NCBI RefSeq assembly: GCF_025685545.1
Contig: NZ_JAGSYC010000020.1
Location: 62,001-126,000 of the forward strand
Direction of reading: 5' to 3'
Origin: Granulicella paludicola
Lineage (GTDB): Bacteria; Acidobacteriota; Terriglobia; Terriglobales; Acidobacteriaceae
DNA length: 64,000 nucleotides
Part shown: positions 1-64,000 of the stretch, piece by piece
How positions within the stretch are numbered: position 1 is the first letter of the stretch
Layout: each line of letters opens with the position of its first letter
Notes under the pieces: model-generated
Told to the model about the DNA's origin: nothing
The model's input: the letters and a program-made list of their open reading frames with translations, nothing else
Database searches by the model: none
Position numbers and translations under genes: made by a program

Positions 1-326
1 TCAATGGGCAGTTCTTTCGGATCACGCAACGGCCAGTCATCACGGCGAAGTCCAGGAACATAAGGGCACTTCTCTCCGCAACCCATTGTCACGAGGAGCG
101 TGGCGTTTCGTGACAACTCCTCCGTGAGGAGCTGTGGCTGGGCGTGGGAGAGATCGAGCCCAACCTCGTGCATCACTCCAAGAACTACAGGATGGACACG
201 CGGGCCGGGTTCAGTTCCGGCCGAAACAGCCTGCGCTTTCTGAGGGTTGGCAAGCTGTTTGAAGAAAGCCGCTGCCATTTGGGAACGTCCGGCATTGTGT
301 ACGCAAGCGAAGATGTAGGTCTGCAT
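1..326 (-). CDS. arsC: Arsenate reductase ArsC, LMW-phosphatase type (3' end beyond window)
   Basis: Reduces arsenate to arsenite in the cytoplasm. About 108 codons are present, read from the ATG at 326-324 off the left edge. The N-terminus carries the catalytic P-loop CVHNAGRSQ (C-x5-R) of the low-molecular-weight phosphatase-like arsenate reductases, followed by an SAGTEPG-type segment and a second Cys pair region (MGCGEKCPY) expected for the redox relay. Its ATG shares one base with the TGA of arsM (TGATG), so translation is probably coupled. The VHNAG loop resembles arsenate-thiol transferases more than the Bacillus thioredoxin-linked enzyme; the reductant cannot be told from sequence. 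Confidence 0.88.
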   Translation of the reverse strand, partial: MQTYIFACVHNAGRSQMAAAFFKQLANPQKAQAVSAGTEPGPRVHPVVLGVMHEVGLDLSHAQPQLLTEELSRNATLLVTMGCGEKCPYVPGLRRDDWPLRDPKELPI

Positions 327-1207
327 CAGGACCGCGCTCCCGGCTTGATGGCAAACACCTTCACGCTGGCCGCTACCTGATTTACATCGTAGGTGTCCAG
401 CAAGTAGGACAGATCTTCATGCAGGGAGGAAGTGGCTGGTGTGCAGCAAGCCTCCTGAACGACTGCAAATGGGCTGGCTTCGTCCATTGCAGGTGAGCAG
501 CATCCGGCCTGATTCTCCACCTTCTTGTAGGCGTTCAGGTCCGCTCCAGTATCGAGGATCTCCACATACTCGAACCCGGCCTTCAGCAGCTCCTCCCGGT
601 ATATCTCGATCCGCACGGCTCCGGCGATGCAGCCGACATACGCGGCGAGGCTCGATGCAATCGCCTCGGGCAACTCGGCCTTGAGCGCGATATCGCTCAC
701 CGCGAGCCGTCCACCGGGCTTCAGAACTCGGGCAATCTCGCGGAACACAGCGGGCTTGTCCGGGGCGAGATTGATGACGCAATTGGAGATCACGCAATCC
801 ACGGATTCATCGGGAAGCGGGAGGCTGTCGATCTGAGCGAGGTGGAACTCCACGTTGCTGTAGCCGCCCTTCTCGGCATTGGCTTTGGCCCGCTCGATCA
901 TGGAAGGGGTCATGTCGATGCCAATGGCCTTACCGGTCGGCCCGACCTGCTTGGAAGACAGGAACACGTCGAGACCGCCGCCGGACCCAAGATCGATGAC
1001 AATCTCGCCCAGGCGAAGGTTAGCCGTAGCTGTAGGGTTGCCGCAGGACAGCCCCATGTTGGCCTCGGCGGGAATCGAAGTCAGTTCTTCAGGGCTGTAG
1101 CCGAACGCTTCCGCCACGGCTTTGACGCCCGCGTGATCGGTGGAAAGGGTGCTCTCCGCAACGGCACCATACTTCGATTTGACAGACTCCAGCAGCAGCT
1201 CCGACAT
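326..1207 (-). CDS. arsM: Arsenite S-adenosylmethionine methyltransferase ArsM
   Basis: Methylates As(III) with SAM. At 293 aa it has normal ArsM length. Visible motifs are the SAM-binding VIDLGSGGG at about residues 70-78 and three isolated cysteines at C55 (GLSCGNP), C143 (SNCVINL) and C193 (YVGCIAG), which correspond to the As(III)-binding cysteines of the family. The C-terminal region adds two Cys-Cys pairs (236-237 and 254-255). The start is supported by AAGGAGG five bases upstream of the ATG and by a promoter TTGACG-17-TATAGT. It is the first gene of an arsM-arsC unit diverging from arsR-acr3. Confidence 0.93.
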
Positions 1208-1233
1208 AAAGCCTCCTTACATACGCTAAAGCG

Positions 1234-1273
1234 ACTATATGTGTTGCTTTCGTATACGTCAACGCGTATACAT
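1234..1273. promoter_or_regulatory. Overlapping divergent ars promoters with ArsR-type operator
   Basis: Minus-strand promoter for arsM: -35 TTGACG (complement of 1257-1262), 17-bp spacer, -10 TATAGT (complement of 1234-1239). Plus-strand promoter for arsR: -35 TTGCTT (1244-1249), 17-bp spacer, -10 TATACA (1267-1272). A perfect 7-bp inverted repeat, GTATACG at 1252-1258 and CGTATAC at 1265-1271, lies over the arsR -10 and the arsM -35. One bound ArsR dimer would therefore block both transcripts. Promoter spacing is seen; operator function is inferred. Confidence 0.75.
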
Positions 1274-1278
1274 AGGTT

Positions 1279-1689
1279 ATGGCTGGAAAGCGAACATACA
1301 ACGTGGAGCGGTTCTTTCAGGCATTGGGAGACAACACCCGCCTTCGGCTCTTGAACCTCATCGGCGACCAAGAGGTCTGCGTCTGCTATTTCGTGGAGAT
1401 TCTGGGCGGCCCGCAGCCCAAGATTTCAAGGCATCTAGCTTATCTCCGTAGCGCCGGGATTGTGCAGGCGCGGAGGGAAGGCAAATGGATGCACTACCGC
1501 ATCGTGATGCCTCCGCATATCGGAGCAACGCAGGTTCTACGGCAAACATTGGAATGGCTCCGAAAAGAAAAGCAAATGCAGGCAGACCGCGTCCGTCTGA
1601 CCAAAGCCTGTTGTGCATCCGCGAAATACGCTTCGCTGGATGGTGCTCCCTTACCAGCGCCGGTCGCTGCTTCCTGCGAGGTCTGCTGA
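1279..1689 (+). CDS. arsR: ArsR/SmtB-family arsenic-responsive repressor
   Basis: DNA-binding repressor of the ars genes, released by As(III). The winged-helix domain covers about residues 8-85. The metalloid-binding pair CVC sits at C34/C36, just before the helix-turn-helix, with recognition helix [10 protein letters not shown]. The C-terminal tail adds CC (111-112) and a terminal CEVC, an extra thiol-rich end. Start at 1279: the inferred -10 box ends only about seven bases upstream and there is no usable Shine-Dalgarno, so the mRNA is probably leaderless. Its TGA overlaps the ATG of acr3 by one base. Confidence 0.92.
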
Positions 1690-2810
1690 TGTCTACCGCA
1701 TTCAGTACCGAAGGACGAAACTGCGCGCCAGCGGCCCGCAAAAAGCTCTCCTTCCTGGATCGCTTTCTTACGCTCTGGATATTCCTTGCCATGGCCGTTG
1801 GCGTGGCCGTTGGGCACTTCATCCCTGCAACGGCTGGACTGGTGAACCGATTCCAGAGTGGCACCACCAACATCCCTATCGCTATCGGACTCATCGTGAT
1901 GATGTTCCCGCCGCTCGCGAAAGTACGTTACGAAAAGCTGGGAGAGGTCTTCCGCAACAAACGTGTTCTGGGACTTTCTCTCGTGCAGAACTGGCTCATA
2001 GGCCCGGTTCTGATGTTTCTGCTGGCTATCGTCTTCCTGCGTGGCGAACCGGCTTACATGCGGGGGCTGATACTGATCGGCATCGCCCGATGTATCGCAA
2101 TGGTGCTGGTCTGGAATGAGTTGGCCGAAGGGGATACGGACTATGTTGCCGGATTGGTCGCCATCAACAGTGTCTTTCAGGTCTTGTTCTACAGTCTTTA
2201 TGCCTGGGTGTTCCTCACGGTATTGCCGAGGTGGTTTGGCCTTCAGGGAAGCGTCGTCCCAATTGGAATTGCCAGTATCGCGAAAAGCGTTGGACTCTAC
2301 CTGGGAGTTCCCTTCGTGGCCGGGTTCCTGACCCGCTACATCCTGGTCCGCACCAAGGGTGAGCAGTGGTACCGCGGTGAGTTCGTGCCGCGCATCAGGC
2401 CGTTCACGCTAATCGCCTTGCTGTTCACAATCCTGGTCATGTTCTCACTCAAGGGGGACCTGATCGTGAGGCTTCCACTGGACGTGGTTCGCATCGCGGT
2501 CCCCCTGGTGGTGTACTTCCTCGTCATGTTCCTGGTGAGCTTCTGGATGGGCAAGAAACTCGGTGCCAACTACGCACAATCGGCAACTCTCTCCTTTACG
2601 GCAGCAGGAAACAACTTTGAGCTGGCGATTGCGGTAGCCGTGGCGGTGTTTGGCCTCAACTCGGGTGAGGCGTTCGTCGGCGTCGTCGGGCCTTTGATCG
2701 AGGTGCCAGCCCTCATTGGATTGGTCAACGTTGCCTTCTGGATGCGAGGACGCTACTTCAGTTCGGGACAGACCGGATTCACTGTTAACCCGGTCGAGGA
2801 TGCACCCTAG
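1689..2810 (+). CDS. acr3: Arsenite efflux permease, ACR3 family
   Basis: Inner-membrane exporter of As(III), driven by the proton motive force. The protein is 373 aa and strongly hydrophobic, consistent with the ten TM helices of ACR3. The family signatures [16 protein letters not shown] (conserved Cys in TM4) and [16 protein letters not shown] are present. The ATG at 1689 overlaps the arsR stop (TGATG); the frame stays open upstream of it, but that part has no membrane character. A cytoplasmic N-terminus of about 20 residues precedes TM1. Co-transcribed with arsR. Confidence 0.92.
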
Positions 2811-2901
2811 TCGCTCTTTTCATTCGTCCTGAGATGTTGGTTTATGGGAAGCGATTCTCTAGAGCTTCTGCCGCATAGACCATCGCATAGACTCGAAGCA
2901 C

Positions 2902-3798
2902 ATGCTCAACCAGGGTTATGCCTACACGACGATCATCGGCCGTAAAGATCAAGGGCGAAGCGTACTCGATCACCTGGCGAGCGCGTATCCGCACTCCAGC
3001 AGGGAGGAGTGGCAGCACAATCTGAGCCATGGCGAAGTCATGGTGAATGGTGTGATTGCCCAAGGAGGCGAATCGCTTTGTTCAGGGCAGGCCCTCGTCT
3101 GGAACCGGCCGCCGTGGATGGAGCCAGACGTCCCTCAGCAGTTTGAGGTGCTGTTTGAGGACGCACATCTGTTAGCCGTCAGCAAGCCCAGCGGGCTGCC
3201 GACTCTACCGGGTGGGGGATTTTTGGAGAACACGTTGCTGCGCCTAGTGCAGAGACAGAGCCCGAGCGCAAATCCAGTTCATCGTTTAGGCCGAGCGACG
3301 AGTGGCATCGTGCTTTTTGCGAAGACAGCGGAAGCGGCGTCGAAGCTGGTCACGGGCTGGAACACGCCGAGAGTGCAGAAGATCTATCGGGCGCTGGCGC
3401 AGGGGGTTGCGGAGCGGGACGAGTACGAGATCATGACGCCGATCGGGCTAGTGCCGCATCCGCGACTTGGGTCCGTGTGGGCGGCGCATGTGAGGGGAAA
3501 GGCTTCGAAGTCGGTGGCGAAGGTGGTCTCGCGCGATGCGGGCACGACGACGTTTGTGGTGAGTCTGTATTCGGGGAGGCCGCATCAGATCAGGATTCAT
3601 CTGGCGTCGATTGGGCATCCGCTGGTGGGCGATCCTCTGTATGGGGCTACAGGGTTACCGCTGGAAGATCTACCGGGACTGCCAGGGGAGGGAGGCTATC
3701 TGCTGCACGCGCAGTATTTGAAGTTCCACCATCCGATTACGGGAGAGCCCATCGAGTTGGAGGCGGCGCTGCCTTCGGGATTTGCATCGCAGCCGTAG
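2902..3798 (+). CDS. RluA-family pseudouridine synthase-like protein lacking the usual catalytic Asp
   Basis: 298 aa: an S4-like N-terminal part (about 12-70) followed by an RluA-type catalytic domain. Recognisable motifs are LLAVSKPSGLPTLPGGG, HRLGRATSGIVLFAKT, RVQKIYRAL and the C-terminal GRPHQIRIHLASIGHPLVGDP-type block. In canonical RluA/RluC/RluD enzymes the second motif reads HRLDxxTSG and the Asp is the catalytic base; here it is Gly. Plant and bacterial relatives with HRLGRGTSG are known, so this is a subgroup rather than a one-off mutation. Its RNA target and activity are unknown. It stands alone between acr3 and a convergent secreted-protein gene. Confidence 0.8.
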   Translation: MLNQGYAYTTIIGRKDQGRSVLDHLASAYPHSSREEWQHNLSHGEVMVNGVIAQGGESLCSGQALVWNRPPWMEPDVPQQFEVLFEDAHLLAVSKPSGLPTLPGGGFLENTLLRLVQRQSPSANPVHRLGRATSGIVLFAKTAEAASKLVTGWNTPRVQKIYRALAQGVAERDEYEIMTPIGLVPHPRLGSVWAAHVRGKASKSVAKVVSRDAGTTTFVVSLYSGRPHQIRIHLASIGHPLVGDPLYGATGLPLEDLPGLPGEGGYLLHAQYLKFHHPITGEPIELEAALPSGFASQP

Positions 3799-3831
3799 GT
3801 TCGCAGAGGGGGTTGCGGTTCCGGAGGCGTA

Positions 3832-4683
3832 TCAGTTTTCCGTTGGCTTCGTGATCTGGTCGATCACCAGGTTCGGCACGGGTTCGTGGACAGATTCAAG
3901 CTTGAGGCCGAGCTGTTCCTGCACTGCGGTAAAGATCGAGGGCCAGGTATCGGGATCGCGCTCGGACCACTCGCGACCGAACTGAAGCTTGTAGTTGTAG
4001 GTGCCGGTGAGGCCGGTCTTATCGATGACGGGAGCTTCCACCATCGAGCTGAGGGGAGCAACGATAGCGCGTATCTGGGCATTCGACCCGATGAGCTCGA
4101 GGCCATGGGGCGACCCGTGGGCCTCGGTGTTCGCGGGTGGCGGTGTGGTCGGGGTCTCACCATCGGGCGGCAGGGGAACTGCCTGCATTTTTACTCCGCC
4201 TTTGGCGACGACGAGGTTGTAAATGGCGCTGTTGCGTGTTTCGAAGTGGGTTTTGAGACCGAGGCGCTCGGTCAAGAGAACGCGGATGGCGTTGCGTTTT
4301 TCGAGTCGGACTTCGTTATCGGTGAGTTTGGCGAGCTTCGCGTCAGCGGCTTCGTCCGAGTGCGCGAGGATGTTGTAGAAGGTGTTGGCGGTCCAGTCCG
4401 GAGCGCCGACGATCGGCGCACCGTAGCCGTAGGCGATCTGAAGAAGCGTCTTGATGGGGAGGTTCGTGGCTTCGAAGCGGCTGGAGCGCGGTGGGCTGGA
4501 TACAGAGACGTGGAAGTTGGCGTCGGGCGGCGGGGCGAGCCGGACGACAGCGATGTCAAAGGTAAGCGTGGGCGTGTAGCCGGGCTCTTCGAGGATCGGG
4601 GCCTGTGCGTGAGCGCAGAAGAGCGGTGTGGAAAGGAGAAGGGCCGTGAGCCAACCGATACATCGCCGGGCAGGGATGAGCAT
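3832..4683 (-). CDS. TIGR03435 family secreted protein
   Basis: Soil-associated family strongly expanded in Acidobacteriota; biochemical role unknown. The start at 4683 has AAGGAG five bases upstream and gives a clean signal peptide (RR, hydrophobic LTALLLSTPLF, AHAQ cleavage region); a longer frame upstream lacks these. Family landmarks in order: TFDIAVVRLAPP, FEATNLPIKTLLQIAYGY, GAPDWTANTFYNILA, LLTERLGLKTHFETRN..YNLVVAKGG and, at the C-terminus, VIDKTGLTGTYNYKLQF, QEQLGLKLES and PNLVIDQI. It probably lies in the periplasm or outside the cell. 283 aa is a typical length. Confidence 0.88.
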   Translation of the reverse strand: MLIPARRCIGWLTALLLSTPLFCAHAQAPILEEPGYTPTLTFDIAVVRLAPPPDANFHVSVSSPPRSSRFEATNLPIKTLLQIAYGYGAPIVGAPDWTANTFYNILAHSDEAADAKLAKLTDNEVRLEKRNAIRVLLTERLGLKTHFETRNSAIYNLVVAKGGVKMQAVPLPPDGETPTTPPPANTEAHGSPHGLELIGSNAQIRAIVAPLSSMVEAPVIDKTGLTGTYNYKLQFGREWSERDPDTWPSIFTAVQEQLGLKLESVHEPVPNLVIDQITKPTEN

Positions 4684-4813
4684 GAGAACTCCTTGTGGAA
4701 GATCATACGGTGAGAGAAATTGTTCGGTTCCAGACCTTATGGCAGGAAGGGCGAGCATCGCGCTAGAAAGATTTCGAATTTCCCAGACGTCCATTCAGGA
4801 TCAAACGTCTGCT

Positions 4814-4882
4814 CCCTCCGGGGCTAAAGCTCGCGATATTCAAGGGCATTCCTGTCCGGGCTGAAGCCCGTACCCTTCAAAG
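4814..4882 (+). repeat. Dispersed palindromic repeat, copy A
   Basis: In the 219-bp gap between the TIGR03435 gene and lpxK. Two tandem palindrome units: a degraded first one (CCGGGGCTAAAGCTCG) and a second, CGGGCTGAAGCCCG at 4857-4870, ending in the shared tail CCCTTCAAAGC. It matches copies B and C in order, orientation and tail. Confidence 0.75.
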
Positions 4883-4902
4883 CGGACCAGGTCAAAGCTT
4901 CG

Positions 4903-5946
4903 CTACGTGATGCGAGCTTCGATGGCTCGCATGACCTCGTAGGTGTTGATGAACTCGACCTCGAGGGTGACGACCATGAGCGGCCCGATGCTGACGAGGC
5001 GGTTGAGCATATCCTGGCCCAGCTTTACGGCGTCTTTGTCGGTGGTGACGAAGCCGCTGGCCTTCAGCTCGGTGGCCTTCGCGACCAGAAGCTCCATGTC
5101 TTCGAAGGTGTAGGGGTGATGGTCGTCGAAGGCGACGGCTTCGATGACGCCGCAGCCACCGTCGGCGAGCATGTTGGTGAAGCTTTCAGGGCGCGCGATG
5201 CCGCAGAAGGCAATGGGGCGCAGGCCTGCGCTGAGGGCCTTGAGCGGGGCGGGGAAGACGAGCTTGCGGCGTACGGTCCAGACCGGGGTTCCGGCCCAGA
5301 CGAGCTCCCAGACGGTCTTTCCGGCGACCTCGAACTCATCTTCGCGGACGATGACGGCGTCGGCACGGGAGAGCGCCTTGATGCCCTCGCGGAGATCACC
5401 GGCGGGAAGCATGTGGTCTTTGAGGTCGTCGCTGGTGACGAGGACGAGGTCGAGGGTGCGGGCGAGCTGGCGGTGCTGGAAGCCGTCGTCGAGCAGGTGG
5501 ATGCCGTGCCAGCCGGTGGCAGCGCCGGCCTGGGCCATCTGCCCGCAATCATAGCGGTTGGTACCGACCCAGACGGCGACGTCGGCTTCGCGGGCGATGA
5601 CGACGGGCTCATCGCCGTAGCGAGCGGCGGCGGCGGGGAGGTTGGGGTCGACGCGTTCGGTTTCAGTCCCTTGGCGACGATAGCCGCGGGTGAGCACGTT
5701 GACCTCCCAGCCGCGGTCTTTGAGGAGCTTGGCGAGCGCGATGACGACGGGAGTTTTACCTGCTCCGCCGGAGGAGATGGCTCCGACGCTGATGACGGGC
5801 CATCGAAGGCGCTTCGTGCTGAGCAGACCGACGCGACGCATCCACGACTTCGCCCCGATGATAGTGGCGTAGAGGGGGACGAGTGGCCAGGCCCAGGGTC
5901 GGCGTGCGCTCAAGTGCTCTGTGCTCCTTTGTGTCGTTGAAACCAT
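4903..5946 (-). CDS. lpxK: Tetraacyldisaccharide 4'-kinase LpxK
   Basis: Phosphorylates the 4' position of lipid A disaccharide at the inner membrane. An N-terminal hydrophobic stretch (WAWPLVPLYATIIG) precedes the P-loop SGGAGKTP (about residues 59-66 from this start), LTRGYRR and the LpxK signature DDGFQHRQLARTLDLVLV. The reading frame extends to 6162, but the ATG at 5946 gives a family-typical 347 aa and leaves 61 bp after waaA; its Shine-Dalgarno is weak, so the start is approximate. It follows waaA on the same strand, consistent with a lipid A/Kdo operon. Confidence 0.9.
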   Translation of the reverse strand: MVSTTQRSTEHLSARRPWAWPLVPLYATIIGAKSWMRRVGLLSTKRLRWPVISVGAISSGGAGKTPVVIALAKLLKDRGWEVNVLTRGYRRQGTETERVDPNLPAAAARYGDEPVVIAREADVAVWVGTNRYDCGQMAQAGAATGWHGIHLLDDGFQHRQLARTLDLVLVTSDDLKDHMLPAGDLREGIKALSRADAVIVREDEFEVAGKTVWELVWAGTPVWTVRRKLVFPAPLKALSAGLRPIAFCGIARPESFTNMLADGGCGVIEAVAFDDHHPYTFEDMELLVAKATELKASGFVTTDKDAVKLGQDMLNRLVSIGPLMVVTLEVEFINTYEVMRAIEARIT

Positions 5947-6007
5947 TATCGAGTACGGAGGCAGTTTATGGTTTGCGGGGCCGAAGAATCGGGCTAGACG
6001 GGTGCGG

Positions 6008-7297
6008 CTAGAGAAGACCGAGGAGAGCGGCGAGGGTGCGGGCGGTGGCTCCCTGCTGCTGCTCGAAGACAGAACGACCGCGGGCGCCGAGAGCGGCGGC
6101 TTCGGCGGGCTGGGTAAGGAGATATTCGAGTGCGGTTTTGAGCTCGGCCTCATCCTGAACAATGCGGATGCCGTCGGCGGCGATCATCTTCCCTACGATG
6201 TCGCGGAAGTTTTCATAGGACGGGCCCATGATGACGGGCACACCGAACTGGGCTGGCTCGAGGGGATTGTGGCCTCCGCGGGGGACGAGGCTGCCGCCGA
6301 CGAAGGCGACGGTGGCGATGGAGTAGACGGCGGCCAGGTCGCCGATGGTGTCGAGGAGAATGACGTCGGCCTCAACGGGGAATCCGTTTAAGCCAAGTCT
6401 GGATTCGAGTTCACTTCCGCGTTCATAGAACGTGTCAATTAACGCGGCTACAGGGGTAAAGCGTTCTGGATGGCGTGGTGCAAGTACCAGTAGCACTCCG
6501 TCGGCTTCGCGTTGTGGCAACTCCTGCCAAGCACTCAGAACGCTCTCTTCTTCGTTGGTGGAATCCACTGCTACGGTGCTACCTGCAATAACGATCGGTC
6601 TAGACCCAGCCATTAGCTTGATGAGTTCTGCGATTCGGCTTTGTTTCGGAGCGCGGATGTCGTACTTGAGATTGCCGGCGGCAATCACTGCGGTTGGTCT
6701 TGCTCCCAAGGCGACGAGTCGGCCGGCGTCTTCATCGCTCTGGGCCAGCCAGAGGCGGGGCAGGCGGATGGCGTGCTTCCAAAGGCTGCGGAACTTCATG
6801 CCCCGGGCGAAGGAGCGGTCGCTGAGGCGGGCGTTGACGATGGCGGTGGGGATATTGGTGCGGCGGCATTCGTGGAGCAGGCGCGGCCAGAGTTCGCTTT
6901 CCATCAGAATAAGCGTCGCCGGGCGCAGCGCGCGCAGGTAGCGGCGGATGGTCCAGGCGAAGTCGAGCGGCATGTAGAAGACGCGGGCGGCTCCGAAGCG
7001 TTCGCGAGCGAGAGCCTGGCCGGTCCGGGTGGTGGTGGAGATGACAATAACGAAGTCGGCGCCGAGGGCGGTTTCGAGCTCGGCGATGAGGCGGGAGGCG
7101 GCAAGGACCTCGCCGACACTGACGGCATGCACCCAGATGACACGACGACCATGGATGATCGCTCGCAGGGGTTCGGGGACACCGCCGAGGCGTTGCCGAA
7201 GTCCTTCGCGATACCGCTCCGTCGTGGCCATGCGCAGCAGCCACCAGGGCGAGGCGAGTAGCAGGCCGAGGGCCAGGGCCGTGCTATAGATCATCAT
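6008..7297 (-). CDS. waaA: 3-deoxy-D-manno-octulosonic acid (Kdo) transferase
   Basis: Adds Kdo from CMP-Kdo to lipid IVA. One N-terminal membrane anchor (STALALGLLLASPWWLL) is followed by the GT30 glycosyltransferase fold: VIWVHAVSVGEV, RRTNIPTAIVNARLSDRS, LVLAPRHPERF and the strongly conserved GGSLVPRGGHNPLEPA with VIMGPSYENF. The ATG pair at 7297/7294 gives about 429 aa, the normal length; the longer frame would run through the palindromic repeat upstream and is rejected. No strong Shine-Dalgarno is visible. Upstream partner of lpxK. Confidence 0.93.
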   Translation of the reverse strand: MMIYSTALALGLLLASPWWLLRMATTERYREGLRQRLGGVPEPLRAIIHGRRVIWVHAVSVGEVLAASRLIAELETALGADFVIVISTTTRTGQALARERFGAARVFYMPLDFAWTIRRYLRALRPATLILMESELWPRLLHECRRTNIPTAIVNARLSDRSFARGMKFRSLWKHAIRLPRLWLAQSDEDAGRLVALGARPTAVIAAGNLKYDIRAPKQSRIAELIKLMAGSRPIVIAGSTVAVDSTNEEESVLSAWQELPQREADGVLLVLAPRHPERFTPVAALIDTFYERGSELESRLGLNGFPVEADVILLDTIGDLAAVYSIATVAFVGGSLVPRGGHNPLEPAQFGVPVIMGPSYENFRDIVGKMIAADGIRIVQDEAELKTALEYLLTQPAEAAALGARGRSVFEQQQGATARTLAALLGLL

Positions 7298-7318
7298 CGT
7301 CACGAAAGGATTGCCTAC

Positions 7319-7384
7319 CTCAGGGGCTGAAGCCCCGATCGATTTTGCTTCTGGATGGCGGGACTGAAGTCCCGCCCCTTCAAA
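7319..7384 (+). repeat. Dispersed palindromic repeat, copy B
   Basis: Between the divergent waaA and 7449 genes. First palindrome GGGGCTGAAGCCCC (7323-7336), about 20 bp spacer, second palindrome GGCGGGACTGAAGTCCCGCC (7357-7376), then CCTTCAAA. Relative to copy C the second palindrome has G-to-A in one arm and the matching C-to-T in the other. Confidence 0.8.
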
Positions 7385-7448
7385 ACACTGTGATCCAGGT
7401 GGCATCACCGCTGTGCCAAGAGGATGTCCTTCAGAGGATAATGGAATC

Positions 7449-8120
7449 ATGATGCCGCGTCTTGCTGCTGGTTTGTTGATGGCCGTGTTTGCTGTGGGAG
7501 TGAGCTCGGCTGAAAAGGCGCGCAAGCCGGTGCCGCCTCAGCCTGCGGAGACGTATGCCTTCCACGATCATCACGCAAACGAGCATGTGACGATCGCTGC
7601 AGAACCGGGCGATGTGAAAGAGACGCGGCCGAATACGCGGCTCGATTACTACGGACATGGGCTAATGCCGATCCGGGTGATTGTGACGAATGAGTCGGAC
7701 AAGCCGGTGGTTTTAGACGACGCGCGGATTCATTTCATCTCCGGGAACAATGACAATATTCCGGCGGCTACACCTGAGGACATTCAGCGGCGGATGTTTA
7801 CGCTGAAGGGGGCGACGGGCAGGAAGATTCCGCTGCCGCTGCCGATTCCAGTGCCGATTACGGTGGGCAAGCAGAACGTTGACAAGAAGATCACCGATGA
7901 CGATAACGATTTTGGCTTTCAGACGACGACGGTGCAGCCTCATCAGACGGTGGCGGGGTATTTGTACTACGACGTGAATGATCTGGACACGCCGGTGCTG
8001 GCCCATGCGACGCTGGAGCTGCGCAAGGTGAAGTTTGCGGGCGGCGAGTATCTGGAGAGTTTTGAGATTCCTCTGCGCGGTGCCGGGGAAGCTCGCACGA
8101 AGGACGATGAAACGAAGTGA
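7449..8120 (+). CDS. Secreted hypothetical protein
   Basis: 223 aa from the ATG at 7449 (a second ATG follows at 7452). An N-terminal signal peptide (LAAGLLMAVFAVGVSSAEKA) predicts export. The mature part begins Pro-rich and contains DHHANEHVTIAAEPGDVKE, a segment where a DDARIHFISGNNDN-type loop precedes RRMFTLKG, and LYYDVNDLDTPVLAHATLELRKVKF, which looks like beta-sandwich strands. No catalytic motif is visible and I do not recognise the family. It lies between two palindromic repeat copies and upstream of an acetyltransferase, on the same strand, with no shared function evident. Confidence 0.7.
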   Translation: MMPRLAAGLLMAVFAVGVSSAEKARKPVPPQPAETYAFHDHHANEHVTIAAEPGDVKETRPNTRLDYYGHGLMPIRVIVTNESDKPVVLDDARIHFISGNNDNIPAATPEDIQRRMFTLKGATGRKIPLPLPIPVPITVGKQNVDKKITDDDNDFGFQTTTVQPHQTVAGYLYYDVNDLDTPVLAHATLELRKVKFAGGEYLESFEIPLRGAGEARTKDDETK

Positions 8121-8160
8121 GAGGGTCGGGATTGGCGGAGTTCCGGTTTCAACGTTTGCA

Positions 8161-8228
8161 CCTTCCGGGGCTAAAGCCCGGATTTTGCCAGGTCTTTATG
8201 GCGGGGCTAAAGCCCCGCCCCTTCAAAG
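8161..8228 (+). repeat. Dispersed palindromic repeat, copy C
   Basis: The clearest copy: CCGGGGCTAAAGCCCGG near 8165-8181, a short spacer, then the perfect palindrome GGCGGGGCTAAAGCCCCGCC (8200-8219) with tail CCTTCAAAGC. It lies between the stop of the 7449 gene and the start of the GNAT gene, in the same orientation as copies A and B. Confidence 0.82.
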
Positions 8229-8276
8229 CGAGAGATGCCTTCTCAAGAGGACATGGACGTGAAAGGTCTCCCAATT

Positions 8277-8765
8277 ATGAGCAAGATTTCGATTCGCAAT
8301 GCCGTGGCTGAAGATGCCGCAACGATTCTGCGCTTTATTCAGGCGCTGGCGCTCTACGAAAAAGAGCCGGATGCAGTTCATGCGACGGAAGCGGACATTC
8401 TGCGGGATGGCTGGGGACCGACGCCACGCTTTCGGTGTGTGATTGCGGAGCTTGAGAGTGCGCCTGTGGGGTTTGCGCTGTACTTCACGAGCTACAGCAC
8501 GTGGGAGGGGCATCATGGGATCTATCTCGAAGACCTGTTTGTGATGCCGGAGCATCGCGGGCTGGGGCTGGGCAAGGCGTTGCTGGGGCGGGTGGCGGCG
8601 ATTGCAGTGGAAGAGGGCTGTCCGAGGCTGGAGTGGAGCGTGCTCGACTGGAATACGCCTTCGATCGAGTTCTATCAGCGGATTGGCGCGCGGAAGAAGA
8701 GCGAGTGGTTCATGATGCGGCTGAGTGGAGATGCGCTATCGTCGCTCGCAGCGGCAACTAGCTGA
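8277..8765 (+). CDS. GNAT N-acetyltransferase, diamine/spermidine acetyltransferase-like
   Basis: Acetyl-CoA-dependent acetyltransferase. From MSKISIRNA the protein is 162 aa. The order of conserved segments closely follows spermidine/spermine N1-acetyltransferases: IRFIQ-LALYEKEPDAV, the acceptor-side WEGHHGIYLEDLFV, the CoA-binding MPEHRGLGLGKALL, WSVLDWNTPSIEFYQRIGA and a final MRLSG. Start choice is uncertain: in-frame ATGs lie at 8235 and 8253, and GAAAGG sits ten bases before 8277. Polyamines are the likely but unproven substrates. Confidence 0.82.
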   Translation: MSKISIRNAVAEDAATILRFIQALALYEKEPDAVHATEADILRDGWGPTPRFRCVIAELESAPVGFALYFTSYSTWEGHHGIYLEDLFVMPEHRGLGLGKALLGRVAAIAVEEGCPRLEWSVLDWNTPSIEFYQRIGARKKSEWFMMRLSGDALSSLAAATS

Positions 8766-8785
8766 AGCACGTATCCTGATAAGTG

Positions 8786-10153
8786 ATGAAGAAGATTCAC
8801 GTAATTGGCGGTGGCCTTGCGGGCCCCGAAGCTGCGCTGCAGGCTGCGAGCCTGGGCTGCGATGTTGTGTTGAGCGAGATGCGTCCGGTGCGGTCGACCG
8901 AGGCGCACCAGACGAGCGACTTCGCGGAGCTGGTGTGTTCGAATTCGCTGAAGAGCGAGAGCGAGAACTCAGCACCTTGGCTGTTGAAGGAAGAGATGCG
9001 GCGGGCGGGGTCGTTCCTGCTGAAGGCTGCAGCGGTTGCAGCGGTGCCTGCTGGTCATGCGCTGGCCGTGGACCGCGAGGTGTTCTCGCAGCAGGTGGCG
9101 GAGATGATCGCGCAGCAGCCGCGAATCGAGGTGCGTCGCGAAGAGGTGACGCGGATCGATGAGAACTCCGAGGATACGATTACGGTGCTGGCGAGCGGAC
9201 CTTTGACCAGCGGCGCGCTGGCTGCTGAGTTGCAGCGGCTGACGGGCGCAGAGCATCTTGCGTTTTATGACAGCATCTCGCCGATTGTGGATGCGAGCAC
9301 GATCGATATGGACCGCGTGTACTTTGCGGCTCGGTGGGACAAGGGTACGGCGGACTATATCAACTGCCCGTTCACGAAGGAAGAGTACGACGCGTTTATC
9401 GAGGCGCTGGCGACGGCGGAGAAGATTGAGCAGAAGTCGTGGGAACAGTTGCCGCAGGATGGTGCTGTGACAACGGCGCAGGCGGGGTTGCAGTACTTCG
9501 AGGGCTGCCTGCCGATTGAAGAGACGGCGCGGCGCGGCAAGGACACTCTGCGCTTCGGGCCGATGAAGCCTGCGGGCTTGACGAATCCGAAGACGGGTCG
9601 CTGGCCGTATGCGGCGGTACAGCTACGGCAGGAGAACCTGCGCGCGGACAGCTATAACCTGGTGGGTTTTCAGAACTCGCTGAAGTATGGCGAGCAGGCG
9701 CGGGTGCTGCGCATGATTCCGGGGCTGGAGAACGCGACGTTCCTGCGCTATGGGCAGATCCACCGCAACACGTACATTCATGCGCCGAGTTTGCTGACCG
9801 AGACGCTGCAGTTGAAAGCGCATCCGAACGTGATGATCGCGGGGCAGCTATCGGGAGTCGAAGGGTATACGGAGTCGATTGCAAGCGGGCTGTTGGCGGG
9901 AAGGTATGCGGCGGCGCTGGCTCGCGGCGAAAAGCCGACGCCTGCTCCGCGCGAGACGGGCAACGGATCTCTGACGCACTACATTACTCACGCGGAGGCG
10001 AAGAAGTTCCAGCCGGCGAATATTACGTTCGACCTGCTGGTGCCGTTGGAAGAAGAGCTGCGGAAGAAGATTCGGGACAAGAAGGAGCGGCACCGCATTC
10101 AATGCGAGCGGGCGCTGGCGGCGTGGGATGCGTGGATGGTTTCGGCTGGCTGA
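8786..10153 (+). CDS. trmFO: Methylenetetrahydrofolate-tRNA (uracil-5-)-methyltransferase TrmFO
   Basis: FAD-dependent, folate-using formation of m5U54 in tRNA. About 455 aa, normal for TrmFO/Gid. The N-terminal dinucleotide-binding motif VIGGGLAGPEAA is followed by the highly specific blocks EMRPVRSTEAHQT, ELVCSNSLKSES, FYDSISPIVDASTID, CPFTKEEYDAFIEAL and FQNSLKYGEQ..VLRMIPGLENA. The ATG at 8786 directly follows an in-frame GTG at 8783. It begins about 20 bp after the GNAT gene and may share its transcript. Confidence 0.95.
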   Translation: MKKIHVIGGGLAGPEAALQAASLGCDVVLSEMRPVRSTEAHQTSDFAELVCSNSLKSESENSAPWLLKEEMRRAGSFLLKAAAVAAVPAGHALAVDREVFSQQVAEMIAQQPRIEVRREEVTRIDENSEDTITVLASGPLTSGALAAELQRLTGAEHLAFYDSISPIVDASTIDMDRVYFAARWDKGTADYINCPFTKEEYDAFIEALATAEKIEQKSWEQLPQDGAVTTAQAGLQYFEGCLPIEETARRGKDTLRFGPMKPAGLTNPKTGRWPYAAVQLRQENLRADSYNLVGFQNSLKYGEQARVLRMIPGLENATFLRYGQIHRNTYIHAPSLLTETLQLKAHPNVMIAGQLSGVEGYTESIASGLLAGRYAAALARGEKPTPAPRETGNGSLTHYITHAEAKKFQPANITFDLLVPLEEELRKKIRDKKERHRIQCERALAAWDAWMVSAG

Positions 10154-10184
10154 GCGAATCTCTGCGTGGTAGTCTGTCGATCAC

Positions 10185-10757
10185 ATGAAAACACCCTTTC
10201 GTTTCCAGCTCGCTGCGTTCACTTTGCTGCTCACTTGCTCAGCCATGATGCGGGCTGCCAAACCGTCAGTGGATGAAACTTCAGCTACGGCTCAGCAGTT
10301 GATGTCCGCTGCGGAGTTGAAGGCTTCAAGCGAACACAAGATGTTGCTGGTTGACTTCAGTGCGTCATGGTGTGGGAATTGCAAGTTGTTCGATCGCTTT
10401 TGGGACGATCCGTGGATGCATCCGATTCTGACGAGAGTCTTTGATCGCGTTACGCTCGACATCCAGGAGCATGACGCAAAGCATCATGACACGCCGGGCG
10501 CAGATGCTGTGTTTCAGGAGCTGGGTGGGTCGAAGCGGACAGGTGTTCCTTATCTGGTGATGACCTCGGCGAAGGGGAAGCCGATTGTGACCTCGGAACC
10601 TGATGGCAAGCCGGAAGATGGTATCGGCTACCCGGATGCTCCGAACGAGATCGCGTGGTTCATGCATATGTTGCAGATGGCTGCGCCGTCGTTGTCGCCG
10701 CAGGAAACCGCGCAGATCAACGCATGGCTGAAGGCGCACAGTACACATCCGAGTTAG
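10185..10757 (+). CDS. Secreted thioredoxin-fold protein (CGNC)
   Basis: 190 aa with an N-terminal signal peptide (FRFQLAAFTLLLTCSAMMRAA). The thioredoxin domain has MLLVDFSASWCGNCKLFDRF, i.e. active-site C-G-N-C, and a cis-proline loop GVPYLVM. The segment after the active site is longer than in TrxA, as in DsbD-gamma/thioredoxin_7-like periplasmic proteins. A periplasmic reductase or thiol-maintenance role is likely; the partner is unknown. It starts about 30 bp after trmFO on the same strand. Confidence 0.82.
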   Translation: MKTPFRFQLAAFTLLLTCSAMMRAAKPSVDETSATAQQLMSAAELKASSEHKMLLVDFSASWCGNCKLFDRFWDDPWMHPILTRVFDRVTLDIQEHDAKHHDTPGADAVFQELGGSKRTGVPYLVMTSAKGKPIVTSEPDGKPEDGIGYPDAPNEIAWFMHMLQMAAPSLSPQETAQINAWLKAHSTHPS

Positions 10758-10838
10758 CGCCAGAGCGAACGTTCCTAAGCCGCATCCCTTTTCTTGCGCC
10801 ACGTGTAATGCGCCGTGCTACTCTCCCGAGTAACCGCC

Positions 10839-11903
10839 ATGCCTATACTCAGCGCTCTGGATTGCATCTCGCCCGCCTTTGGTCGCACGAAGCTTGTGTT
10901 GTTCTCGCCGTTCCGTGCAGGACGTACGTGGAAACTTTCGTTGACCGCGTACCTTACGGTTGCAAGCGGCGTGTACATGCCGGTTTTTCTGCTGGCGTTT
11001 TTCTTCCTCTCGCCGATACGGCAGGCGGGAGGATCGATGGCCGTGACGCTTGTTTCTGTGGGCGCGTTGATTGCGACGCTGCTCTCGCTAGGGCTCTTTC
11101 ATCTGCTTACGCGACTGCGGTTTGCGTTCTTCGATATCGTGCTAAACCGTGGGCAGTTCGTTGCGCCTGCATGGCGGAAGTATGGTTCGCAGGCGTTTCG
11201 CTGGAGTGTGTTCAAGGTGGTGCTGGGTACGGCGGCGCTCTCGCTGGTCGCTGTGCCGACGGCGGCTTTCGTTCGGCATTTTGTTGCGACGGTGTCGGTG
11301 CTGAAGCCGGGGGAGCAGCCTCCGCCGGATTTTGTGTTCAGCCTGATGTCGGGGTATTTCCTGATCTATGGACTCTTCTGGTTATTTCTCTGGGCGAGTT
11401 CGCTGCTCTCGGATTTCGTGGTGCCGTCGCTTGCACTCGAAGACACTACACTAGCGGAGGCGTTTCGGAGAGTCGGTGTGCTTATTCGCACGGAGCCTGC
11501 TCAGTTCACGATCTATGCTGTCACGAAGCTCGTGCTGGCGGTCGCTGGGTATATGGCCATCATCCTTGGGCTTGAGATTGGCATTGTCATCGTTGGCATC
11601 GTCGTCGGGCTGATCTGTGCGCTGATTGGGTTTCTACTGCACCTGGCGGGGGTGTCGATTGCGGTGCTGACGGTGCTCGGCGTGCTGGTGCTGCTAGCGT
11701 TCTATCTTTTCGCGCTATGGGTGATCGTCTTTGGCATGGGTGTGGTTTTCGTGTTTCTCGAGGCTTATTCACTGTACTTTCTGAGCGGGCGTTATCCGAT
11801 GCTGGGCGAGTTGCTGGCGGCTTCGACGCCCGTGGTTGCAGCGCGTGGGCCGCTGTATCCCGATCCGTATCCGGCGTATGTGCCGCCGCCTCCTCAAGCC
11901 TAG
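10839..11903 (+). CDS. Polytopic membrane protein, function unknown
   Basis: 354 aa from the ATG at 10839. About six to seven hydrophobic segments are visible, e.g. YMPVFLLAFFFL, AVTLVSVGALIATLLSLGLF, FSLMSGYFLIYGLFWLFLWASS and a long run from about residue 225 to 310 containing YMAIILGLEIGIVIVGIVVGL. The tail ends Pro-rich (YPAYVPPPPQA), likely cytosolic. Overall it resembles uncharacterised acidobacterial membrane proteins, and loosely the membrane protein at 38918-39955 (both have a segment of the form RRVGVLIRTEPAQF / MKRSKLLTVGAKW before a helix cluster). No function is assigned. Confidence 0.75.
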   Translation: MPILSALDCISPAFGRTKLVLFSPFRAGRTWKLSLTAYLTVASGVYMPVFLLAFFFLSPIRQAGGSMAVTLVSVGALIATLLSLGLFHLLTRLRFAFFDIVLNRGQFVAPAWRKYGSQAFRWSVFKVVLGTAALSLVAVPTAAFVRHFVATVSVLKPGEQPPPDFVFSLMSGYFLIYGLFWLFLWASSLLSDFVVPSLALEDTTLAEAFRRVGVLIRTEPAQFTIYAVTKLVLAVAGYMAIILGLEIGIVIVGIVVGLICALIGFLLHLAGVSIAVLTVLGVLVLLAFYLFALWVIVFGMGVVFVFLEAYSLYFLSGRYPMLGELLAASTPVVAARGPLYPDPYPAYVPPPPQA

Positions 11904-11930
11904 TGAGCTGACGGTAGCTCTTAATGAAAG

Positions 11931-11966
11931 AAGCGGCGCGCGAGGTAGCTTCCTCACGCGCCGCTT
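11931..11966. terminator. Bidirectional hairpin terminator between convergent genes
   Basis: AAGCGGCGCG (11931-11940) pairs with CGCGCCGCTT (11957-11966), extended internally by GAGG/CCTC around a TAGCTT loop. It is flanked by A-rich sequence on the left and T-rich on the right, so it can serve both the 10839 gene and der. Confidence 0.8.
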
Positions 11967-11980
11967 TCATTTGCTAGAAG

Positions 11981-13903
11981 CTATTCTTCCTTTTTCTTCT
12001 TGTTGCGTGACTTCACCTTGAACCAGATTGGCGAGCCGATGAATTTGAAGGTGTCGCGGATTTCGTTGGCGAGGAAGCGTTCGTAGCTGAAGTGCAGCTT
12101 GACGTCGCGGTCGGTGAAGAGCACGAAGGTTGGCGGGGCTACGGCTGCCTGCGTCATGTAGTAGATCTTGACGCGCTTCTTCATCGGCACGCTGGCGCGC
12201 TGGAAGTCGATGTTGTCGAGGAAGCGGTTCATCTGGCCGGTGGTGACGCGCTTGCGGCGCTCGCGGGAGACGAGTTCGACCTTCTTGAAGACCTCGGAGA
12301 TGTTGTGTCCTTCCGAGGCGCTGATGAAGACCATTGGCGCGTAGTCGAGGTACTTCAGCGAGTCGCGGACTTGTTGTTCATAGATTTTTTTGTCGGCGAT
12401 GAGGCCGCCATCGAAGGCGCGGCGGCCCTCGGCGTTGGGCGTGGTCATCAGGTCCCATTTGTTGATGACGATGATGACGCTGCGGCCGCTTTCGTGCGCG
12501 TAGCCGCCAATGTTAGCGTCGGCTGCGGCCACGCCTTCGGCTGCGTCGATGACGAGGAGCGAGACGTCGGCGGCTTCGAGGTGCTTGCGGCTCATGATGA
12601 CGGAGAGCTTCTCGGCCATCAGCTTAGTCTTGCCCTTGCGGCGGATACCGGCGGTGTCGATGAAGCGGAAGCTGTGACCGTCGCGCTCGACGACCTCATC
12701 CACTGCATCGCGCGTGGTGCCTGCGATGGGCGAGACGATGGCGCGATCGGTGCCGGTGAGGGCGTTCAACAGTGTGGACTTGCCCACATTGGGGCGGCCG
12801 ATGATGGCGACCTTCGTCTCTTTGAGAACGTGCTCGCCGTGCGAACGGAGACGACGGCCGGGCTTGGCTTCGGTGCCCTCAGAGTCGTCTTCATCGTCCT
12901 GTGGGCCGGGCAGGGGGTCGCCGCCGCCGTCCATGTCTTCTTCAAACTCTTCTTCAATGCCTTCAAGGTTTTCGGTCGGCTCTTCAGCAACGAACTCAGG
13001 TGGCAGAGCCGCCCAGACTTCGTCGAGCAGGTCGCCGATGCCGACGCCGTGCTCGGCGGAGATGGGGCAGACGTTCTTGAAGCCGAGGCGGCGGAAGTTC
13101 TCCGCGCCAGCGATGAGCTCCGGGGAGTCCATTTTGTTGACGGCGAGGAAGATGGGTTTACCGCCGCGGAGCAGCAGGCGTGCCAGTTCGACGTCGGGTG
13201 CGGCGAGCTCGGTGCGGCCGTCGACGACCATGATGATGACGTCGGCTTCGCTGAGGCCGACCTTGGCCTGGCGGAAGATTTCGGCGGGGATGAGGGCTTC
13301 GTCGTCGGGGATGACGCCGCCGGTGTCGACGATGCGGACGTCGCGTCCAGCCCACTCGACCTCGCCGTAGATGCGGTCGCGAGTGATGCCGGGCTCGTCG
13401 CCGACGATGGAGCGGCGCGTCTCGGTAAGGCGATTAAAGAGGGTGGACTTGCCGACGTTGGGGCGACCGCAGATGGCGACCAGCGGCAGGCGCGTGGTCT
13501 CGTGGGTCTCTGGCTTCGATTCAGCGAGGGTGAGGCGCTCGGCGATCTTTTCGGCTTCGCGCCAGGCCTGCTCTTCGGCATGGCTGTCGTCGGCTTCGTT
13601 CTTCGCGGCACTGAAGCGTGCGCGGGGCGTGCGAACGGCGGGACGCTTTTCGACTTCGCCGCCCATGCCGCGGGTGCCGGGCTCGCCGCGGAGAGTAACC
13701 TTGCGCTCGCGATCGGGACTTTTGGTGGGGGTCTTGGAGGCCTTGATCTCGGCGATCTTCTTGGTCGCGAGCTCTTTACGCTTCTTGGGCGCAACGGCGC
13801 CGGTGGTCGCTGTCGACCGTGGGGCGTTCTTGCCCATCTTCGGCCGCGTGCTCGCCTGCCGGTGCTTCTTGCCTAACCGCTTTTTCTCTTTTTTCGGAGC
13901 CAT
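11981..13903 (-). CDS. der: GTPase Der (EngA), with long basic N-terminal extension
   Basis: Tandem-GTPase factor for 50S ribosome assembly. Two G domains: GRPNVGKST at about 146-154, DTGGVIPDDEA and NKMD in the first; GRPNVGKST, DTAGIRRKGK and NKWD in the second; and a C-terminal KH-like domain that binds rRNA. At about 640 aa it is much longer than the usual 440-490. Some 138 residues rich in Lys/Arg precede the first G domain, and a strongly acidic linker (EEEFEEDMDGGGDP, DDEDDSEG) separates the G domains. The ATG at 13903 was chosen over an in-frame codon at 13942 because MAPKKEKKRLGKK looks like a natural basic N-terminus. Confidence 0.93.
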   Translation of the reverse strand: MAPKKEKKRLGKKHRQASTRPKMGKNAPRSTATTGAVAPKKRKELATKKIAEIKASKTPTKSPDRERKVTLRGEPGTRGMGGEVEKRPAVRTPRARFSAAKNEADDSHAEEQAWREAEKIAERLTLAESKPETHETTRLPLVAICGRPNVGKSTLFNRLTETRRSIVGDEPGITRDRIYGEVEWAGRDVRIVDTGGVIPDDEALIPAEIFRQAKVGLSEADVIIMVVDGRTELAAPDVELARLLLRGGKPIFLAVNKMDSPELIAGAENFRRLGFKNVCPISAEHGVGIGDLLDEVWAALPPEFVAEEPTENLEGIEEEFEEDMDGGGDPLPGPQDDEDDSEGTEAKPGRRLRSHGEHVLKETKVAIIGRPNVGKSTLLNALTGTDRAIVSPIAGTTRDAVDEVVERDGHSFRFIDTAGIRRKGKTKLMAEKLSVIMSRKHLEAADVSLLVIDAAEGVAAADANIGGYAHESGRSVIIVINKWDLMTTPNAEGRRAFDGGLIADKKIYEQQVRDSLKYLDYAPMVFISASEGHNISEVFKKVELVSRERRKRVTTGQMNRFLDNIDFQRASVPMKKRVKIYYMTQAAVAPPTFVLFTDRDVKLHFSYERFLANEIRDTFKFIGSPIWFKVKSRNKKKKEE

Positions 13904-13986
13904 GTCGTTTCGCCTATCTGCGCAACGAGGCGCCTTTACCATTATAAGAAGTACGGCCCGCTTAACCTATTCGCAAACACCTTCAA

Positions 13987-14547
13987 ATGAGCATGATTCC
14001 TGAACTTCAAACGCAAAGGCTGCTATTACGCCCCCTTGAACTTGCCGATGCCGAGCAGGTTCAACCCCTCTTTGCGCAGTGGGAGATCGTCAAATACCTC
14101 AATGCCATCGTCCCGTGGCCCTATCCCGATGACGGTGTCTTTCACTATTACCGCGATGTCGCTCTACCAGCGATGGAACGTGGGGAAGAGTGGACATGGA
14201 CGCTTCGGCTGCGCGAAGCTCCTCATCAGATCATCGGTGCGATCAGCCTGGGATGCCGCGAAGACAACAATCGCGGTTTCTGGATCGGACTACCGTGGCA
14301 GGGACAGGGATTGATGTCGGAGGCTGTCTTTGCTGCGAATGACTTCTGGTTCGAGGTACTCGGTTTTTCGAAGTTGCGAGTACCTAAAGCTGTCGCGAAC
14401 GTTTCCTCAAGTCGCATCTCTGCAAAAACTGGGATGCGCCTTGTCTCTTTCGAGGAGCATGAGTTTGTCTCCGGCCGCCTGCAAGCTGAGATATGGGAGA
14501 TGACGGTTGAGGAATGGCGAGAGCATAAGCGACTTTACAGGCCCTGA
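13987..14547 (+). CDS. GNAT acetyltransferase, RimJ/RimL type
   Basis: 186 aa. Typical opening ELQTQRLLLRPLELADAEQV, central FWIGLPWQGQGLMSEAV (acetyl-CoA pyrophosphate loop in Q-x-x-G-x form) and a late VSSSRISAKTGMRLV, the usual NxxSxxxxxKxGF-like motif of this subfamily. It likely N-acetylates a protein terminus or small amine; the substrate is unknown. It diverges from der, with the two starts separated by about 80 bp that should hold both promoters. Confidence 0.85.
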   Translation: MSMIPELQTQRLLLRPLELADAEQVQPLFAQWEIVKYLNAIVPWPYPDDGVFHYYRDVALPAMERGEEWTWTLRLREAPHQIIGAISLGCREDNNRGFWIGLPWQGQGLMSEAVFAANDFWFEVLGFSKLRVPKAVANVSSSRISAKTGMRLVSFEEHEFVSGRLQAEIWEMTVEEWREHKRLYRP

Positions 14548-14598
14548 GGGGCAGGCTCGGCACGGCGAAGAAACGGCGACTATCATTAGAGGCAGGGA

Positions 14599-16713
14599 AT
14601 GCCTTCGACTACGCCACTGCCGCCGATGCAAGACGATGCTGCCGATGTCGCGGCGGTAGCGTCGCGGCTGCCTTCGCTGCATGACTTTTTTCATCCTGGC
14701 GGGTTGCTGGCGAAGTCGTCGCTGAACTTTGAGCATCGCTCAGGGCAGTATCTGATGGCGAAGACCATTGAGCAGGCGTTTGCCGACCGGCGGCACCTGA
14801 TCGTGGAGGCGGGGACGGGTACGGGCAAGACGATGGCGTACCTGCTGCCGGCATTGCGGCGGGCGCGGGAGAACAATCAGCGCATCATCATCTCGACAGG
14901 CACGAAGAATCTGCAGGAGCAGCTGTACTTCAAGGATATTCCGTTCCTCGAGTCGATCCTGGGTCCGCTGCGCGTCTGCTATATGAAGGGCCGGGCGAAT
15001 TACATTTGCAAGCACAAGCTGTATGCTCTGCGCGATACTCCGCTACTGCATGGGCTGGATGAGATTGCGCAGTTTCACGCGATCCTAAACTGGGAGCGGA
15101 CCACGGTGACGGGCGATCGTGCGGAGGTATCGGAGCTGCCTGAGAACTCTGCTCTGTGGCACAAGCTGGATGCTCGCAGCGAGGTCTGCCTCGGCTCCAC
15201 GTGTCCGGACTTTGAGCAGTGCTATGTGACGGCGATGCGGCGTAAGGCGATGGAGAGCGAGATCGTGATCGTGAATCACCATTTGTTCTTCGCGGACCTC
15301 AACATCAAGCAGCAGTCCGGTGGAGCGCCCGATGCGGGCATCCTGCCGGAGGCTGCCGCGGTGATCTTCGACGAGGCGCACGAGCTTGAAGATGTGGCGA
15401 GCCAGTACTTCGGCATTGCGCTGTCGAATGCGCGATTCGATGAGCTGGCGCGCGATACGGAGATGCTGCTGCGAGCGAAGAAGGTCAGCACGTCGGGGAT
15501 TGAGTCGGCGACGAACACGCTGCGGGAACGATCGAAGATGTTCTTTGGCTCGCTGCCGGTGGGGCCGTCGCACCTGGGGCGGCTGGAGTTTATCGATCGA
15601 CAGGACTTTCTCGAGGCGCGCGGCGATGCGTACATTGCGGCCTCGAATGCGCTGCAGCGGCTGGAGAGCGAGCTGGATAACCTGCGCGAGGTGGAAGAGG
15701 CTCCGGGCCTGCGCAAGCGTGCGGCGGATATTCGCAATCACCTGAAGTTTCTGCTGGAGTCGACGGATCCAAACACGGTCTTCTGGATCGAGCGTCGAGC
15801 GACGGGTGGTGTGAGGAACGCTGCGCGCAACAACCGTGGATCCGCTTTGATTGATCCGAAGGACCTGGCGCGAGCTGCGGACATGCAGCAGTTCTCGACG
15901 CATCTGCAGGCGACGCCGATCGATGTGTCGGCACTGATGACGGAGGCGCTGTTCGCGAATTATCCGAGTGTGATTCTGACATCGGCTACGCTGACGGTGG
16001 CGAACTCTGGTGGCGAGCCAGGATTTGCGCATATTGAGAAGCGACTGGGCGTGCCGTTTGCGAAGACGCTCGTTGTGCCTTCGCACTTCGATTATGCGAA
16101 GCAGGCGCTGCTTTATTTGCCTGCTACGATGCCGGAGCCGCGTCACCCCGAGTTTCTGGCGCAGGCGACGGAGAAGATTCGGCGGGTGCTGGAGATCACG
16201 CGCGGTCGTGCCTTCTGTTTGTTTACCTCTCATGCGCAGATGAGGGAGCTGCACGATCGTCTGCTCGCGCAGGTACCGTTTCCGCTGCTGATGCAAGGGA
16301 GCGCGCCACGGCATGTACTGCTGCAACAGTTTCGCGAGACGCCGAATGCTGTCTTGTTTGGGACGTCGTCGTTCTGGCAGGGTATCGATGTGCAGGGCGA
16401 GCAGCTAAGCTGCGTGATTATCGACAAGCTGCCGTTCGCGGTGCCGAGCGATCCGATTATGAAGGCGCGGACAGATGCCATTGCGGCTGCGGGGGGGAAC
16501 GCTTTCAACGACCTGCAGATACCGCAGGCGGTGATCGCGCTGAAGCAAGGTTTTGGCCGGTTGATCCGCTCGCTGAGCGACCGGGGCGTACTGATGCTGC
16601 TGGACCCTCGCATTCGCACCACGCGCTACGGCAAAATCTTCCTCGAATCGTTGCCGCCGTACACGCGGACGGATGACATTACGGATGTCGAGCGCTTCTT
16701 CGAAGTATCCTAG
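14599..16713 (+). CDS. DinG/XPD-type ATP-dependent DNA helicase
   Basis: 704 aa superfamily 2 helicase with an iron-sulfur domain, acting in DNA repair or R-loop/replication-conflict processing. Walker A EAGTGTGKT at about residue 70; Fe-S ligands probably C137, C197, C202 and C208 (CLGSTCPDFEQC spacing); DEAH box at about 258; late motifs LFTSHAQMRELH, FGTSSFWQGIDVQGEQL and a final QGFGRLIRS motif VI. Unlike E. coli DinG it has no extra N-terminal nuclease. It follows the GNAT gene by about 50 bp. Confidence 0.9.
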   Translation: MPSTTPLPPMQDDAADVAAVASRLPSLHDFFHPGGLLAKSSLNFEHRSGQYLMAKTIEQAFADRRHLIVEAGTGTGKTMAYLLPALRRARENNQRIIISTGTKNLQEQLYFKDIPFLESILGPLRVCYMKGRANYICKHKLYALRDTPLLHGLDEIAQFHAILNWERTTVTGDRAEVSELPENSALWHKLDARSEVCLGSTCPDFEQCYVTAMRRKAMESEIVIVNHHLFFADLNIKQQSGGAPDAGILPEAAAVIFDEAHELEDVASQYFGIALSNARFDELARDTEMLLRAKKVSTSGIESATNTLRERSKMFFGSLPVGPSHLGRLEFIDRQDFLEARGDAYIAASNALQRLESELDNLREVEEAPGLRKRAADIRNHLKFLLESTDPNTVFWIERRATGGVRNAARNNRGSALIDPKDLARAADMQQFSTHLQATPIDVSALMTEALFANYPSVILTSATLTVANSGGEPGFAHIEKRLGVPFAKTLVVPSHFDYAKQALLYLPATMPEPRHPEFLAQATEKIRRVLEITRGRAFCLFTSHAQMRELHDRLLAQVPFPLLMQGSAPRHVLLQQFRETPNAVLFGTSSFWQGIDVQGEQLSCVIIDKLPFAVPSDPIMKARTDAIAAAGGNAFNDLQIPQAVIALKQGFGRLIRSLSDRGVLMLLDPRIRTTRYGKIFLESLPPYTRTDDITDVERFFEVS

Positions 16714-16746
16714 AGAGAAGCAGGGAAGAACTGCACGGAAAGAGTT

Positions 16747-16995
16747 ATGGGACGCAATCTATATATCCTCGCCGGTACCTTTGGCCTTCTTGCGATCGTC
16801 GCCTTCGTGCTGTCGATCTCGCGTTTCAGTGCGAGTTCGCCGGGTGATGCCTCGCTGTGGCGCGTCACTGGAATAGGCCTGTTGTTCGTTGCGCTGCTAT
16901 GCACCCTGGGTGGAGTGATGTCTTCGTTGTTTGAGCAGGCTGAACGACGCCACGAAGAGGAGCGTCGCAAGGTGCGCGAGGCTCGCCGCCAGTAG
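16747..16995 (+). CDS. Small two-helix membrane protein, unknown function
   Basis: 82 aa: TM1 near residues 5-24 (YILAGTFGLLAIVAFVLSI), TM2 near 42-62 (GIGLLFVALLCTLGGVMSSL), then a highly charged helix EQAERRHEEERRKVREARRQ. The ATG follows GGAAAGAG closely. It lies 33 bp after the helicase gene and 47 bp before queD on the same strand, so it is probably part of that transcript. No family is recognised. Confidence 0.7.
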   Translation: MGRNLYILAGTFGLLAIVAFVLSISRFSASSPGDASLWRVTGIGLLFVALLCTLGGVMSSLFEQAERRHEEERRKVREARRQ

Positions 16996-17042
16996 AATAA
17001 GAACGGGCGCTACTCGCGCCGCTGATCGGAGCTGTACACGCA

Positions 17043-17426
17043 ATGTTTGAGGTCACGGTCCAGGCTGGATTTTCTTCCGGTCACTATCTGCGCAACTACA
17101 ACGGCAAGTGCGAGAATCCGCATGGCCACAACTATCGTGTGCTGGTAACGCTGGTGGGCGCTGAGCTTGATGAGACGGGGTTGCTGCTGGACTTCAAGCT
17201 GCTGAAACACGTGCTGCGACCGACAGTGGATTATCTCGATCACCAGATGATCAATGACCTTGAGCCCTTCATCACGCTGAACCCCTCAGCGGAGAACCTG
17301 GCGAAGTACTTCTTCGATAACACCGCGACGCAGTTGGATGAGATGACTTCCGGGCGGGTCCGTGTGAAAGACTGCACGGTATTCGAGACGGACACGAGCT
17401 TCGCACGTTATTTCGAACAGCTTTAG
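17043..17426 (+). CDS. queD: 6-carboxy-5,6,7,8-tetrahydropterin synthase family (QueD/PTPS)
   Basis: Converts dihydroneopterin triphosphate to 6-carboxytetrahydropterin for queuosine, or acts as a 6-pyruvoyltetrahydropterin synthase. 127 aa. Zinc ligands H14, H27 and H29 (SSGHYL, NPHGHNY), catalytic C23 in GKCENPHGH, DFKLLK and a Glu-bearing PSAENLAKY segment are all present. No other queuosine genes lie nearby and no preQ1 riboswitch was seen. Its stop overlaps that of the convergent glycosyltransferase by four bases. Confidence 0.92.
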   Translation: MFEVTVQAGFSSGHYLRNYNGKCENPHGHNYRVLVTLVGAELDETGLLLDFKLLKHVLRPTVDYLDHQMINDLEPFITLNPSAENLAKYFFDNTATQLDEMTSGRVRVKDCTVFETDTSFARYFEQL

Positions 17427-18631
17427 CTGAGTTCTTCGCCGGTGGCGCTGGAGTATGTGCGGGAGCGCCACGCTACAGGGCGACCGAAGATTTGTCGCAG
17501 CAGGGCATACCACTGGATGATCAGCAGCAGTGCAGTGCCGAATGGATGCAGCAGAGCGGAGATGATCGGCTGCTTGAATCGCCATGCGGCCAGCAATCGC
17601 GGCAGGACGCTCGCGAGGTAGCCCAGTGTGATGGCCGCGCCGACGGCATGTGCAAGTATGGGTTCGTCAAAGGTCGCGCCGACGATGAGATTCATCGTGC
17701 AGATCGTGAGCCACATTGCCAGAAGCAGTGCGGGTAGGATTTGTCCAAGAATGATCAGCAACGTAAACGGCAGGATGCGCGCTGGTGTGGCTATGCCTTC
17801 GGTTGCGTTCTTTGCGAGACCCATCCAGACGGCGCCGGGTGAGTCGTACATGCGGACACTGGCTAGCGCGGTGAGATCGAAGATGTCGGTGCGAAACCCA
17901 TGCTGACGGAAGAGTTCTGGAAGGCGCAGACCGTCGTGGCGGGTCTCGCGGATGCTGCTGTGTCCTCCGCTAGAGAAATAGGCTGAGCGCTCCGCGAGGA
18001 AGAACTGCCCGCAGCCAGCGGCGTAGGCGGACTTGGTGGTCTTTCTCATGCGGCCCATGGGGAGGAAGCTGAGCAGGATGAAGTGGATCAGAGGGAGCAG
18101 CAATTTTTCCAGCCAGCCGAGGGTGATCTGGCGTGGGAAGCCGGAGAGCAGTGCGATTTGCGATGCTTGCAGTTGGCTGGCGCAGCGTTGCAGCGCGTCC
18201 GGTGCGAGACGAACATCGGCGTCGAGAAACAGAAGGAGTGGTGCGGACGTCGCCTGCGCGAGCAGCCAGCAGGCGTGCTGCTTGCCGTTCCATCCTGCGG
18301 GGAGGGGCTGGCCGTGCAACAGCCGTGCACGAGCGTCGCGGGCGGCGATGGCTTGAACGATCTCGCCGGTGCGGTCGGCGGAGCCGTCATCAAGGACGAG
18401 AACTTCCAAATCAACGCCGGAATTCGCAAGCACGCTCTCGACGCAGGCAGCGATATTGCGCTCTTCATCGCGCGCTGGAATCAGCACGGCGACGCGCAGA
18501 TCGTTCGGGATGCCTATTGGCGCAAGCAAGGGTGCTCGAAAGCGCAGCAGGTTGAAGAGGAAGAGGACAGCCGGAATTGATGCGCAGACGAAGCTGGCGA
18601 AGATGATGGAGAGTATGAGGGTCTCGATCAT
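17423..18631 (-). CDS. Glycosyltransferase family 2, carotenoid-cluster (CrtQ-like)
   Basis: 402 aa membrane glycosyltransferase: an N-terminal TM, then the GT-A core VAVLIPARDEERNIAACVESVL, VLVLDDGSADRTGEI, GWNGKQHACWLLA, LLFLDADVR (DxD) and a QFFLAER segment, followed by three or four C-terminal TMs. This architecture matches CrtQ, which glycosylates a C30 carotenoid acid, and also hopanoid-associated HpnB-like enzymes; the neighbouring desaturases favour the carotenoid role. Last gene of the cluster; its ATG overlaps the acyltransferase stop by four bases (ATGA). Confidence 0.8.
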   Translation of the reverse strand: MIETLILSIIFASFVCASIPAVLFLFNLLRFRAPLLAPIGIPNDLRVAVLIPARDEERNIAACVESVLANSGVDLEVLVLDDGSADRTGEIVQAIAARDARARLLHGQPLPAGWNGKQHACWLLAQATSAPLLLFLDADVRLAPDALQRCASQLQASQIALLSGFPRQITLGWLEKLLLPLIHFILLSFLPMGRMRKTTKSAYAAGCGQFFLAERSAYFSSGGHSSIRETRHDGLRLPELFRQHGFRTDIFDLTALASVRMYDSPGAVWMGLAKNATEGIATPARILPFTLLIILGQILPALLLAMWLTICTMNLIVGATFDEPILAHAVGAAITLGYLASVLPRLLAAWRFKQPIISALLHPFGTALLLIIQWYALLRQIFGRPVAWRSRTYSSATGEELS

Positions 18632-19419
18632 CGCGGAGACCGATCTTCGCGCGCGGTATGGTCAAGTTCGATGGGCTTGCGCGTGAAGAGCGCGCGCAGT
18701 CTCCGCCCCAGGGCATAGATGCCGCCGGTACCACGGCCGCCTTGGAGTAGCGTGGCGAAGGCTCTCGGATCTCTGGCGACAGCAGAAGCCTTGAGGTCTT
18801 CCATGGTCGCAGCCAGTGAGTCTTCAAGCTGTTTTGTCGCCTGCTCCAGGGTGGCACCGTCCGCGACCTGCAGTGGGTTTCCGAAGCGCAGCAGCGTCTC
18901 TGGCAGGCGCTCGTCCCAGAAGACATATTCGATTGCGAGGGGCTGTAGTTGCAGACCTGGCACCCGGGTTGCGAGAGCGCCGAGGCCGGGCTTGAACTCG
19001 AGTGCTGCGCGCGGATCGGCGAAGCGTCCCTGTGGTGTGATCCAGAGGACGCCACCGCTGGCAAGAACAGCCTCTGAGGTCCGGAGGAACTGTGCGGCTC
19101 CGCGCGGAGACTGCATCTCAACGGGGAAGATGCCGAGCCTTTTCAGGATCGGATACTTCGCTAGTGCGGCGGCATCCATCGGTGCGTAGTGATTATGTGA
19201 AGGCAGGAGCAACTCGCCTAGCAGGATACAAACCATCGGGTCCCACCAAGAAGAGTGGTTCGCGTAAATAATTAGCGGGCCCTCCGTGGCGGAGAGATAG
19301 CTGCGGTTCTGCATCAGCACTGCGCGAAAGTGTCGCCGGAAGTAGCCACGCACGATCCTGCGAAACAGCCGCAGGATCGCAGCCGAGATCGGCGGAACAG
19401 CTGGAAGCTCACGTGCCAT
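18628..19419 (-). CDS. PlsC-family acyltransferase, carotenoid-cluster (CrtO-like role)
   Basis: Lysophospholipid-type acyltransferase fold. Motif I NHSSWWDP (HxxxxD), GIFPVEM, WITPQGRFADPR (motif III region) and LQPLAIEYVFW are visible. From the ATG at 19419 it is 263 aa; an upstream in-frame ATG at 19470 would overlap the desaturase gene by 35 bp and is less likely. In staphyloxanthin-type pathways an acyltransferase adds a fatty acid to the sugar of the carotenoid ester; membership of this tight operon suggests that job here. A phospholipid substrate cannot be excluded. Confidence 0.78.
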   Translation of the reverse strand: MARELPAVPPISAAILRLFRRIVRGYFRRHFRAVLMQNRSYLSATEGPLIIYANHSSWWDPMVCILLGELLLPSHNHYAPMDAAALAKYPILKRLGIFPVEMQSPRGAAQFLRTSEAVLASGGVLWITPQGRFADPRAALEFKPGLGALATRVPGLQLQPLAIEYVFWDERLPETLLRFGNPLQVADGATLEQATKQLEDSLAATMEDLKASAVARDPRAFATLLQGGRGTGGIYALGRRLRALFTRKPIELDHTAREDRSPR

Positions 19420-19435
19420 GGTGTCTCTTACTGTC

Positions 19436-20956
19436 TCATGCGAGTGTGGTCTGCGCCTTTGCATCCGCATCGAGAGAGTCTGCAGCGATCCAGCCCGACA
19501 TCATCACCATCGGCATGCCTGGGCCGGGATGAGCGGCGCCACCGGCGAGATAGAGACCGCCGAGTTCTCGGCTGCGGTTCGCGGGCTTGAAGGCACCCAT
19601 GAAGCGTCCGTGCGAGGAGAGGCCGTAGATTGCGCCGTTCAGAACTTTGTAGCGTTCATGGATGTCCAGCGGCGTCAGAGCACTTTCAAAGACGATCCGT
19701 TCTTCGATGTCCTCGCAGCCCGCGGTGCGCTTAAGCTTGTCGAGGATCACCTGGCGATACGCGGGGAACATCTTCTTCCAGTCGTGGTGCGGGCGTAGAT
19801 AAGGCGTATGTACGAGGATGTACATGGCCTCGCCGCCTTCGGGCGCGCTATCAGGATCGCTGCGTGCGGTGCAGGCTAGATAACAGGTCGGATCCGGGGC
19901 AGGTTCGCCGAGATTGTAGATGGCGTGGAACTCTTCATCCGGATCGCGCGAGAAGACGAAGTCGTGGTGCGCGAGATGGTCGTAACGCTTGTTCAAACCG
20001 AGGTAGAGGACGACGCCACTGCAGGCCGGCTCGTAGCTGCGCTTGTGTTCAAACTCGCGCGCGGCGGGGGTGCCCTGCAGAAGTTCGCGATGCGTTCGCA
20101 CAGCATCTTCGTTGCTGACGATTGCGTCGAAGCGGTAGGTGTCGCCAGCGGATGTGACGAGACCGGTCACGGGGCCGTGCTCGCCCTTCGTGGTGATCTG
20201 CGCGACTTCGGTGTCGGTGTGGAAGGTAACGCCGAGTTCGGTTGCGAGTTTGACCATCGCTTCCGGCACAGCGCGCGTGCCGCCCATCGGATACCAGATG
20301 CCCTCCTCCATCTGCATGGAGCCGATGGCGGTGAGGATCGCGGGTGAGGCGTCTGGATTGGAGCCGACGTACTGCACCATGTGGTCGAGCATCTGCGCTG
20401 TGTTCGGTTCGGAGATGAACTCACGAACGGCACCCGCGACGGTCTGTCCCATACGCATCTTCAGCACGTCGCGGAGCACGTTCAGGTCGAACGCTCCGCC
20501 GATATCGAAGGTGTCTTTGATCGAGCCGACGGATTTCCAGAAGAAGAACTTGTCGCTGATGGTGTGCAGCTCTTTCGAGAGCGCCATCAACTGCTGATAC
20601 TTAGCTCCCATGCCGGGGAAACGGCCTTCGAGATCGTGCGACATCGCCTGGATGTCGTCGACGAGGTCGATGCGCGCGCCGTCGTCGAAGAAGCAGCGCC
20701 ACTGGGGATCGAGCCGCACCATGTCGAGGTAGTCTTCAAGCTTGCGTCCGGACTCTGCGAAGATCTTGCGCAGCACCGACGGCTGAATCAGGATCGTCGG
20801 TCCCATATCGAAGCGAAAGCCTTTTTCGCGCAGCTGTGCAGCCTTGCCGCCGAGCCACGGGTTTTTCTCGAAGACCGTTACTTCGTGCCCACGCGCCGCC
20901 AGCGTACAAGCCGCGGCCAATCCTGCTAATCCTGATCCGATTACACCAACGCGCAT
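19436..20956 (-). CDS. Carotenoid desaturase/oxidase, CrtI/CrtN/CrtP family (1)
   Basis: 506 aa FAD enzyme. N-terminal VGVIGSGLAGLAAACTLAARGHEVTVFEK and GGKAAQLREKGFRFDMGPT, C-terminal LGGLYLAGGAAHPGPGMPMVMMSG. It acts on a membrane-embedded C30 or C40 polyene, by dehydrogenation or terminal methyl oxidation; sequence alone does not separate the two. Stop and start distances to its neighbours (16 and 28 bp) indicate one operon with the acyltransferase downstream and the aldehyde dehydrogenase upstream. Confidence 0.88.
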   Translation of the reverse strand: MRVGVIGSGLAGLAAACTLAARGHEVTVFEKNPWLGGKAAQLREKGFRFDMGPTILIQPSVLRKIFAESGRKLEDYLDMVRLDPQWRCFFDDGARIDLVDDIQAMSHDLEGRFPGMGAKYQQLMALSKELHTISDKFFFWKSVGSIKDTFDIGGAFDLNVLRDVLKMRMGQTVAGAVREFISEPNTAQMLDHMVQYVGSNPDASPAILTAIGSMQMEEGIWYPMGGTRAVPEAMVKLATELGVTFHTDTEVAQITTKGEHGPVTGLVTSAGDTYRFDAIVSNEDAVRTHRELLQGTPAAREFEHKRSYEPACSGVVLYLGLNKRYDHLAHHDFVFSRDPDEEFHAIYNLGEPAPDPTCYLACTARSDPDSAPEGGEAMYILVHTPYLRPHHDWKKMFPAYRQVILDKLKRTAGCEDIEERIVFESALTPLDIHERYKVLNGAIYGLSSHGRFMGAFKPANRSRELGGLYLAGGAAHPGPGMPMVMMSGWIAADSLDADAKAQTTLA

Positions 20957-20984
20957 ACGTTCTCCGCCGTTCCGTTCTAATTAT

Positions 20985-22481
20985 TTATCGATTGCGTGCG
21001 CTTGAGATCAGCGCGCGCAGACAAGTCCATCGCTGCGACAGCGTCCCGCCGTGCAGCGTGCCGATCAAGGCTGTAAACAGGGGCAAGTCGGCATCGGTGG
21101 TTGCGTCCAGATGCCGCATCGCTCCGTTGCGACGCAGGATCAGCGTCTTTACGGCAGTCATCTCCAGCAGCCCTTCCGAGCCACGCGTTACGCCATAGCC
21201 GCTGGCACCGCGACCACCGAAGGGGACGCGCGGATCGGCGGTGGGAGCGATGATGTCGTTCACGAGCACGGTGCCGGCCTTCAGCTTGCGAGCGATCATG
21301 CGCGCCTTGGGCATCTCTTGTTTTGCGCAGAAGATGCTGAGTGTGAGCGCGTAGCTGCACTGCGCGTACATCGCCGGGATATGCATCATCGTATCGGCTG
21401 CAAGCAGCGAGAGTACGGGAGCGAAGATGTCACTGCGAGCGATTTCCATCGATGGCTTTGCACTGTCGATCAGCACGGGGCGTTGTGCGTCGGGGGTGAG
21501 GTCTCCCAACAACTGAGCGCCTTCGTCGATGGAGGAAGCAATCATTAAACGCAGGCGCTCGCTTGTGGTGGCGTTGAGCTGAACAGGCGGGACGTCCCGC
21601 AACGCCTCGATCAGCAGCGGCCGCAAAAGTGCCATCGTCGCGGTGGAGGCGAAGAGCCTGCGAGGCGACATGCAGACGGCACCGCCATTCAGTCGCAGCC
21701 CGAAGGCAACAGCGCGCGCGACCAGCCTCAGATCGGCGTCTGGCGTGACGAGAATGGCGTCCGCTCCAGAGAGCTCCACTACGGCGGGGGTCGCTGTTTC
21801 CGCGAGGGTGGATAACACTGTCTGGCCGGTGTGCGAGGAGCCGGTGAAGACGACTTTGTCGGGCGATTCGGCCAGTGCCTGCTGCGCGGCAGCAACGCTT
21901 TCATCGGTGATTGTCAGCGCACCCACCGGTAGACCGGCTTCCATCAGTGTTTGCGCGAGGAGTTCGGCGACGGGGCCTCCGCCGCTGCCCGGCTTCCAGG
22001 TGACCGTGTTGCCTGCGGCGAGGGCCTGCAGCGTCTGCGTGCCCGGCAAAAAGAGAGGGAAGTTCGAGGGACCAACGATGAGGATGTGCCCGAGGGGTTC
22101 GCGATGTACCTCGGCTTGAATGCCGCTTAGCCACATCGGACGACCGGCGCTTCCGAGCTTGCGGGGCTTGAGGATCTTTGCCGCGTTGCGTTCGAGGAAA
22201 CGGCAGGCATCGAGCAGCGGTAGCAGTTCTGTGGTCAGCGTGTCGGCTTTCGTTCGCGCCAGCTCGGGGGAGATGGCGTCTGCGATCTGCACTGCGCGCT
22301 GGGCCAGAAGATGACGCGCTCGGCTGAGGACGGTCAGTCGCTCGGCTACGGTTCGCATCCCCCAGTCAACGGGCGCTTTGGTCGATGAGGCAATCGTGCA
22401 GGACATCAACCCGCATCGCTCATTGGCTACCTTCGCCGATGCTTGCGCTTGCGCTGCTATCGGGCTGGAGGCCGTTTTCAC
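20985..22481 (-). CDS. Aldehyde dehydrogenase of the carotenoid cluster (AldH-like)
   Basis: 498 aa NAD(P)-dependent aldehyde dehydrogenase superfamily. Visible: EPLGHILIVGPSNFPLFLPG, NTVTWKPGSGGGPVAELLA, FTGSSHTGQTVL, the general-base region VVELSGADA and the nucleophile region LNGGAVCMSPRRLF (Cys). It would oxidise a terminal carotenoid aldehyde to the acid, as AldH does in staphyloxanthin synthesis. The ATG overlaps the upstream desaturase stop by four bases. Confidence 0.85.
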   Translation of the reverse strand: MKTASSPIAAQAQASAKVANERCGLMSCTIASSTKAPVDWGMRTVAERLTVLSRARHLLAQRAVQIADAISPELARTKADTLTTELLPLLDACRFLERNAAKILKPRKLGSAGRPMWLSGIQAEVHREPLGHILIVGPSNFPLFLPGTQTLQALAAGNTVTWKPGSGGGPVAELLAQTLMEAGLPVGALTITDESVAAAQQALAESPDKVVFTGSSHTGQTVLSTLAETATPAVVELSGADAILVTPDADLRLVARAVAFGLRLNGGAVCMSPRRLFASTATMALLRPLLIEALRDVPPVQLNATTSERLRLMIASSIDEGAQLLGDLTPDAQRPVLIDSAKPSMEIARSDIFAPVLSLLAADTMMHIPAMYAQCSYALTLSIFCAKQEMPKARMIARKLKAGTVLVNDIIAPTADPRVPFGGRGASGYGVTRGSEGLLEMTAVKTLILRRNGAMRHLDATTDADLPLFTALIGTLHGGTLSQRWTCLRALISSARNR

Positions 22482-24121
22482 GAAGCGACCTGCATCACGC
22501 TGCCGTCTTCTGCGGCCGCGAGTCTGGTCTCGCTGAAACTTTGCGGCTCAATGCCGAGGTCCTGAAGCAAAAGCGTGCTGCTAATGCGGGCTGACTGGAA
22601 GATAACGGGCAGACCTGAGCCGGGATGCGTGCCGCCGCCCGTGAGGTACATGTTGCTCACATCCTCAAATCGATTGTGCGGCCGCAGGTGCAGCATCTGG
22701 TCAAGCGAATGCTTCATCGAGAAAGTAGCGCCCTTATGCAGGCCGAACTCCGTCGCCCAGCCGCTCGGGGTGATGATCTTCTCCGTGCGGACGCGCTGCC
22801 GCACATCGTGGAGGCCGATCTTCTCCATCTGGCGAAAGGCAAGTTCACGGAAGCGTGGCATCTCTTTCGACCAGTCTACATTCGGACTTTCGTGGGTCAC
22901 TGGCAGCAATACGTACAGCGTGGAGTGACCTTCCGGCGCGAGTGTCGGATCGGTGATCGAGGCGTTCTGGACATAGAAGGATGGTTGCTCACTGAGACGA
23001 TGCAGCTCTTCGATGTCGGAGAGGTTCTGCTTGTAACCCTTCTCCAGATAGATTGTGTGGTGAGCCACATCGTCGTAGCGGCCTTCGATGCCGAGATACA
23101 TCATGAAGGTGGAGCAGGAGTACTGCTTGCCCGCAATCTTTTTGTCTGTCCACTTACTACGATGTTGCTCCGGGATGAGGTTTCGCGCGGCTTCGGCGAA
23201 GTCGGCGTTCATCACCACCGCGTCCGCCAGTAAATTGCCCTTCGCTGTGCGAACGCCAACGGCGCTGCTGCGACCATTTACACGGTCCATCAGCACTTCT
23301 TCCACGGGCTCGTTCAAGCGGATCTCGACGCCCATCTCTTCGCAGAGGCGCGCCATCGTCTTCGTCACAGCGCCGCAGCCGCCGATGGGATGGAAGACAC
23401 CGTGCTCATATTCGAGGAAGGAGAGGATGGAAAACAGCGAGGGGCAGCGGAAAGGGCTCATGCCCAGATACTTCGATTGGAAGCTGAAGCCGAGCCGGAT
23501 ACGCTCGTCCTTGAAGTGGGTGCGCAGGTCGTCGTTCAGAGAAAGCCACGGCTTCATCAGCGGGAGCAGCTTCAGAAGCTCGGGACGCAGCAGGTCGGTC
23601 CACTTTTCAAAGGGTGATTCAAGTACCGGCAGAAAGCCTGCCAGCTTCTTGCGATTGCGATTGAGGAAGTTGCGAAACTCTTTTGCATCGTCGGGCGAGA
23701 TGGCTGCGATCTCCTGCTCCATGCGAGCGACGTCGGCAGTTGCATCGATCTGGCCGCCTTCGCCGAAGACCAGGCGATATTGCGGATCAAGCCGCTTCAT
23801 CGGCACCTCGCGGTCGAGATCATAGCCACATTCGGCGAAGATCTCTTTGAGGACGCGGGGATAGAGGAAGAATGTGGGGCCGATGTCGAACTTGTAGCCG
23901 TCCTGCTCCATCGTGGCGGTGCGACCACCGACGCGACCATGCTTTTCAACGACAGTGACCTGCACGCCAGCCTTTGCCAGCAGCATGGCGGTAGCAAGAC
24001 CGCCGGGACCTGCTCCTACGATGATGACGCGCCGGGCGTCGGACGCGCGCTTCGAATCCGAAGTTACTTTCAATCCACCGATACTCAAGGGGTGTGGCTC
24101 GTCCTTAGGGAGGTCTCTCAA
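22478..24121 (-). CDS. Carotenoid desaturase/oxidase, CrtI/CrtN/CrtP family (2)
   Basis: 547 aa paralogue of the 19436 gene and first gene of the operon. RRVIIVGAGPGGLATAMLLA and GGRTATMEQDGYKFDIGPTF at the N-terminus, HPIGGCGAVTKTMARL in the middle, and the typical YLTGGGTHPGSGLPVIF near the end. It shares the overall plan of gene 1 but clearly belongs to a different subgroup, fitting a division into one desaturase and one terminal oxygenase. The start is uncertain: the frame opens with TTG at 24121, another TTG lies about 16 codons in, and no ATG precedes the FAD motif. Confidence 0.87.
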   Translation of the reverse strand: MRDLPKDEPHPLSIGGLKVTSDSKRASDARRVIIVGAGPGGLATAMLLAKAGVQVTVVEKHGRVGGRTATMEQDGYKFDIGPTFFLYPRVLKEIFAECGYDLDREVPMKRLDPQYRLVFGEGGQIDATADVARMEQEIAAISPDDAKEFRNFLNRNRKKLAGFLPVLESPFEKWTDLLRPELLKLLPLMKPWLSLNDDLRTHFKDERIRLGFSFQSKYLGMSPFRCPSLFSILSFLEYEHGVFHPIGGCGAVTKTMARLCEEMGVEIRLNEPVEEVLMDRVNGRSSAVGVRTAKGNLLADAVVMNADFAEAARNLIPEQHRSKWTDKKIAGKQYSCSTFMMYLGIEGRYDDVAHHTIYLEKGYKQNLSDIEELHRLSEQPSFYVQNASITDPTLAPEGHSTLYVLLPVTHESPNVDWSKEMPRFRELAFRQMEKIGLHDVRQRVRTEKIITPSGWATEFGLHKGATFSMKHSLDQMLHLRPHNRFEDVSNMYLTGGGTHPGSGLPVIFQSARISSTLLLQDLGIEPQSFSETRLAAAEDGSVMQVAS

Positions 24122-24264
24122 CCGATTTGAAGTACGACTGGGATGAGTCTACTCCCGGCATCCTTCGCAACCGCCATCAAAATGCGCAGGCCTCTCATCT
24201 GGTTGAACGATTGAAGCATTCTGCTTGGCAAGACCGAAATGGTCCTGCTCCAGGTTTTAGCTGA

Positions 24265-24741
24265 CTAGTCCATCAACCCACGTGTAAGGCTGCGCACACG
24301 CTCTGCTACGACGCCGAAGACCACATGTGAGGCTGCTTCGCTGCTGTGCTCACGCGGCGTCTGGTCTGCCGGTTCAGCGGCTAGACCCATCGCAGGCAAG
24401 GCGGAATCGTGCGTCAGGGCCATCAGCGTCAGGCCGAAGGTCGCACCTTCTTTATCCGCCACAATGGGGAAGAACTCAGCTGCCGCGCCATAGGCTGCAC
24501 CGGCGGCTATGCCGAACCCCCAGTGGATAGCTTCGGCTGCAACTGCCTTCGTACCGGCGTCAAGGGGATGGCCTGCTACCTTCTCGGCCAAAACTTCGGG
24601 CGGCTCCGGCTCTCCGTGCGTCCGAGGCGGATAAAACTTTTCTGCCACCGATTTTGCTGCTGTCGCGACCAGACCAGCTACAGCCCCCGCCAGCAGACCC
24701 TTCCAGAGGGACTTCTTTCTTGCCACCGTCAACTCACTCAC
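24265..24741 (-). CDS. DUF1440/YagU-like membrane protein
   Basis: 158 aa from a GTG start with GGGAGGT four bases upstream. KKSLWKGLLAGAVAGLVATAAKSVAEKFYPPRTHGEPEPPEVLAEK is the usual N-terminal helix and Pro-rich hinge; then AIHWGFGIAAGAAYGAAAEFFP and EAASHVVFGVVAERVRSL, a second hydrophobic pair. This pattern resembles YagU/DUF1440 inner-membrane proteins, some tied to acid tolerance; the precise role is unknown. It sits 39 bp after the acidic protein gene on the same strand. Confidence 0.72.
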   Translation of the reverse strand: MSELTVARKKSLWKGLLAGAVAGLVATAAKSVAEKFYPPRTHGEPEPPEVLAEKVAGHPLDAGTKAVAAEAIHWGFGIAAGAAYGAAAEFFPIVADKEGATFGLTLMALTHDSALPAMGLAAEPADQTPREHSSEAASHVVFGVVAERVRSLTRGLMD

Positions 24742-24780
24742 ATTTACCTCCCGTACGTAGACGTATATCCGCGAATTCCC

Positions 24781-25074
24781 CTAGGTGCGTTCGAAGTTTG
24801 CCTCAGCCTCTTCGTCTACCTCTTCGTCTTCGTCCTCTTCGTCGTCTTCCTCTTCCTCAGCCTCTTCGTCGTCGAGTTCCTCCAGCTCTTCGTCGCTTTC
24901 AGAGGAGTCGTCCTCGCTGCGCTGTACTTCGACGTTTTCGCTGGAAGCGCCACCGGTGGGGTTGGATTCGATGAACGTTGGGTCGTTCTCGAAGGTAGCG
25001 GTCGCGTCGTCTCCGATTACCTTATGAAGCTCTGTAGCACTGTCCGTTGCAATAGGTTCCTTGATCGCAGCCAT
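24781..25074 (-). CDS. Small protein with extreme acidic low-complexity C-terminal half
   Basis: 97 aa from the ATG at 25074, which has AGGGAG five bases upstream; an in-frame codon at 25128 lacks this. The N-terminal half (AAIKEPIATDSATELHKVIGD...) is ordinary and has no membrane segment. From about residue 53 to 92 the chain is almost wholly Asp/Glu with Ser (e.g. EELDDEEAEEEEDDEEDE). It is likely cytosolic and intrinsically disordered, possibly binding basic proteins or cations. No family is recognised. It lies between the symporter and the DUF1440-like gene. Confidence 0.7.
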   Translation of the reverse strand: MAAIKEPIATDSATELHKVIGDDATATFENDPTFIESNPTGGASSENVEVQRSEDDSSESDEELEELDDEEAEEEEDDEEDEDEEVDEEAEANFERT

Positions 25075-25136
25075 GAGAACTCCCTGGTGAAGCATCACCA
25101 GCCCCGTTGGATGCGAGAAATGGTCCATGTGAAGCT

Positions 25137-26573
25137 CTATCCTTCGAAAGGCCGCAATTGGGCCTCTGTGGGTGGCTTGGTTAATAGACTCACGACGAAG
25201 AGGCCGAGCAGCGATGCCAGCAAAGCGGGCAGAATCGCGTCGCGGTCACTCACCACCTTGGGCAGATATACCTTGACCGTGTCCCAGCCAATTGTCACGG
25301 CTGTTCCGGCAGCAATGCTGGATACCGCACCGGCAGCGGTGGCTCTGCGCCAAAAGAACGCAGCAAGAATCACCGGGGTAAGGGCGGCGGAGTAGATGGT
25401 GTACGCGTATAAGGACATCTTCAGCACGGAGGTGATGCGCAGGGCCTGCAGCAGCGCCCAGCAGCCGAGCGCCACCACCATCAGGCGAGAGACGAGCAGC
25501 ACCTGGCCGTTGGACGCCTCGGGCTTGATGTAGCGGACGAAGACATCGTTCACAAGGTTGGTGGCCGGGGAGAAGAGGTAGTTGTTTGCGGTCGAGACCA
25601 CCTTGGCGAAGATGGCTCCGACGAGCAATGCTCCAAGGACGGCGAGTAGCGGCGAACCACCGAACGCATGTGTCGCCGAGTAGGCGAGAATCTCACGGGG
25701 TCTTTGAGCGACCTCGCCGGTACGGAAGATCGCCGATCCTACGACTGCGATGGCGACGATCACTGTCTCCAGAATGACGGTGCCGATGATCCAACCGACC
25801 GTTGCGTGTGTGGCGTCCTTCTCACTCTTGGCGGAGAAGAACTTCTGGTACATCGACTGGTTGCCCAGCATCAGGAGGCAGGTCGGAAGAAAGAGTTCCA
25901 GCGCCTGGATTGGGGTCAGATCGCCGAAGACCTGAAAGTGTGTCGCGGGGAGAGTAGCTTTTACGTTCTGCCAGCCACCGGCGACGTGAATCAGCACGGG
26001 CAGGGCGGCGATCATGGTTACAGTCGCGAGTAGACCGATGACCACGTCCATATAGGCGACGGAGCCCATGCCGGCGATCGCCGTGAACACAATGACGAAG
26101 CCCGCGAGGATGTAGGCGCCGTGTACAGCTGTTACCTGTGGGAAGATCAGGTGAATGATGTCTCCCCCGCCGATGAACTGGTAGCTGGTAATCGCGGTGT
26201 AGGTGAAGAGCACGGCGACTACGCCCAGCAATCGCGCTGTCTGGTTGTAGCGGCTCTCCAACAGGTCAGGGATAGTGAACTGAGCGAACTTCCGCGCACG
26301 GGGCGCGATGAAGTAGATCAGCGCCAGGCCGGCCCAGCCGCCTCCTCCCTGCCATAAGGCAGCGAAGCCATGTTTGTAGGCGTTTTCTGCGCCACCCAGC
26401 AGAGAGCCGGAACCGATCCAGCTCGAAAGCAGCGTAAAGACAAGTACGAAGGCAGGCAGACTGCGGCCTGCGACGAGATAATCTGCCTTGGTTTTAACAC
26501 TGCCCAGACGCGCCAGTGAAACTCCCAGCAGCGTCACAACGATGATCCCTAGAACTACCGCATAAAGCACCAT
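25137..26573 (-). CDS. Sodium:solute symporter (SSS family)
   Basis: 478 aa polytopic inner-membrane transporter using a sodium or proton gradient. It has about 13 hydrophobic segments, including LYAVVLGIIVVTLLGVSLA, the early SSS motif DYLVAGRSLPAFVLVFTLLSSWIGSGSLLGGAENAY region, and AIFAKVVSTANNYLFSPATNLVNDVF (family sodium-site region). The solute (e.g. proline, pantothenate, an organic acid or a sugar) cannot be told. No substrate-specific genes are adjacent. Confidence 0.9.
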   Translation of the reverse strand: MVLYAVVLGIIVVTLLGVSLARLGSVKTKADYLVAGRSLPAFVLVFTLLSSWIGSGSLLGGAENAYKHGFAALWQGGGGWAGLALIYFIAPRARKFAQFTIPDLLESRYNQTARLLGVVAVLFTYTAITSYQFIGGGDIIHLIFPQVTAVHGAYILAGFVIVFTAIAGMGSVAYMDVVIGLLATVTMIAALPVLIHVAGGWQNVKATLPATHFQVFGDLTPIQALELFLPTCLLMLGNQSMYQKFFSAKSEKDATHATVGWIIGTVILETVIVAIAVVGSAIFRTGEVAQRPREILAYSATHAFGGSPLLAVLGALLVGAIFAKVVSTANNYLFSPATNLVNDVFVRYIKPEASNGQVLLVSRLMVVALGCWALLQALRITSVLKMSLYAYTIYSAALTPVILAAFFWRRATAAGAVSSIAAGTAVTIGWDTVKVYLPKVVSDRDAILPALLASLLGLFVVSLLTKPPTEAQLRPFEG

Positions 26574-26619
26574 GAGTGGGCCAATTCTACCTTTTTACAC
26601 GGGGTTTATGTAGGCGTCT

Positions 26620-27141
26620 TCACGCGCGAAGCCAGCGCTGCATGGCAGGGTAGGGATTGGTGCCTTGCTCGGCTGCGTTTTTCGCATCCAGAGTCAGCCT
26701 CATCCACTGCAATAGCGGCACGCCCACCCCATCGCTTCGATAGTTCTGAATCAAGTTGCTGGCGGAGCCGCGATAGCCGTGGGGATGAAACACGACCTCC
26801 GGCGGCAGCCCGAGATGGATAGCCGCCGCGTAGCTCCAGCACTGCGCGCCGATCTCCATGCCCATATCGCTGCCGGCGTTAGCTGCAGAGGCTGCTCGCT
26901 CCGCTGCGGTGATGACCGCAAGGTGTCCCGCTTCATGCAGCAGGTCTCCAGGAAACATCAGCCGCTTCGGATCGACGACCAGCCCACCGGGTTGCAGGCA
27001 CAAGCCGGGCAGAAATGTCTCGGTTTCCAGCGTATCGAAGCTAACCGTTAATCCAATCTCGCGCAAAAACTCCACGATGCGTCGGGCTTCGTCGCCAAGC
27101 TCCGCGATTCTTTCGATCTCCTGCATGGCGCTAGTATCCAT
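26620..27141 (-). CDS. Hypothetical protein with HEAGH motif
   Basis: 173 aa from the ATG at 27141 (a second in-frame ATG is at 27126). LLHEAGHLAVITAAERA contains HEAGH, the pattern of a zinc-binding metallopeptidase helix, and later MGMEIGAQCWSYAAAIHLGLPPEVVFHPHGY offers further His/Glu. There is no signal peptide and no TM, so it is likely cytosolic. The chain is short for a peptidase. I do not recognise the family; catalytic activity is a guess from the motif. It diverges from the secreted hydrolase at 27203, with a 61-bp gap between starts. Confidence 0.65.
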   Translation of the reverse strand: MDTSAMQEIERIAELGDEARRIVEFLREIGLTVSFDTLETETFLPGLCLQPGGLVVDPKRLMFPGDLLHEAGHLAVITAAERAASAANAGSDMGMEIGAQCWSYAAAIHLGLPPEVVFHPHGYRGSASNLIQNYRSDGVGVPLLQWMRLTLDAKNAAEQGTNPYPAMQRWLRA

Positions 27142-27202
27142 GGCTTGTTGGGTGGTGTGCAAACGGAGACGAGGCTGTTGCGGTCGCGCTATCCTTCCAT
27201 GC

Positions 27203-28540
27203 ATGTCTCTCTGTCGGCTGATGGCCGCTCTGTTCGCATTCACGTTTGTTGCCCCTGTCTTCGTGGCCCGCGCGCAGGCTGACATCGCAGCATGGCGCTC
27301 TGCAATTCGTCGCACCTACTACGTGCCAGAGAGACTGCCAGCACTTCATGGTAAGGTGTGGTCTTCGTTTTCCCCGACGCCGGGCGTGATCGCCGATCGC
27401 ATCACCTATGCCACTGCGGACGGCATGCTTGTCCCTGCGATCGTCTATCGCCCCGAGCCGAAGCTGATTCCGCATGGCGCTAAGCTGCCTGGCATTGTCG
27501 TGGTCAATGGCCACGGTTCGGACAAGTTTGGCTGGTACGCCTTTTATTCGGGCATTCTCTTCGCGAAGGCGGGTGCGGTCGCCATCACGTACGATCCGAT
27601 CGGTGAAGGGGAGCGCAACGCGCAGCGCCTCAGCCGTCAATCGCCCTCGCCGCATGATGCCGATGTGACGCCGCCTGCACCGCTGCCACATGACGATTGG
27701 GGTCGGCGTGTGGCGGGACTGATGCAGGTCGATCTGCTGCAGGCGGTCAGCTATCTTGATGCGCTACCGCAGGTGGATGCGAAGCGTGTCGGCGTTGTCG
27801 GCTACAGCATGGGGTCATACATTGCGGGGATCGAAGGGGCGTACGACACGCGTGTCCATGCCGTGCTGCTCTCCGGTGGAGGCGTGATCGACGATGGCAC
27901 CGGCGGCTACTTCGACACCAACAAAAGCATCTGCCAGAGTTCGCCGTGGCACGCGCTCGCTCCACTGCTTACAGTCGACGGCAAGGCTGCGCGCGGTAGC
28001 ATCCTGTACTTCCTCAACAATCAGCGAGGACCGACCTTGGTGATGAACGGAGCGCAGGACACAGTGATGAACATTCCGCGCTACGACGCTGCGTGGTTTT
28101 CTCAGACGCAGGCCCATGCTGCGAGCTTCAACAGCCGGGTTATTCCAGCCAATGTCTTCAGTTACATTGTCTATCCCGGCATCAGCCACAGACCTTCGTG
28201 GGTCGACCGCGACGGGGTGCACTGGCTGAACGCGCAGCTGCACTTTGCGTTCTGGAAGACCGACGAGAGAATAGACGCGCAGGGAACCACGCATATCAGC
28301 GCCTGGCTCACGGCGAACCATGTCGACATCTCGCCCAATTACTTTCGCGAGGATCGAGAGGGCGGAATTGAAGCTGTCGGCACAGGCTTTCCCGGTATCG
28401 TTCGCAACGACCTGACTGTGCTTCCCGATACCGATTTCAGCCGGCTGAAAGACCAGCTGATCTACGAAGCATGGGCTGCAAAAGCGGCGGAGGCAGAGCA
28501 GCTTGCCGCTCGTAACGCTTCATCCAAGCCCATACAATAA
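27203..28540 (+). CDS. Secreted alpha/beta hydrolase (esterase-like)
   Basis: 445 aa from the ATG at 27203. Signal peptide CRLMAALFAFTFVAPVFVARAQ. The alpha/beta-hydrolase domain has a substrate-side LPGIVVVNGHGSDKFGW (oxyanion loop), YDPIGEGERNA, the nucleophile elbow GYSMGSY (Ser) and a late ISHRPSWVDRD with the probable catalytic His. Overall it resembles acetyl-xylan-esterase/dienelactone-hydrolase-like periplasmic enzymes of Acidobacteriota. The substrate is unknown, possibly plant-polymer esters. A much longer frame upstream runs antisense to the HEAGH gene and was rejected. The M61 peptidase gene follows by 36 bp. Confidence 0.83.
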   Translation: MSLCRLMAALFAFTFVAPVFVARAQADIAAWRSAIRRTYYVPERLPALHGKVWSSFSPTPGVIADRITYATADGMLVPAIVYRPEPKLIPHGAKLPGIVVVNGHGSDKFGWYAFYSGILFAKAGAVAITYDPIGEGERNAQRLSRQSPSPHDADVTPPAPLPHDDWGRRVAGLMQVDLLQAVSYLDALPQVDAKRVGVVGYSMGSYIAGIEGAYDTRVHAVLLSGGGVIDDGTGGYFDTNKSICQSSPWHALAPLLTVDGKAARGSILYFLNNQRGPTLVMNGAQDTVMNIPRYDAAWFSQTQAHAASFNSRVIPANVFSYIVYPGISHRPSWVDRDGVHWLNAQLHFAFWKTDERIDAQGTTHISAWLTANHVDISPNYFREDREGGIEAVGTGFPGIVRNDLTVLPDTDFSRLKDQLIYEAWAAKAAEAEQLAARNASSKPIQ

Positions 28541-28576
28541 ATCTCAATACGATTGTTCCGAGGAGTTTCTTACCCC

Positions 28577-30445
28577 ATGCATTTCTCCCGAATCCTTCCG
28601 TTGGCCGCACTCTGCGCCGCGGTGCTTCCCGCTTTTGCTCAATCCGCGCCGATCACGCTTGCTGTCGATCTCACCGATGCTCCTCGTAAGATCCTGCATG
28701 CTGCGGAGACACTGCCTGTGCAGCCGGGACCCATGACCCTCGTCTATCCCGAATGGATTCCAGGCGAGCATGGTCCCACCGGTCCGATTGTCAATCAAGC
28801 TGGGTTCATCATCACCACGCCTGCGGGAGAGCCGGTCAAGTGGGAGCGCGACCTCGTGGACATGTATAGCTTCCACATCACGGTACCTGCTGGCGTCACT
28901 TCGCTGCACATCAAGATGGACTTCCTCGCCACAAGCAACGGCCAGTTCACTGCAGGCGGCAGCACCAGCGCTAGTCTCGCGCTGCTCAGCTGGAACACCG
29001 TGCTCGTCTATCCGGCGAAGACCAACGCGGCGGATGTGATGATTTCGCCTTCGATCACGATCCCCGGTGGATGGAAGTTTGGCACAGCGCTTGAGCCTGC
29101 CTCATCTCCTACTTCCTTCAAGACGGTGTCCTTGGAACAGCTGATCGATTCGCCGGTGCTCGCTGGCCGCTGGTTCCGTGAGATCGCGCTTGCTCCAGAG
29201 ATCACGCCGAAGCACTACCTCGATCTCGCTGGCGATGGTCCGGAAGACATTCTGCTTTCGCCGGAGCACATCGAGAACTTCAACAACCTCATTCGCCAGA
29301 GTGGCTATCTGTATCGCTCTCGCCATTACAACGCCTATCACTTCCTTGTGACGCTTTCGGATCAGGTGGCTCACTTCGGACTGGAGCATCACCAGTCCTC
29401 CGATGATCGTGTGCCGGAGAAGACCTTCGTCGACGACAATGCGTTCATCGAAGAAGGTCTGCTGTTGCCGCATGAGTTCACGCATAGCTGGAACGGTAAG
29501 TATCGGCGTCCTGCTGGACTTGCTACGCCCAACTATCAGGAGCCGATGAAGGGTGACCTGCTGTGGGTCTACGAGGGGCTCACGGAGTATCTCGGCGATG
29601 TACTGGCTGCCCGCTGCGGCATCTGGTCCGCGCCTGTGTATCGCGACCGCCTCGCCACCATTGCTGCGTACCTGAACGATGCGCGCCCGGGCCGCACCTG
29701 GCGGGACTTGCAGGACACGGCTTCTGCTGCGCAGCTGCTCTATGCGGCGGGCGGACCTTATGACAATTGGCGCCGCAACGTCGATTACTACGACGAGGGC
29801 GAGCTACTGTGGCTTGAGGTGGACTCTACGATCCGCCAGAAGACGAATGGCAAGAAGACCCTCAACGACTTCGTTGCGGCCTTCCATGGGCTCGGCGGTA
29901 ACACGCAGCCCAAGGTGGTGCCGTACACCTTCGACGATGTCGTCGCCGGTCTGAGCAAGGTCGTGCCGAACGACTGGGCAGCGTTCCTGCATAAGCGTCT
30001 CGATTCGAACGAGCTGCATGCGCCTGAGATGGATGGCATCAACGCGCTCTCCGGCTACAAGCTGACCTATACCGACAAGCCGAACTACTGGTCGCAACTG
30101 GAGGAATCGAACGGTGGCATCAACGCTCGCTGGTCGTTAGGTCTTTCTGCTGGCACGAATGGCGAGATTGGTGATGTCATCATGGACAGCGTCGCCTATG
30201 AGGCTGGTATGGCTCCAGGCTTCACTATTGTTGCGGTGAACGGCCGTGCCTTTACGCCAGGGCTTCTGCGCCAGGCGATCAAGGATGCAGTCAGTGGACC
30301 GGCGATCGAGCTGATCGTTGCCAACACCGGCTATTACAAGATCATCAAACTCGACTACCACGGTGGCGAGAAGTATCCGCAACTCGAGCGCGTTGAAGGA
30401 ACGCCCGCGCGCCTCGACGACATCCTTCAGCCGATGACGAAGTAA
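28577..30445 (+). CDS. Secreted M61-family aminopeptidase with PDZ domain
   Basis: 622 aa with signal peptide (RILPLAALCAAVLPAFAQ). The N-terminal beta domain is followed by the zinc peptidase motif HEFTHSWNGK (H299, H303) and YEGLTEYLG giving the third ligand. A C-terminal PDZ-like region (IGDVIMDSVAYEAGMAPGFTIVAVNGR) is diagnostic of glycyl aminopeptidase-type M61 enzymes. It probably trims peptides in the periplasm. The ATG at 28577 is preceded by GAGGAG; an in-frame TTG at 28553 is less likely. Confidence 0.92.
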   Translation: MHFSRILPLAALCAAVLPAFAQSAPITLAVDLTDAPRKILHAAETLPVQPGPMTLVYPEWIPGEHGPTGPIVNQAGFIITTPAGEPVKWERDLVDMYSFHITVPAGVTSLHIKMDFLATSNGQFTAGGSTSASLALLSWNTVLVYPAKTNAADVMISPSITIPGGWKFGTALEPASSPTSFKTVSLEQLIDSPVLAGRWFREIALAPEITPKHYLDLAGDGPEDILLSPEHIENFNNLIRQSGYLYRSRHYNAYHFLVTLSDQVAHFGLEHHQSSDDRVPEKTFVDDNAFIEEGLLLPHEFTHSWNGKYRRPAGLATPNYQEPMKGDLLWVYEGLTEYLGDVLAARCGIWSAPVYRDRLATIAAYLNDARPGRTWRDLQDTASAAQLLYAAGGPYDNWRRNVDYYDEGELLWLEVDSTIRQKTNGKKTLNDFVAAFHGLGGNTQPKVVPYTFDDVVAGLSKVVPNDWAAFLHKRLDSNELHAPEMDGINALSGYKLTYTDKPNYWSQLEESNGGINARWSLGLSAGTNGEIGDVIMDSVAYEAGMAPGFTIVAVNGRAFTPGLLRQAIKDAVSGPAIELIVANTGYYKIIKLDYHGGEKYPQLERVEGTPARLDDILQPMTK

Positions 30446-30464
30446 TTCCTGCTTATCGAAAGAA

Positions 30465-30492
30465 GTGCCCGGCCTGCTTACAGGTCGGGCAC
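30465..30492. terminator. Hairpin terminator overlapping the yihY stop codon
   Basis: GTGCCCGGCCTG (30465-30476) pairs with CAGGTCGGGCAC (30481-30492) with one mismatch and a CTTA loop; TGTTGTCT follows on the plus strand and T-rich sequence on the minus strand. It sits between the convergent M61 and YihY genes. The loop and right arm include the TAA stop of the minus-strand gene. Confidence 0.78.
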
Positions 30493-31479
30493 TGTTGTCT
30501 CTGCCCCACGCAGAAGCTCGCCGTTCAAGCGAAGTTGCCGCTCCACCACAGCTGCCTGAATTTCGCTGTTGATCTCTGCTCCTACCAGCAACATCAGGCC
30601 CGAGATGTAGAACCAGGTCAGCAACACAATCACAGCTCCGAGAGAGCCATAGGTAACAGAGTAGCTATTGAAGAAATGTAGATACGCTTTGAGTCCAAGC
30701 GAAGCGCCTACCCATCCCAGCAGACCGAGCATCGCACCTGGCGTAAGCCACTGCCAGCACTTAGCTTTCAAATCAGGTGCGTAATAGTAGATGGTACTGA
30801 ACTGAACGAGGAGCAGCGCGCTCGCGACGATCCATTGAACGATATGCAACAACACAACAATCGCCATCGCAAGATCGTGCCGCTGCATATGGTCCCATAC
30901 CTTGCGCGCGAGTATGTCTCCCCCAAGCAATACTCCGAGGTTTAGGGAGACAAGCACACTCAATAGAACGGTAACCAGAATTGCCGACCCGCGAGCCTTC
31001 CAGTAGGGCCGCGTCTCTCGTGTCTTGTACACGGCATTCATGCCGTCCTGCATGGCGGAAAACCCAACCGAAGCGGACCACAATGCAGCTACCAGGCCGA
31101 GCGTCAGTTTGCCTCCGCTACTCGCTGCTGTCGTCTGTTGGAAGGTTTTGATGACCAGATCGTAGGCGCTTGCGGGCACCACCAGTGTCAAGTACGCGAG
31201 CAGCCGCTCGTAAATCTGCGGAGCTTTCTTTGCTGCGAGACCTAGAATGGCACTTGCGCTCACCAGTGTGGGGAACAGCGCGAAGAGAAAATAGAACCCC
31301 AGTTCCGCTGCACGCGAGACGAGGTTATCGTCCATCAGTGAATTGAGAGTCTTCTTAAACACGAGCAACGGTGAGACCTTCTGGAAGTCCCACAGGTTGC
31401 CGAGCGGCGACCCTGAAACGGTGTCCCATACGCGCTGACCAATCGGGTCCGTCGCTGTGTAATCTTTGCGCCCTGGCAT
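30478..31479 (-). CDS. YihY/BrkB family inner-membrane protein
   Basis: 333 aa. Six TM segments of the BrkB/UPF0761 fold are visible: GFYFLFALFPTLVSASAILGL, SAYDLVIKTF region, GLVAALWSASVGFSAMQDGMNAVYKTRETRPYWK, LVTVLLSVLVSLNLGVLLGG, LLHIVQWIVASALLLVQF and VTYGSLGAVIVLLTWFYISGLMLLVGAEIN. The family was once mislabelled ribonuclease BN; its real role (transport or lipid handling) is unsettled. It diverges from the MBL-fold gene at 31606. Confidence 0.9.
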   Translation of the reverse strand: MPGRKDYTATDPIGQRVWDTVSGSPLGNLWDFQKVSPLLVFKKTLNSLMDDNLVSRAAELGFYFLFALFPTLVSASAILGLAAKKAPQIYERLLAYLTLVVPASAYDLVIKTFQQTTAASSGGKLTLGLVAALWSASVGFSAMQDGMNAVYKTRETRPYWKARGSAILVTVLLSVLVSLNLGVLLGGDILARKVWDHMQRHDLAMAIVVLLHIVQWIVASALLLVQFSTIYYYAPDLKAKCWQWLTPGAMLGLLGWVGASLGLKAYLHFFNSYSVTYGSLGAVIVLLTWFYISGLMLLVGAEINSEIQAAVVERQLRLNGELLRGAETTVPDL

Positions 31480-31605
31480 CTCTCAAGCCCCTGTAATCAT
31501 GTCGTCATTCCGGTCAGATGCAGCTTCCGCATCGCGCGTCGAATCTAAGCATCTGAAAGAGAACGATGGATTCAATCTCGCGAACATCGCGAGTATGTCG
31601 TTGCA

Positions 31606-32508
31606 ATGCCCTACAAGATGCCCATTCCTTTCTGGATGACGAAGCTCGGCCAGCTCTACCGCCTCGTGCGCGAGAGCCACGCGGAACCGATACGCGGAGA
31701 CATCCGCACGCCTCTGCTCGCAGCTGTAGGCGAAATGGCCATCACGTTCATCGGCCACTCGTCTTTTCTGATTCAGCTGGGTGGTCGCATGCTGCTGATC
31801 GACCCCGTCTTCGCCACGCGGCTCATCCTGCTGCGTCGTCAACGCCACCCGGGACTTCGGGTGAAGGACCTGCCGCGCATCGACGCCGTTCTACTGACGC
31901 ACGCGCACATGGACCACCTCAACCGCCCTTCATTGCGAGCCATCACGAAGCAGATGCGTCGCAACGGCCACCCAGCGCCCATTGCCATCGTTCCTAAGGG
32001 TGTCGAAGACCTCGTCGCCGATCTCGGCTTTGCACGCGTCGACACGCTTGAGACCTGGCAGAGGAACGAAGCTCTTGCTCCTCTGCAGATTACTCTGACG
32101 CCTGCGAAGCACTGGGGTGCCCGCATGTTCAAGGACACGCATCGTGGCTTCGGCGGCTACGGGCTCTCCGATGGAAAGACGAGCATCTATCATTCGGGAG
32201 ACACGGCCTACTTCCCGGGATTCACTGAGATTCGGGACCGCTTGCATCCGCAGATCGCGCTACTTCCCATCGGGGCGTACTTTCCTGACACCTATCGCGC
32301 GGTCCACACCTCGCCTGAAGAGGCTCTGCGGGCGTTCCTCGACCTCGGTGCGACCGCCATGGTGCCCATGCACTACAACACCTTCAGGCTGGGGCGCGAA
32401 CCAATGGACGAACCGTTACCTCGCTTGCTTGCTGCAGCTGAGCGCGCAGGTGTCAGCGGCCAAATGCATCCGCTGGCCGAAGGCGAAACATGGCTCCTGT
32501 CGCGCTAG
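31606..32508 (+). CDS. MBL-fold metallohydrolase, NAPE-PLD/UlaG-like
   Basis: 300 aa, no signal peptide. Metal-binding motifs of a metallo-beta-lactamase fold: ITFIGHSSFLIQLGGRMLLIDP, LLTHAHMDHLNRP (HxHxDH), a GDTAYFPG Asp and MVPMHYNTFRLG for the last His. The overall sequence resembles NAPE-hydrolysing phospholipase D-like bacterial proteins more than RNase Z or glyoxalase II. The substrate is unknown (possibly a phosphodiester lipid). Its TAG overlaps the stop of the convergent RDD gene (CTAG, 32505-32508). Confidence 0.85.
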   Translation: MPYKMPIPFWMTKLGQLYRLVRESHAEPIRGDIRTPLLAAVGEMAITFIGHSSFLIQLGGRMLLIDPVFATRLILLRRQRHPGLRVKDLPRIDAVLLTHAHMDHLNRPSLRAITKQMRRNGHPAPIAIVPKGVEDLVADLGFARVDTLETWQRNEALAPLQITLTPAKHWGARMFKDTHRGFGGYGLSDGKTSIYHSGDTAYFPGFTEIRDRLHPQIALLPIGAYFPDTYRAVHTSPEEALRAFLDLGATAMVPMHYNTFRLGREPMDEPLPRLLAAAERAGVSGQMHPLAEGETWLLSR

Positions 32509-33380
32509 TTTCTGCCGCTGCTTCGCATCTGGTAAGCAATGGACTCCAGTGCCCGCTCCGGATTGCCCTCGGGCATCGCCACGCCCATCTTCGCGCCCAT
32601 CTGTCCTGCGATGCGATATGCGATCGCTGCACGTGTATCCAGCTGCAGGTCGAGCATGCGACTGAAGAAGGTCTCGATCACCAGCAGATCCTGCCCGCTC
32701 AGCTTTGCGATAGCATCGGCGGGAAACATCACGGGCGTCTGCTCGCGCCATGCTTCGGCTGGCTGATTGAAGTTCATACTGCTCTGAAATAGCAAGGGCT
32801 GCTCTTCGGTGCGCTCATGCACTACAAGCGTGCCCGCCACATAGTCGCCGAGCCGCTTATGGCGCTTGTTGCACAGCATCGTAATGACGCCTGCCAGGTA
32901 GAGCGATGGCAGGTAATCCACATAACGAAGAAGGTTGCGGGCCAGCGCCTCGAACAAGGTGATTTGCCGCCCCGTGTCCTTGATCACGCGGAGCTTCATG
33001 GCTCGCTTGCCAGGGGTCTGTCCCGTCCAATAGGCCTCGAAGAGCGCGAAGTAACCCCATACGAACAGGAATCCAATCAGCAGCAGGATGCCCGCGAACC
33101 AGGGTCCGAGGCTGTGCAATTTGTTCGATGCTCCCAGCACGCCGAAGATGAAGAGTGCCAGCAGGCCAACCACCGTGGCTGCGACCCCGATCAGTAACCA
33201 GTCCAGCAGCAGCGCCACGAACCGGCTGCCGATGCCAGCGATGCTGAAGTGGAGGTCAATCTGCTCCGGCGTGTCGATTGCCAGCAGCTCGCCGACATCG
33301 CCCTGAAGGGAGGCTCTGTGCCGTTCGTCAAAGTCGCTGCTAAGCTGTTCGGTAGAACCCGGTGTCTCGAAGGTCGACAT
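32505..33380 (-). CDS. RDD-family membrane protein
   Basis: 291 aa from the ATG at 33380. The RDD domain occupies about residues 45-190: IGSRFVALLLDWLLIGVAAT, an aromatic TM pair FVWGYFALFEAYWTGQTPGKRAMKLRVI, LARNLLRYVDYLPSLYLAG and HKRLGDYVAGTLVVHER. A C-terminal soluble tail follows. RDD proteins with SpoIIM, MoxR and DUF58 partners recur as a module. The start codon is head-to-head with the SpoIIM-like ATG, sharing CATG at 33378-33381, so two transcripts must overlap here. Confidence 0.88.
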   Translation of the reverse strand: MSTFETPGSTEQLSSDFDERHRASLQGDVGELLAIDTPEQIDLHFSIAGIGSRFVALLLDWLLIGVAATVVGLLALFIFGVLGASNKLHSLGPWFAGILLLIGFLFVWGYFALFEAYWTGQTPGKRAMKLRVIKDTGRQITLFEALARNLLRYVDYLPSLYLAGVITMLCNKRHKRLGDYVAGTLVVHERTEEQPLLFQSSMNFNQPAEAWREQTPVMFPADAIAKLSGQDLLVIETFFSRMLDLQLDTRAAIAYRIAGQMGAKMGVAMPEGNPERALESIAYQMRSSGRN

Positions 33381-34341
33381 GATCACTAACTCGTGGATGG
33401 ATTACCGCAAGGATAACTGGAATCGGCTCGACGCGCTGCTGCGTCAATCCGAAGCTTCCGGCGTCCGGACGCTTTCGCCCGCCGAACTGCGGGAACTCGG
33501 CTTGCTCTATCGCCAGACCGCCGCTGATCTGTCCACTGTCCGGGCTGATCGCACCTCGCGCACGCTGGAGCAGTATCTCAATCGCCTTGTCGGCCGTGCG
33601 CACAACTTTGTCTACTCTGGCAAACGCATCTCAGCCCTCACGCTCTGGAGCTTTCTGGCGCATGGCTATCCGCGCCTTTTGCGTCGACTTTCGGGCTACA
33701 TCTATCTTGCGACGGCGATCACGCTTGTCACCGCTATTCTCGGCGCGCTTATCACACTGATCCGTCCCGACTTTGGCGCGCTCTACGTAGGTGCTGACAT
33801 GATGGACACGATCAACCAGCACAAGATGTGGACCGACACGATCCTTTCGGTCAAGCCAGCTGCGGCCTCCGGCATCATGACGAACAACATCATGGTGTGC
33901 TTCCTCACCTTCGCTGGCGGCATCACCGCAGGGCTGTTCACGCTCTTCGAGCTCTATAACAACGGTATGATGCTTGGCGTCATCGCCACCCTCTGCGCAC
34001 AGCACCACATGTCGCTGAGCCTATGGAGCTTCATCGCCTCGCACGGAGCGCTCGAGCTCCCCAGCATCATGCTTGCGGGGGCTGCAGGTCTGCGACTTGG
34101 CGCAGGCATTCTCTTTCCCGGCCTGCTCCGCCGTCGCGAGTCGATCGCTGTAGCGGGTGCTGAGGCCGTGCAGCTCGTAGCGGGTACTATACCGCTGCTC
34201 ATCATTGCAGGAACCCTGGAGGCGTTCCTCTCACCCACGCATGAACCCGCAGCACTCAAGTTTTCGGTGGGGGCGTTTCTGTTCATCGCGCTGATGTTCT
34301 GGTTTACCGAAGGTGGGCGAAGAACAGTGGTTACCGAGTAG
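33379..34341 (+). CDS. SpoIIM/DUF95-like membrane protein
   Basis: 320 aa. The N-terminal soluble helix region (NWNRLDALLRQSEASGVRTLSPAELRELGLLYRQ) is followed by membrane helices IYLATAITLVTAILGALITL, ICFLTFAGGITAGLF-like MVCFLTFAGGITAGLFTLFELYNNG region, FIASHGALELPSIMLAGAAGL and VGAFLFIALMFWF. The SHGxLELPxIMLAGAAG stretch is typical of the stage II sporulation protein M family in non-sporulating bacteria. GAAGG sits five bases before the ATG. An alternative start is Met7 (33397). Confidence 0.87.
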   Translation: MITNSWMDYRKDNWNRLDALLRQSEASGVRTLSPAELRELGLLYRQTAADLSTVRADRTSRTLEQYLNRLVGRAHNFVYSGKRISALTLWSFLAHGYPRLLRRLSGYIYLATAITLVTAILGALITLIRPDFGALYVGADMMDTINQHKMWTDTILSVKPAAASGIMTNNIMVCFLTFAGGITAGLFTLFELYNNGMMLGVIATLCAQHHMSLSLWSFIASHGALELPSIMLAGAAGLRLGAGILFPGLLRRRESIAVAGAEAVQLVAGTIPLLIIAGTLEAFLSPTHEPAALKFSVGAFLFIALMFWFTEGGRRTVVTE

Positions 34342-34360
34342 GCAGGAATCGCTGCTCGGC

Positions 34361-35884
34361 TTACAGCAGCCCTTCAGCCTTTACCTCGAGATATTTGCTC
34401 ACCGCGCGCATGCCCACTTCTTCGGCCGTCGTCTCCACCACCAGCACGCCCTGCCGCTCCATCTGCGCTATGGTCTCGCGGCGGCGCTCCAACATCTCCT
34501 GAGCTGCTGCTGAGTGGTACATTTCGTCACGGCTTCTGGCCACTCGCGAGGCCAGCAATTCCAACTCGGGATGCTTTAACACCACGAGCACCACCAGGTG
34601 TCGACGCACCAGCTCCGCCGCGGCGACTGCAATCTCTGGCCGCCCTGCGCTGTCGACGAGCTCCGTGATCCAGACGATGAGGCCACGCCGCTGCTGCAGG
34701 TTCTTCAGCCTCGCCACCGCTCCAAGTGCATTCGCCTCGGCCGCCTCGCTCTTCGTCTGGCTTAGCATGTCGATCAGCAGCCGGAGATGAGACGCCCCAC
34801 TTCCTGGAGGCAGCAGCTGCTGAATCCCACTGCCATACGCCATCATGCCGAACTTATCGCCAGAGCCATTGATGACTTGCGCGAGCATCGTCGCTGCCGT
34901 GGTGGCCTGGTCCAATTGCGTTACGTTCATCAGATGCCTGCTCTCGCGCTCGGAGGCAGTTTCCGCATAGCTTTGTATGCCGTCGGCGCCGGTCTTGAGC
35001 CGCAACTCAAATGCTGTGCGCGAGAGTCGGCCGGCATCAAGTACGATCCAGACCTGTTGCGAGCGCTCCACCGTAAATTGACGCGTCACAAGCCTGCCGC
35101 GGCGAGCCGTCGCGGTCCAGCTGACGTTGCGCAGCTCATCGCCCTGCTGATAGTCGCGCAGGCTCTCGAAGTCACGCCCTACGCCACGCATCTGCAGCTT
35201 GCGCCGCTGCATCTCGATCTGGCGCGCGCGCAGCAGATAAAACGCCGTCTTATCGCGGCTATCTTCGTGTGCGGGATAAACGCGGACCCTCTGTTTGCTG
35301 TTCGGCGGCGCGGAGGAGGAGTCTGTTTCTGTCGCCCACTCTTCCTTGGCTACCTGCGGAGAAGCCTCTGCCCATCGCTCTACAAGCTTGAAGATGCCTC
35401 GATAGCGCAGGTACACCTTGCCCATCGCAAAGTCCCCGCGCCGTCGCGGATAGACTGTCGTCGCGCTCACGGCTTCTTCCCGAGGAAACACCTGCAACCG
35501 CTGCGTCTCCGGTGCTCCTGCCAGCGCCTCGTGCAGGTCGTCCACTAACCGCATATCAAGCACAGTATTCGCATCCATTCGCACCGCAAGCTCGATACGA
35601 GTGGCTTCACCCAGCTGCGGAGAATCGAGAAAGCTGCGCGTCACGGTGAACTTCTCCGGTTGAGGCAGAAGTGCGATATCTGCCACAATCACGACAGCCA
35701 GCAGCAGATCCCACCCGTACATGAAATAGATCTCGCGAAGATGGAAGAACGCGGGGATGGCCATCAGCAAGCCGACGCAGAACAGCGCCATCGCCAGCGG
35801 CGTCAAACCATAGCCAAGCCATCGCCCAAACCTTCCCTGTGGCGTTGCTGTGGCGCTCGAGGACTGTGGCATCAGCGTCTGCAT
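34361..35884 (-). CDS. DUF58 domain protein of the MoxR module
   Basis: 507 aa. Two N-terminal TM helices (GLTPLAMALFCVGLLMAIPAFF, YGWDLLLAVVIVADIALL), an RRRGDFAMGKVYLRYRGIFKL beta region, and the DUF58 core DFESLRDYQQGDELRNVSWTATARRGRLVTRQF, continuing into a von Willebrand-like WIVLDAGRLSR...VWITELVD fold. Proteins of this type work with MoxR AAA+ ATPases in assembling or activating membrane complexes. Last gene of the minus-strand unit, seven bp after the MoxR gene. Confidence 0.88.
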   Translation of the reverse strand: MQTLMPQSSSATATPQGRFGRWLGYGLTPLAMALFCVGLLMAIPAFFHLREIYFMYGWDLLLAVVIVADIALLPQPEKFTVTRSFLDSPQLGEATRIELAVRMDANTVLDMRLVDDLHEALAGAPETQRLQVFPREEAVSATTVYPRRRGDFAMGKVYLRYRGIFKLVERWAEASPQVAKEEWATETDSSSAPPNSKQRVRVYPAHEDSRDKTAFYLLRARQIEMQRRKLQMRGVGRDFESLRDYQQGDELRNVSWTATARRGRLVTRQFTVERSQQVWIVLDAGRLSRTAFELRLKTGADGIQSYAETASERESRHLMNVTQLDQATTAATMLAQVINGSGDKFGMMAYGSGIQQLLPPGSGASHLRLLIDMLSQTKSEAAEANALGAVARLKNLQQRRGLIVWITELVDSAGRPEIAVAAAELVRRHLVVLVVLKHPELELLASRVARSRDEMYHSAAAQEMLERRRETIAQMERQGVLVVETTAEEVGMRAVSKYLEVKAEGLL

Positions 35885-35891
35885 GGTTGTG

Positions 35892-36875
35892 CTACTTTGG
35901 CACCTGGGTTGCGGCTAGAACATCGCGTACCACGCGGTCAGCATCGACACCTTCCAGCTCTGCTTCGGGTCTCAGCACGATGCGGTGCCGCAGCACGGGC
36001 TGCGCTGCTTCCTTCACATCATCAGGAATTACGAAGTCGCGACCTTCGCGTGCGGCGAGTCCCTTCGCTACAAGCAGCAGGCTGGTGCTGGCGCGAGGAC
36101 TTGCACCCAGCGCGATCGAAGGCCAGTCGCGCGTGCGTCGCACGACAGCCAGGATGTAATCGAACATTGCGGGTTCCATGCGTACGGCACGAATCTCCCG
36201 CCGTGCCGCGGTCAGCAGCTCAAACGGGATCGACTCAATGGGTGTCTCGTTCAGTCCCACGCCGCCATGCGTGACATGGTGCCGCTCCAGCACTGTGCGT
36301 TCGTCCGCGACATCGGGATAAGGCACTTTGATCTTCAGCAGAAAGCGGTCCAGCTGCGCCTCTGGCAACGGGTACGTCCCTTCGAACTCCACAGGGTTTT
36401 GTGTCGCGAACACAGTGAACAATTCATCAAGCGCATGGCGCTCACCATCCGAGGTCACCTGCCGCTCTTCCATCGACTCCAGCAGCGCGGCCTGCGTGCG
36501 CGGAGGCATGCGGTTGATCTCATCCGTCAGCAGAAACTGCGTGAAGACCGGCCCCTTGTGGAAGGTGAAATCCCCAGTCTTCGGCGAGAACACATTCGTG
36601 CCGAGGATGTCTGCAGGCATCATGTCCGGGGTACCCTGCACGCGCCGAAACTCCAGCCCAAGGAAGCGTGCGAGGGTCTTCACGGCAAGCGTCTTCGCTA
36701 CACCGGGAACGCCCTCAATCAGCGCGTGTCCACCGCATAGCATCGTCAGCAGAGCCTGCGCAACGGCCTCCTGCTGGCCTGCGATTACGCGTCCGATCTG
36801 CTGCTGTCCTCGCACAAACAACTCGCTGGCTGCGGCCACTCCCTGCGGGCCTCGCTGCTCAAACTCTTCGCTCAT
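35892..36875 (-). CDS. MoxR-family AAA+ ATPase
   Basis: 327 aa chaperone-like ATPase. Walker [12 protein letters not shown], Walker [24 protein letters not shown], sensor [23 protein letters not shown] and the C-terminal lid region with [22 protein letters not shown]. It is the motor of the module: it likely remodels the DUF58 and membrane partners encoded around it. Its ATG overlaps the DUF4350 gene stop by four bases. Confidence 0.93.
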
Positions 36876-38152
36876 CGCTGCTCCTTCGTAGTGGTCGTAG
36901 CTATTCCATCAAACTCTTTGCCAGCAGGCACAAGAGCTGCCTGTAGTCTCTCCGCATCGATGCTAAGCGCCTGTGCCAGCTTCAGCGTACTCTTCGCTGA
37001 GATCTTTACCTGGCTCACATCGGCTGCCTCGCGCAGATGTTCTGCCACTTCAACCGCCAGATCCCTCGCCCCAGCACCGAGTCGTAGCTCCAGCGCCTTC
37101 GCAATCGCTTCGGGACCTTCCTTTACGATCTCCGGTGAGAGCCCAACCTCGCGCGTCAACAAACGGAGCACCCTGCGCCTCGCTGCCTCCGTGACCGCAG
37201 TCGAGGCCTCACCCTTCTCGTATAGATCCCCCATGGAGATCGCAAACTCCACCGGAGAGCTTCGAGGCAGGCCCACGGGCATGCGCACCGGCCCATTTCT
37301 GCGGCTGAAGCTCAAGACCAACAGCACGAACAGCAGCGCCGTCTGTGCGCTGAGCCAGAGTATCGGCAGGCCTTTCGTCGTGGCCCACTTGTCGCGACCG
37401 CCCTTGTGCATCGATTCAACAAAGATCACGTCGCGCGGCGCGTTGTTGTGCGAATACTGCGCTCCGTCCACGCTTGCCAGCAGCAGCTTTAGAGCGGGGT
37501 CTTTCTTCAGCTCGGCGTTGGTCATTGGGGTCGTCGTGCTCCACCAGACAGCTGCGCCATTGCCTACGCGGAGGCTCACAACAACGGCATTCTTCCCGCA
37601 GGTCAACTCCGCATTCGCGTGTGGACCCGTGGCGTTCTCGCCTTGCAGGTCCCAGCCACCCTCGTTGGACATCTGCACCTTGCCTGCCCGAGCAAGGCCG
37701 CTCTCCCTGGCAGGCTGCGTCTCACAGACCATCTGCATCAGCTGCGGGCTATCCGTCTTTCCACCCAGCAGCAGAGCTCCGTTGTGGCCCGTAGTCAGCA
37801 CCTGCCCACCGCGCTCCATAAACTTCATCGTCGCGGTCTTCAGGGCTTCTTTTTGAGTGGCATCGAAGACCGGCTCTACCAGCACCAGCGTTGCGTTCGC
37901 CACTTGCGCATCGCTTAGCGCGCCGTTCAATTCTTCGAGCGGCTTCTCCCAGCGAGAGGTTTTATGACCCAACCCCTGCAGCGTGAGGTATGCAGCCTTC
38001 ACGCCCAGTGGCCCGGTGTTCGTGGCGCTTGGCGTCGCGTCCTGCGCCTCCTGTTGCGGAGATAGAACCATCACCCCGACGATCAGCAGTGCCATCACGG
38101 CCATCAGCCCTAGAATCAACTTCTGGTCCCTATTCACACGGACGCGCATCAT
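36872..38152 (-). CDS. DUF4350 domain membrane protein
   Basis: 426 aa. N-terminal TM ([19 protein letters not shown]), then a periplasmic domain with [25 protein letters not shown] and [15 protein letters not shown], which has the ThuA/DUF4350 layout, a second TM after [31 protein letters not shown], and a soluble tail containing [19 protein letters not shown]. It is a standard member of MoxR/DUF4129 operons. It overlaps both neighbours by four bases. Confidence 0.85.
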
Positions 38153-38931
38153 CGCACCTCCGCAGTGGTTTGTTGCGCAGAGGCACTCGCCGTCTTCAGA
38201 CTTTCGTAGAGTACGCGGGCCTTTGCATACTGCTCGCTATCCACCTCGCGCAGGCCATACCAGCTGCGTTCCAAGACTTGCGTCAAGCCGCGCAGTCCCT
38301 CCTGCTGCGCGGAGCCTGCCTTCAGCAGCCGGACGTACTCGCGCGGCGTCCGCGTGGGATTATGGCGCCACGCCTTCCGCGATTCCAGCAGCACGATGGC
38401 AGCCCAGTAGAGACAGTGCACAGCTTCGCGCCATTCAGCCTGCTCTGCATATCTTTCAGCGCGCTGCGACCAGTCGTCTGCCTCGCGCGTCCAGGCCTCT
38501 GCCTTTACAGCTCCATCGGAAAGGGAAACGTGCGCCCGTTGCCTACGCAACTCACGCAGCAGAAACAACAGCAACCCCAGCGCTGCTCCTAGGAACAGCG
38601 CCCATTCCAGCGCCTTTGCCATCCAGGGAACGGTACGGCCCGCCTTCGCCACACGCGCAATCGCGCGAGTCAGCACATTACTCAGCTGCTGCTTCTTCTT
38701 TTCCCACCAGGTGTCCTCCTGCTGGTGTCGAAACTCCGGACCCTTGAGGACTGCATCAGCCACTTGACGCGCGTGTTCAAAGTTAGCACTCTCGTTCGAC
38801 AGAGTCGTTGCGTCGGCACTGCTCTTCACCGCAGGCGCGTTCGTCTGCGCAAGCGCGGCAATACCTGCCGACAGCACCACCATCAGGGAGAAGCTGCGCA
38901 GTATCTTGTGCAGCCGTCTAGACACTGCCAC
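38149..38931 (-). CDS. DUF4129 domain protein
   Basis: 260 aa with a signal-like N-terminus (FSLMVVLSAGIAALAQ), a TM near residues 110-130 (WALFLGAALGLLLFLLRELR) and the DUF4129 helix domain: EQAEWREAVHCLYWAAIVLLESRKAWRHNPTRTPREYVRLL. The REYV segment and YARVLYESL at the end are typical of DUF4129. It belongs to the MoxR module; overlaps the upstream membrane-protein gene by 14 bp and the downstream one by four. Confidence 0.85.
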   Translation of the reverse strand: MAVSRRLHKILRSFSLMVVLSAGIAALAQTNAPAVKSSADATTLSNESANFEHARQVADAVLKGPEFRHQQEDTWWEKKKQQLSNVLTRAIARVAKAGRTVPWMAKALEWALFLGAALGLLLFLLRELRRQRAHVSLSDGAVKAEAWTREADDWSQRAERYAEQAEWREAVHCLYWAAIVLLESRKAWRHNPTRTPREYVRLLKAGSAQQEGLRGLTQVLERSWYGLREVDSEQYAKARVLYESLKTASASAQQTTAEVR

Positions 38932-39955
38932 CCTCGTCGCGAACCTCTGTTTCGATCGGTAAAGGCTCTACGCTCACCTGCTCTATCGGTGTCCTTACGG
39001 TCTCCATCGCGGTTGCCAACGGTATCTCGGGTCCGAGCATCAGCAGTAGATCAAATCCTTCTTGTCGCACGCGCTGATCGAAGTACACCAGCGACATGCC
39101 GATCAGTCCCACAGGCGTCACGACAGTCTGCCCCAATGCATTCAAAACGAGACTGATCGCTTGCGCGACCGTATGCTCCTGTAGCGGAGCACGCATCACC
39201 ACCATGGCCAGCGGTATCTGCATCACGCCAAGCGTCATAGCGAGTGCCGTCATAATCAGCAACACCACGACCATTCGCCATTTGGCACCGACGGTCAGAA
39301 GTTTGCTGCGCTTCATCGCTGTGCGCACTGTAGCCATCTCGATCACCGACACCTGCACTCCCAGCAGGTTACGCAGAACCGCCCAGACACTAAACGGCAG
39401 CGCGCAGAAACCAAGGAAGAAGAGAAGGCCTGCCAGCCATTGCAGTCCACTTCCTTTCAGCGCGAAGATCAGCACTGCTGCAGGCAACCACAACAACAGC
39501 GGCAGCCACAAGGCGCTGAACGAGATCCATACCGCGATCCCGACATAGCGATACCAATGTCCCGCCACCGCGCGCACGGAGTCAGCGGCTGTCGTTCCTT
39601 TGCCCAGATATACTTCGCCCAGCGCAAATACCGTGGCCGCCTGCGTTACGGCGTAGGGCATCAACAGCAGAAACCCCAGAAGACCGCTGCCTGCCAGTTC
39701 CGACGCAGAACCGCTTCGAAAGCCGACGTGCTTGATGACCTCGTGCTTCACCAGCAGGTTTAGCAACTGCAGCACTAACGCGGAAACAGCGTAGATAGCG
39801 GCAATGCCCGAGAAAAGCCAGAAGCGTGAGCGGTAGATTGCAAACGTACGATCCAGGATCTCACCGAGCGAGAGCGGACGCAGAGTGTGCATGGCCGGTG
39901 CCGACGGCGGAGACACCGCTGCAACCGCCTGCGTCGAATACCAATCCTGGGCCAT
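38918..39955 (-). CDS. Polytopic membrane protein heading the MoxR operon
   Basis: 345 aa. The opening LRPLSLGEILDRTFAIYRSRFWLFSGIAAIYAV is the usual start of a widespread multi-TM family (glycerophosphodiester-phosphodiesterase membrane-domain-like). Further helices: LGFLLLMPYAVTQAATVFALGEVYLG, LPLLLWLPAAVLIFAL, LAGLLFFLGFCALPFSVWAVL, VVVLLIMTALAMTLGVMQI and TPVGLIGMSLVYFDQRVR. It is probably a structural membrane partner in the module. First gene of the unit that runs to DUF58. Confidence 0.8.
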   Translation of the reverse strand: MAQDWYSTQAVAAVSPPSAPAMHTLRPLSLGEILDRTFAIYRSRFWLFSGIAAIYAVSALVLQLLNLLVKHEVIKHVGFRSGSASELAGSGLLGFLLLMPYAVTQAATVFALGEVYLGKGTTAADSVRAVAGHWYRYVGIAVWISFSALWLPLLLWLPAAVLIFALKGSGLQWLAGLLFFLGFCALPFSVWAVLRNLLGVQVSVIEMATVRTAMKRSKLLTVGAKWRMVVVLLIMTALAMTLGVMQIPLAMVVMRAPLQEHTVAQAISLVLNALGQTVVTPVGLIGMSLVYFDQRVRQEGFDLLLMLGPEIPLATAMETVRTPIEQVSVEPLPIETEVRDEGGSV

Positions 39956-40044
39956 CTCGCTCTCCTTCGCTCAGTCCTCTGATGATGTGTTTGCCCGAAG
40001 CATAGCATCCGCGTCGCCCTTCCCGCACGAAACCGGTGTGCTAG

Positions 40045-40941
40045 CTAGGGAGCCTTCGTCTGCACTGTCTCCAGCCACGCCAGCACGGTCTTCGACAGCT
40101 CAATCCGCTTGTCCGAGTATGAGTGGTCGGTCGCATAGTGCTGCGCCGTCACGTGCGTGTCTCCATCCTTCTTCAAGAGAGCAGCGAATGCCTCGTTGCT
40201 CGGTGCCAGACCGTCGTCGGAGGTCACAATGAGCACCGACCGCGACTTCAACGCTGCTGCCTTCGTCGGAAAGCGCCAGTCGTTCGCGTGGTCGAGCGTC
40301 TCCTGCGCCAGGCTCTCCGGGGTGCAGCCTGCCAGCGGAGCCATCCCCTCGGCTGCCAGCGACTTTGCGATATGCGGCAACACCTTCGGTTGTTCGGACT
40401 TCGGCAGCCCCGGCGGTATCCGTCCCACCATGTCTGCGGCAGAGATCAGACCGACAGCCTCAATGGCGGGATCGGCTGCAGCGCCCTGGACTGCCATAAA
40501 TCCGCCCATGCTGTGCCCGATCAGCACGATGTGATTTGGGTCGAGCCGCAGGCGCTTCGCATTTTCCGGCTGCCGCAGGTAGGTCAGCGCAGAAGCTACA
40601 TCCTCAATGCTGTGGCCAAAGGAAAAGTCTCCCGGCGTACCCCACGAGCCGCGATAGTTGAAATAGAGTACATCCCAACCTGCGCGGCGGATGTCCTGCG
40701 CCAGGTCGAGGTTTTTTTCGTTGCCAGGAAAGCCGTGCAGCAGCACGACCACCGGATGCGGTCCCGCGCCGGCGGCTATGTAGACGAACGCGTTCATCGG
40801 CGAGCCGTGGCTTGGGATTTGAAAGCTATCCATCGCCGCGGCGTTCTCGCGTTCCTGCGCCGCTATTGGCAGAGTCGTTCCTAAAACACCCGCGGCCATC
40901 GCTCCCATGCACAGTCCCTTCCGAAGCTGTCTCCATCTCAT
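40045..40941 (-). CDS. Secreted alpha/beta hydrolase
   Basis: 298 aa from the ATG at 40941, which is six bases after AGGAAGAGG; in-frame ATGs at 40947 and 41019 are possible. Signal peptide GLCMGAMAAGVLGTTLPIAAQE. Hydrolase core: VVLLHGFPGNEKNLDLAQ (oxyanion loop), YFNYRGSWGTPGDF, nucleophile GHSMGGF, LIVTSDDGLAPSNE (Asp) and a late TDHSYSDKR (His). The substrate is unknown. Divergent from the OFA transporter gene. Confidence 0.83.
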   Translation of the reverse strand: MRWRQLRKGLCMGAMAAGVLGTTLPIAAQERENAAAMDSFQIPSHGSPMNAFVYIAAGAGPHPVVVLLHGFPGNEKNLDLAQDIRRAGWDVLYFNYRGSWGTPGDFSFGHSIEDVASALTYLRQPENAKRLRLDPNHIVLIGHSMGGFMAVQGAAADPAIEAVGLISAADMVGRIPPGLPKSEQPKVLPHIAKSLAAEGMAPLAGCTPESLAQETLDHANDWRFPTKAAALKSRSVLIVTSDDGLAPSNEAFAALLKKDGDTHVTAQHYATDHSYSDKRIELSKTVLAWLETVQTKAP

Positions 40942-41175
40942 CTTCATCCTCTTCCTCGCTCCGTTACTCTCTTCAGCAGAGTACACGTCGATATTCGCGC
41001 TTGCGGTAGCCGCATCCAATGAAGAGTGCGGGAGTTCGGACCAAAGATTTTGCCATCACCGCCCGCGCTACATGCGAGTTGTATCGCAAAAGTGTTACAA
41101 CCTAAGACCGCAGTGTTGCAGCATCGAGTCGGTTTGTCACTCCGCAACGATCGCGCACACACAGGAGACTTCACC

Positions 41176-42540
41176 ATGGGCCTATTTTCCTTCCTTGACC
41201 GTACGCGTTCCGTTGCAAAGCCTGGCTACAGCCGCTGGCTCGTGCCGCCCGCAGCGCTAGCCATCCATCTTTCCATCGGGCAGGCTTATGCCTTCAGTGT
41301 CTTCGTCAAGCCGCTCTCTGACTTCAGCACGGGTATCGGCACCCCGTGGAGCCAGAAGGAGATCGGTTATATCTTCTCCTTCGCCATCGCCATCCTCGGC
41401 ATCTCCGCGGCGCTCTTCGGTAAATGGCTTGAGACTGCCGGCCCACGGAAGGCGATGTTCGTCGCCGCCTGCTGCTTCGGCTTCGGTTTCATCGTCTCGG
41501 CGCTGGGCGTGGAGATGCACTCGCTGCCTATCATCTATCTGGGATATGGCCTCATCGGCGGCGTGGGTCTCGGCCTGGGCTATATCTCGCCCGTTTCCAC
41601 GCTCATCAAGTGGTTTCCCGACCGCCCGGGTCTCTCCACTGGCCTGGCCATTATGGGCTTTGGCGGCGGCGCTATGATCGGCGCCCCGCTCGCCAATAAT
41701 CTATTGGCACACTTCAAGGGAGCAGGCCATCAGCCCATCGCCCTCACCTTCCTCTGCATGGGTGTACTTTACTTCGCCTTTATGATGTTCGGTGTCTTCA
41801 TGATCCGCGTGCCTGCTCCTGACTGGAAGCCTGAGGGCTACGTACCCTCGGAGAAGCAGTCGGCCATGATTAGCCACCACAACGTCGACGTCAGCACCGC
41901 GATGAAGACGCCGCAGTTCTGGCTGCTGTGGATTGTCCTTTGCCTCAACGTCACCGCCGGCATCGGCATCCTAGAATCCGCCTCGCCCATGATCCAGAAT
42001 GTCTTCGCCGGTCACGTCACCGCCGTGGCTGCAGGAGGATTCGTCGGTCTGCTGTCGCTCTTCAACATGGCAGGCCGCTTCTTCTGGGCCTCAACGTCAG
42101 ACCTCATCGGCCGCAAGCAGACGTACATGGTCTTCTTTGCCCTGGGTGCGGTGCTGTACTTCTCCGTCCCTTCCATGCACTCGCTGCCCATTTTTGTTCT
42201 TGTCTTCGGCGTGCTCATAAGCATGTATGGCGGTGGATTCGCGACCATTCCCGCCTACCTCAAGGACCTCTTCGGCGGCTATAACGTCAGCGCGATCCAT
42301 GGCCGTCTCCTCACCGCCTGGTCTACTGCCGGCATCGTCGGTCCTCTCATCGACAATGCCATCCTCGATCACTACAAGGCGCAGGGCCTCCCCCTGGCCC
42401 AGGCTTATCCGGGCATCCTGCACATTATGGCAGCGCTGCTAGCCGTCGGCTTCGTCGCTAACCTGCTCGTCCGCCCGGTCGCCGAACGCTTCTGGTTGAA
42501 AGATGTGCCTGCCACTCCCGTTCAAACGGCAGCCCACTAG
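41176..42540 (+). CDS. OFA-family MFS transporter (oxalate:formate antiporter-like)
   Basis: 454 aa, 12 TM. The ATG at 41176 has AGGAGA seven bases upstream. Family features: an N-terminal SIGQAYAFSVFVKPLSDF region, GLGYISPVSTLIKWFPDRPGLSTGLAIMGFGGGAMIGAPLANNL and GFVGLLSLFNMAGRFFWASTSDLIGRKQTYMVFF (A-like motif). OFA members exchange small dicarboxylates or monocarboxylates; the substrate here is unproven. It is followed by a 40-aa membrane protein that belongs to the same pair. Confidence 0.9.
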   Translation: MGLFSFLDRTRSVAKPGYSRWLVPPAALAIHLSIGQAYAFSVFVKPLSDFSTGIGTPWSQKEIGYIFSFAIAILGISAALFGKWLETAGPRKAMFVAACCFGFGFIVSALGVEMHSLPIIYLGYGLIGGVGLGLGYISPVSTLIKWFPDRPGLSTGLAIMGFGGGAMIGAPLANNLLAHFKGAGHQPIALTFLCMGVLYFAFMMFGVFMIRVPAPDWKPEGYVPSEKQSAMISHHNVDVSTAMKTPQFWLLWIVLCLNVTAGIGILESASPMIQNVFAGHVTAVAAGGFVGLLSLFNMAGRFFWASTSDLIGRKQTYMVFFALGAVLYFSVPSMHSLPIFVLVFGVLISMYGGGFATIPAYLKDLFGGYNVSAIHGRLLTAWSTAGIVGPLIDNAILDHYKAQGLPLAQAYPGILHIMAALLAVGFVANLLVRPVAERFWLKDVPATPVQTAAH

Positions 42541-42636
42541 ACCTTTGTTCACCTTGTGGGCAACTCGCCGAACACTGCGTTCGTTTTCTCACGCTGCGTA
42601 ACCGCTGTTCCAATCCTTGTTTCACGGAGCCCCGTC

Positions 42637-42759
42637 ATGTCCTCAACCTCAAGTACCAGCACTCCGCTCTCGATCGCTCTTTCCTGGCTCGTCGTCATCA
42701 TCCCCGCCGTATGGGGCATTTACCTCACTGCGTTGCGCGCGGCCAACCTTTTCAAATAA
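42637..42759 (+). CDS. Small single-TM partner of the OFA transporter
   Basis: 40 aa: a Ser/Thr-rich start, then one TM (LSIALSWLVVIIPAVWGIYLTAL) and a short positive end AANLFK. CGGAG precedes the ATG by seven bases. Tiny proteins of this pattern, with W-x-x-V-x-x-P-x-x-W-G-x-Y, are encoded directly after OFA-type MFS transporters in other bacteria and are called small subunits; that link is from general knowledge and needs a search. The gap to the transporter is 96 bp. Confidence 0.72.
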   Translation: MSSTSSTSTPLSIALSWLVVIIPAVWGIYLTALRAANLFK

Positions 42760-42919
42760 GGGTTGCTTTCTCGGTCTGCCGTTCATCGCTTTTTCTCAGT
42801 CCATAGCCGTCGCCAACTGCCTTTCAAAGCAGGGCGACGGCTTTTTGCATGGTGTCACTAGTGAATCCGTCGAACACACACCCGTTGACGGCCAGCCTGC
42901 ATCACACGGTAGAGAAGCG

Positions 42920-44665
42920 ATGATGACAGACTCCCAATCCGCAGCCTCTTTCACCAGCAACCCTCCCCTCGGGATGCCGGATCGAGAGCGCGCGCTTCGG
43001 CTGCTCATTGAAACTGGGCTCATGCTCGCCTCGGAGCGTTCGCTTGAGGCCATCACGCACTGTACTCTCGAAGCCGGTATGAAGCTCTGTGGCGCACAGT
43101 TCGGCCTCTTTGTGTACCTCGAAACAACCGCCGATGGCGAAACTCATCAGCTCTGCAAGTTCTCTGGCTTGGATAATGCGCAGATGCGCTCCACGCTTCC
43201 GTTTTTGCAACTCGACCAACTCGTAAGCGAACATCCCTCGGCAGACGATATTCCCATGCGCACGCGTGGCATTGTCCGCGTGGTTGATATGCAAGCTCCG
43301 CCTTCTGATGGATCCTCAGCAGCGCTCGTCACACCCTTTCGATCTCTTCCAGCTCTGCGTAGCTATCTAGCTGTGCCTGTTCGTTCCCGCACTGGCGAAT
43401 TATTTGGGGCGCTCGCCTATGGCCACGCGGAACCGGGCATCTTTGCCATGGATTGCGAAGAGCTCGTCGCGACAATTGCCTCGCAGGCCGGTGGGGCCAT
43501 TGAAAATTTTCGCCTTGGAGCCACTCTTACCCGGGAGATAGAAATAGCCGATCAGGCCCGTTCGCTGCAGCGCGAAACGGCGAGTCGACTTCATCAGGCG
43601 CTCGAAGCCGCACACCTGGGAACCTGGAGTTGGGACCGTGCCACAGACCTGCTCGATCTGGACGAACATGCAGCGCGTCTTTTCGGGGTTCCCGCAGGCA
43701 CCGTCATTACTCGAACGGCCTTGCGCGAACGCATCGTGGTGCCTGAAGATCTTGCGGCTACCTTCGATAGCCTGGAGAGATCGCTCGATCTGGGCGAAAA
43801 TTACTTCGCAGAGTATCGCATCGACCTAGCCGACGGTCGTCGTACCTGGGTCGCTGCGAGCGCGGTGCCTATCTTCAACTCCGGACCGCAGGCCGTCGTT
43901 ACGGGCATGGTCGGCAACGTGCAAGACATTACGGCTCGCAAGATGCAGGAGCAGGCCCTGCGCGACAGTGAAAAGCTTGCCGCCACCGGCCGCCTCGCCG
44001 CTACCATCGCGCATGAGATCAATAACCCGCTCGAGGCCATTACCAACCTCATCTATCTCGCGCGTACAGACTCCGATGTCTCCCCCAGCGTGCAGCATCT
44101 ACTCGACACTGCCGATACCGAGCTTGCCCGAGTGTCACAGATCGCACAGCAGACCCTGGGCTTTTATCGCGACACCACGCGGCCTGTCAGCATCGATCTG
44201 GGCAAGCAGCTCGCTAGCACTGTCGACCTTTTCCAGCGCAAGATGAGTAGCAAGGCCGTGACCTGCACCCTCGATCTTGGTCCGGACCTCATCATCACAG
44301 GTCTGCAAGGTGAGATTCGTCAGGTGTTCTCGAACTTGATAGTCAATGCGATCGATGCCTCGGCGAACTCTAACATCCACATACGCGCACGCCGCCACCG
44401 TCATAGTGGAGTTGATGGGATTTCCGTACTCGTCTCCGACCACGGTGCAGGCGTTCCCGAGCACGTCCGTAGCCAGCTCTTCACTCCCTTCGTCACGACC
44501 AAGCAATCGCTCGGAACCGGGCTTGGTCTCTGGGTCACGCGCGGTATCGTAGAAAAACAGGGTGGCTCTGTGCGCCTGCGCACCTGCACCGAGAAACCTA
44601 CCGGAACGATCTTTCGCGTCTTTCTACCGGTACGCCCCGCCGATCCCAAAATGAACCCAGCCTAG
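42920..44665 (+). CDS. GAF-PAS sensor histidine kinase
   Basis: 581 aa, no TM: probably a cytosolic sensor. Order: GAF domain (about 15-190, LLIETGLMLASERSLEAI to IASQAGGAIENF), PAS (about 215-335, LEAAHLGTWSWDRATDLLDLDE with VGNVQDITARK), HisKA with H365 in AHEINNPLEAI, and HATPase_c with NLIVNAIDAS (N box), DHGAGVPEH, FTPFVTTKQSLGTGLGLWV. The ligand is unknown. The start at 42920 follows GAGAAG; a longer frame upstream overlaps the small subunit gene. A receiver protein follows 315 bp later. Confidence 0.9.
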   Translation: MMTDSQSAASFTSNPPLGMPDRERALRLLIETGLMLASERSLEAITHCTLEAGMKLCGAQFGLFVYLETTADGETHQLCKFSGLDNAQMRSTLPFLQLDQLVSEHPSADDIPMRTRGIVRVVDMQAPPSDGSSAALVTPFRSLPALRSYLAVPVRSRTGELFGALAYGHAEPGIFAMDCEELVATIASQAGGAIENFRLGATLTREIEIADQARSLQRETASRLHQALEAAHLGTWSWDRATDLLDLDEHAARLFGVPAGTVITRTALRERIVVPEDLAATFDSLERSLDLGENYFAEYRIDLADGRRTWVAASAVPIFNSGPQAVVTGMVGNVQDITARKMQEQALRDSEKLAATGRLAATIAHEINNPLEAITNLIYLARTDSDVSPSVQHLLDTADTELARVSQIAQQTLGFYRDTTRPVSIDLGKQLASTVDLFQRKMSSKAVTCTLDLGPDLIITGLQGEIRQVFSNLIVNAIDASANSNIHIRARRHRHSGVDGISVLVSDHGAGVPEHVRSQLFTPFVTTKQSLGTGLGLWVTRGIVEKQGGSVRLRTCTEKPTGTIFRVFLPVRPADPKMNPA

Positions 44666-44980
44666 CGGCCAAAACTCAAAATCGCAAAAACGATGTGTGC
44701 TTACCTTGCCCGGGGCTACACTGGCTCTATAACAGAAATGTGGGTCAAGGATTTCGGACGATCGCTGATCCCTGGTCTTTCGTTTGCAACACATACGGGC
44801 CGTCAAGACTTCTTTGCGTGTCTTCACGACTCATTGCCGCATTCACTGCAACCCTCCCAAAAAGCATCCGGACACACAACTTATTGGCTGTATCGGGGTC
44901 TATACCTAGGTAAGGCCCATAACGCCTATCTCACCCCACAGCTTTGGTCAGCCGTTTGGACATTTCAGGAGAGGTACGCC
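44666..44980. other. 315-bp intergenic region between kinase and receiver genes
   Basis: An open frame continues from 44693 into the receiver gene, but its residues lack any domain character and the Shine-Dalgarno AGGAGAGG is just before 44981. The region therefore probably holds the receiver gene promoter and leader. I could not identify a convincing -35/-10 pair, terminator hairpin or structured RNA. Confidence 0.5.
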
Positions 44981-45427
44981 ATGTTCGTTCGCCAGTTCGT
45001 TTCCGATTCTTCGCCCCAACTCCCGCCGCGCCTCGCGGCAGGGTTCAACAGCGAGCAGCCGCGTAAAGACCTACCTTCGATCCTTGTCGTCGACGACGAG
45101 ACGATCATCGCTGACACCCTCACGCAGATCCTCAACCGCAACGGCTTCCGCGCCCACGCCTGCTATGGCGGCCGCGAGGCTATCGATACCGCCCGCCGCC
45201 TGCAGCCGTCCGTGGTACTTTCCGACATCGCCATGCCGCAGATCGACGGTATCGCCGCCGCTGTAGCGATCCGAGAGTTTTGCCCTGCAGCCCGCATCGT
45301 CCTCTTCAGCGGTCAGTCCGCCACCCTGGAGATCCTCGACCGTATCCGCTCTCTCGGCCACGAGTTCGAGCTTCTACCCAAGCCTATTCACCCCACCGAG
45401 CTGCTCCGCCGCCTCCGCCAGAACTAG
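44981..45427 (+). CDS. Single-domain response regulator (receiver only)
   Basis: 148 aa. After an N-terminal tail of about 28 residues the receiver fold begins SILVVDDETIIADTLTQIL; phospho-acceptor D82 (LSDIAMPQ), T/S site IVLFSGQS and Lys in LLPKPIHP. There is no output domain, as in CheY-like or phosphorelay carriers. The ATG has AGGAGAGG six bases upstream. Probable partner of the kinase at 42920. Confidence 0.9.
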   Translation: MFVRQFVSDSSPQLPPRLAAGFNSEQPRKDLPSILVVDDETIIADTLTQILNRNGFRAHACYGGREAIDTARRLQPSVVLSDIAMPQIDGIAAAVAIREFCPAARIVLFSGQSATLEILDRIRSLGHEFELLPKPIHPTELLRRLRQN

Positions 45428-45501
45428 ACTCCGGTTCTCGGCTCCGTTTCCTTCGCAAAATCCTGAGTCCTCAGTAGCATTCTGTTCGTCGTATCCTCAA
45501 G

Positions 45502-46482
45502 ATGATGAACAGCCCGCTCCCTATTGCCATCTATTACGAGCAGCCGAACTGGTTCAAGCCCCTCTTCGCCGAGCTCGATCGTCGCGGCACCCCCTACGTC
45601 AAGCTCTACGCGCCTGACCACTTCTACTCGCCCGAGGATCACCCGGAGGAGAAGTATTCGCTCGTCTTCAACCGCATGAGCCCCAGCGCCTGGAATCGCA
45701 ATCACGGCGATCAGATCTTCTACACGCTCGGCTTCCTCGAGCATCTCGAATCGCGCGGCGTCAAAGTCCTCAACGGTTTCAAGGCTTTCTCCTCGGAACT
45801 CTCCAAGGCAGGCCAGCTCGTGCTGATGGACAAACTCGGCATCGCCTACCCCAAGGCCCGCGTCATCCATCGCCCCGCGCAGGCGGAAGAAGCCGTCGTC
45901 GGCCTCCGCTGGCCTGTCGTGGTCAAGCCGAACATCGGCGGCTCCGGCGCAGGCGTCAAGCGCTTCGACGGCCTCTCGCAACTCCAGATGGCCATCGCAC
46001 AGGACCCTGGCTCAGCCGACGCGCTGCAGTTCGGCCTTGATTCAACGGCGCTGGTGCAGGAGTTCATCCCCGCACAGGACGCCCACATCGTCCGCGTTGA
46101 AGTCCTCAACGGCAAGTTCCTCTACGCCATCAAGGTGCACATCACCGGCGAAACCTTTGACCTCTGCCCAGCGGACATCTGCCGCACCACCACCGGCACC
46201 GACCTCGCTCGCGGGGCCTGCGCCATCGACGCCCCCAAGACCGGCATCACCGTCGAAGGCTACCAGCCCCCACCCGAAGCCATCCGTGATGTCGAAACGA
46301 TCATGCAGCACTCCGGCATCGACATCGGCGGCGTCGAATACATCACCGACTCCCGCGACGGCCAGCGCTACTACTACGACACCAATGCTCTCTCGAACTT
46401 CGTCGCCGACGGGCCGAATGTTATTGGCTTCGACCCGTTCGTCAAACTAGCCGACTGGCTAGAAGCCGAAGCTGATCTCTAG
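45502..46482 (+). CDS. ATP-grasp ligase (RimK/glutathione-synthetase-like), orphan
   Basis: 326 aa. The N-terminal pre-ATP domain (PIAIYYEQPNWFKPLFAELDRRG; SLVFNRMSPSAWNR) is followed by the ATP-grasp: WPVVVKPNIGGSGAGVKRF (Lys and Gly-rich loop), LVQEFIPAQDAHIVRVEVLNGKFLYAI and a metal-site YYYDTNALSNFVAD with Asp/Asn. The family joins a carboxylate to an amine or thiol; the substrates are unknown. There is no neighbour that reveals a product. Start: an ATG pair at 45502 and 45505. Confidence 0.85.
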   Translation: MMNSPLPIAIYYEQPNWFKPLFAELDRRGTPYVKLYAPDHFYSPEDHPEEKYSLVFNRMSPSAWNRNHGDQIFYTLGFLEHLESRGVKVLNGFKAFSSELSKAGQLVLMDKLGIAYPKARVIHRPAQAEEAVVGLRWPVVVKPNIGGSGAGVKRFDGLSQLQMAIAQDPGSADALQFGLDSTALVQEFIPAQDAHIVRVEVLNGKFLYAIKVHITGETFDLCPADICRTTTGTDLARGACAIDAPKTGITVEGYQPPPEAIRDVETIMQHSGIDIGGVEYITDSRDGQRYYYDTNALSNFVADGPNVIGFDPFVKLADWLEAEADL

Positions 46483-46579
46483 ACATCTTCTTCCACCGGC
46501 AGATCTCCCGACGATCAAGAGATCCTCGCCACAGAGCTAGCGTTATAGTCCTCAACCCACGAGGATCGCATCAGCCATC

Positions 46580-46981
46580 TTACTTTTCGTCCATTGTCAT
46601 GTTGACGCTGAAAGCCGTTGGTACACCATTGACCTTATACGGCTTGAGGTAGCAATTCGCGAACTCCGCGGAAAGTTGGTGATTGAGCACACCCTGCACC
46701 CTGTGAACCCCGAGCAGCTTGCCTTTCTCGGAAACCGTAAATTGCAAGATAGTCTGGTTCCCCGGCGCCCCTACTCCTTTTAGTTCGTGAGGTATCTTGC
46801 ATCCCTTTGCCAAGCTGCGTGCTGTCGCTTCATCGAGGTCTGCAAAAGTGCTGCCATGCAGATCCATACTCTGCAGCGGTGCAGAACGAATCGGAATGCA
46901 GTCGGCACGCCGGGCTATAAGTAAAACTGGCGCAATTCCAAGCGCGAGGGCAAGTAATAATCTCGGTGTCATTATGGTCAA
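46580..46981 (-). CDS. Secreted protein with TonB C-terminal-like domain
   Basis: 133 aa with an N-terminal hydrophobic signal (RLLLALALGIAPVLLIA). The C-terminal part (ILQFTVSEKGKLLGVHRVQGVLNHQL, YLKPYKVNGVPTAFSVNMTM) follows the beta-strand order of the TonB C-terminal fold (Y-K-P..vnG.p). It lacks a Pro-rich linker, so it is not a normal TonB. Role unknown. A second in-frame ATG lies four codons in. Confidence 0.65.
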   Translation of the reverse strand: MTIMTPRLLLALALGIAPVLLIARRADCIPIRSAPLQSMDLHGSTFADLDEATARSLAKGCKIPHELKGVGAPGNQTILQFTVSEKGKLLGVHRVQGVLNHQLSAEFANCYLKPYKVNGVPTAFSVNMTMDEK

Positions 46982-47045
46982 AATCGTATCAGAACAATGT
47001 TGATCTGGATGCCAAATAGTGGAGGAGCCTTGTACCCTTAGAGCT

Positions 47046-48167
47046 ATGCGCTACGGTTTCTGGCTACCCGTCTTCGGCGGCTGGCTTCGCAACATCGACG
47101 ACGAACAGATGCCCGCCACCTGGGACTATGTGCGGGAGCTCACGCTCCAGGCCGAAGACCTCGGCTATGACCTCACTCTCATCGCTGAGCTGAATCTCAA
47201 CGACATCAAGGGAGTCGAAGCCGACTCACTCGATGCCTGGACGACCACCGCCGCGCTCGCTGCTGTCACCAGAAAGCTCGAGCTGATGATCGCGGTGCGT
47301 CCCACTTTCCATAATCCTGCGCTGCTCGCTAAGCAGGCTGCCTGCCTCGACCGCATCAGCGGAGGCCGACTCACGCTTAACGTCGTCAGTAGCTGGTGGC
47401 GGGACGAGGCTACCAAGTACGGCATCCCCTTCGATGAGCACGACGACCGCTACGCCCGCACCGAAGAATGGCTCGATGTGCTGCAGAGCTGCTGGCGTCA
47501 GCAGCACACCTCGCATAGCGGTCGCTTCTACAACGTAGATGACAACATCCTTAGCCCCAAACCTCTGCCACACCGCACCTACTCCGGCTACGAAACGCTG
47601 GGTGCCCCATCTTTGCCTGCAGCTTCATCGCAGGCTGAGGTGGGTTCGCAGACTTTCTCAGGCCTCCCCACCCTCTACGCCGGTGGTGAATCCGAGACCG
47701 CGAAGAACCTCATCGCCGCCAAATGCGATGCCTATCTCATGCACGGCGATGACCCCAACACCATCGCCGCCAAAATTGCTGACATGCAGGCCCGCCGCGC
47801 GACGCATCCACATCTCGCTCCTCTGCTCTTCGGCGTCACCGGCTATTGCATCGTGCGCGATAGCGAGTCGGAAGCGAACAAGGAAGTCGACCGCATCTGC
47901 CAGCAGCCCGAACCCTCGCAATCCCCCGCCGGTTACGCTAACTTTCAGCAGTGGACGACCGGCTCGCAGCTTGAAAAGAAGCTCAGCCTGCGCGACTACT
48001 CTGTCTCCAACCGAGGTCTACACTCCGGCCTCGTCGGCACACCCGAGCAGGTGAAGCAGCGCCTCGCGGACTTCGAAGGCGCAGGTTGCTCCCTCGTCCT
48101 GCTGCAATCCTCGCCGCAGCACACCGAGATGGCCCGCTTCGCCAAACAGGTCATGCAACGTGTCTAG
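47046..48167 (+). CDS. LLM-class flavin-dependent monooxygenase (SsuD/SfnG-like)
   Basis: 373 aa from the ATG at 47046. FMNH2-dependent luciferase-like TIM barrel: MRYGFWLPVFGGWLRN, LIAELNLNDIKG, LELMIAVRPTFHNPALLAKQAACLDRISGGRLTLNVVSSWWRDEATKYG, and a later LYAGGESETAKNL. The FHNP..ISGGR region is characteristic of alkanesulfonate/dimethylsulfone monooxygenases. Probable role: release of sulfite from organosulfur compounds. No sulfonate transporter or reductase is adjacent. It is convergent with the AraC gene, three bp between stops. Confidence 0.88.
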   Translation: MRYGFWLPVFGGWLRNIDDEQMPATWDYVRELTLQAEDLGYDLTLIAELNLNDIKGVEADSLDAWTTTAALAAVTRKLELMIAVRPTFHNPALLAKQAACLDRISGGRLTLNVVSSWWRDEATKYGIPFDEHDDRYARTEEWLDVLQSCWRQQHTSHSGRFYNVDDNILSPKPLPHRTYSGYETLGAPSLPAASSQAEVGSQTFSGLPTLYAGGESETAKNLIAAKCDAYLMHGDDPNTIAAKIADMQARRATHPHLAPLLFGVTGYCIVRDSESEANKEVDRICQQPEPSQSPAGYANFQQWTTGSQLEKKLSLRDYSVSNRGLHSGLVGTPEQVKQRLADFEGAGCSLVLLQSSPQHTEMARFAKQVMQRV

Positions 48168-48170
48168 ACC

Positions 48171-49031
48171 TCACGCTTGAAACGCGTTTCGAAACGAACG
48201 CGGCGTCTGTCTCTTCAAAGCCTTGAACTGCCGGTTGAAGTTGGCAAGATTGTTGTATCCGGTCTCCTCCGCAATCAGCGCTATGGGCTTCGCCGAATTC
48301 AGCAATAGCGCACAAGCGTGTCCCACTCGCAGCTGCGTCACATATGCGCTGATGGTCATGCCCGTCTGTAGCTTGAACAAGCGGTGCAGGGAACTGCGGC
48401 TCAACGCTGCCAACTTGCTCAGTGTCTCGATAGGGGTCTCATCCCGGTAATGCGTGTGGAGGTGACCAATCACGCGTCCGATCCGTTCCTCGGTTCCACC
48501 CGGAAAGCTCTGCGTTTGATTCGCAGCAGAGGTCAGGTAGGCGCTTTCCTCATCTGCCGCAAGAGCCAGCAAGACCTGCAACAGAGCTACCAGCCGCTCC
48601 GCAGCCGGCTGTGTGGGCATGGCGCGGATTATCGTTTGCACACGCGCCCTCGTCGTTTCAGCAAACGTCAAAGCGCGCGAGGACCGCTCCAGCAATCTCA
48701 GGACCGGCCTCAGTTCAATGTGCGGCTCAATCATCCCTTTGACGAATTCATCGCTGAACCACAGCACCAAGGCCTGATGCCGGGCACCCTCCTGCACATC
48801 TTCGCTCGAGCACCAGGTATGCGGGATCTTTGGTCCGATCAGCACCAGGTCGCCGTGGTCATAGAACGAAAGGTTATCGCCCACAAACCTTTGGCCGCGG
48901 CTGTTCAAGGTAAGCGTCAGTTCATACTCGCTGTTGTAGTGCCACTCGAACGGGATCGAATCGAGTTGCCGGTCGAAGAGCACCCAGGAGGAATCCTTCG
49001 GCGCAGCGATATGTTCGAGATAGGGTTTCAT
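48171..49031 (-). CDS. AraC-family transcriptional regulator
   Basis: 286 aa. The N-terminal cupin-type sensing domain (FEWHYNSEYELTLTLNSRGQRFVGDNL; LVLIGPKIPHTWCS) is followed by a double helix-turn-helix at the C-terminus: PIETLSKLAALSRSSLHRLFKLQTGMTISAYVTQLRVGHACALLLNS and ETGYNNLANFNRQFKALKRQTPRSFR. It diverges from the PhyH gene at 49174, across a 142-bp gap, and most likely regulates it. Inducer unknown. Confidence 0.9.
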   Translation of the reverse strand: MKPYLEHIAAPKDSSWVLFDRQLDSIPFEWHYNSEYELTLTLNSRGQRFVGDNLSFYDHGDLVLIGPKIPHTWCSSEDVQEGARHQALVLWFSDEFVKGMIEPHIELRPVLRLLERSSRALTFAETTRARVQTIIRAMPTQPAAERLVALLQVLLALAADEESAYLTSAANQTQSFPGGTEERIGRVIGHLHTHYRDETPIETLSKLAALSRSSLHRLFKLQTGMTISAYVTQLRVGHACALLLNSAKPIALIAEETGYNNLANFNRQFKALKRQTPRSFRNAFQA

Positions 49032-49173
49032 CCTTGCTTCCCAGCGACCAAATCATACCCGTCAAGCCGGCCTGAATGGGATTCCAGTACCAGTTTTTGC
49101 CATGCAAAGCCAACATCTTGTCGTATGCGACTTCTAAAGTGGGTGGGTCGCGCAACTCACCTCGAGGTCCATC

Positions 49174-50142
49174 ATGAACGTCACCGCTGAAGTCACCAAA
49201 CCGTTATCCACCAAGCCAGGCGAGAACAGTCTCACCGCGAATGCCGTCGGAACCCAACTCAGTAAGATCAAAAAGCATCTTCCGCTCAGAGTGCTTTCTG
49301 CTGCCGATTTTGAACACTGGCAGACATACGGGTTCGTCGTTGTGAAGCAGGCTGTCCCTGCCGAAAACGTGGAGCGCCTCAAGAGCTTTCTCTGGGAGTT
49401 CCAGGAGATGGATCCGAACGACGTTGAAAGCTGGTACAAGCCGCAGCTGCGCGACCATGCCATGCGTGAACTCAACAACTCCGGCATGGTCGAGGTCTAC
49501 AACCACCAGACGCTCTGGGACAATCGTCAATCGCAGCGCGTCTACGACGCCTTCGTCGATATCTGGGACCGCGAAGATCTGTGGGTCACCATCGACCGCG
49601 CCAACCTCAACACGCCCAATCGCAGTGGCCGAGCGTTCGCCGGTTTCATCCATACCGACGTCGACACCACGCTAGAGCCGCCACCCATCAACGTGCAGGG
49701 AGTCCTCTCGCTCGTTGATGTCGACGGAGAAACCGGCGGCTTCCAATGCGTGCCAGAGCTCTTCCATCACTTCGAGGAGTGGAAGGCTGCCCAGCCTGTG
49801 GATCGCGATGGCTTCAAGCCGGACATTACCGGCTATGACGTCTATCCTGTCCCGATGAAGGCAGGCGACCTGATGCTCTTCAACAGCCTGCTCGCCCATG
49901 GCATCCGCCCCAACACCTCAGAAAACAAGGTGCGCATGGCGCAGTACATCTCCATGATGCCGGCTGCCGAGGCGAATCAATCGCTTCGTGACCTGCGCGT
50001 CGGCTCCTGGCGTGAACGCCGCGCCCCGGAAGGATTTGCCTTTCCCGGTGATCCTCGCGAATGGGAGCGCACCAGGTATCCGTCGGCTGAACTTACCCCA
50101 CTGGGACGCAAGCTTCTCGGCCTCGACTCCTGGCAACAGTAG
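49174..50142 (+). CDS. Phytanoyl-CoA dioxygenase (PhyH) family protein
   Basis: 322 aa Fe(II)/2-oxoglutarate-dependent oxygenase. HxD ligands in FIHTDVDTT, distal His in LAHGIRPN and a 2-OG-binding Arg in NKVRMAQYIS. An N-terminal hydroxylase-like preamble (HWQTYGFVVVKQAVPAENVERLKSFL) is typical. The substrate is unknown; bacterial members hydroxylate lipids, osmolytes or secondary metabolites. The divergent AraC gene suggests induction by a specific small molecule. Confidence 0.87.
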   Translation: MNVTAEVTKPLSTKPGENSLTANAVGTQLSKIKKHLPLRVLSAADFEHWQTYGFVVVKQAVPAENVERLKSFLWEFQEMDPNDVESWYKPQLRDHAMRELNNSGMVEVYNHQTLWDNRQSQRVYDAFVDIWDREDLWVTIDRANLNTPNRSGRAFAGFIHTDVDTTLEPPPINVQGVLSLVDVDGETGGFQCVPELFHHFEEWKAAQPVDRDGFKPDITGYDVYPVPMKAGDLMLFNSLLAHGIRPNTSENKVRMAQYISMMPAAEANQSLRDLRVGSWRERRAPEGFAFPGDPREWERTRYPSAELTPLGRKLLGLDSWQQ

Positions 50143-50291
50143 ACGAGCCCAGATTCGCTGATTCTCGAAGTGTCCGTTCGTGCGCGGTGCACCAGCGCAT
50201 GAACGGCACTCGTTTGCGCTTGGCTCTACGACAGCGTTCACCATTAGTTGGCGGTTGCAACATACAGCGCAAACCACGTACCCTTCAGCGC

Positions 50292-51794
50292 ATGATGAAT
50301 CGCCGTCAATTCGTGCTCACTGCCGCAGCTGCCGCTACCCTCCCGCGCTTCACCTTCGCGCAGGCTTCGGCATCCGGTCTTATTCTGCATACCGACAAAC
50401 CCGGTGCCATCGTGCCGAACAACTTCGTCGGCCTCTCCTACGAGACGCAGCAGCTATCCGAGCCTGAATACTTTTCCGCCGCGAACACCGGCCTCGTGGC
50501 GCAATTCAAAGCACTCGCTCCGCATGGCGTTCTTCGTCTCGGTGGCAACACCTCCGATTATGGCTACTGGAAACCCACCCCGACCTCGACCCCGCCGCCG
50601 CGTCCCAAGCGCGACTATAAGATCGGCGACCCACCACCCGATCTCTACTACGGCGTCACGCCCGAAGCCGTGAAAAACCTGCGCGCCTTTCTCGATGCCA
50701 CCGGCTGGACATGCCTCTACGGCATCAACCTCGGTACCAACACACCTGCACTCGCTGCCGACGAAGCCGCCTTCGTTTACAAGACTCTCGGAGGCACGTC
50801 TGAAGGAGGCAAGCTCGAGTATCTGCAGGTCGGCAACGAGGCTGACCGCTTCGCCACGACCATCCGCGACCCAAAGCTCACCGGCCATCCGTGGAACGCC
50901 GATGCCTTTCTCGCCGAGTGGCTTACCTTTGCCAACGCCATCATCGCTCGCGTGCCCAACGCGAAGTTCGGTCTGCCGGATGTCGCCAGCAACGCGGAAT
51001 GGATTACCGCCGTCGGCGATCGCCTCAAGGACAATCCCATCCGTTCGCATGTTGCGGGCATCTCGCATCACTACTACATCGGTGGACCGCCTTCGAACCC
51101 CGCGATGACGATCCAGAAGATCCTCACCACCGATCCGCGCGTTCGCAAGGACGCAGCTCTCGTCATGGCGTCTGCCGACAAGCTCCATACGCAATACCGC
51201 ATGACCGAAGGTAATACCTGCTTCCGCGGCGGCAAGCCCGGCGTCTCCGATGTCTTCGCCGCTGCGCTCTGGTCTGCCGACTACATGCTCACGCTCGCCT
51301 CGCTCGGCTACGCTGGCGTCAATCTCCACGGAGGCGACGGCCAGATGGTCGCAAACTCTCTCGGCGGCAAACTTCCCGGCGATGAACTCGTCCTCGCCGA
51401 GCATGGTGACCCCACGACGCACCCTCATCCGTACTACACGCCGATTGCGCATATCGGAGATGAGTATCTTCTGGAGCCCGTCGCCTACGGCATGAAGTTC
51501 GCCGGCCTCTTCGCAGGCTCAACCATCGTCCCTGTCGACTTCAACCCCGGCGCCGTCAACGCCACAGCCTACGCGGCCAAGCGTCCCGACGGCAACCTCC
51601 TGGTCGCCTTCATCAATAAAGACCTCACGCAGCCGCTTCCACTGCCTGCGACCCCACAGAGCAACTGGGTTCCCAGCTACGTGCTTTCGGCCTCATCCCC
51701 CAACGCCCGCGAGGCAACTCTCACGGATACCAACCGCACGCGGCTCACGGCGATCCCACCTGCGACAGCTGTCCTCTTCGGCCAGATTCGGTAG
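50292..51794 (+). CDS. Tat-exported GH79-like glycoside hydrolase
   Basis: 500 aa. The twin-arginine signal NRRQFVLTAAAAATLPRF predicts Tat export. (beta/alpha)8-type catalytic domain: VLRLGGNTSDYGYW, LYGINLGTNTPA, YLQVGNEADRF with acid/base E183, and YRMTEGNTCFRGG with nucleophile E306. The N-E-x / E-G-N spacing and C-terminal beta domain (GNLLVAFINKDL) fit GH79 (beta-glucuronidase/heparanase clan). Substrate probably uronic acid-containing polysaccharide. Start ATG pair at 50292/50295; an upstream frame to 50187 lacks a signal. Confidence 0.82.
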   Translation: MMNRRQFVLTAAAAATLPRFTFAQASASGLILHTDKPGAIVPNNFVGLSYETQQLSEPEYFSAANTGLVAQFKALAPHGVLRLGGNTSDYGYWKPTPTSTPPPRPKRDYKIGDPPPDLYYGVTPEAVKNLRAFLDATGWTCLYGINLGTNTPALAADEAAFVYKTLGGTSEGGKLEYLQVGNEADRFATTIRDPKLTGHPWNADAFLAEWLTFANAIIARVPNAKFGLPDVASNAEWITAVGDRLKDNPIRSHVAGISHHYYIGGPPSNPAMTIQKILTTDPRVRKDAALVMASADKLHTQYRMTEGNTCFRGGKPGVSDVFAAALWSADYMLTLASLGYAGVNLHGGDGQMVANSLGGKLPGDELVLAEHGDPTTHPHPYYTPIAHIGDEYLLEPVAYGMKFAGLFAGSTIVPVDFNPGAVNATAYAAKRPDGNLLVAFINKDLTQPLPLPATPQSNWVPSYVLSASSPNAREATLTDTNRTRLTAIPPATAVLFGQIR

Positions 51795-51798
51795 ATTC

Positions 51799-52512
51799 TT
51801 ATTTTGTCTCTCGCAGAGCCTGCGCAAGACTCGGCGCAGGCTTTTCGTCGTACGCCTTCAAACACATGTGAGCCTGGAACCAGATGTACCCCGGCGTCGG
51901 TCCCAGTTGTTCATAGTTTGTATTGAAGTAAGTCTCGGCATTCTGCCCCTCCGGCACCGGATTCGGCCACCTCGTTACGATCGCCTCGAATACGGGGCGC
52001 TGGTGCTCGATCACGGAAGGATCATGCTCTTTCCAGTACGCAGCTGCGATTCGGTCCGCGCCAAACTCCAGCGCGTAGGGCTTCATCACATTGCTGACCT
52101 TCTGGCATTCCTGCCACCAATGTCCCATCTCGTGTACGAAAACCCAGTGATGCGCCCCATCTTCAAACTCCGCGCGCGCCATCTCATCCGTGCTGTTCGG
52201 TCCCATGAATTTGTGAAAAAGCGCCCGCTCTCCATCCGTCATCTGTGTCCATGAAGAAGTCTTCAACTCATTGGTCGACGGCTCGTAACTCCCAAAGGAA
52301 GGGACATCGACGATGAGCAGTCTGGGCGCGGCGATCGGGCAGGTAAAGCCGGCATCGTGGACGGCTTTTACGAACGCATCGCGCATCGCGGTCATCTGTA
52401 CCCGCGTAGCTTCGACCTCTCGTGCATCCACCTTCACGGACTGCGCCGACGCTCCCGCACACATCACGACGGCGGCAGCGACCGCAAATATTACCCGAAC
52501 AGCCTTGAACAT
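51799..52512 (-). CDS. Secreted protein with HEMGH metallopeptidase-like motif
   Basis: 237 aa; signal peptide (VRVIFAVAAAVVMCAGASAQ). HWVFVHEMGHWWQEC carries HExxH-like HEMGH, followed about 20 residues later by LEFGADRIAAAYW, giving a possible third ligand (Glu or Asp), an arrangement seen in gluzincin-type peptidases. There are three Cys in the mature chain (C58, C136 region, C216 region by estimate). No family recognised. It converges on the GH79-like gene; stops are five bp apart. Confidence 0.65.
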   Translation of the reverse strand: MFKAVRVIFAVAAAVVMCAGASAQSVKVDAREVEATRVQMTAMRDAFVKAVHDAGFTCPIAAPRLLIVDVPSFGSYEPSTNELKTSSWTQMTDGERALFHKFMGPNSTDEMARAEFEDGAHHWVFVHEMGHWWQECQKVSNVMKPYALEFGADRIAAAYWKEHDPSVIEHQRPVFEAIVTRWPNPVPEGQNAETYFNTNYEQLGPTPGYIWFQAHMCLKAYDEKPAPSLAQALRETK

Positions 52513-52583
52513 AAAGTCTCCTCAAACGAGTCAATGCGCTCATGCTATCTGCGATTCCGTCGCTGTGAACAATAAAATCGGCG

Positions 52584-53720
52584 CTAAGTATGCGCCATCA
52601 GTGCGCGGCAATGGCGAGCCATCTGCAGCTCTTCTTCGGCCTTCATCACTTGTACCTTCGAACTACCCAAGCCAAGCCCAACGAATGCCAGACTCTCGCA
52701 TACCTTCGCTCGAATCACCTCGCTGTGCTCGCCAATCCCACCGGTAAACACCAGCAGATCGACACCACCCATCAGCGCGGCATAAGCTCCAACATACTTC
52801 CGCACCGCCGTCGCAAACGCATCCACCGCAAACTTTGCAGCCGCATCGTCACGCTTTAGCAGAGCCTGCATATCGCTCTCGCCATCGGACAACCCCTTCA
52901 AGCCGCACGCATGGTTCAGCAACTCTTCCAGAGCATCCGCATCCATCTTCTCTGCACGCATCAAGTACAGCAGCACGCCCGGATCAAGATCACCACTCCG
53001 TGTCGCCATCGGGAGCCCGCCCGTCGGCGTCAGTCCCATCGACGTGTCGATCGACTTACCCTCGCGCACAGCGCACACACTTGACCCACTACCAAGATGC
53101 GCAAACACCGCGCGCTGCGGGATTGAACCGCCAAGCCGATACACCAGCGATTCATACGAAAGCCCATGAAACCCATACCGCATCACGCCCTGCATAAAGT
53201 ACTTCTGAGGCAGCGGCAGATGCGATGCAACCTCTGGCATCGTGCGATGGAACGCATCATCGAAGCAAGCATAGTGCGGACAATCCTTGAAGATTTCCTG
53301 CGCCTCTTTGATCAGCTTCAAGGCCTGCGACACATGCAGCGGAGCGAAATGCTCCGCTGCCGCAAGCTGCTCCAGCACCTCAGGCGTTATGAGTTGATGC
53401 TCGCGCAACTTGGGTCCGCCATGCACAACCCGATGCCCCACCGCACCAACTGGCTCATCAAGATGCTTCTCCAGCACGCCAGCGATGGTCTTCAGGGCCT
53501 CTTGCTGCGACTCCAACACATGATCCTGCTCATACAAGGTCTTGCCATCGGCGCTCTTCAACGACAAGCTTCCTTCGTTGCGGCCGATGCCCTCCGCGCT
53601 GCCGTTGAACAGTGCCTCTTCGTCCTCAGCTCCGCATTGAAACACGCCGAACTTCAACGACGAAGAGCCGCTGTTCAACACCAGAATCGTCTTCTTGGCA
53701 TTCATATCAGCGCCGCTCAT
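52584..53720 (-). CDS. ackA: Acetate kinase
   Basis: Transfers phosphate from acetyl phosphate to ADP. 378 aa: ILVLNSGSSSLKFGVF, VGHRVVHGG, the catalytic FDDAFHRTMP, FHGLSYE, HLGSGSSVCAVREGKSIDTSMGLTPTGGLPMATRSGDLDPG and FTGGIGEHSE, all standard. The ATG at 53720 overlaps the xfp stop by one base (TGATG); Met53705 is an alternative. It works with phosphoketolase to give acetate plus ATP from sugar phosphates. Confidence 0.95.
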   Translation of the reverse strand: MSGADMNAKKTILVLNSGSSSLKFGVFQCGAEDEEALFNGSAEGIGRNEGSLSLKSADGKTLYEQDHVLESQQEALKTIAGVLEKHLDEPVGAVGHRVVHGGPKLREHQLITPEVLEQLAAAEHFAPLHVSQALKLIKEAQEIFKDCPHYACFDDAFHRTMPEVASHLPLPQKYFMQGVMRYGFHGLSYESLVYRLGGSIPQRAVFAHLGSGSSVCAVREGKSIDTSMGLTPTGGLPMATRSGDLDPGVLLYLMRAEKMDADALEELLNHACGLKGLSDGESDMQALLKRDDAAAKFAVDAFATAVRKYVGAYAALMGGVDLLVFTGGIGEHSEVIRAKVCESLAFVGLGLGSSKVQVMKAEEELQMARHCRALMAHT

Positions 53721-56098
53721 CAGCCCTTCCAAGTCCAGTCGGTGATCTCCTTGCGGTCGATCCCTTCGGCATGTGCATAGTTCATGCTGTCTGTGATCTG
53801 ATCCTTCAACCAGTCCTTCAAATGTGCTGCCGTCATCTGCAATCTCGGCACTCGGTCAATCACGTCGATGCATAGGTTGAAGCGGTCGATCTGGTTGATC
53901 ATCGCCAGCTCGAATGGCGTGTTGATGCTGCCCTTCTCCTTGTATCCGCGCACATGGAAGTTCTCATGATTGTGGCGCTTGTAGGCGAGCTTATGAATGA
54001 GCGAAGGATAGCTGTGGAAGTTGAAGACGACTGGCTTGTCCTTCGTGAACAGGGAATCGAAGTCGCGATCCGAAAGCCCATGCGGATGCGCATGCTCCGG
54101 CATCAATCGGAAAAGGTCCACCACATTCACAAACCGAATCTTAAGATCCGGCACCTTTTTCTTCAGGATCTCTACTGCGGCCAGGCTCTCCATTGTCGGA
54201 ATGTCACCCGCGCAAGCCATCACTACATCTGGCTCAACGCCCTGGTCCGTGCTCGCCCAGTCCCATGTGCCGATGCCCTTTGTGCAATGGTCGACAGCTT
54301 CATCCATGTTCAGATACACCAGATGCTTCTGTTTATCTGCCACAATCACGTTGATATAGTCTCGCGACCGCAAGCAGTGGTCTGTCACACTCAGCAGGCA
54401 GTTTGCATCGGGCGGAAGATAGATGCGCACCACGTCTGGGCTCTTGTTTGTGACTACATCAAGAAAGCCTGGGTCCTGGTGTGTAAATCCGTTGTGGTCC
54501 TGCCGCCACACCAGCGACGTAATCAGCAGATTCAGCGAAGGCACCGGAGCTCGCCAGCTCAACTCGTTTTTCGCCTTCTCCAGCCACTTCGCATGCTGGT
54601 TGAACATCGAATCGATCACGTGCACGAACGCCTCGTAGGTCGACAGCAGTCCGTGGCGTCCAGTAAGCACGTACCCTTCGAACCAGCCCTCGAGCGTATG
54701 CTCGCTCAGCATCTCCATCACGCGGCCGTCGAGTGAAATCTCTGTGCCGTCCGCATCCTCCGGCAGATACTCTTCGTTCCACACCTTCTTCGAAGCCTTG
54801 TAGATGCCGTCCAACTTGTTTGAAGCTGTCTCATCCGGGCCGAACACGCGGAAGCTGTTCATGTTCTTCCGCATCACCTCTGCAAGAAACACAGCCAGCG
54901 CCGCCGTCGGTGACTCTGACGTCTGTCCATGCACCTTGATCTTTACGGCGTAGTCTTCGAACTTCGGTAAATCAAGCGACCTGCGCAAAAGACCACCGTT
55001 TGCATGAGGGTTCGCCGAGATGCGTCGATCGCCAACAGGTGCAAGCTCACGCAGCTCCTCTACAAAGCGGCCGTTCTCATCGAACAGTTCCTCCGGCTTG
55101 TAGCTCTTCATCCAGTCTTCAACAATCTTCAGGTTCGTCGGGTTCGTCTGCGGGTCGAGCACCGGCACCTGGTGCGCTCGCCAGAAGCCTTCGACCTTGT
55201 GCCCGTCGACCTCCTTCGGCCCCGTCCATCCCTTGGGTGACTTCAGCACAATCATCGGCCAGATCGGTCGTGTTGCATCGCCGGTACTGCGCGCCTTGTC
55301 TTGTATCTCGCGAATCCGCAGCACGACCTTCTCGAGTGTTGCGGCCATCAACTGGTGCATCGTGTCGGGATCGTCGCCTTCCACGAAGTACGGCTCATAG
55401 CCATACCCACGCATCAGCTGTTCCAACTCCTGCTGCGGAATGCGGGCAAGGATCGTCGGGTTCGCAATCTTGTAGCCGTTCAAATGCAGAATCGGCAGCA
55501 CCGCGCCATCGCGGATGGGGTTCATAAACTTGTTCGAGTGCCACGAAGTCGCCAGCGGTCCTGTCTCCGATTCGCCATCACCCACCACTACCGTCACGAT
55601 CAGGTCCGGATTATCGAAGGCAGCGCCAAAGCCGTGCGAAAGACTGTAGCCCAACTCGCCGCCCTCATGGATCGAGCCGGGTGTCTCCGGCGTGCAATGA
55701 CTGCCGATGCCGCCCGGGAACGAGAACTGCTTGAAGAACTGCAGCAGACCCGCCTCATCCATGCTGCGGTCCGGATAAATCTCTGAATAGTGACCCTCAA
55801 GATAGCTATTCGCCAGCGTTGCCGGAGCGCCATGCCCAGGCCCAGCGATGTACATCATGTTCAGGTCATACTTTTTGATCAGCCGGTTCAGGTGGACCCA
55901 CACCATCGACTGACCAGGATCCGATCCCCAGTGTCCCAGCAGCCGGTTCTTGATGTGCTCCGGCTTCAGCGGCTCCTTCAACAGAGGATTCGCTCGCAGG
56001 TAAATCATCCCGGCAGAAAGATAGTTGCACGCACGCCAGTACGCGTTCATCTTGCGAAGCTCTTCAGGTGTCAGCGGGCTTTCAGTCGTCGAGGTCAT
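53720..56098 (-). CDS. xfp: Xylulose-5-phosphate/fructose-6-phosphate phosphoketolase
   Basis: Splits Xu5P or F6P with Pi into acetyl phosphate and G3P or E4P. 792 aa, standard length. The AGGAGA five bases before the ATG at 56098 supports this start. Family blocks: [33 protein letters not shown], the TPP site [37 protein letters not shown] and a C-terminal [29 protein letters not shown]. Operon with ackA. It diverges from glmS over a 213-bp gap. Confidence 0.95.
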
Positions 56099-56311
56099 CG
56101 GTTCTCCTGTGTGGTAGGTCGAGCGCGAGCGCATTCAGGTTGGATCAGGCGGCAAACATTCTTCAGATCTTGACCTTTGACCCTAAGCCTAAGACAGTTC
56201 CGCCCTGCGCGATGTGATGGGGGACACGATAGATCGGTCTGCACAGTCTGATGCTGTAAACACCTCGCAGGTGCCACCCTGTCCGCCGTATTCTGCGTCT
56301 ACACTCTCAAC

Positions 56312-58261
56312 ATGTGCGGAATCGTCGGATACATCGGTCCAAAAGCTTGCGTCCCAGTCATCATGGAAGGCCTAGCCCGCCTCGAATACCGCGGATATGA
56401 CTCCGCTGGCATCGCCGTCGCTGGTGGCGGCCACCCGCTGCAGCTTCGCCGCGCGCCAGGTAAGCTCCGCAACCTCGCCGAAATCCTCGCCAAAGACCCC
56501 GTCCAGGGCACCTACGGCATAGGCCACACCCGCTGGGCCACCCACGGCCGTCCCACCGAGGAAAACGCGCATCCGCACCGCGACGGCACCGGCACCCTCG
56601 TCGTCGTGCACAACGGCATCGTTGAAAACTATCTCCAGCTCAAAACGGCCCTCATGGCGCGCGGCCACAAGTTCCGCTCCGAGACCGACACCGAAATCAT
56701 CGCCCACGTTATTCAGGATGAGCTCGAGCTCGCCGCAGGAAGCCCCCCGCGCCTCACCAACACCGACGCAGCCGACTCCAACACCAACGTCGCCGTCATC
56801 GAAGGCACACTCCCGCAGTCGCTCTCGCTCGAAGAAGCCGTCCGCCGCGCCGTCAAACGCCTCACCGGAGCCTTCGCCATCGGTGTGCTCTCCGCCGCCG
56901 AGCCCGACAAGCTCGTCGCCGCGCGCTTCGGCCCGCCCGCCGTGCTCGGCATCGGCGACGGCGAGTTCTTCCTCGCCTCCGACGTCCCCGGCATCCTCCA
57001 CCACACCCGCGATATCTACTTCCTGCAGGACGGCGAGGTCGCGACCCTCACCACCGCTGGCATCCTCCTCACCGACTTCTCCGGCAAGCCGCTCGAGCTC
57101 AAGCCACAGCGGATCACATGGGACCCCATCCAGGCCGAAAAAGCCGGCTACAAGCACTTCATGCTCAAGGAGATCAACGAGCAGCCCCGCGCCGTTCGCG
57201 ACACCACGCTCGGCCGCGTCTCCCTCGACACCGGCAAGGTCTTCCTGCCCGACATGAAGATCACCGAAGCCGAGTTCAAGGCCGCCACCGGCATCACCAT
57301 CGCCGCCTGCGGCACCAGCTGGCACTCCGGCCTCGCGGGCAAGTTCATGATCGAGCGCCTCGCCCGCCTCCCCGTCGACGTCGACTACGCCAGCGAGTAC
57401 CGCTACCGCGACCCCATCCCGAACCCGCTCGAACTCGGCCTGCTCATCACCCAGTCCGGCGAAACCGCCGACACCATCGCCGCGCAGCACGAGCTCATCG
57501 CCAAGGGCTCAAAGACGCTCGCCATCTGCAACGTCGTCGGCTCCGCCGTCACCCGCCTCGCCGCCGGAGTCATCACCACCAACGCCGGCCCCGAGATCGG
57601 CGTCGCCAGCACCAAGGCCTTCACCGCGCAGCTCACCGCGCTCTTCACCCTCGCGCTCTATCTCGCGCAGGTGCGCGGCACCGTCACGGAAGAGGAATCC
57701 CGCAAGCTCGTTACGCAGCTCTCCCTCATCCCCGGCAAGCTCGAAATCATCCTCCGCTCGGTCGACGACCAGTGCTGCGACCTCGCCAAGCACTTCTCGA
57801 CAGCGCGGGATTTTCTGTTCCTTGGCCGCGGCATCCACTACCCCATCGCCCTCGAAGGCGCGCTCAAGCTCAAGGAGATCTCCTACATCCACGCCGAAGG
57901 CTACCCCGCCGGCGAGATGAAGCACGGCCCCAACGCCCTCATCGACGAAACCCTCCCCGTCGTCTGCATCGCCACCAAAGACCCCGCCGACCCCAGCTCC
58001 GTCCTCAAGTACGAAAAAACCCTCTCCAACATCCAGGAAGTCACCGCCCGCTCCGGCCGAGTCATCGCCATAGCCATCGAAGGCGACCTCCACATCCAGC
58101 AACTCGTCGAACACGTCATCTACATCCCCCCCACCCACGAACTCCTTCTCCCCATCCTCGAAACCGTCCCCCTCCAGCTCCTCGCCTACCATATCGCCGT
58201 AAGACGAGGCTGCGACGTGGATCAGCCAAGGAATCTGGCGAAGAGCGTAACTGTGGAATAA
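56312..58261 (+). CDS. glmS: Glutamine--fructose-6-phosphate aminotransferase (isomerizing)
   Basis: Makes glucosamine-6-phosphate for peptidoglycan and lipid A. 649 aa against about 609 in E. coli. Catalytic Cys2 (MCGIVGYIG), glutaminase [22 protein letters not shown] and VHNGIVENY; two SIS domains with ACGTSWHSG and [11 protein letters not shown], and a terminal LAKSVTVE. An insertion of some 25-30 residues lies in the glutaminase domain near [19 protein letters not shown]. No glmS ribozyme was seen upstream. Confidence 0.95.
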
Positions 58262-58311
58262 GTTGCGAACAAATGTGTTGCGCCGCGAATATCTACTTGG
58301 TAGCTTAGTAC

Positions 58312-58328
58312 GCATTCTAGGAGAATGC
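58312..58328 (+). promoter_or_regulatory. Perfect inverted repeat enclosing the ribosome-binding site of the 58330 gene
   Basis: GCATTCT (58312-58318), loop AGG, AGAATGC (58322-58328), followed one base later by the GTG start at 58330. The Shine-Dalgarno AGGAGA lies in the loop and right arm, so a hairpin in the mRNA would hide it. It could equally be a protein operator. The geometry is seen; its function is inferred. Confidence 0.55.
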
Positions 58329-58329
58329 A

Positions 58330-59367
58330 GTGACTCAGAAGCTCAGCACGGCGGAGCTTAATAGCGCAATCCGTCTTCTCAAAAAGCATTCGAGCCTGAA
58401 CGCTGTCTCGACCTTTCTCAAGAAGCGAGGCCTCTCTTACTCTGCTACGTCGTGGGAAAGTATGCGCGACGATAGGCTCAAACCTTACCTCGATAACGGC
58501 GATCTCGACCGTGGTGACATTCTTCAGCTACTGCGTGATGCAGAAGAGTTCGGTCGTCAACACGTGTTCCTATACAGGACAACGAGAACCGAGGCCGGAG
58601 AGCTGACAAACGCACAATCGCTGCGAAAGCGCCTTACTAAAATGAACGTGCTTGATGCGATGGATACGCCTCGCATAGTTGAAGCAGCGCCTGGGCTGCA
58701 ACTTGTGGAGGCGCGGATTGAGCAGACGCCGTCAGGAAATACCTTCACTGCGAAGTTCGTAGATGTGCGAACGTACATGGTTCAGGTCAGCAAGGTGAAC
58801 GAAGGCGATGAACAAGTTGTTCGTTCAAGACCGGCAAATGACCGCGCAGTGAACATCTTTAGAGTTTCCGCCGATGGAAATACCGAAGTGCGAATCCAGT
58901 CGTTCCGGAACGCTATGGACTACCCGGCTGAGGTCGAGAAAGTTTTCGGCAAACTGGCGGGGATCGTCGATCGTCTGTTGTATGAAGATTTCTCATTGAA
59001 CAAGGCCCGTCGGTATCTCCTTGAAAATGGAGCCAATCTTTCTTCCTCAATTAAGTTCGGTTCAGGTACGGTTCGCTCCAAAAAAGGAGCTCCGGTTAAT
59101 TTTGCGACAGCGAACTGGAACGAGAACTTATTTGGGTCGGGTGACGATGAAGTTGAGGCCGCAATGTCCGCTATTCTAAATAAAGCGGGAGCGAGAGCTC
59201 GCTGCGATATCGTTAACTGCACTTGGCTGAAGAATCCAGGTGCGGGACTGGCGTCGGACATCCACACACTGATTGCTGGAAAGAGTAATGAGTTTTGGGT
59301 CGTGCCTCAATGCGAGAAGGCGGACTACGAATATGTTCTGGGGAAAATCATCAGCTACGCGAAATGA
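58330..59367 (+). CDS. Unrecognised protein 1 of the 58-60 kb cassette
   Basis: 345 aa from a GTG start. The N-terminal helical part (AELNSAIRLLKKHSSLNAVSTFLKKRGLSYSATSW) could be a DNA-binding or coiled domain; DILQLLRDAEEFGRQHVFLYR follows; the middle is beta-rich (FTAKFVDVRTYMVQVSKV, AVNIFRVSADGNTEVRI); the C-terminal third has VEKVFGKLAGIVDRLL and ends in ADYEYVLGKIISYAK. No TM, no signal and no nuclease or nucleotide motif that I recognise. Lower GC than flanking genes (34 and 27 G+C in the 60-base lines at 58921 and 59041, against 40 at 57421). Its 3' end overlaps the next gene by 35 bp. Confidence 0.72.
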   Translation: MTQKLSTAELNSAIRLLKKHSSLNAVSTFLKKRGLSYSATSWESMRDDRLKPYLDNGDLDRGDILQLLRDAEEFGRQHVFLYRTTRTEAGELTNAQSLRKRLTKMNVLDAMDTPRIVEAAPGLQLVEARIEQTPSGNTFTAKFVDVRTYMVQVSKVNEGDEQVVRSRPANDRAVNIFRVSADGNTEVRIQSFRNAMDYPAEVEKVFGKLAGIVDRLLYEDFSLNKARRYLLENGANLSSSIKFGSGTVRSKKGAPVNFATANWNENLFGSGDDEVEAAMSAILNKAGARARCDIVNCTWLKNPGAGLASDIHTLIAGKSNEFWVVPQCEKADYEYVLGKIISYAK

Positions 59368-59695
59368 AGGCGACGAGCAGCAACAGCTGATTGGCGTTTT
59401 TGAACACGCTGGTGCAGGTGAGCTCTTCACGCTAGATGACATTACCGAGCGACTGCATTCCATGCGTCGCGACAGAGTCGCGTATTGGCTTGGTGAGTTG
59501 GCAGCTCGTCGCGTGATAGATCAATTCGTCACAGTAATCTCTCCGGCTACAAATGGCGGAATTGATCGTTTTGATCGGTTAGATCAAGTCCCTACCGAGA
59601 TCTTTGATCCTTTTCAGTTGAAGGACATAGAAGTGGGACCGGGATCCGTTCGCGTCTACTTTACAAAACATCAGGAAGCCACTGAGCGCGCTTAA
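59333..59695 (+). CDS. Unrecognised small protein 2 of the 58-60 kb cassette, winged-helix-like
   Basis: 120 aa from the ATG at 59333, overlapping gene 1 by 35 bp; there is no later ATG before the conserved-looking part. GELFTLDDITERLHSMRRDRVAYWLGELAARRVIDQFVTVI reads like a winged helix (helix, turn, recognition helix, hairpin wing). The remainder, NGGIDRFDRLDQVPTEIFDPFQLKDIEVGPGSVRVYF, may be a small beta domain. A regulator or adaptor is plausible; no family is recognised. Confidence 0.62.
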   Translation: MFWGKSSATRNEGDEQQQLIGVFEHAGAGELFTLDDITERLHSMRRDRVAYWLGELAARRVIDQFVTVISPATNGGIDRFDRLDQVPTEIFDPFQLKDIEVGPGSVRVYFTKHQEATERA

Positions 59696-59709
59696 TCTTT
59701 GGAGCAGAC

Positions 59710-60210
59710 GTGCCGCAAAGTGATTGGACCATCGAGCAATACAGTTACGAGCTAGCGATAGCAGCCACGAAACTAGAGGGCTTCACGAATAGAGAGCCAA
59801 CGATAGAAGAAATCCAAGCGGTCATCGGGCATTTCCCGATTCAACATCGCTTGACGGCGTTTTCGTGCCTACAGAGTATGCAGCACCGCGTTACGCTAAG
59901 GAGATATGCAATGGATCGTGAACATGGCAGGGAGATTCGTGCTTTTTGGACAGGTGTGGGAGGCTTGGTTCTAGCCCTTTGCGCCAGCGCTTACTTGAAG
60001 GAAAAGGATCCCACCACCCTCCTCGTGCTGCGCGTCATCGCAGGCGTATCTGTTGGTCTATGTATCGCGTTCATACCCGGTTTTTTCTCGCTTGAAACAA
60101 GTGTTGAAAGGCCTGGAGTAAAAATAGCGTTCCGAGCGACCGGCGCTTTGGCCGCGGTAGTCATGATCTATTTCTTTGATCCTGGTTGGGTGAGCAGCCT
60201 TGCTCGTTAA
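59710..60210 (+). CDS. Unrecognised membrane protein 3 of the 58-60 kb cassette
   Basis: 166 aa from a GTG start with GGAG five bases upstream, 14 bp after gene 2. The N-terminal half is soluble and helical (WTIEQYSYELAIAATKLEGF, EEIQAVIGHFPIQHRL). Three hydrophobic segments follow: FWTGVGGLVLALCASAYL, LLVLRVIAGVSVGLCIAFIPGFF and the terminal IAFRATGALAAVVMIYFFDPGW. The ending (I/V-x-AtGaLAvxvxxYFxxP) resembles membrane effectors found with bacterial defence genes; that comparison is from memory and unproven. Confidence 0.66.
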   Translation: MPQSDWTIEQYSYELAIAATKLEGFTNREPTIEEIQAVIGHFPIQHRLTAFSCLQSMQHRVTLRRYAMDREHGREIRAFWTGVGGLVLALCASAYLKEKDPTTLLVLRVIAGVSVGLCIAFIPGFFSLETSVERPGVKIAFRATGALAAVVMIYFFDPGWVSSLAR

Positions 60211-60238
60211 TAACAGCAGTCTGCAAATGAGAAGCGTT

Positions 60239-60468
60239 ATGAAGAACTCAAACGTTACAGGTGACATTGAGTCGGTAGACGCCGTTCCGCTCACACCCCG
60301 CAAGCTCGAGTTCTCCAAAGCCGTCCGAGGCAATACTACGAGCGCATGCAGGAAGGCACGAACGTCGTCCTCATCGCGCCCAACCTCATGGAAGCCTTCC
60401 CCGATTCAGACGCCGTCAACGACGCCCTGCGCAAGTTTCAGGCGATGAGTGCTGAGAAGCACGTATAG
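60239..60468 (+). pseudogene. Short gene broken by a one-base frameshift
   Basis: From the ATG at 60239 the frame reads sensibly to EFSKAVRG at 60331. After that the same frame turns into Ser/Thr/Pro-rich noise, but the +1-base frame gives YYERMQEGTNVVLIAPNLME and FPDSDAVNDALRKFQAMSAE, ending at a TAG at 60466-60468. The total, 230 bases, is one short of 77 codons. RG-YYERMQEGTNVV with PDSDAVN-ALR looks like a small conserved protein of soil bacteria; function unknown. Either a pseudogene or a sequencing error. Confidence 0.7.
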
Positions 60469-60475
60469 AGCAGAC

Positions 60476-60512
60476 GGGTGCCCCACATCTCGCTCCTGAG
60501 ATGTGGGTTCGC
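60476..60512. repeat. GGGTGCCCCA-type hairpin repeat, copy 1
   Basis: GGGTGCCCCA followed by a perfect stem CCCACATCTC (60482-60491) / GAGATGTGGG (60498-60507). It lies just after the frameshifted gene and before the convergent tumA-like gene. It shares the leader GGGTGCCCCA and the CTC..CTGAG core with the copy at 62205-62243. Confidence 0.65.
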
Positions 60513-60538
60513 AGGATGCTGGTGCAGCGCCCCCGCCT

Positions 60539-60898
60539 CTAAGAGAACGACATCTCAAACGCCACACCCGAGTAATCTACCCGCGGCGCAAGTTGCCGGT
60601 TCGATCCCTGCTCAAAGTGGACCAGCCCATAGCGCTCCATCGTCCGCAGTGTGCGCGACAGGTTCGACGGCGCACGGCCCGACCGCTCCGCCAGCTCTAC
60701 CAGCGACTTCGGCTCCGTCTCCAGGATCAGCTTGAGCAACGCCCGGTTCTCCTCCGACAGCACCTGCGACATCGACTTCACCGACTCAAACCAGACCTTC
60801 GGCTCGTCCTTCGCGGGCACGTACTCGCCCTTCGCGATGGCCAGCGTCCGCGCCTTGTACTTCTCTCGGGGTAGGATTCCGATCTTCAACGACTTCAC
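60539..60898 (-). CDS. tumA: TumA-like winged-helix antitoxin (HVO_A0114 family)
   Basis: 119 aa from a GTG start that overlaps the toxin stop by four bases (GTGA). N-terminal KSLKIGILPREKYKARTLAIAKGEY, then a MarR-like winged helix: LSEENRALLKLILETEPKSLVELAERSGRAPSNLSRTLRTMERYGLVHFEQ. The protein likely binds the toxin and represses its promoter. Second gene of the pair, reading away from the DUF4097 gene. Confidence 0.72.
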   Translation of the reverse strand: MKSLKIGILPREKYKARTLAIAKGEYVPAKDEPKVWFESVKSMSQVLSEENRALLKLILETEPKSLVELAERSGRAPSNLSRTLRTMERYGLVHFEQGSNRQLAPRVDYSGVAFEMSFS

Positions 60899-61254
60899 GG
60901 CTTGGCTCCTCTCTCCTTCAAAATCACATCGACCTCTGTCCAGAAGTCAGTCAGCAGTGTCACGGCATCCTGGTAGTCGTAAAAGCGGACACGCTCACCC
61001 TTGTGCTTGTGGTCGTACTCAATGCGCGTGCGAGCGCCGGGGCCGGAGCCTTCACGGATCGCGTGGGCGTTATCGAAACCCAGCAGACGCTCCCCATCGC
61101 CATCATGCAACGTCAGCGAGTAGTCCAGGCCGTGGGGACGCTCCGGCGTGGAAGGCATACGCTTCACCTCAAACTTCACCCAGAAACCACCCTCAACGAC
61201 GAACCGCTCACCATCGAGAAGAAGCAGGGTATCGAGGCTCGGATCGTGCTTCAC
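60895..61254 (-). CDS. tumE: TumE-like toxin (DUF6516)
   Basis: 119 aa from a GTG start. LLLLDGERFVVEGGFWVKFEVKRMPSTPERPHGLDYSLTLHD, then FDNAHAIREGSG..RIEYDHKHKGERVRFYDYQDAVTLLTDFWTEVDVIL. The H-x-K..YDHKH and YDYQDAVTLL..FW layout fits DUF6516 (TumE) proteins, which pair with an HVO_A0114-type antitoxin exactly as here. RNase activity is expected from the family, not shown. No Shine-Dalgarno is obvious. Confidence 0.7.
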   Translation of the reverse strand: MKHDPSLDTLLLLDGERFVVEGGFWVKFEVKRMPSTPERPHGLDYSLTLHDGDGERLLGFDNAHAIREGSGPGARTRIEYDHKHKGERVRFYDYQDAVTLLTDFWTEVDVILKERGAKP

Positions 61255-61372
61255 TTCTCGATACTATCACCAGATGATAACTGCTTCCATCTGCCGTTTC
61301 CCCGAAATCCCTGGGAACCACAGCCCCACCCCACGCGTATCTCCTCTCGAACCGCAATCGAAGGAGACCCTC

Positions 61373-62185
61373 ATGCGCCTCAACACCCTCATCTCCGCCG
61401 CCGCGCTCTGCGCCGCCGCTAGCCTCTCGCTCCACGCCCAGTCCGCTAAGCCCTGCACCGACGACAACGGCGGTGACCACAGCTTCCTCGCCCGCGTCAT
61501 GGGCGGCGGTGAGCAGGTCTGCGAGGTCCGCTCCGCCACCTTCCCCCTCGCTGGCGGACACCTCAACGTCAACGGCCAGAACGGCGGCATCGAGGTCATC
61601 GGCGAAGACCGCCACGACATCTACCTCGAAGCCCGTGTCACCGCCCGCGCCGGCAGCCAGTCCGAGGCCGCCTCGCTCCTGCACGAGGTCTCCGTCTCGA
61701 CCGGCGGCACCGTCGAAGCCCACGGCCCCCAGACCCACGGCGGCCGCAGCTGGTCGGTCAGCTTCAAGCTCCGCGTCCCGCATAACCTTGCTGGCAACTT
61801 CCACACCATGAACGGCGGCCTCTCGCTCGTCGCGCTCAACGGAGCCATCCGCGGCGAAACCACCAACGGCGGCGTCCACTTCGAGCATCTCGCTGGAGAT
61901 GTCCACCTCACCACCACCAACGGCGGCATCCACGCCTCGCTCGACGGCCCCGGCTGGCAGGGAAGCGGCCTCTCCGCCACCACGACCAACGGCGGCGTCG
62001 AGATCAGCGCGCCCGCGAACTACTCCGCCCACCTGGTGGCCAGCACCACCAATGGCGGCACGCACATCAACCTCCCCGGCGCAGATCAGTCCGGCATCCA
62101 CCGCCGCGACATCGACACCAAGCTGGGCAACGGCGGCCCCACCATCCAGTTTGAAACCACCAACGGCGGCATCTCCATCAACTAA
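61373..62185 (+). CDS. Secreted DUF4097-like beta-repeat protein
   Basis: 270 aa; AAGGAG seven bases before the ATG; signal peptide TLISAAALCAAASLSLHAQ. The mature chain carries about eight NGG turns (QNGGIEV, MNGGLSL, TTNGGVHF, TTNGGIHA, TTNGGVEI, TTNGGTHI, NGGPTI, TTNGGISI), each ending a short strand, as in right-handed beta-helix DUF4097/DUF2807 putative adhesins. Two Cys near the N-terminus (C27 and C50 by estimate) may form a disulfide. It is extracellular or periplasmic; role unknown. Confidence 0.8.
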   Translation: MRLNTLISAAALCAAASLSLHAQSAKPCTDDNGGDHSFLARVMGGGEQVCEVRSATFPLAGGHLNVNGQNGGIEVIGEDRHDIYLEARVTARAGSQSEAASLLHEVSVSTGGTVEAHGPQTHGGRSWSVSFKLRVPHNLAGNFHTMNGGLSLVALNGAIRGETTNGGVHFEHLAGDVHLTTTNGGIHASLDGPGWQGSGLSATTTNGGVEISAPANYSAHLVASTTNGGTHINLPGADQSGIHRRDIDTKLGNGGPTIQFETTNGGISIN

Positions 62186-62204
62186 TCACGAACCAGCCAA
62201 AGCT

Positions 62205-62243
62205 GGGTGCCCCATGTCTCGATTCTGAGGCATGGGGTTTTTT
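62205..62243 (+). terminator. Rho-independent terminator (GGGTGCCCCA-type repeat, copy 2)
   Basis: CCCCATG (62210-62216) pairs with CATGGGG (62231-62237), with an internal CTC/GAG extension, followed at once by six Ts. It ends the DUF4097 transcript. It shares the GGGTGCCCCA lead and CTCG..CTGAG core with the hairpin at 60476-60512. Confidence 0.82.
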
Positions 62244-62314
62244 CTTGATGCCGCAACTTTATCTCCTGAGCGGGTCTATGCGAGCGTGGGCAGTTTGCCC
62301 GTAAAGGAGTGTCG

Positions 62315-62626
62315 ATGAAGAAGATCCTCGCAATATCCCTGCTCTCCGCAGCTGCCTTCGCGGCCGTTGGCTGCTCGCATCCGCAGCCGTACTACGCCGC
62401 GCCGCCTCCGGGCGTCCAGATCCACGATCAGGGCATCCACGATGGCTTTGAGGCCGCACGCAACGACGTGGCCGCTGGCCGTCCGCCGAACTTCGCCCAC
62501 CACCCGCGCTTCCGCAATCCGCCCGTCCCCGGCCCCGCCTGGGGAGACTACCGCGACGGTTTCCGCCGGGGCTACGAACAGTTCCTCCACCAGGGACCGC
62601 CCCCACCACCTCCTCCACGCTACTAA
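62315..62626 (+). CDS. Small Pro/His-rich lipoprotein
   Basis: 103 aa from the ATG at 62315, with AAAGGAG five bases upstream. Signal with lipobox-like FAAVGCSHPQ: Cys20 would be lipidated. The mature part is rich in Pro, Tyr, His and Gly (QPYYAAPPPGVQIHDQGIHDGFEAARNDVAAGRPP), has DGFRRGYEQF and ends HQGPPPPPPPRY. An envelope location is likely; function unknown. Followed by a clear terminator. Confidence 0.75.
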   Translation: MKKILAISLLSAAAFAAVGCSHPQPYYAAPPPGVQIHDQGIHDGFEAARNDVAAGRPPNFAHHPRFRNPPVPGPAWGDYRDGFRRGYEQFLHQGPPPPPPPRY

Positions 62627-62638
62627 TTGGATGGAGCA

Positions 62639-62671
62639 GGGCACCGATTTAAAAGTCGGTGCCCTGTTTTT
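62639..62671 (+). terminator. Rho-independent terminator after the lipoprotein gene
   Basis: GGGCACCGA (62639-62647), loop TTTAAAAG, TCGGTGCCC (62656-62664), then TGTTTTT. A perfect nine-bp GC-rich stem plus T-run, 12 bp after the stop codon. Confidence 0.9.
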
Positions 62672-62762
62672 AGTGCACATTTAGTGCAATCCGAGGACCC
62701 CGGTCAACCCTTTGTGCATCAATACTTTGGCTCAAAAGTATGGGAGGGGAAGGGGGTACTTT

Positions 62763-63086
62763 TTAGTACCTTTCTGTCACCACAGGATGTCGCTTTACCC
62801 ACCAGCAAGCTCCAGCTCCAGCCTGCGGAAACAGCGAGCTGCTGCAATCGACCATCGAAGTCCCATCGAAGTAATACGACTCTTTTCCACCCTTCATCTC
62901 GGCCGCAGTCATTTGGCTCACCTGAACTTGTCCCATTCCGCCGCCAGCTGCAACACGAGCCTTCCAGATCGCCCAATCGATCGGATACGCGGCAATCACC
63001 AGCACAATCAAGTACATAAGCCCGCGGACAATCAGGCCAATCACATACTTCTCCACTGACAAATTGATCTCGTTTGGCCTTCCCAT
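62763..63086 (-). CDS. Single-TM hypothetical protein next to yceD
   Basis: 107 aa from the ATG at 63086 (GGGAG eight bases upstream). One TM near residues 13-35 (YVIGLIVRGLMYLIVLVIAAYPI), then a mature part with MGQVQVSQMTAAEMKGGKESYYF and a Cys-containing end (DCSSS, GACWW). Start and strand are divergent to yceD. No family recognised; the opposite strand gives no better candidate. Confidence 0.6.
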   Translation of the reverse strand: MGRPNEINLSVEKYVIGLIVRGLMYLIVLVIAAYPIDWAIWKARVAAGGGMGQVQVSQMTAAEMKGGKESYYFDGTSMVDCSSSLFPQAGAGACWWVKRHPVVTERY

Positions 63087-63166
63087 CGCGCATTCTCCCG
63101 TTTCCACCAAACTATCAGCAACACCCGCGCATTGACGCGCAACTCCGCAGGTCCTACGCTGAACGT

Positions 63167-63718
63167 ATGCTCATCACACCTTCGCAACTCGTCGACGAGC
63201 CACTCAAACTGGACGAAGTCATCGAACCAGGCACAATCGACTACGCTCCAGACATCGAACAGGTCGGGCCGCTCAAGGTCAAGGGAGAAGCCGATATTCT
63301 CCTCGAAAACCGCGGCCCGAAGAACATTGTTGAGGACATTCGCCTCCGCGCTCATGTCAAAGGCCACTTCACGCAGCAGTGTGCTCGCTGCATCGAACCT
63401 GTCCCTCAGAACGTAAATCTCGACTTCGACCTCATTTTTCGCCCCGGCGGCGCAGATGATGAGCCCGGAGAGCGAGCAATTTCGGAAGATGAGACAGAAA
63501 TCGGTTATTATGGTTCAAGCGGTTTGTCGCTGGAAGACGCCGTTCGTGAGCAGGTAGTTTTAACTCTGCCCGGACGCACACTCTGTCAGCCTGACTGCAA
63601 GGGTCTTTGTCCGCACTGCGGCATCAATCGCAACCTCGCTACCTGCGAGTGCGCGGAGAAGCAGACTGATCCCCGGCTCGCTTTACTCGCTGGGCTCAAG
63701 GTCGGCACGAAAGCCTGA
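63167..63718 (+). CDS. yceD: YceD/DUF177 family protein
   Basis: 183 aa. Linked to 23S rRNA handling in other bacteria and nearly always encoded before rpmF. CARCIEPVPQNVNLDFDLIF is the family core, and the C-terminus has a cysteine cluster CQPDCKGLCPHCGINRNLATCEC that could hold zinc, as in many Gram-negative members. ATG at 63167; a longer frame to 63074 is less plausible. rpmF follows after 73 bp. Confidence 0.88.
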   Translation: MLITPSQLVDEPLKLDEVIEPGTIDYAPDIEQVGPLKVKGEADILLENRGPKNIVEDIRLRAHVKGHFTQQCARCIEPVPQNVNLDFDLIFRPGGADDEPGERAISEDETEIGYYGSSGLSLEDAVREQVVLTLPGRTLCQPDCKGLCPHCGINRNLATCECAEKQTDPRLALLAGLKVGTKA

Positions 63719-63791
63719 TCAAGATAAAAGTAGCATCAAGATTTCGGCCTTGCGATGAACCTCGTTCTCGCGGCCCAGAAGAGGTTTCATC

Positions 63792-63977
63792 ATGCCTAAT
63801 CCGAAACGGCGCCACTCCAAGCAGCGCACCGCAAAGCGCCGCAGCCACGACTTCCTCACTCCGACCGGAGTTTCCAACTGCCCCAACTGTGGTGAGAAGA
63901 AGCTTCCTCACCGCGCTTGCAAGGCTTGCGGTCAGTACAAGGGTCGTGCGACCGTAGTTGCGAAGAACGCAGCTTAG
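63792..63977 (+). CDS. rpmF: 50S ribosomal protein L32
   Basis: 61 aa. MPNPKRRHSKQRTAKRRSH start is the standard L32 signature; the zinc-ribbon form is used (CPNC..CKAC; C30, C33, C43, C46). Conserved order yceD-rpmF supports the call. The fabD/plsX genes often found next would lie beyond the right edge. Confidence 0.97.
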   Translation: MPNPKRRHSKQRTAKRRSHDFLTPTGVSNCPNCGEKKLPHRACKACGQYKGRATVVAKNAA

Positions 63978-64000
63978 TCTCTGTTCTCTAAAACAAACGC

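Follow-up and report, generated by a model that had tools for sequence, protein, structure and literature searches.

The five genes at 17423-24121 of the window, the whole 64,000-nucleotide stretch of Granulicella paludicola DNA analysed here, very probably form an operon for a C30 carotenoid glycosyl ester built by the squalene route, with the squalene coming from the organism's own hpnCDE genes. The gene order, the protein families, the phylogeny, the presence of hpnCDE and shc and the lack of any detected crtM or crtB were observed directly, and what we infer concerns the reactions, their order, whether one or both ends of the polyene become acids, and the identity of the sugar and the fatty acid. 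The product predicted by the first-pass annotation, a C30 carotenoid-acid glycosyl ester, agrees with the families, the trees, the hpnCDE genes and the verified corresponding clusters. The pathway is already known from other bacteria, and the operon is a fairly ordinary example of it with an instructive built-in aldehyde dehydrogenase (ALDH).

Operon layout and conservation

The results showed that all five open reading frames lie on the minus strand, in the order FAD1, ALDH, FAD2, acyltransferase (AT) and family-2 glycosyltransferase (GT2), and profile matches gave the families expected from the five-gene operon described earlier, namely two CrtI-family FAD enzymes, an Aldedh (PF00171) protein, a PF01553 acyltransferase and a GT2 (PF00535) protein (Table 1). 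Of the several ATGA overlaps that had been claimed, one was recovered; the second overlap reads GTGA, and at the remaining two junctions the genes are separated by 28 and 16 bases, given the acyltransferase ATG start at 19419. The start candidates of FAD1 are TTG codons only, without an ATG, such as 24121 and 24088, and relatives with the same kind of operon align to FAD1 from residue 14-30 onward; the true start is perhaps TTG 24088.

Table 1. Operon features in the window, with profile scores in bits (TIGR02734 cut-off, 238 bits)
Feature	Position (strand)	Basis
FAD1, CrtN-type (squalene-route) desaturase	22478..24121 (-)	TIGR02734 533 bits; ORF start TTG 24121
GTGA stop/start overlap, FAD1-ALDH	22478..22481 (-)	Read from sequence
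Aldehyde dehydrogenase (ALDH), C30-operon subfamily	20985..22481 (-)	PF00171 240.9 bits
FAD2, CrtP-type terminal-methyl oxidase	19436..20956 (-)	TIGR02734 395 bits
Lysophospholipid-type acyltransferase	18628..19419 (-)	PF01553 41.5 bits; mechanical ORF reaches 19470
ATGA overlap, acyltransferase-GT	18628..18631 (-)	Read from sequence
Family-2 glycosyltransferase	17423..18631 (-)	PF00535 70.2 bits

Operons of the kind found in the window, hereafter type A, were compared within the same bacterial family (Acidobacteriaceae). The identical five-gene order recurs in 16 of the 22 other type-A loci, and the grouping is thus not due to chance, while in the stretch examined FAD1-FAD2 stands alone in 4/22 and FAD1-ALDH-FAD2 alone in 1/22. 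Granulicella rosea and Acidicapsa dinghuensis are among the type-A relatives, and Terriglobus roseus shows FAD1-FAD2 alone in the part of its locus examined. AT and GT genes are also present in the loci of Methylobacteriaceae, Azospirillum, Planctomycetota and Verrucomicrobiota.

Phylogeny of the enzymes and comparison with known systems

The desaturase phylogeny, which had been proposed as a check, assigned FAD1 to the CrtN type and FAD2 to the CrtP type. FAD1 forms a clade with the FAD1 enzymes of Methylobacteriaceae, Azospirillum, Planctomycetota and Verrucomicrobiota (support 98/97) and lies outside the Bacillales CrtN group, and FAD2 forms a clade with the CrtP-type enzymes of Methylobacteriaceae and Azospirillum (100/100), to which S. 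xylosus CrtP is only a distant sister. The C40 CrtI enzymes (Pantoea and in-family CrtI) make up a separate clade (100/100) containing neither FAD, so that CrtI membership of the desaturases was ruled out by the tree, and no CrtB was found in the genome. The HpnE outgroup used in one FAD tree sits on a very long branch and gives no root. Only the two operon FADs pass the TIGR02734 cut-off in the organism's own genome.

The operon ALDH falls within a 21-row operon clade (100/100) with VELSG motif columns, its active-site Asn, Lys, Glu and Cys positions are filled in the alignment to a solved ALDH, and its subfamily is present in C30 operons of four phyla. The subfamily was not detected in any of the 7 Methylobacteriaceae genomes searched, and the M. 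extorquens report describes the aldehyde dehydrogenase of that pathway as missing (PMC10448405). The acyltransferase of the window carries the motif NHSSWWD, which we take to be the HX4D motif. Both it and the GT are closer to the Methylobacterium/Azospirillum cassette than to staphylococcal CrtO/CrtQ, and PF18927 CrtO gave 0 matches in the genome. Identification of GT2 as HpnB or CruG was rejected, both curated cut-offs being missed (121.6 of 379 bits and 92 of 600 bits, respectively).

For comparison with published systems, M. extorquens AM1 was represented by Methylorubrum/Methylobacterium loci, and A. brasilense Sp7 by a different strain of its species. The related A. brasilense operon has the order FAD1-FAD2-AT-GT with a divergent ALDH, and its FAD identities are 55% and 61%. 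Azospirillum thus shares FAD1, FAD2, the PF01553 AT, the GT, a same-clade ALDH and hpnCDE at another locus (PMC13274349), but its ALDH is divergent and upstream whereas that of the window is inside the operon, and a DUF2141 gene follows there, in comparison to none found here by tblastn. Methylobacterium extorquens has the same CrtN, CrtP, AT and GT types and draws squalene from HpnCDE, but the AM1 genes are not in one operon (PMC10448405).

The window was also described as staphyloxanthin-like, and with crtOPQMN of an S. xylosus plasmid as reference this description holds for the chemistry of desaturase, terminal oxidase, glycosyltransferase and acyltransferase. The staphyloxanthin pathway includes AldH as well. 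In kinship the description fails: the window is without CrtM and PF18927 CrtO, its GT is nearer to alphaproteobacterial ones, the nearest relatives of its enzymes are not staphylococcal CrtN and CrtQ, and FAD1 is not a Bacillales CrtN; the label of a staphyloxanthin operon was therefore rejected. No publication on this operon in Acidobacteria was found in a literature search of partial coverage.

Synthase genes and squalene supply

The window had been reported as synthase-free, and tblastn indeed gave 0 matches in it, as in all type-A operon stretches searched (0/23; 432,526 bases, window included), while 9/9 control loci gave a match, two of these having supplied queries. The proposed search for crtM or hpnCDE elsewhere in the genome found hpnCDE: the squalene/phytoene-synthase family (PF00494) has two members in the genome, HpnC and HpnD, both on contig C22, where HpnE adjoins the cluster and HpnD sits between HpnC and HpnE. 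No CrtM or CrtB was among the PF00494 matches of the genome, and a hidden copy in the window or genome was rejected on the tblastn and profile searches. HpnC scored 302.6 bits (cut-off 250) and HpnE 391.9 bits (cut-off 283), while HpnD, with 211.5 bits, is below its model cut-off of 278.6 although that model is still its best match. A Zn-type alcohol dehydrogenase adjoins HpnD, and such a gene is reported beside hpnCDE in Acidobacteria of subdivisions 1 and 3 (PMC5462960). The squalene-hopene cyclase gene (shc, 700.8 bits) is on contig C26.

Co-occurrence of SQS_PSY with the operon gave P = 0.005 across the order and P = 0.69 within the family; since nearly all family members carry SQS_PSY, it is uninformative and was not counted as support. 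At least three SQS_PSY matches were found in 8/34 type-A genomes, and in 3 of those 8 (G119, G147 and G174) the extra gene is CrtB-like and distant from the operon. A synthase-family gene lies near the operon in 11/80 genome-contig loci, all from Microvirga or Salinarimonadaceae, and in 2/5 alphaproteobacterial plasmid loci (Microvirga and Palleronia), and those operon-near synthases that the tree included cluster with HpnC/HpnD-type rows and not with CrtB or CrtM.

In A. brasilense Sp7, deletion of hpnCDE or crtNPOQ abolishes the carotenoid, and the crtNPOQ mutant accumulates squalene (PMC13274349); M. extorquens AM1 makes a C30 acyl-glucosyl ester (acyl-glucosyl diapolycopenedioate pathway) with squalene from HpnCDE, its GT and AT being confirmed by deletion and complementation (PMC10448405). 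The presence of hpnCDE and these genetically verified clusters favour the earlier suggestion of a polyene backbone supplied by the squalene genes of hopanoid synthesis. As the published deletions support the squalene route, an operon without its own synthase is normal here, and for this pathway the lack of CrtM is usual rather than anomalous.

Proposed pathway, alternatives and wider meaning

In the proposed pathway, HpnD, HpnC and HpnE, encoded elsewhere in the genome, would convert two farnesyl diphosphates to squalene, which FAD1 would desaturate towards diapolycopene; FAD2 would oxidise a terminal methyl to the aldehyde and ALDH the aldehyde to the acid, after which GT2 would place a sugar on the carboxyl group and the acyltransferase would acylate this sugar with a fatty acid. 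The predicted product is an acyl-glycosyl diapolycopenoate-type membrane pigment, and its squalene pool would be common to the pigment route and squalene-hopene cyclase.

A C40 pathway, in which the FADs are phytoene desaturases and an unrecognised CrtB is present, for example as the gene called HpnD, is very improbable: the low HpnD score would fit it, as would G119, G174 and G147, which carry CrtI or a CrtI fragment elsewhere beside their separate CrtB-like gene, but neither FAD is inside the CrtI clade, and the best model match, the position and the alcohol dehydrogenase neighbour of HpnD all argue against it. We give just as little credit to a diapophytoene route in which an HpnD-like enzyme makes dehydrosqualene directly in staphylococcal fashion. 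HpnD and CrtM are homologous, and HpnD falls on the CrtM/HpnC/HpnD side of the small synthase tree, on no supported branch, but it occurs together with HpnC and HpnE, FAD1 is separate from Bacillales CrtN in the tree, and squalene builds up in the A. brasilense mutant. Slightly less probable still is a pathway that ends before the ester, with AT and GT serving a different lipid and a dialdehyde or free acid as the pigment, as the type-A loci with FAD1-FAD2 or FAD1-ALDH-FAD2 alone might suggest; against this, AT and GT follow FAD2 in the 16 loci with the full order and also in the four groups outside the family, and deletion has confirmed both genes in M. extorquens. The squalene-fed glycosyl ester is thus retained as the preferred reading.

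The same family holds a second operon type, B (e.g., G049 and L066), with staphylococcal-type CrtP/CrtQ/CrtO, and types A and B occurred together in 0/57 operon genomes. Type B resembles the window in its FAD1 homologue (40-45%), usually an ALDH, a GT2 and no synthase in the stretch; it differs in that FAD2 groups with S. xylosus CrtP, the GT is nearer to CrtQ, CrtO replaces the PF01553 acyltransferase and the ALDH is of another clade. We tentatively propose, as a reading somewhat more likely to fail than to hold, that the ALDH is a dedicated C30-carotenal dehydrogenase subfamily of Acidobacteriota, Planctomycetota, Verrucomicrobiota and Alphaproteobacteria, replaced in Methylobacteriaceae, and that the family has two mutually exclusive squalene-fed operons, type B coupling staphylococcal-type CrtP/CrtQ/CrtO to a squalene-route CrtN. 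If so, there is staphyloxanthin-type tailoring that does without CrtM and may be older than this enzyme.

In general, the analysis would place a complete single-operon squalene route, with its ALDH inside the operon, in soil Acidobacteriota, and would connect two membrane lipids, hopanoids and a C30 pigment, by a common pool of squalene. For the aldehyde-oxidation step that the M. extorquens work leaves unassigned, the ALDH subfamily is a concrete candidate, and type A versus type B within one genus may serve as a natural experiment on carotenoid-ester tailoring and on the origin of CrtM-based pathways.

Operon layout and precursor supply

The five carotenoid genes comprise a CrtN-type desaturase (FAD1), an aldehyde dehydrogenase (ALDH), a CrtP-type terminal-methyl oxidase (FAD2), an acyltransferase and a family 2 glycosyltransferase (GT2), of which FAD1 and ALDH are joined by a GTGA overlap and the acyltransferase and GT2 by an ATGA overlap, while at the remaining two junctions the genes stand 28 and 16 bases apart. 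The closest matches in the FAD2 search were Acidobacteria records, those named being Granulicella, Acidicapsa and Terriglobus, which marks the source as an acidobacterium.

Coordinates of the operon genes and of related features at other loci
Feature	Stretch	Position	Strand	Remark
FAD1	window	22478-24121	minus	
ALDH	window	20985-22481	minus	
FAD2	window	19436-20956	minus	
Acyltransferase	window	18628-19419	minus	
GT2	window	17423-18631	minus	
QueD-like gene	window	17043-17426		convergent with the GT gene end; 98.1 bits to QueD
DUF2141 gene	L094	14079-14546		
DUF2141 gene	L096	13919-14332		
DUF2141 gene	L098	8537-9001		
DUF2141 gene	L066	8752-9129		
Type-B operon	L066	4935-12192		example
Region with lone type-B FAD1	L068	10124-12857		
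Synthase gene	L095	15305-16963		HpnC and HpnD appear fused

The first-pass annotation had proposed that the polyene comes from outside the window, perhaps from the hopanoid squalene genes, and the source genome (26 contigs, 4.96 Mb; the window is 62001-126000 of contig C24) supports this. It carries two genes of the squalene/phytoene-synthase family (PF00494), side by side on contig C22: HpnC, which scored 302.6 bits and passed its model cut-off, and a second gene whose best model was HpnD at 211.5 bits, below the cut-off of 278.6. HpnE comes next (391.9 bits, above cut-off), and squalene-hopene cyclase is on contig C26 (700.8 bits). The CrtI-family cut-off was passed by the FAD1 and FAD2 of the operon only, and neither a phytoene synthase nor a dehydrosqualene synthase was found in the genome, so that squalene is the sole C30 precursor pathway found. 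A Zn-type alcohol dehydrogenase gene adjoins hpnC, the same neighbour as described for subdivision 1 and 3 Acidobacteria in the available text of PMC5462960.

Phylogeny and published counterparts

Trees of the FAD enzymes were built with 53 rows (main) and 78 rows (larger). In the 53-row tree, one clade (98/97) unites the window's FAD1 with those of Methylorubrum, Methylobacterium, Microvirga, Azospirillum, Planctomycetota and Verrucomicrobiota, and the FAD1 of a second operon kind (type B) is sister of that clade (100/100). FAD2 grouped with the FAD2s of the same taxa (100/100), nested in a wider CrtP clade which includes Bacillales CrtP (100/99). Two Bacillales CrtN rows stood apart from the FAD1 clade, in a placement without support (80/38). 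The C40 CrtI sequences, from Pantoea and three genomes of the same bacterial family, formed their own clade (100/100), and since neither FAD1 nor FAD2 fell within it, the phylogeny contradicts a placement of both desaturases with C40 CrtI, which the first-pass annotation had named as part of what would refute it. Three genomes of the family (G197, G119 and G174) carry CrtB-CrtI pairs of C40 type (L082, L083 and L084), which in G119 and G174 lie apart from the C30 operon. A contig labelled Verrucomicrobia (L108) carries FAD2-acyltransferase-GT with a Granulicella-like FAD2 80% identical to that of the window, for which mislabelling, misbinning or recent transfer may account.

The Azospirillum brasilense locus has the order FAD1-FAD2-acyltransferase-GT with a divergent ALDH, and its identities to the window are 55% (FAD1), 61% (FAD2), 40% (acyltransferase), 46% (GT) and 47% (ALDH). 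According to the available text of PMC13274349, strain Sp7 loses its carotenoid on deletion of hpnCDE or of crtNPOQ, and squalene accumulates in the crtNPOQ mutant. For Methylobacterium extorquens AM1, the portions available of PMC10448405 report the pigment as acyl-glucosyl diapolycopenedioate, with GT and acyltransferase confirmed by deletion and complementation; two aldehyde dehydrogenase candidates failed and the enzyme was not found there. The window operon belongs to the squalene-based route to C30 carotenoids that PMC10448405 and PMC13274349 describe, and the first-pass annotation was correct in essence, in both observation and interpretation. When the observed gene content, order and phylogeny and the presence of hpnCDE and shc are read by homology, FAD1 would desaturate squalene, FAD2 would carry out terminal oxidation, ALDH would form the acid, GT2 would glycosylate it and the PF01553 enzyme would acylate the sugar.

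In 11 of 80 loci from genome contigs, all Microvirga or Salinarimonadaceae, the operon has a synthase-family ORF downstream. These ORFs measure 554-971 aa from stop to stop, a length consistent with an HpnC-HpnD fusion, and cluster with HpnD-type rows in the synthase tree; for the synthase ORFs of L180 and L148, the CrtM query scored at least as high as some Hpn queries. In Microvirga locus L095, HpnC and HpnD appear fused within a row of carotenoid genes that continues to a FAD enzyme and ispH, and on a Palleronia plasmid two synthases and a FAD enzyme adjoin the C30 operon.

The aldehyde dehydrogenase subfamily

The operon ALDH shares at most 32% identity with the five other homologues found in its own genome. 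A tree of 35 rows united 21 operon ALDHs, drawn from Acidobacteriota, Planctomycetota, Verrucomicrobiota and Alphaproteobacteria, in a single clade (100/100), in which 19 of the 20 with letters at the site carry ELSG (the exception being EASG), while ELGG was found in all seven type-B ALDHs and in four of five own-genome paralogues, the fifth being misaligned there. The picture is not simple, for the Microvirga and Palleronia plasmid operons have nearby ALDHs that lie outside the operon clade and carry ELGG, and the same holds for those of type B.

When a subfamily profile was searched in 12 genomes, a clear member (469-716 bits) was found in four, of which three are Planctomycetota whose operon stretch has no ALDH and the fourth, G211, had been part of the query. 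The subfamily was not detected in any of the seven Methylobacteriaceae genomes or in Terriglobus roseus, where the search returned generic ALDHs only (best 164-211 bits). The result would be consistent with the unsuccessful search for the enzyme in M. extorquens, and for T. roseus an aldehyde end product would be predicted.

Two operon types across the order

Among 200 genomes sampled from the order, 58 had a FAD1 match at E <= 1e-40: 34 of the window's kind (type A, 63-100% identity, own genome counted), 23 of type B (40-45%), and G197, whose sole match is CrtI-type (31%) and belongs to neither. No genome out of 57 held both types (P = 0.01, kinship ignored). Apart from the window, 22 type-A loci were examined: 16 have the full five-gene set arranged as in the window, one has FAD1-ALDH-FAD2 alone, four have FAD1-FAD2 only, and one has FAD1-FAD2 with acyltransferase-GT about 6 kb off. 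For type B, 22 loci from the 23 genomes were examined (L062-L081, L090 and L091), and FAD1, FAD2 and GT were present in 19, 17 of these with ALDH too, and FAD1 alone in three; the PF01553 acyltransferase had no match in any of the 22. The type-B FAD2 is 45-49% identical to Staphylococcus xylosus CrtP, with which it pairs as sister in the tree (100/99), and CrtQ outscored the window's GT for all four type-B GTs listed. PF18927 CrtO adjoins FAD2 in 20 of 23 type-B genomes, and was also found in two of 34 type-A genomes, distant from the operon, and in two genomes without either operon.

The type-B make-up is FAD1-B, ALDH-B, often DUF2141, staphylococcal-type CrtP, CrtQ-like GT and PF18927 CrtO, with an XRE-cupin regulator also present in L066. 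The DUF2141 small-protein gene lies near C30 operons in 13 of 22 type-B loci and 26 of 91 remaining loci, and in none of 23 type-A stretches. Beside the lone type-B FAD1 of three genomes (L068, L081 and L091), whose stretches gave no FAD2, ALDH or GT match, is a gene which we take to be an AarF/ABC1-like kinase.

No synthase gene was found in the 23 type-A stretches (window included) or the 22 type-B stretches. Two synthase-family genes were counted in 26 of the 34 type-A genomes and in 22 of the 23 with type B, and we take these pairs for putative HpnC and HpnD. The abstract of the Occallatibacter carotenoid paper reportedly calls a widespread Acidobacteriia synthase cluster a phytoene cluster; judged from the results here, clusters of this kind would be hpnCDE. 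Synthase-family matches of about 350 aa occurred in six of 15 genomes re-searched, and the two that were read (L088, L089) are a third such protein, perhaps the FdfT squalene synthase known in some Acidobacteria from the available text of PMC5462960.

The biological role of the pigment is likely in oxidative stress, light stress and membrane order, and carotenoids confer oxidative-stress tolerance in an Occallatibacter according to a review, in its available text (PMC7661733). The interest of the system, which is modest, sits in the ALDH subfamily and in the contrast between type A and type B.
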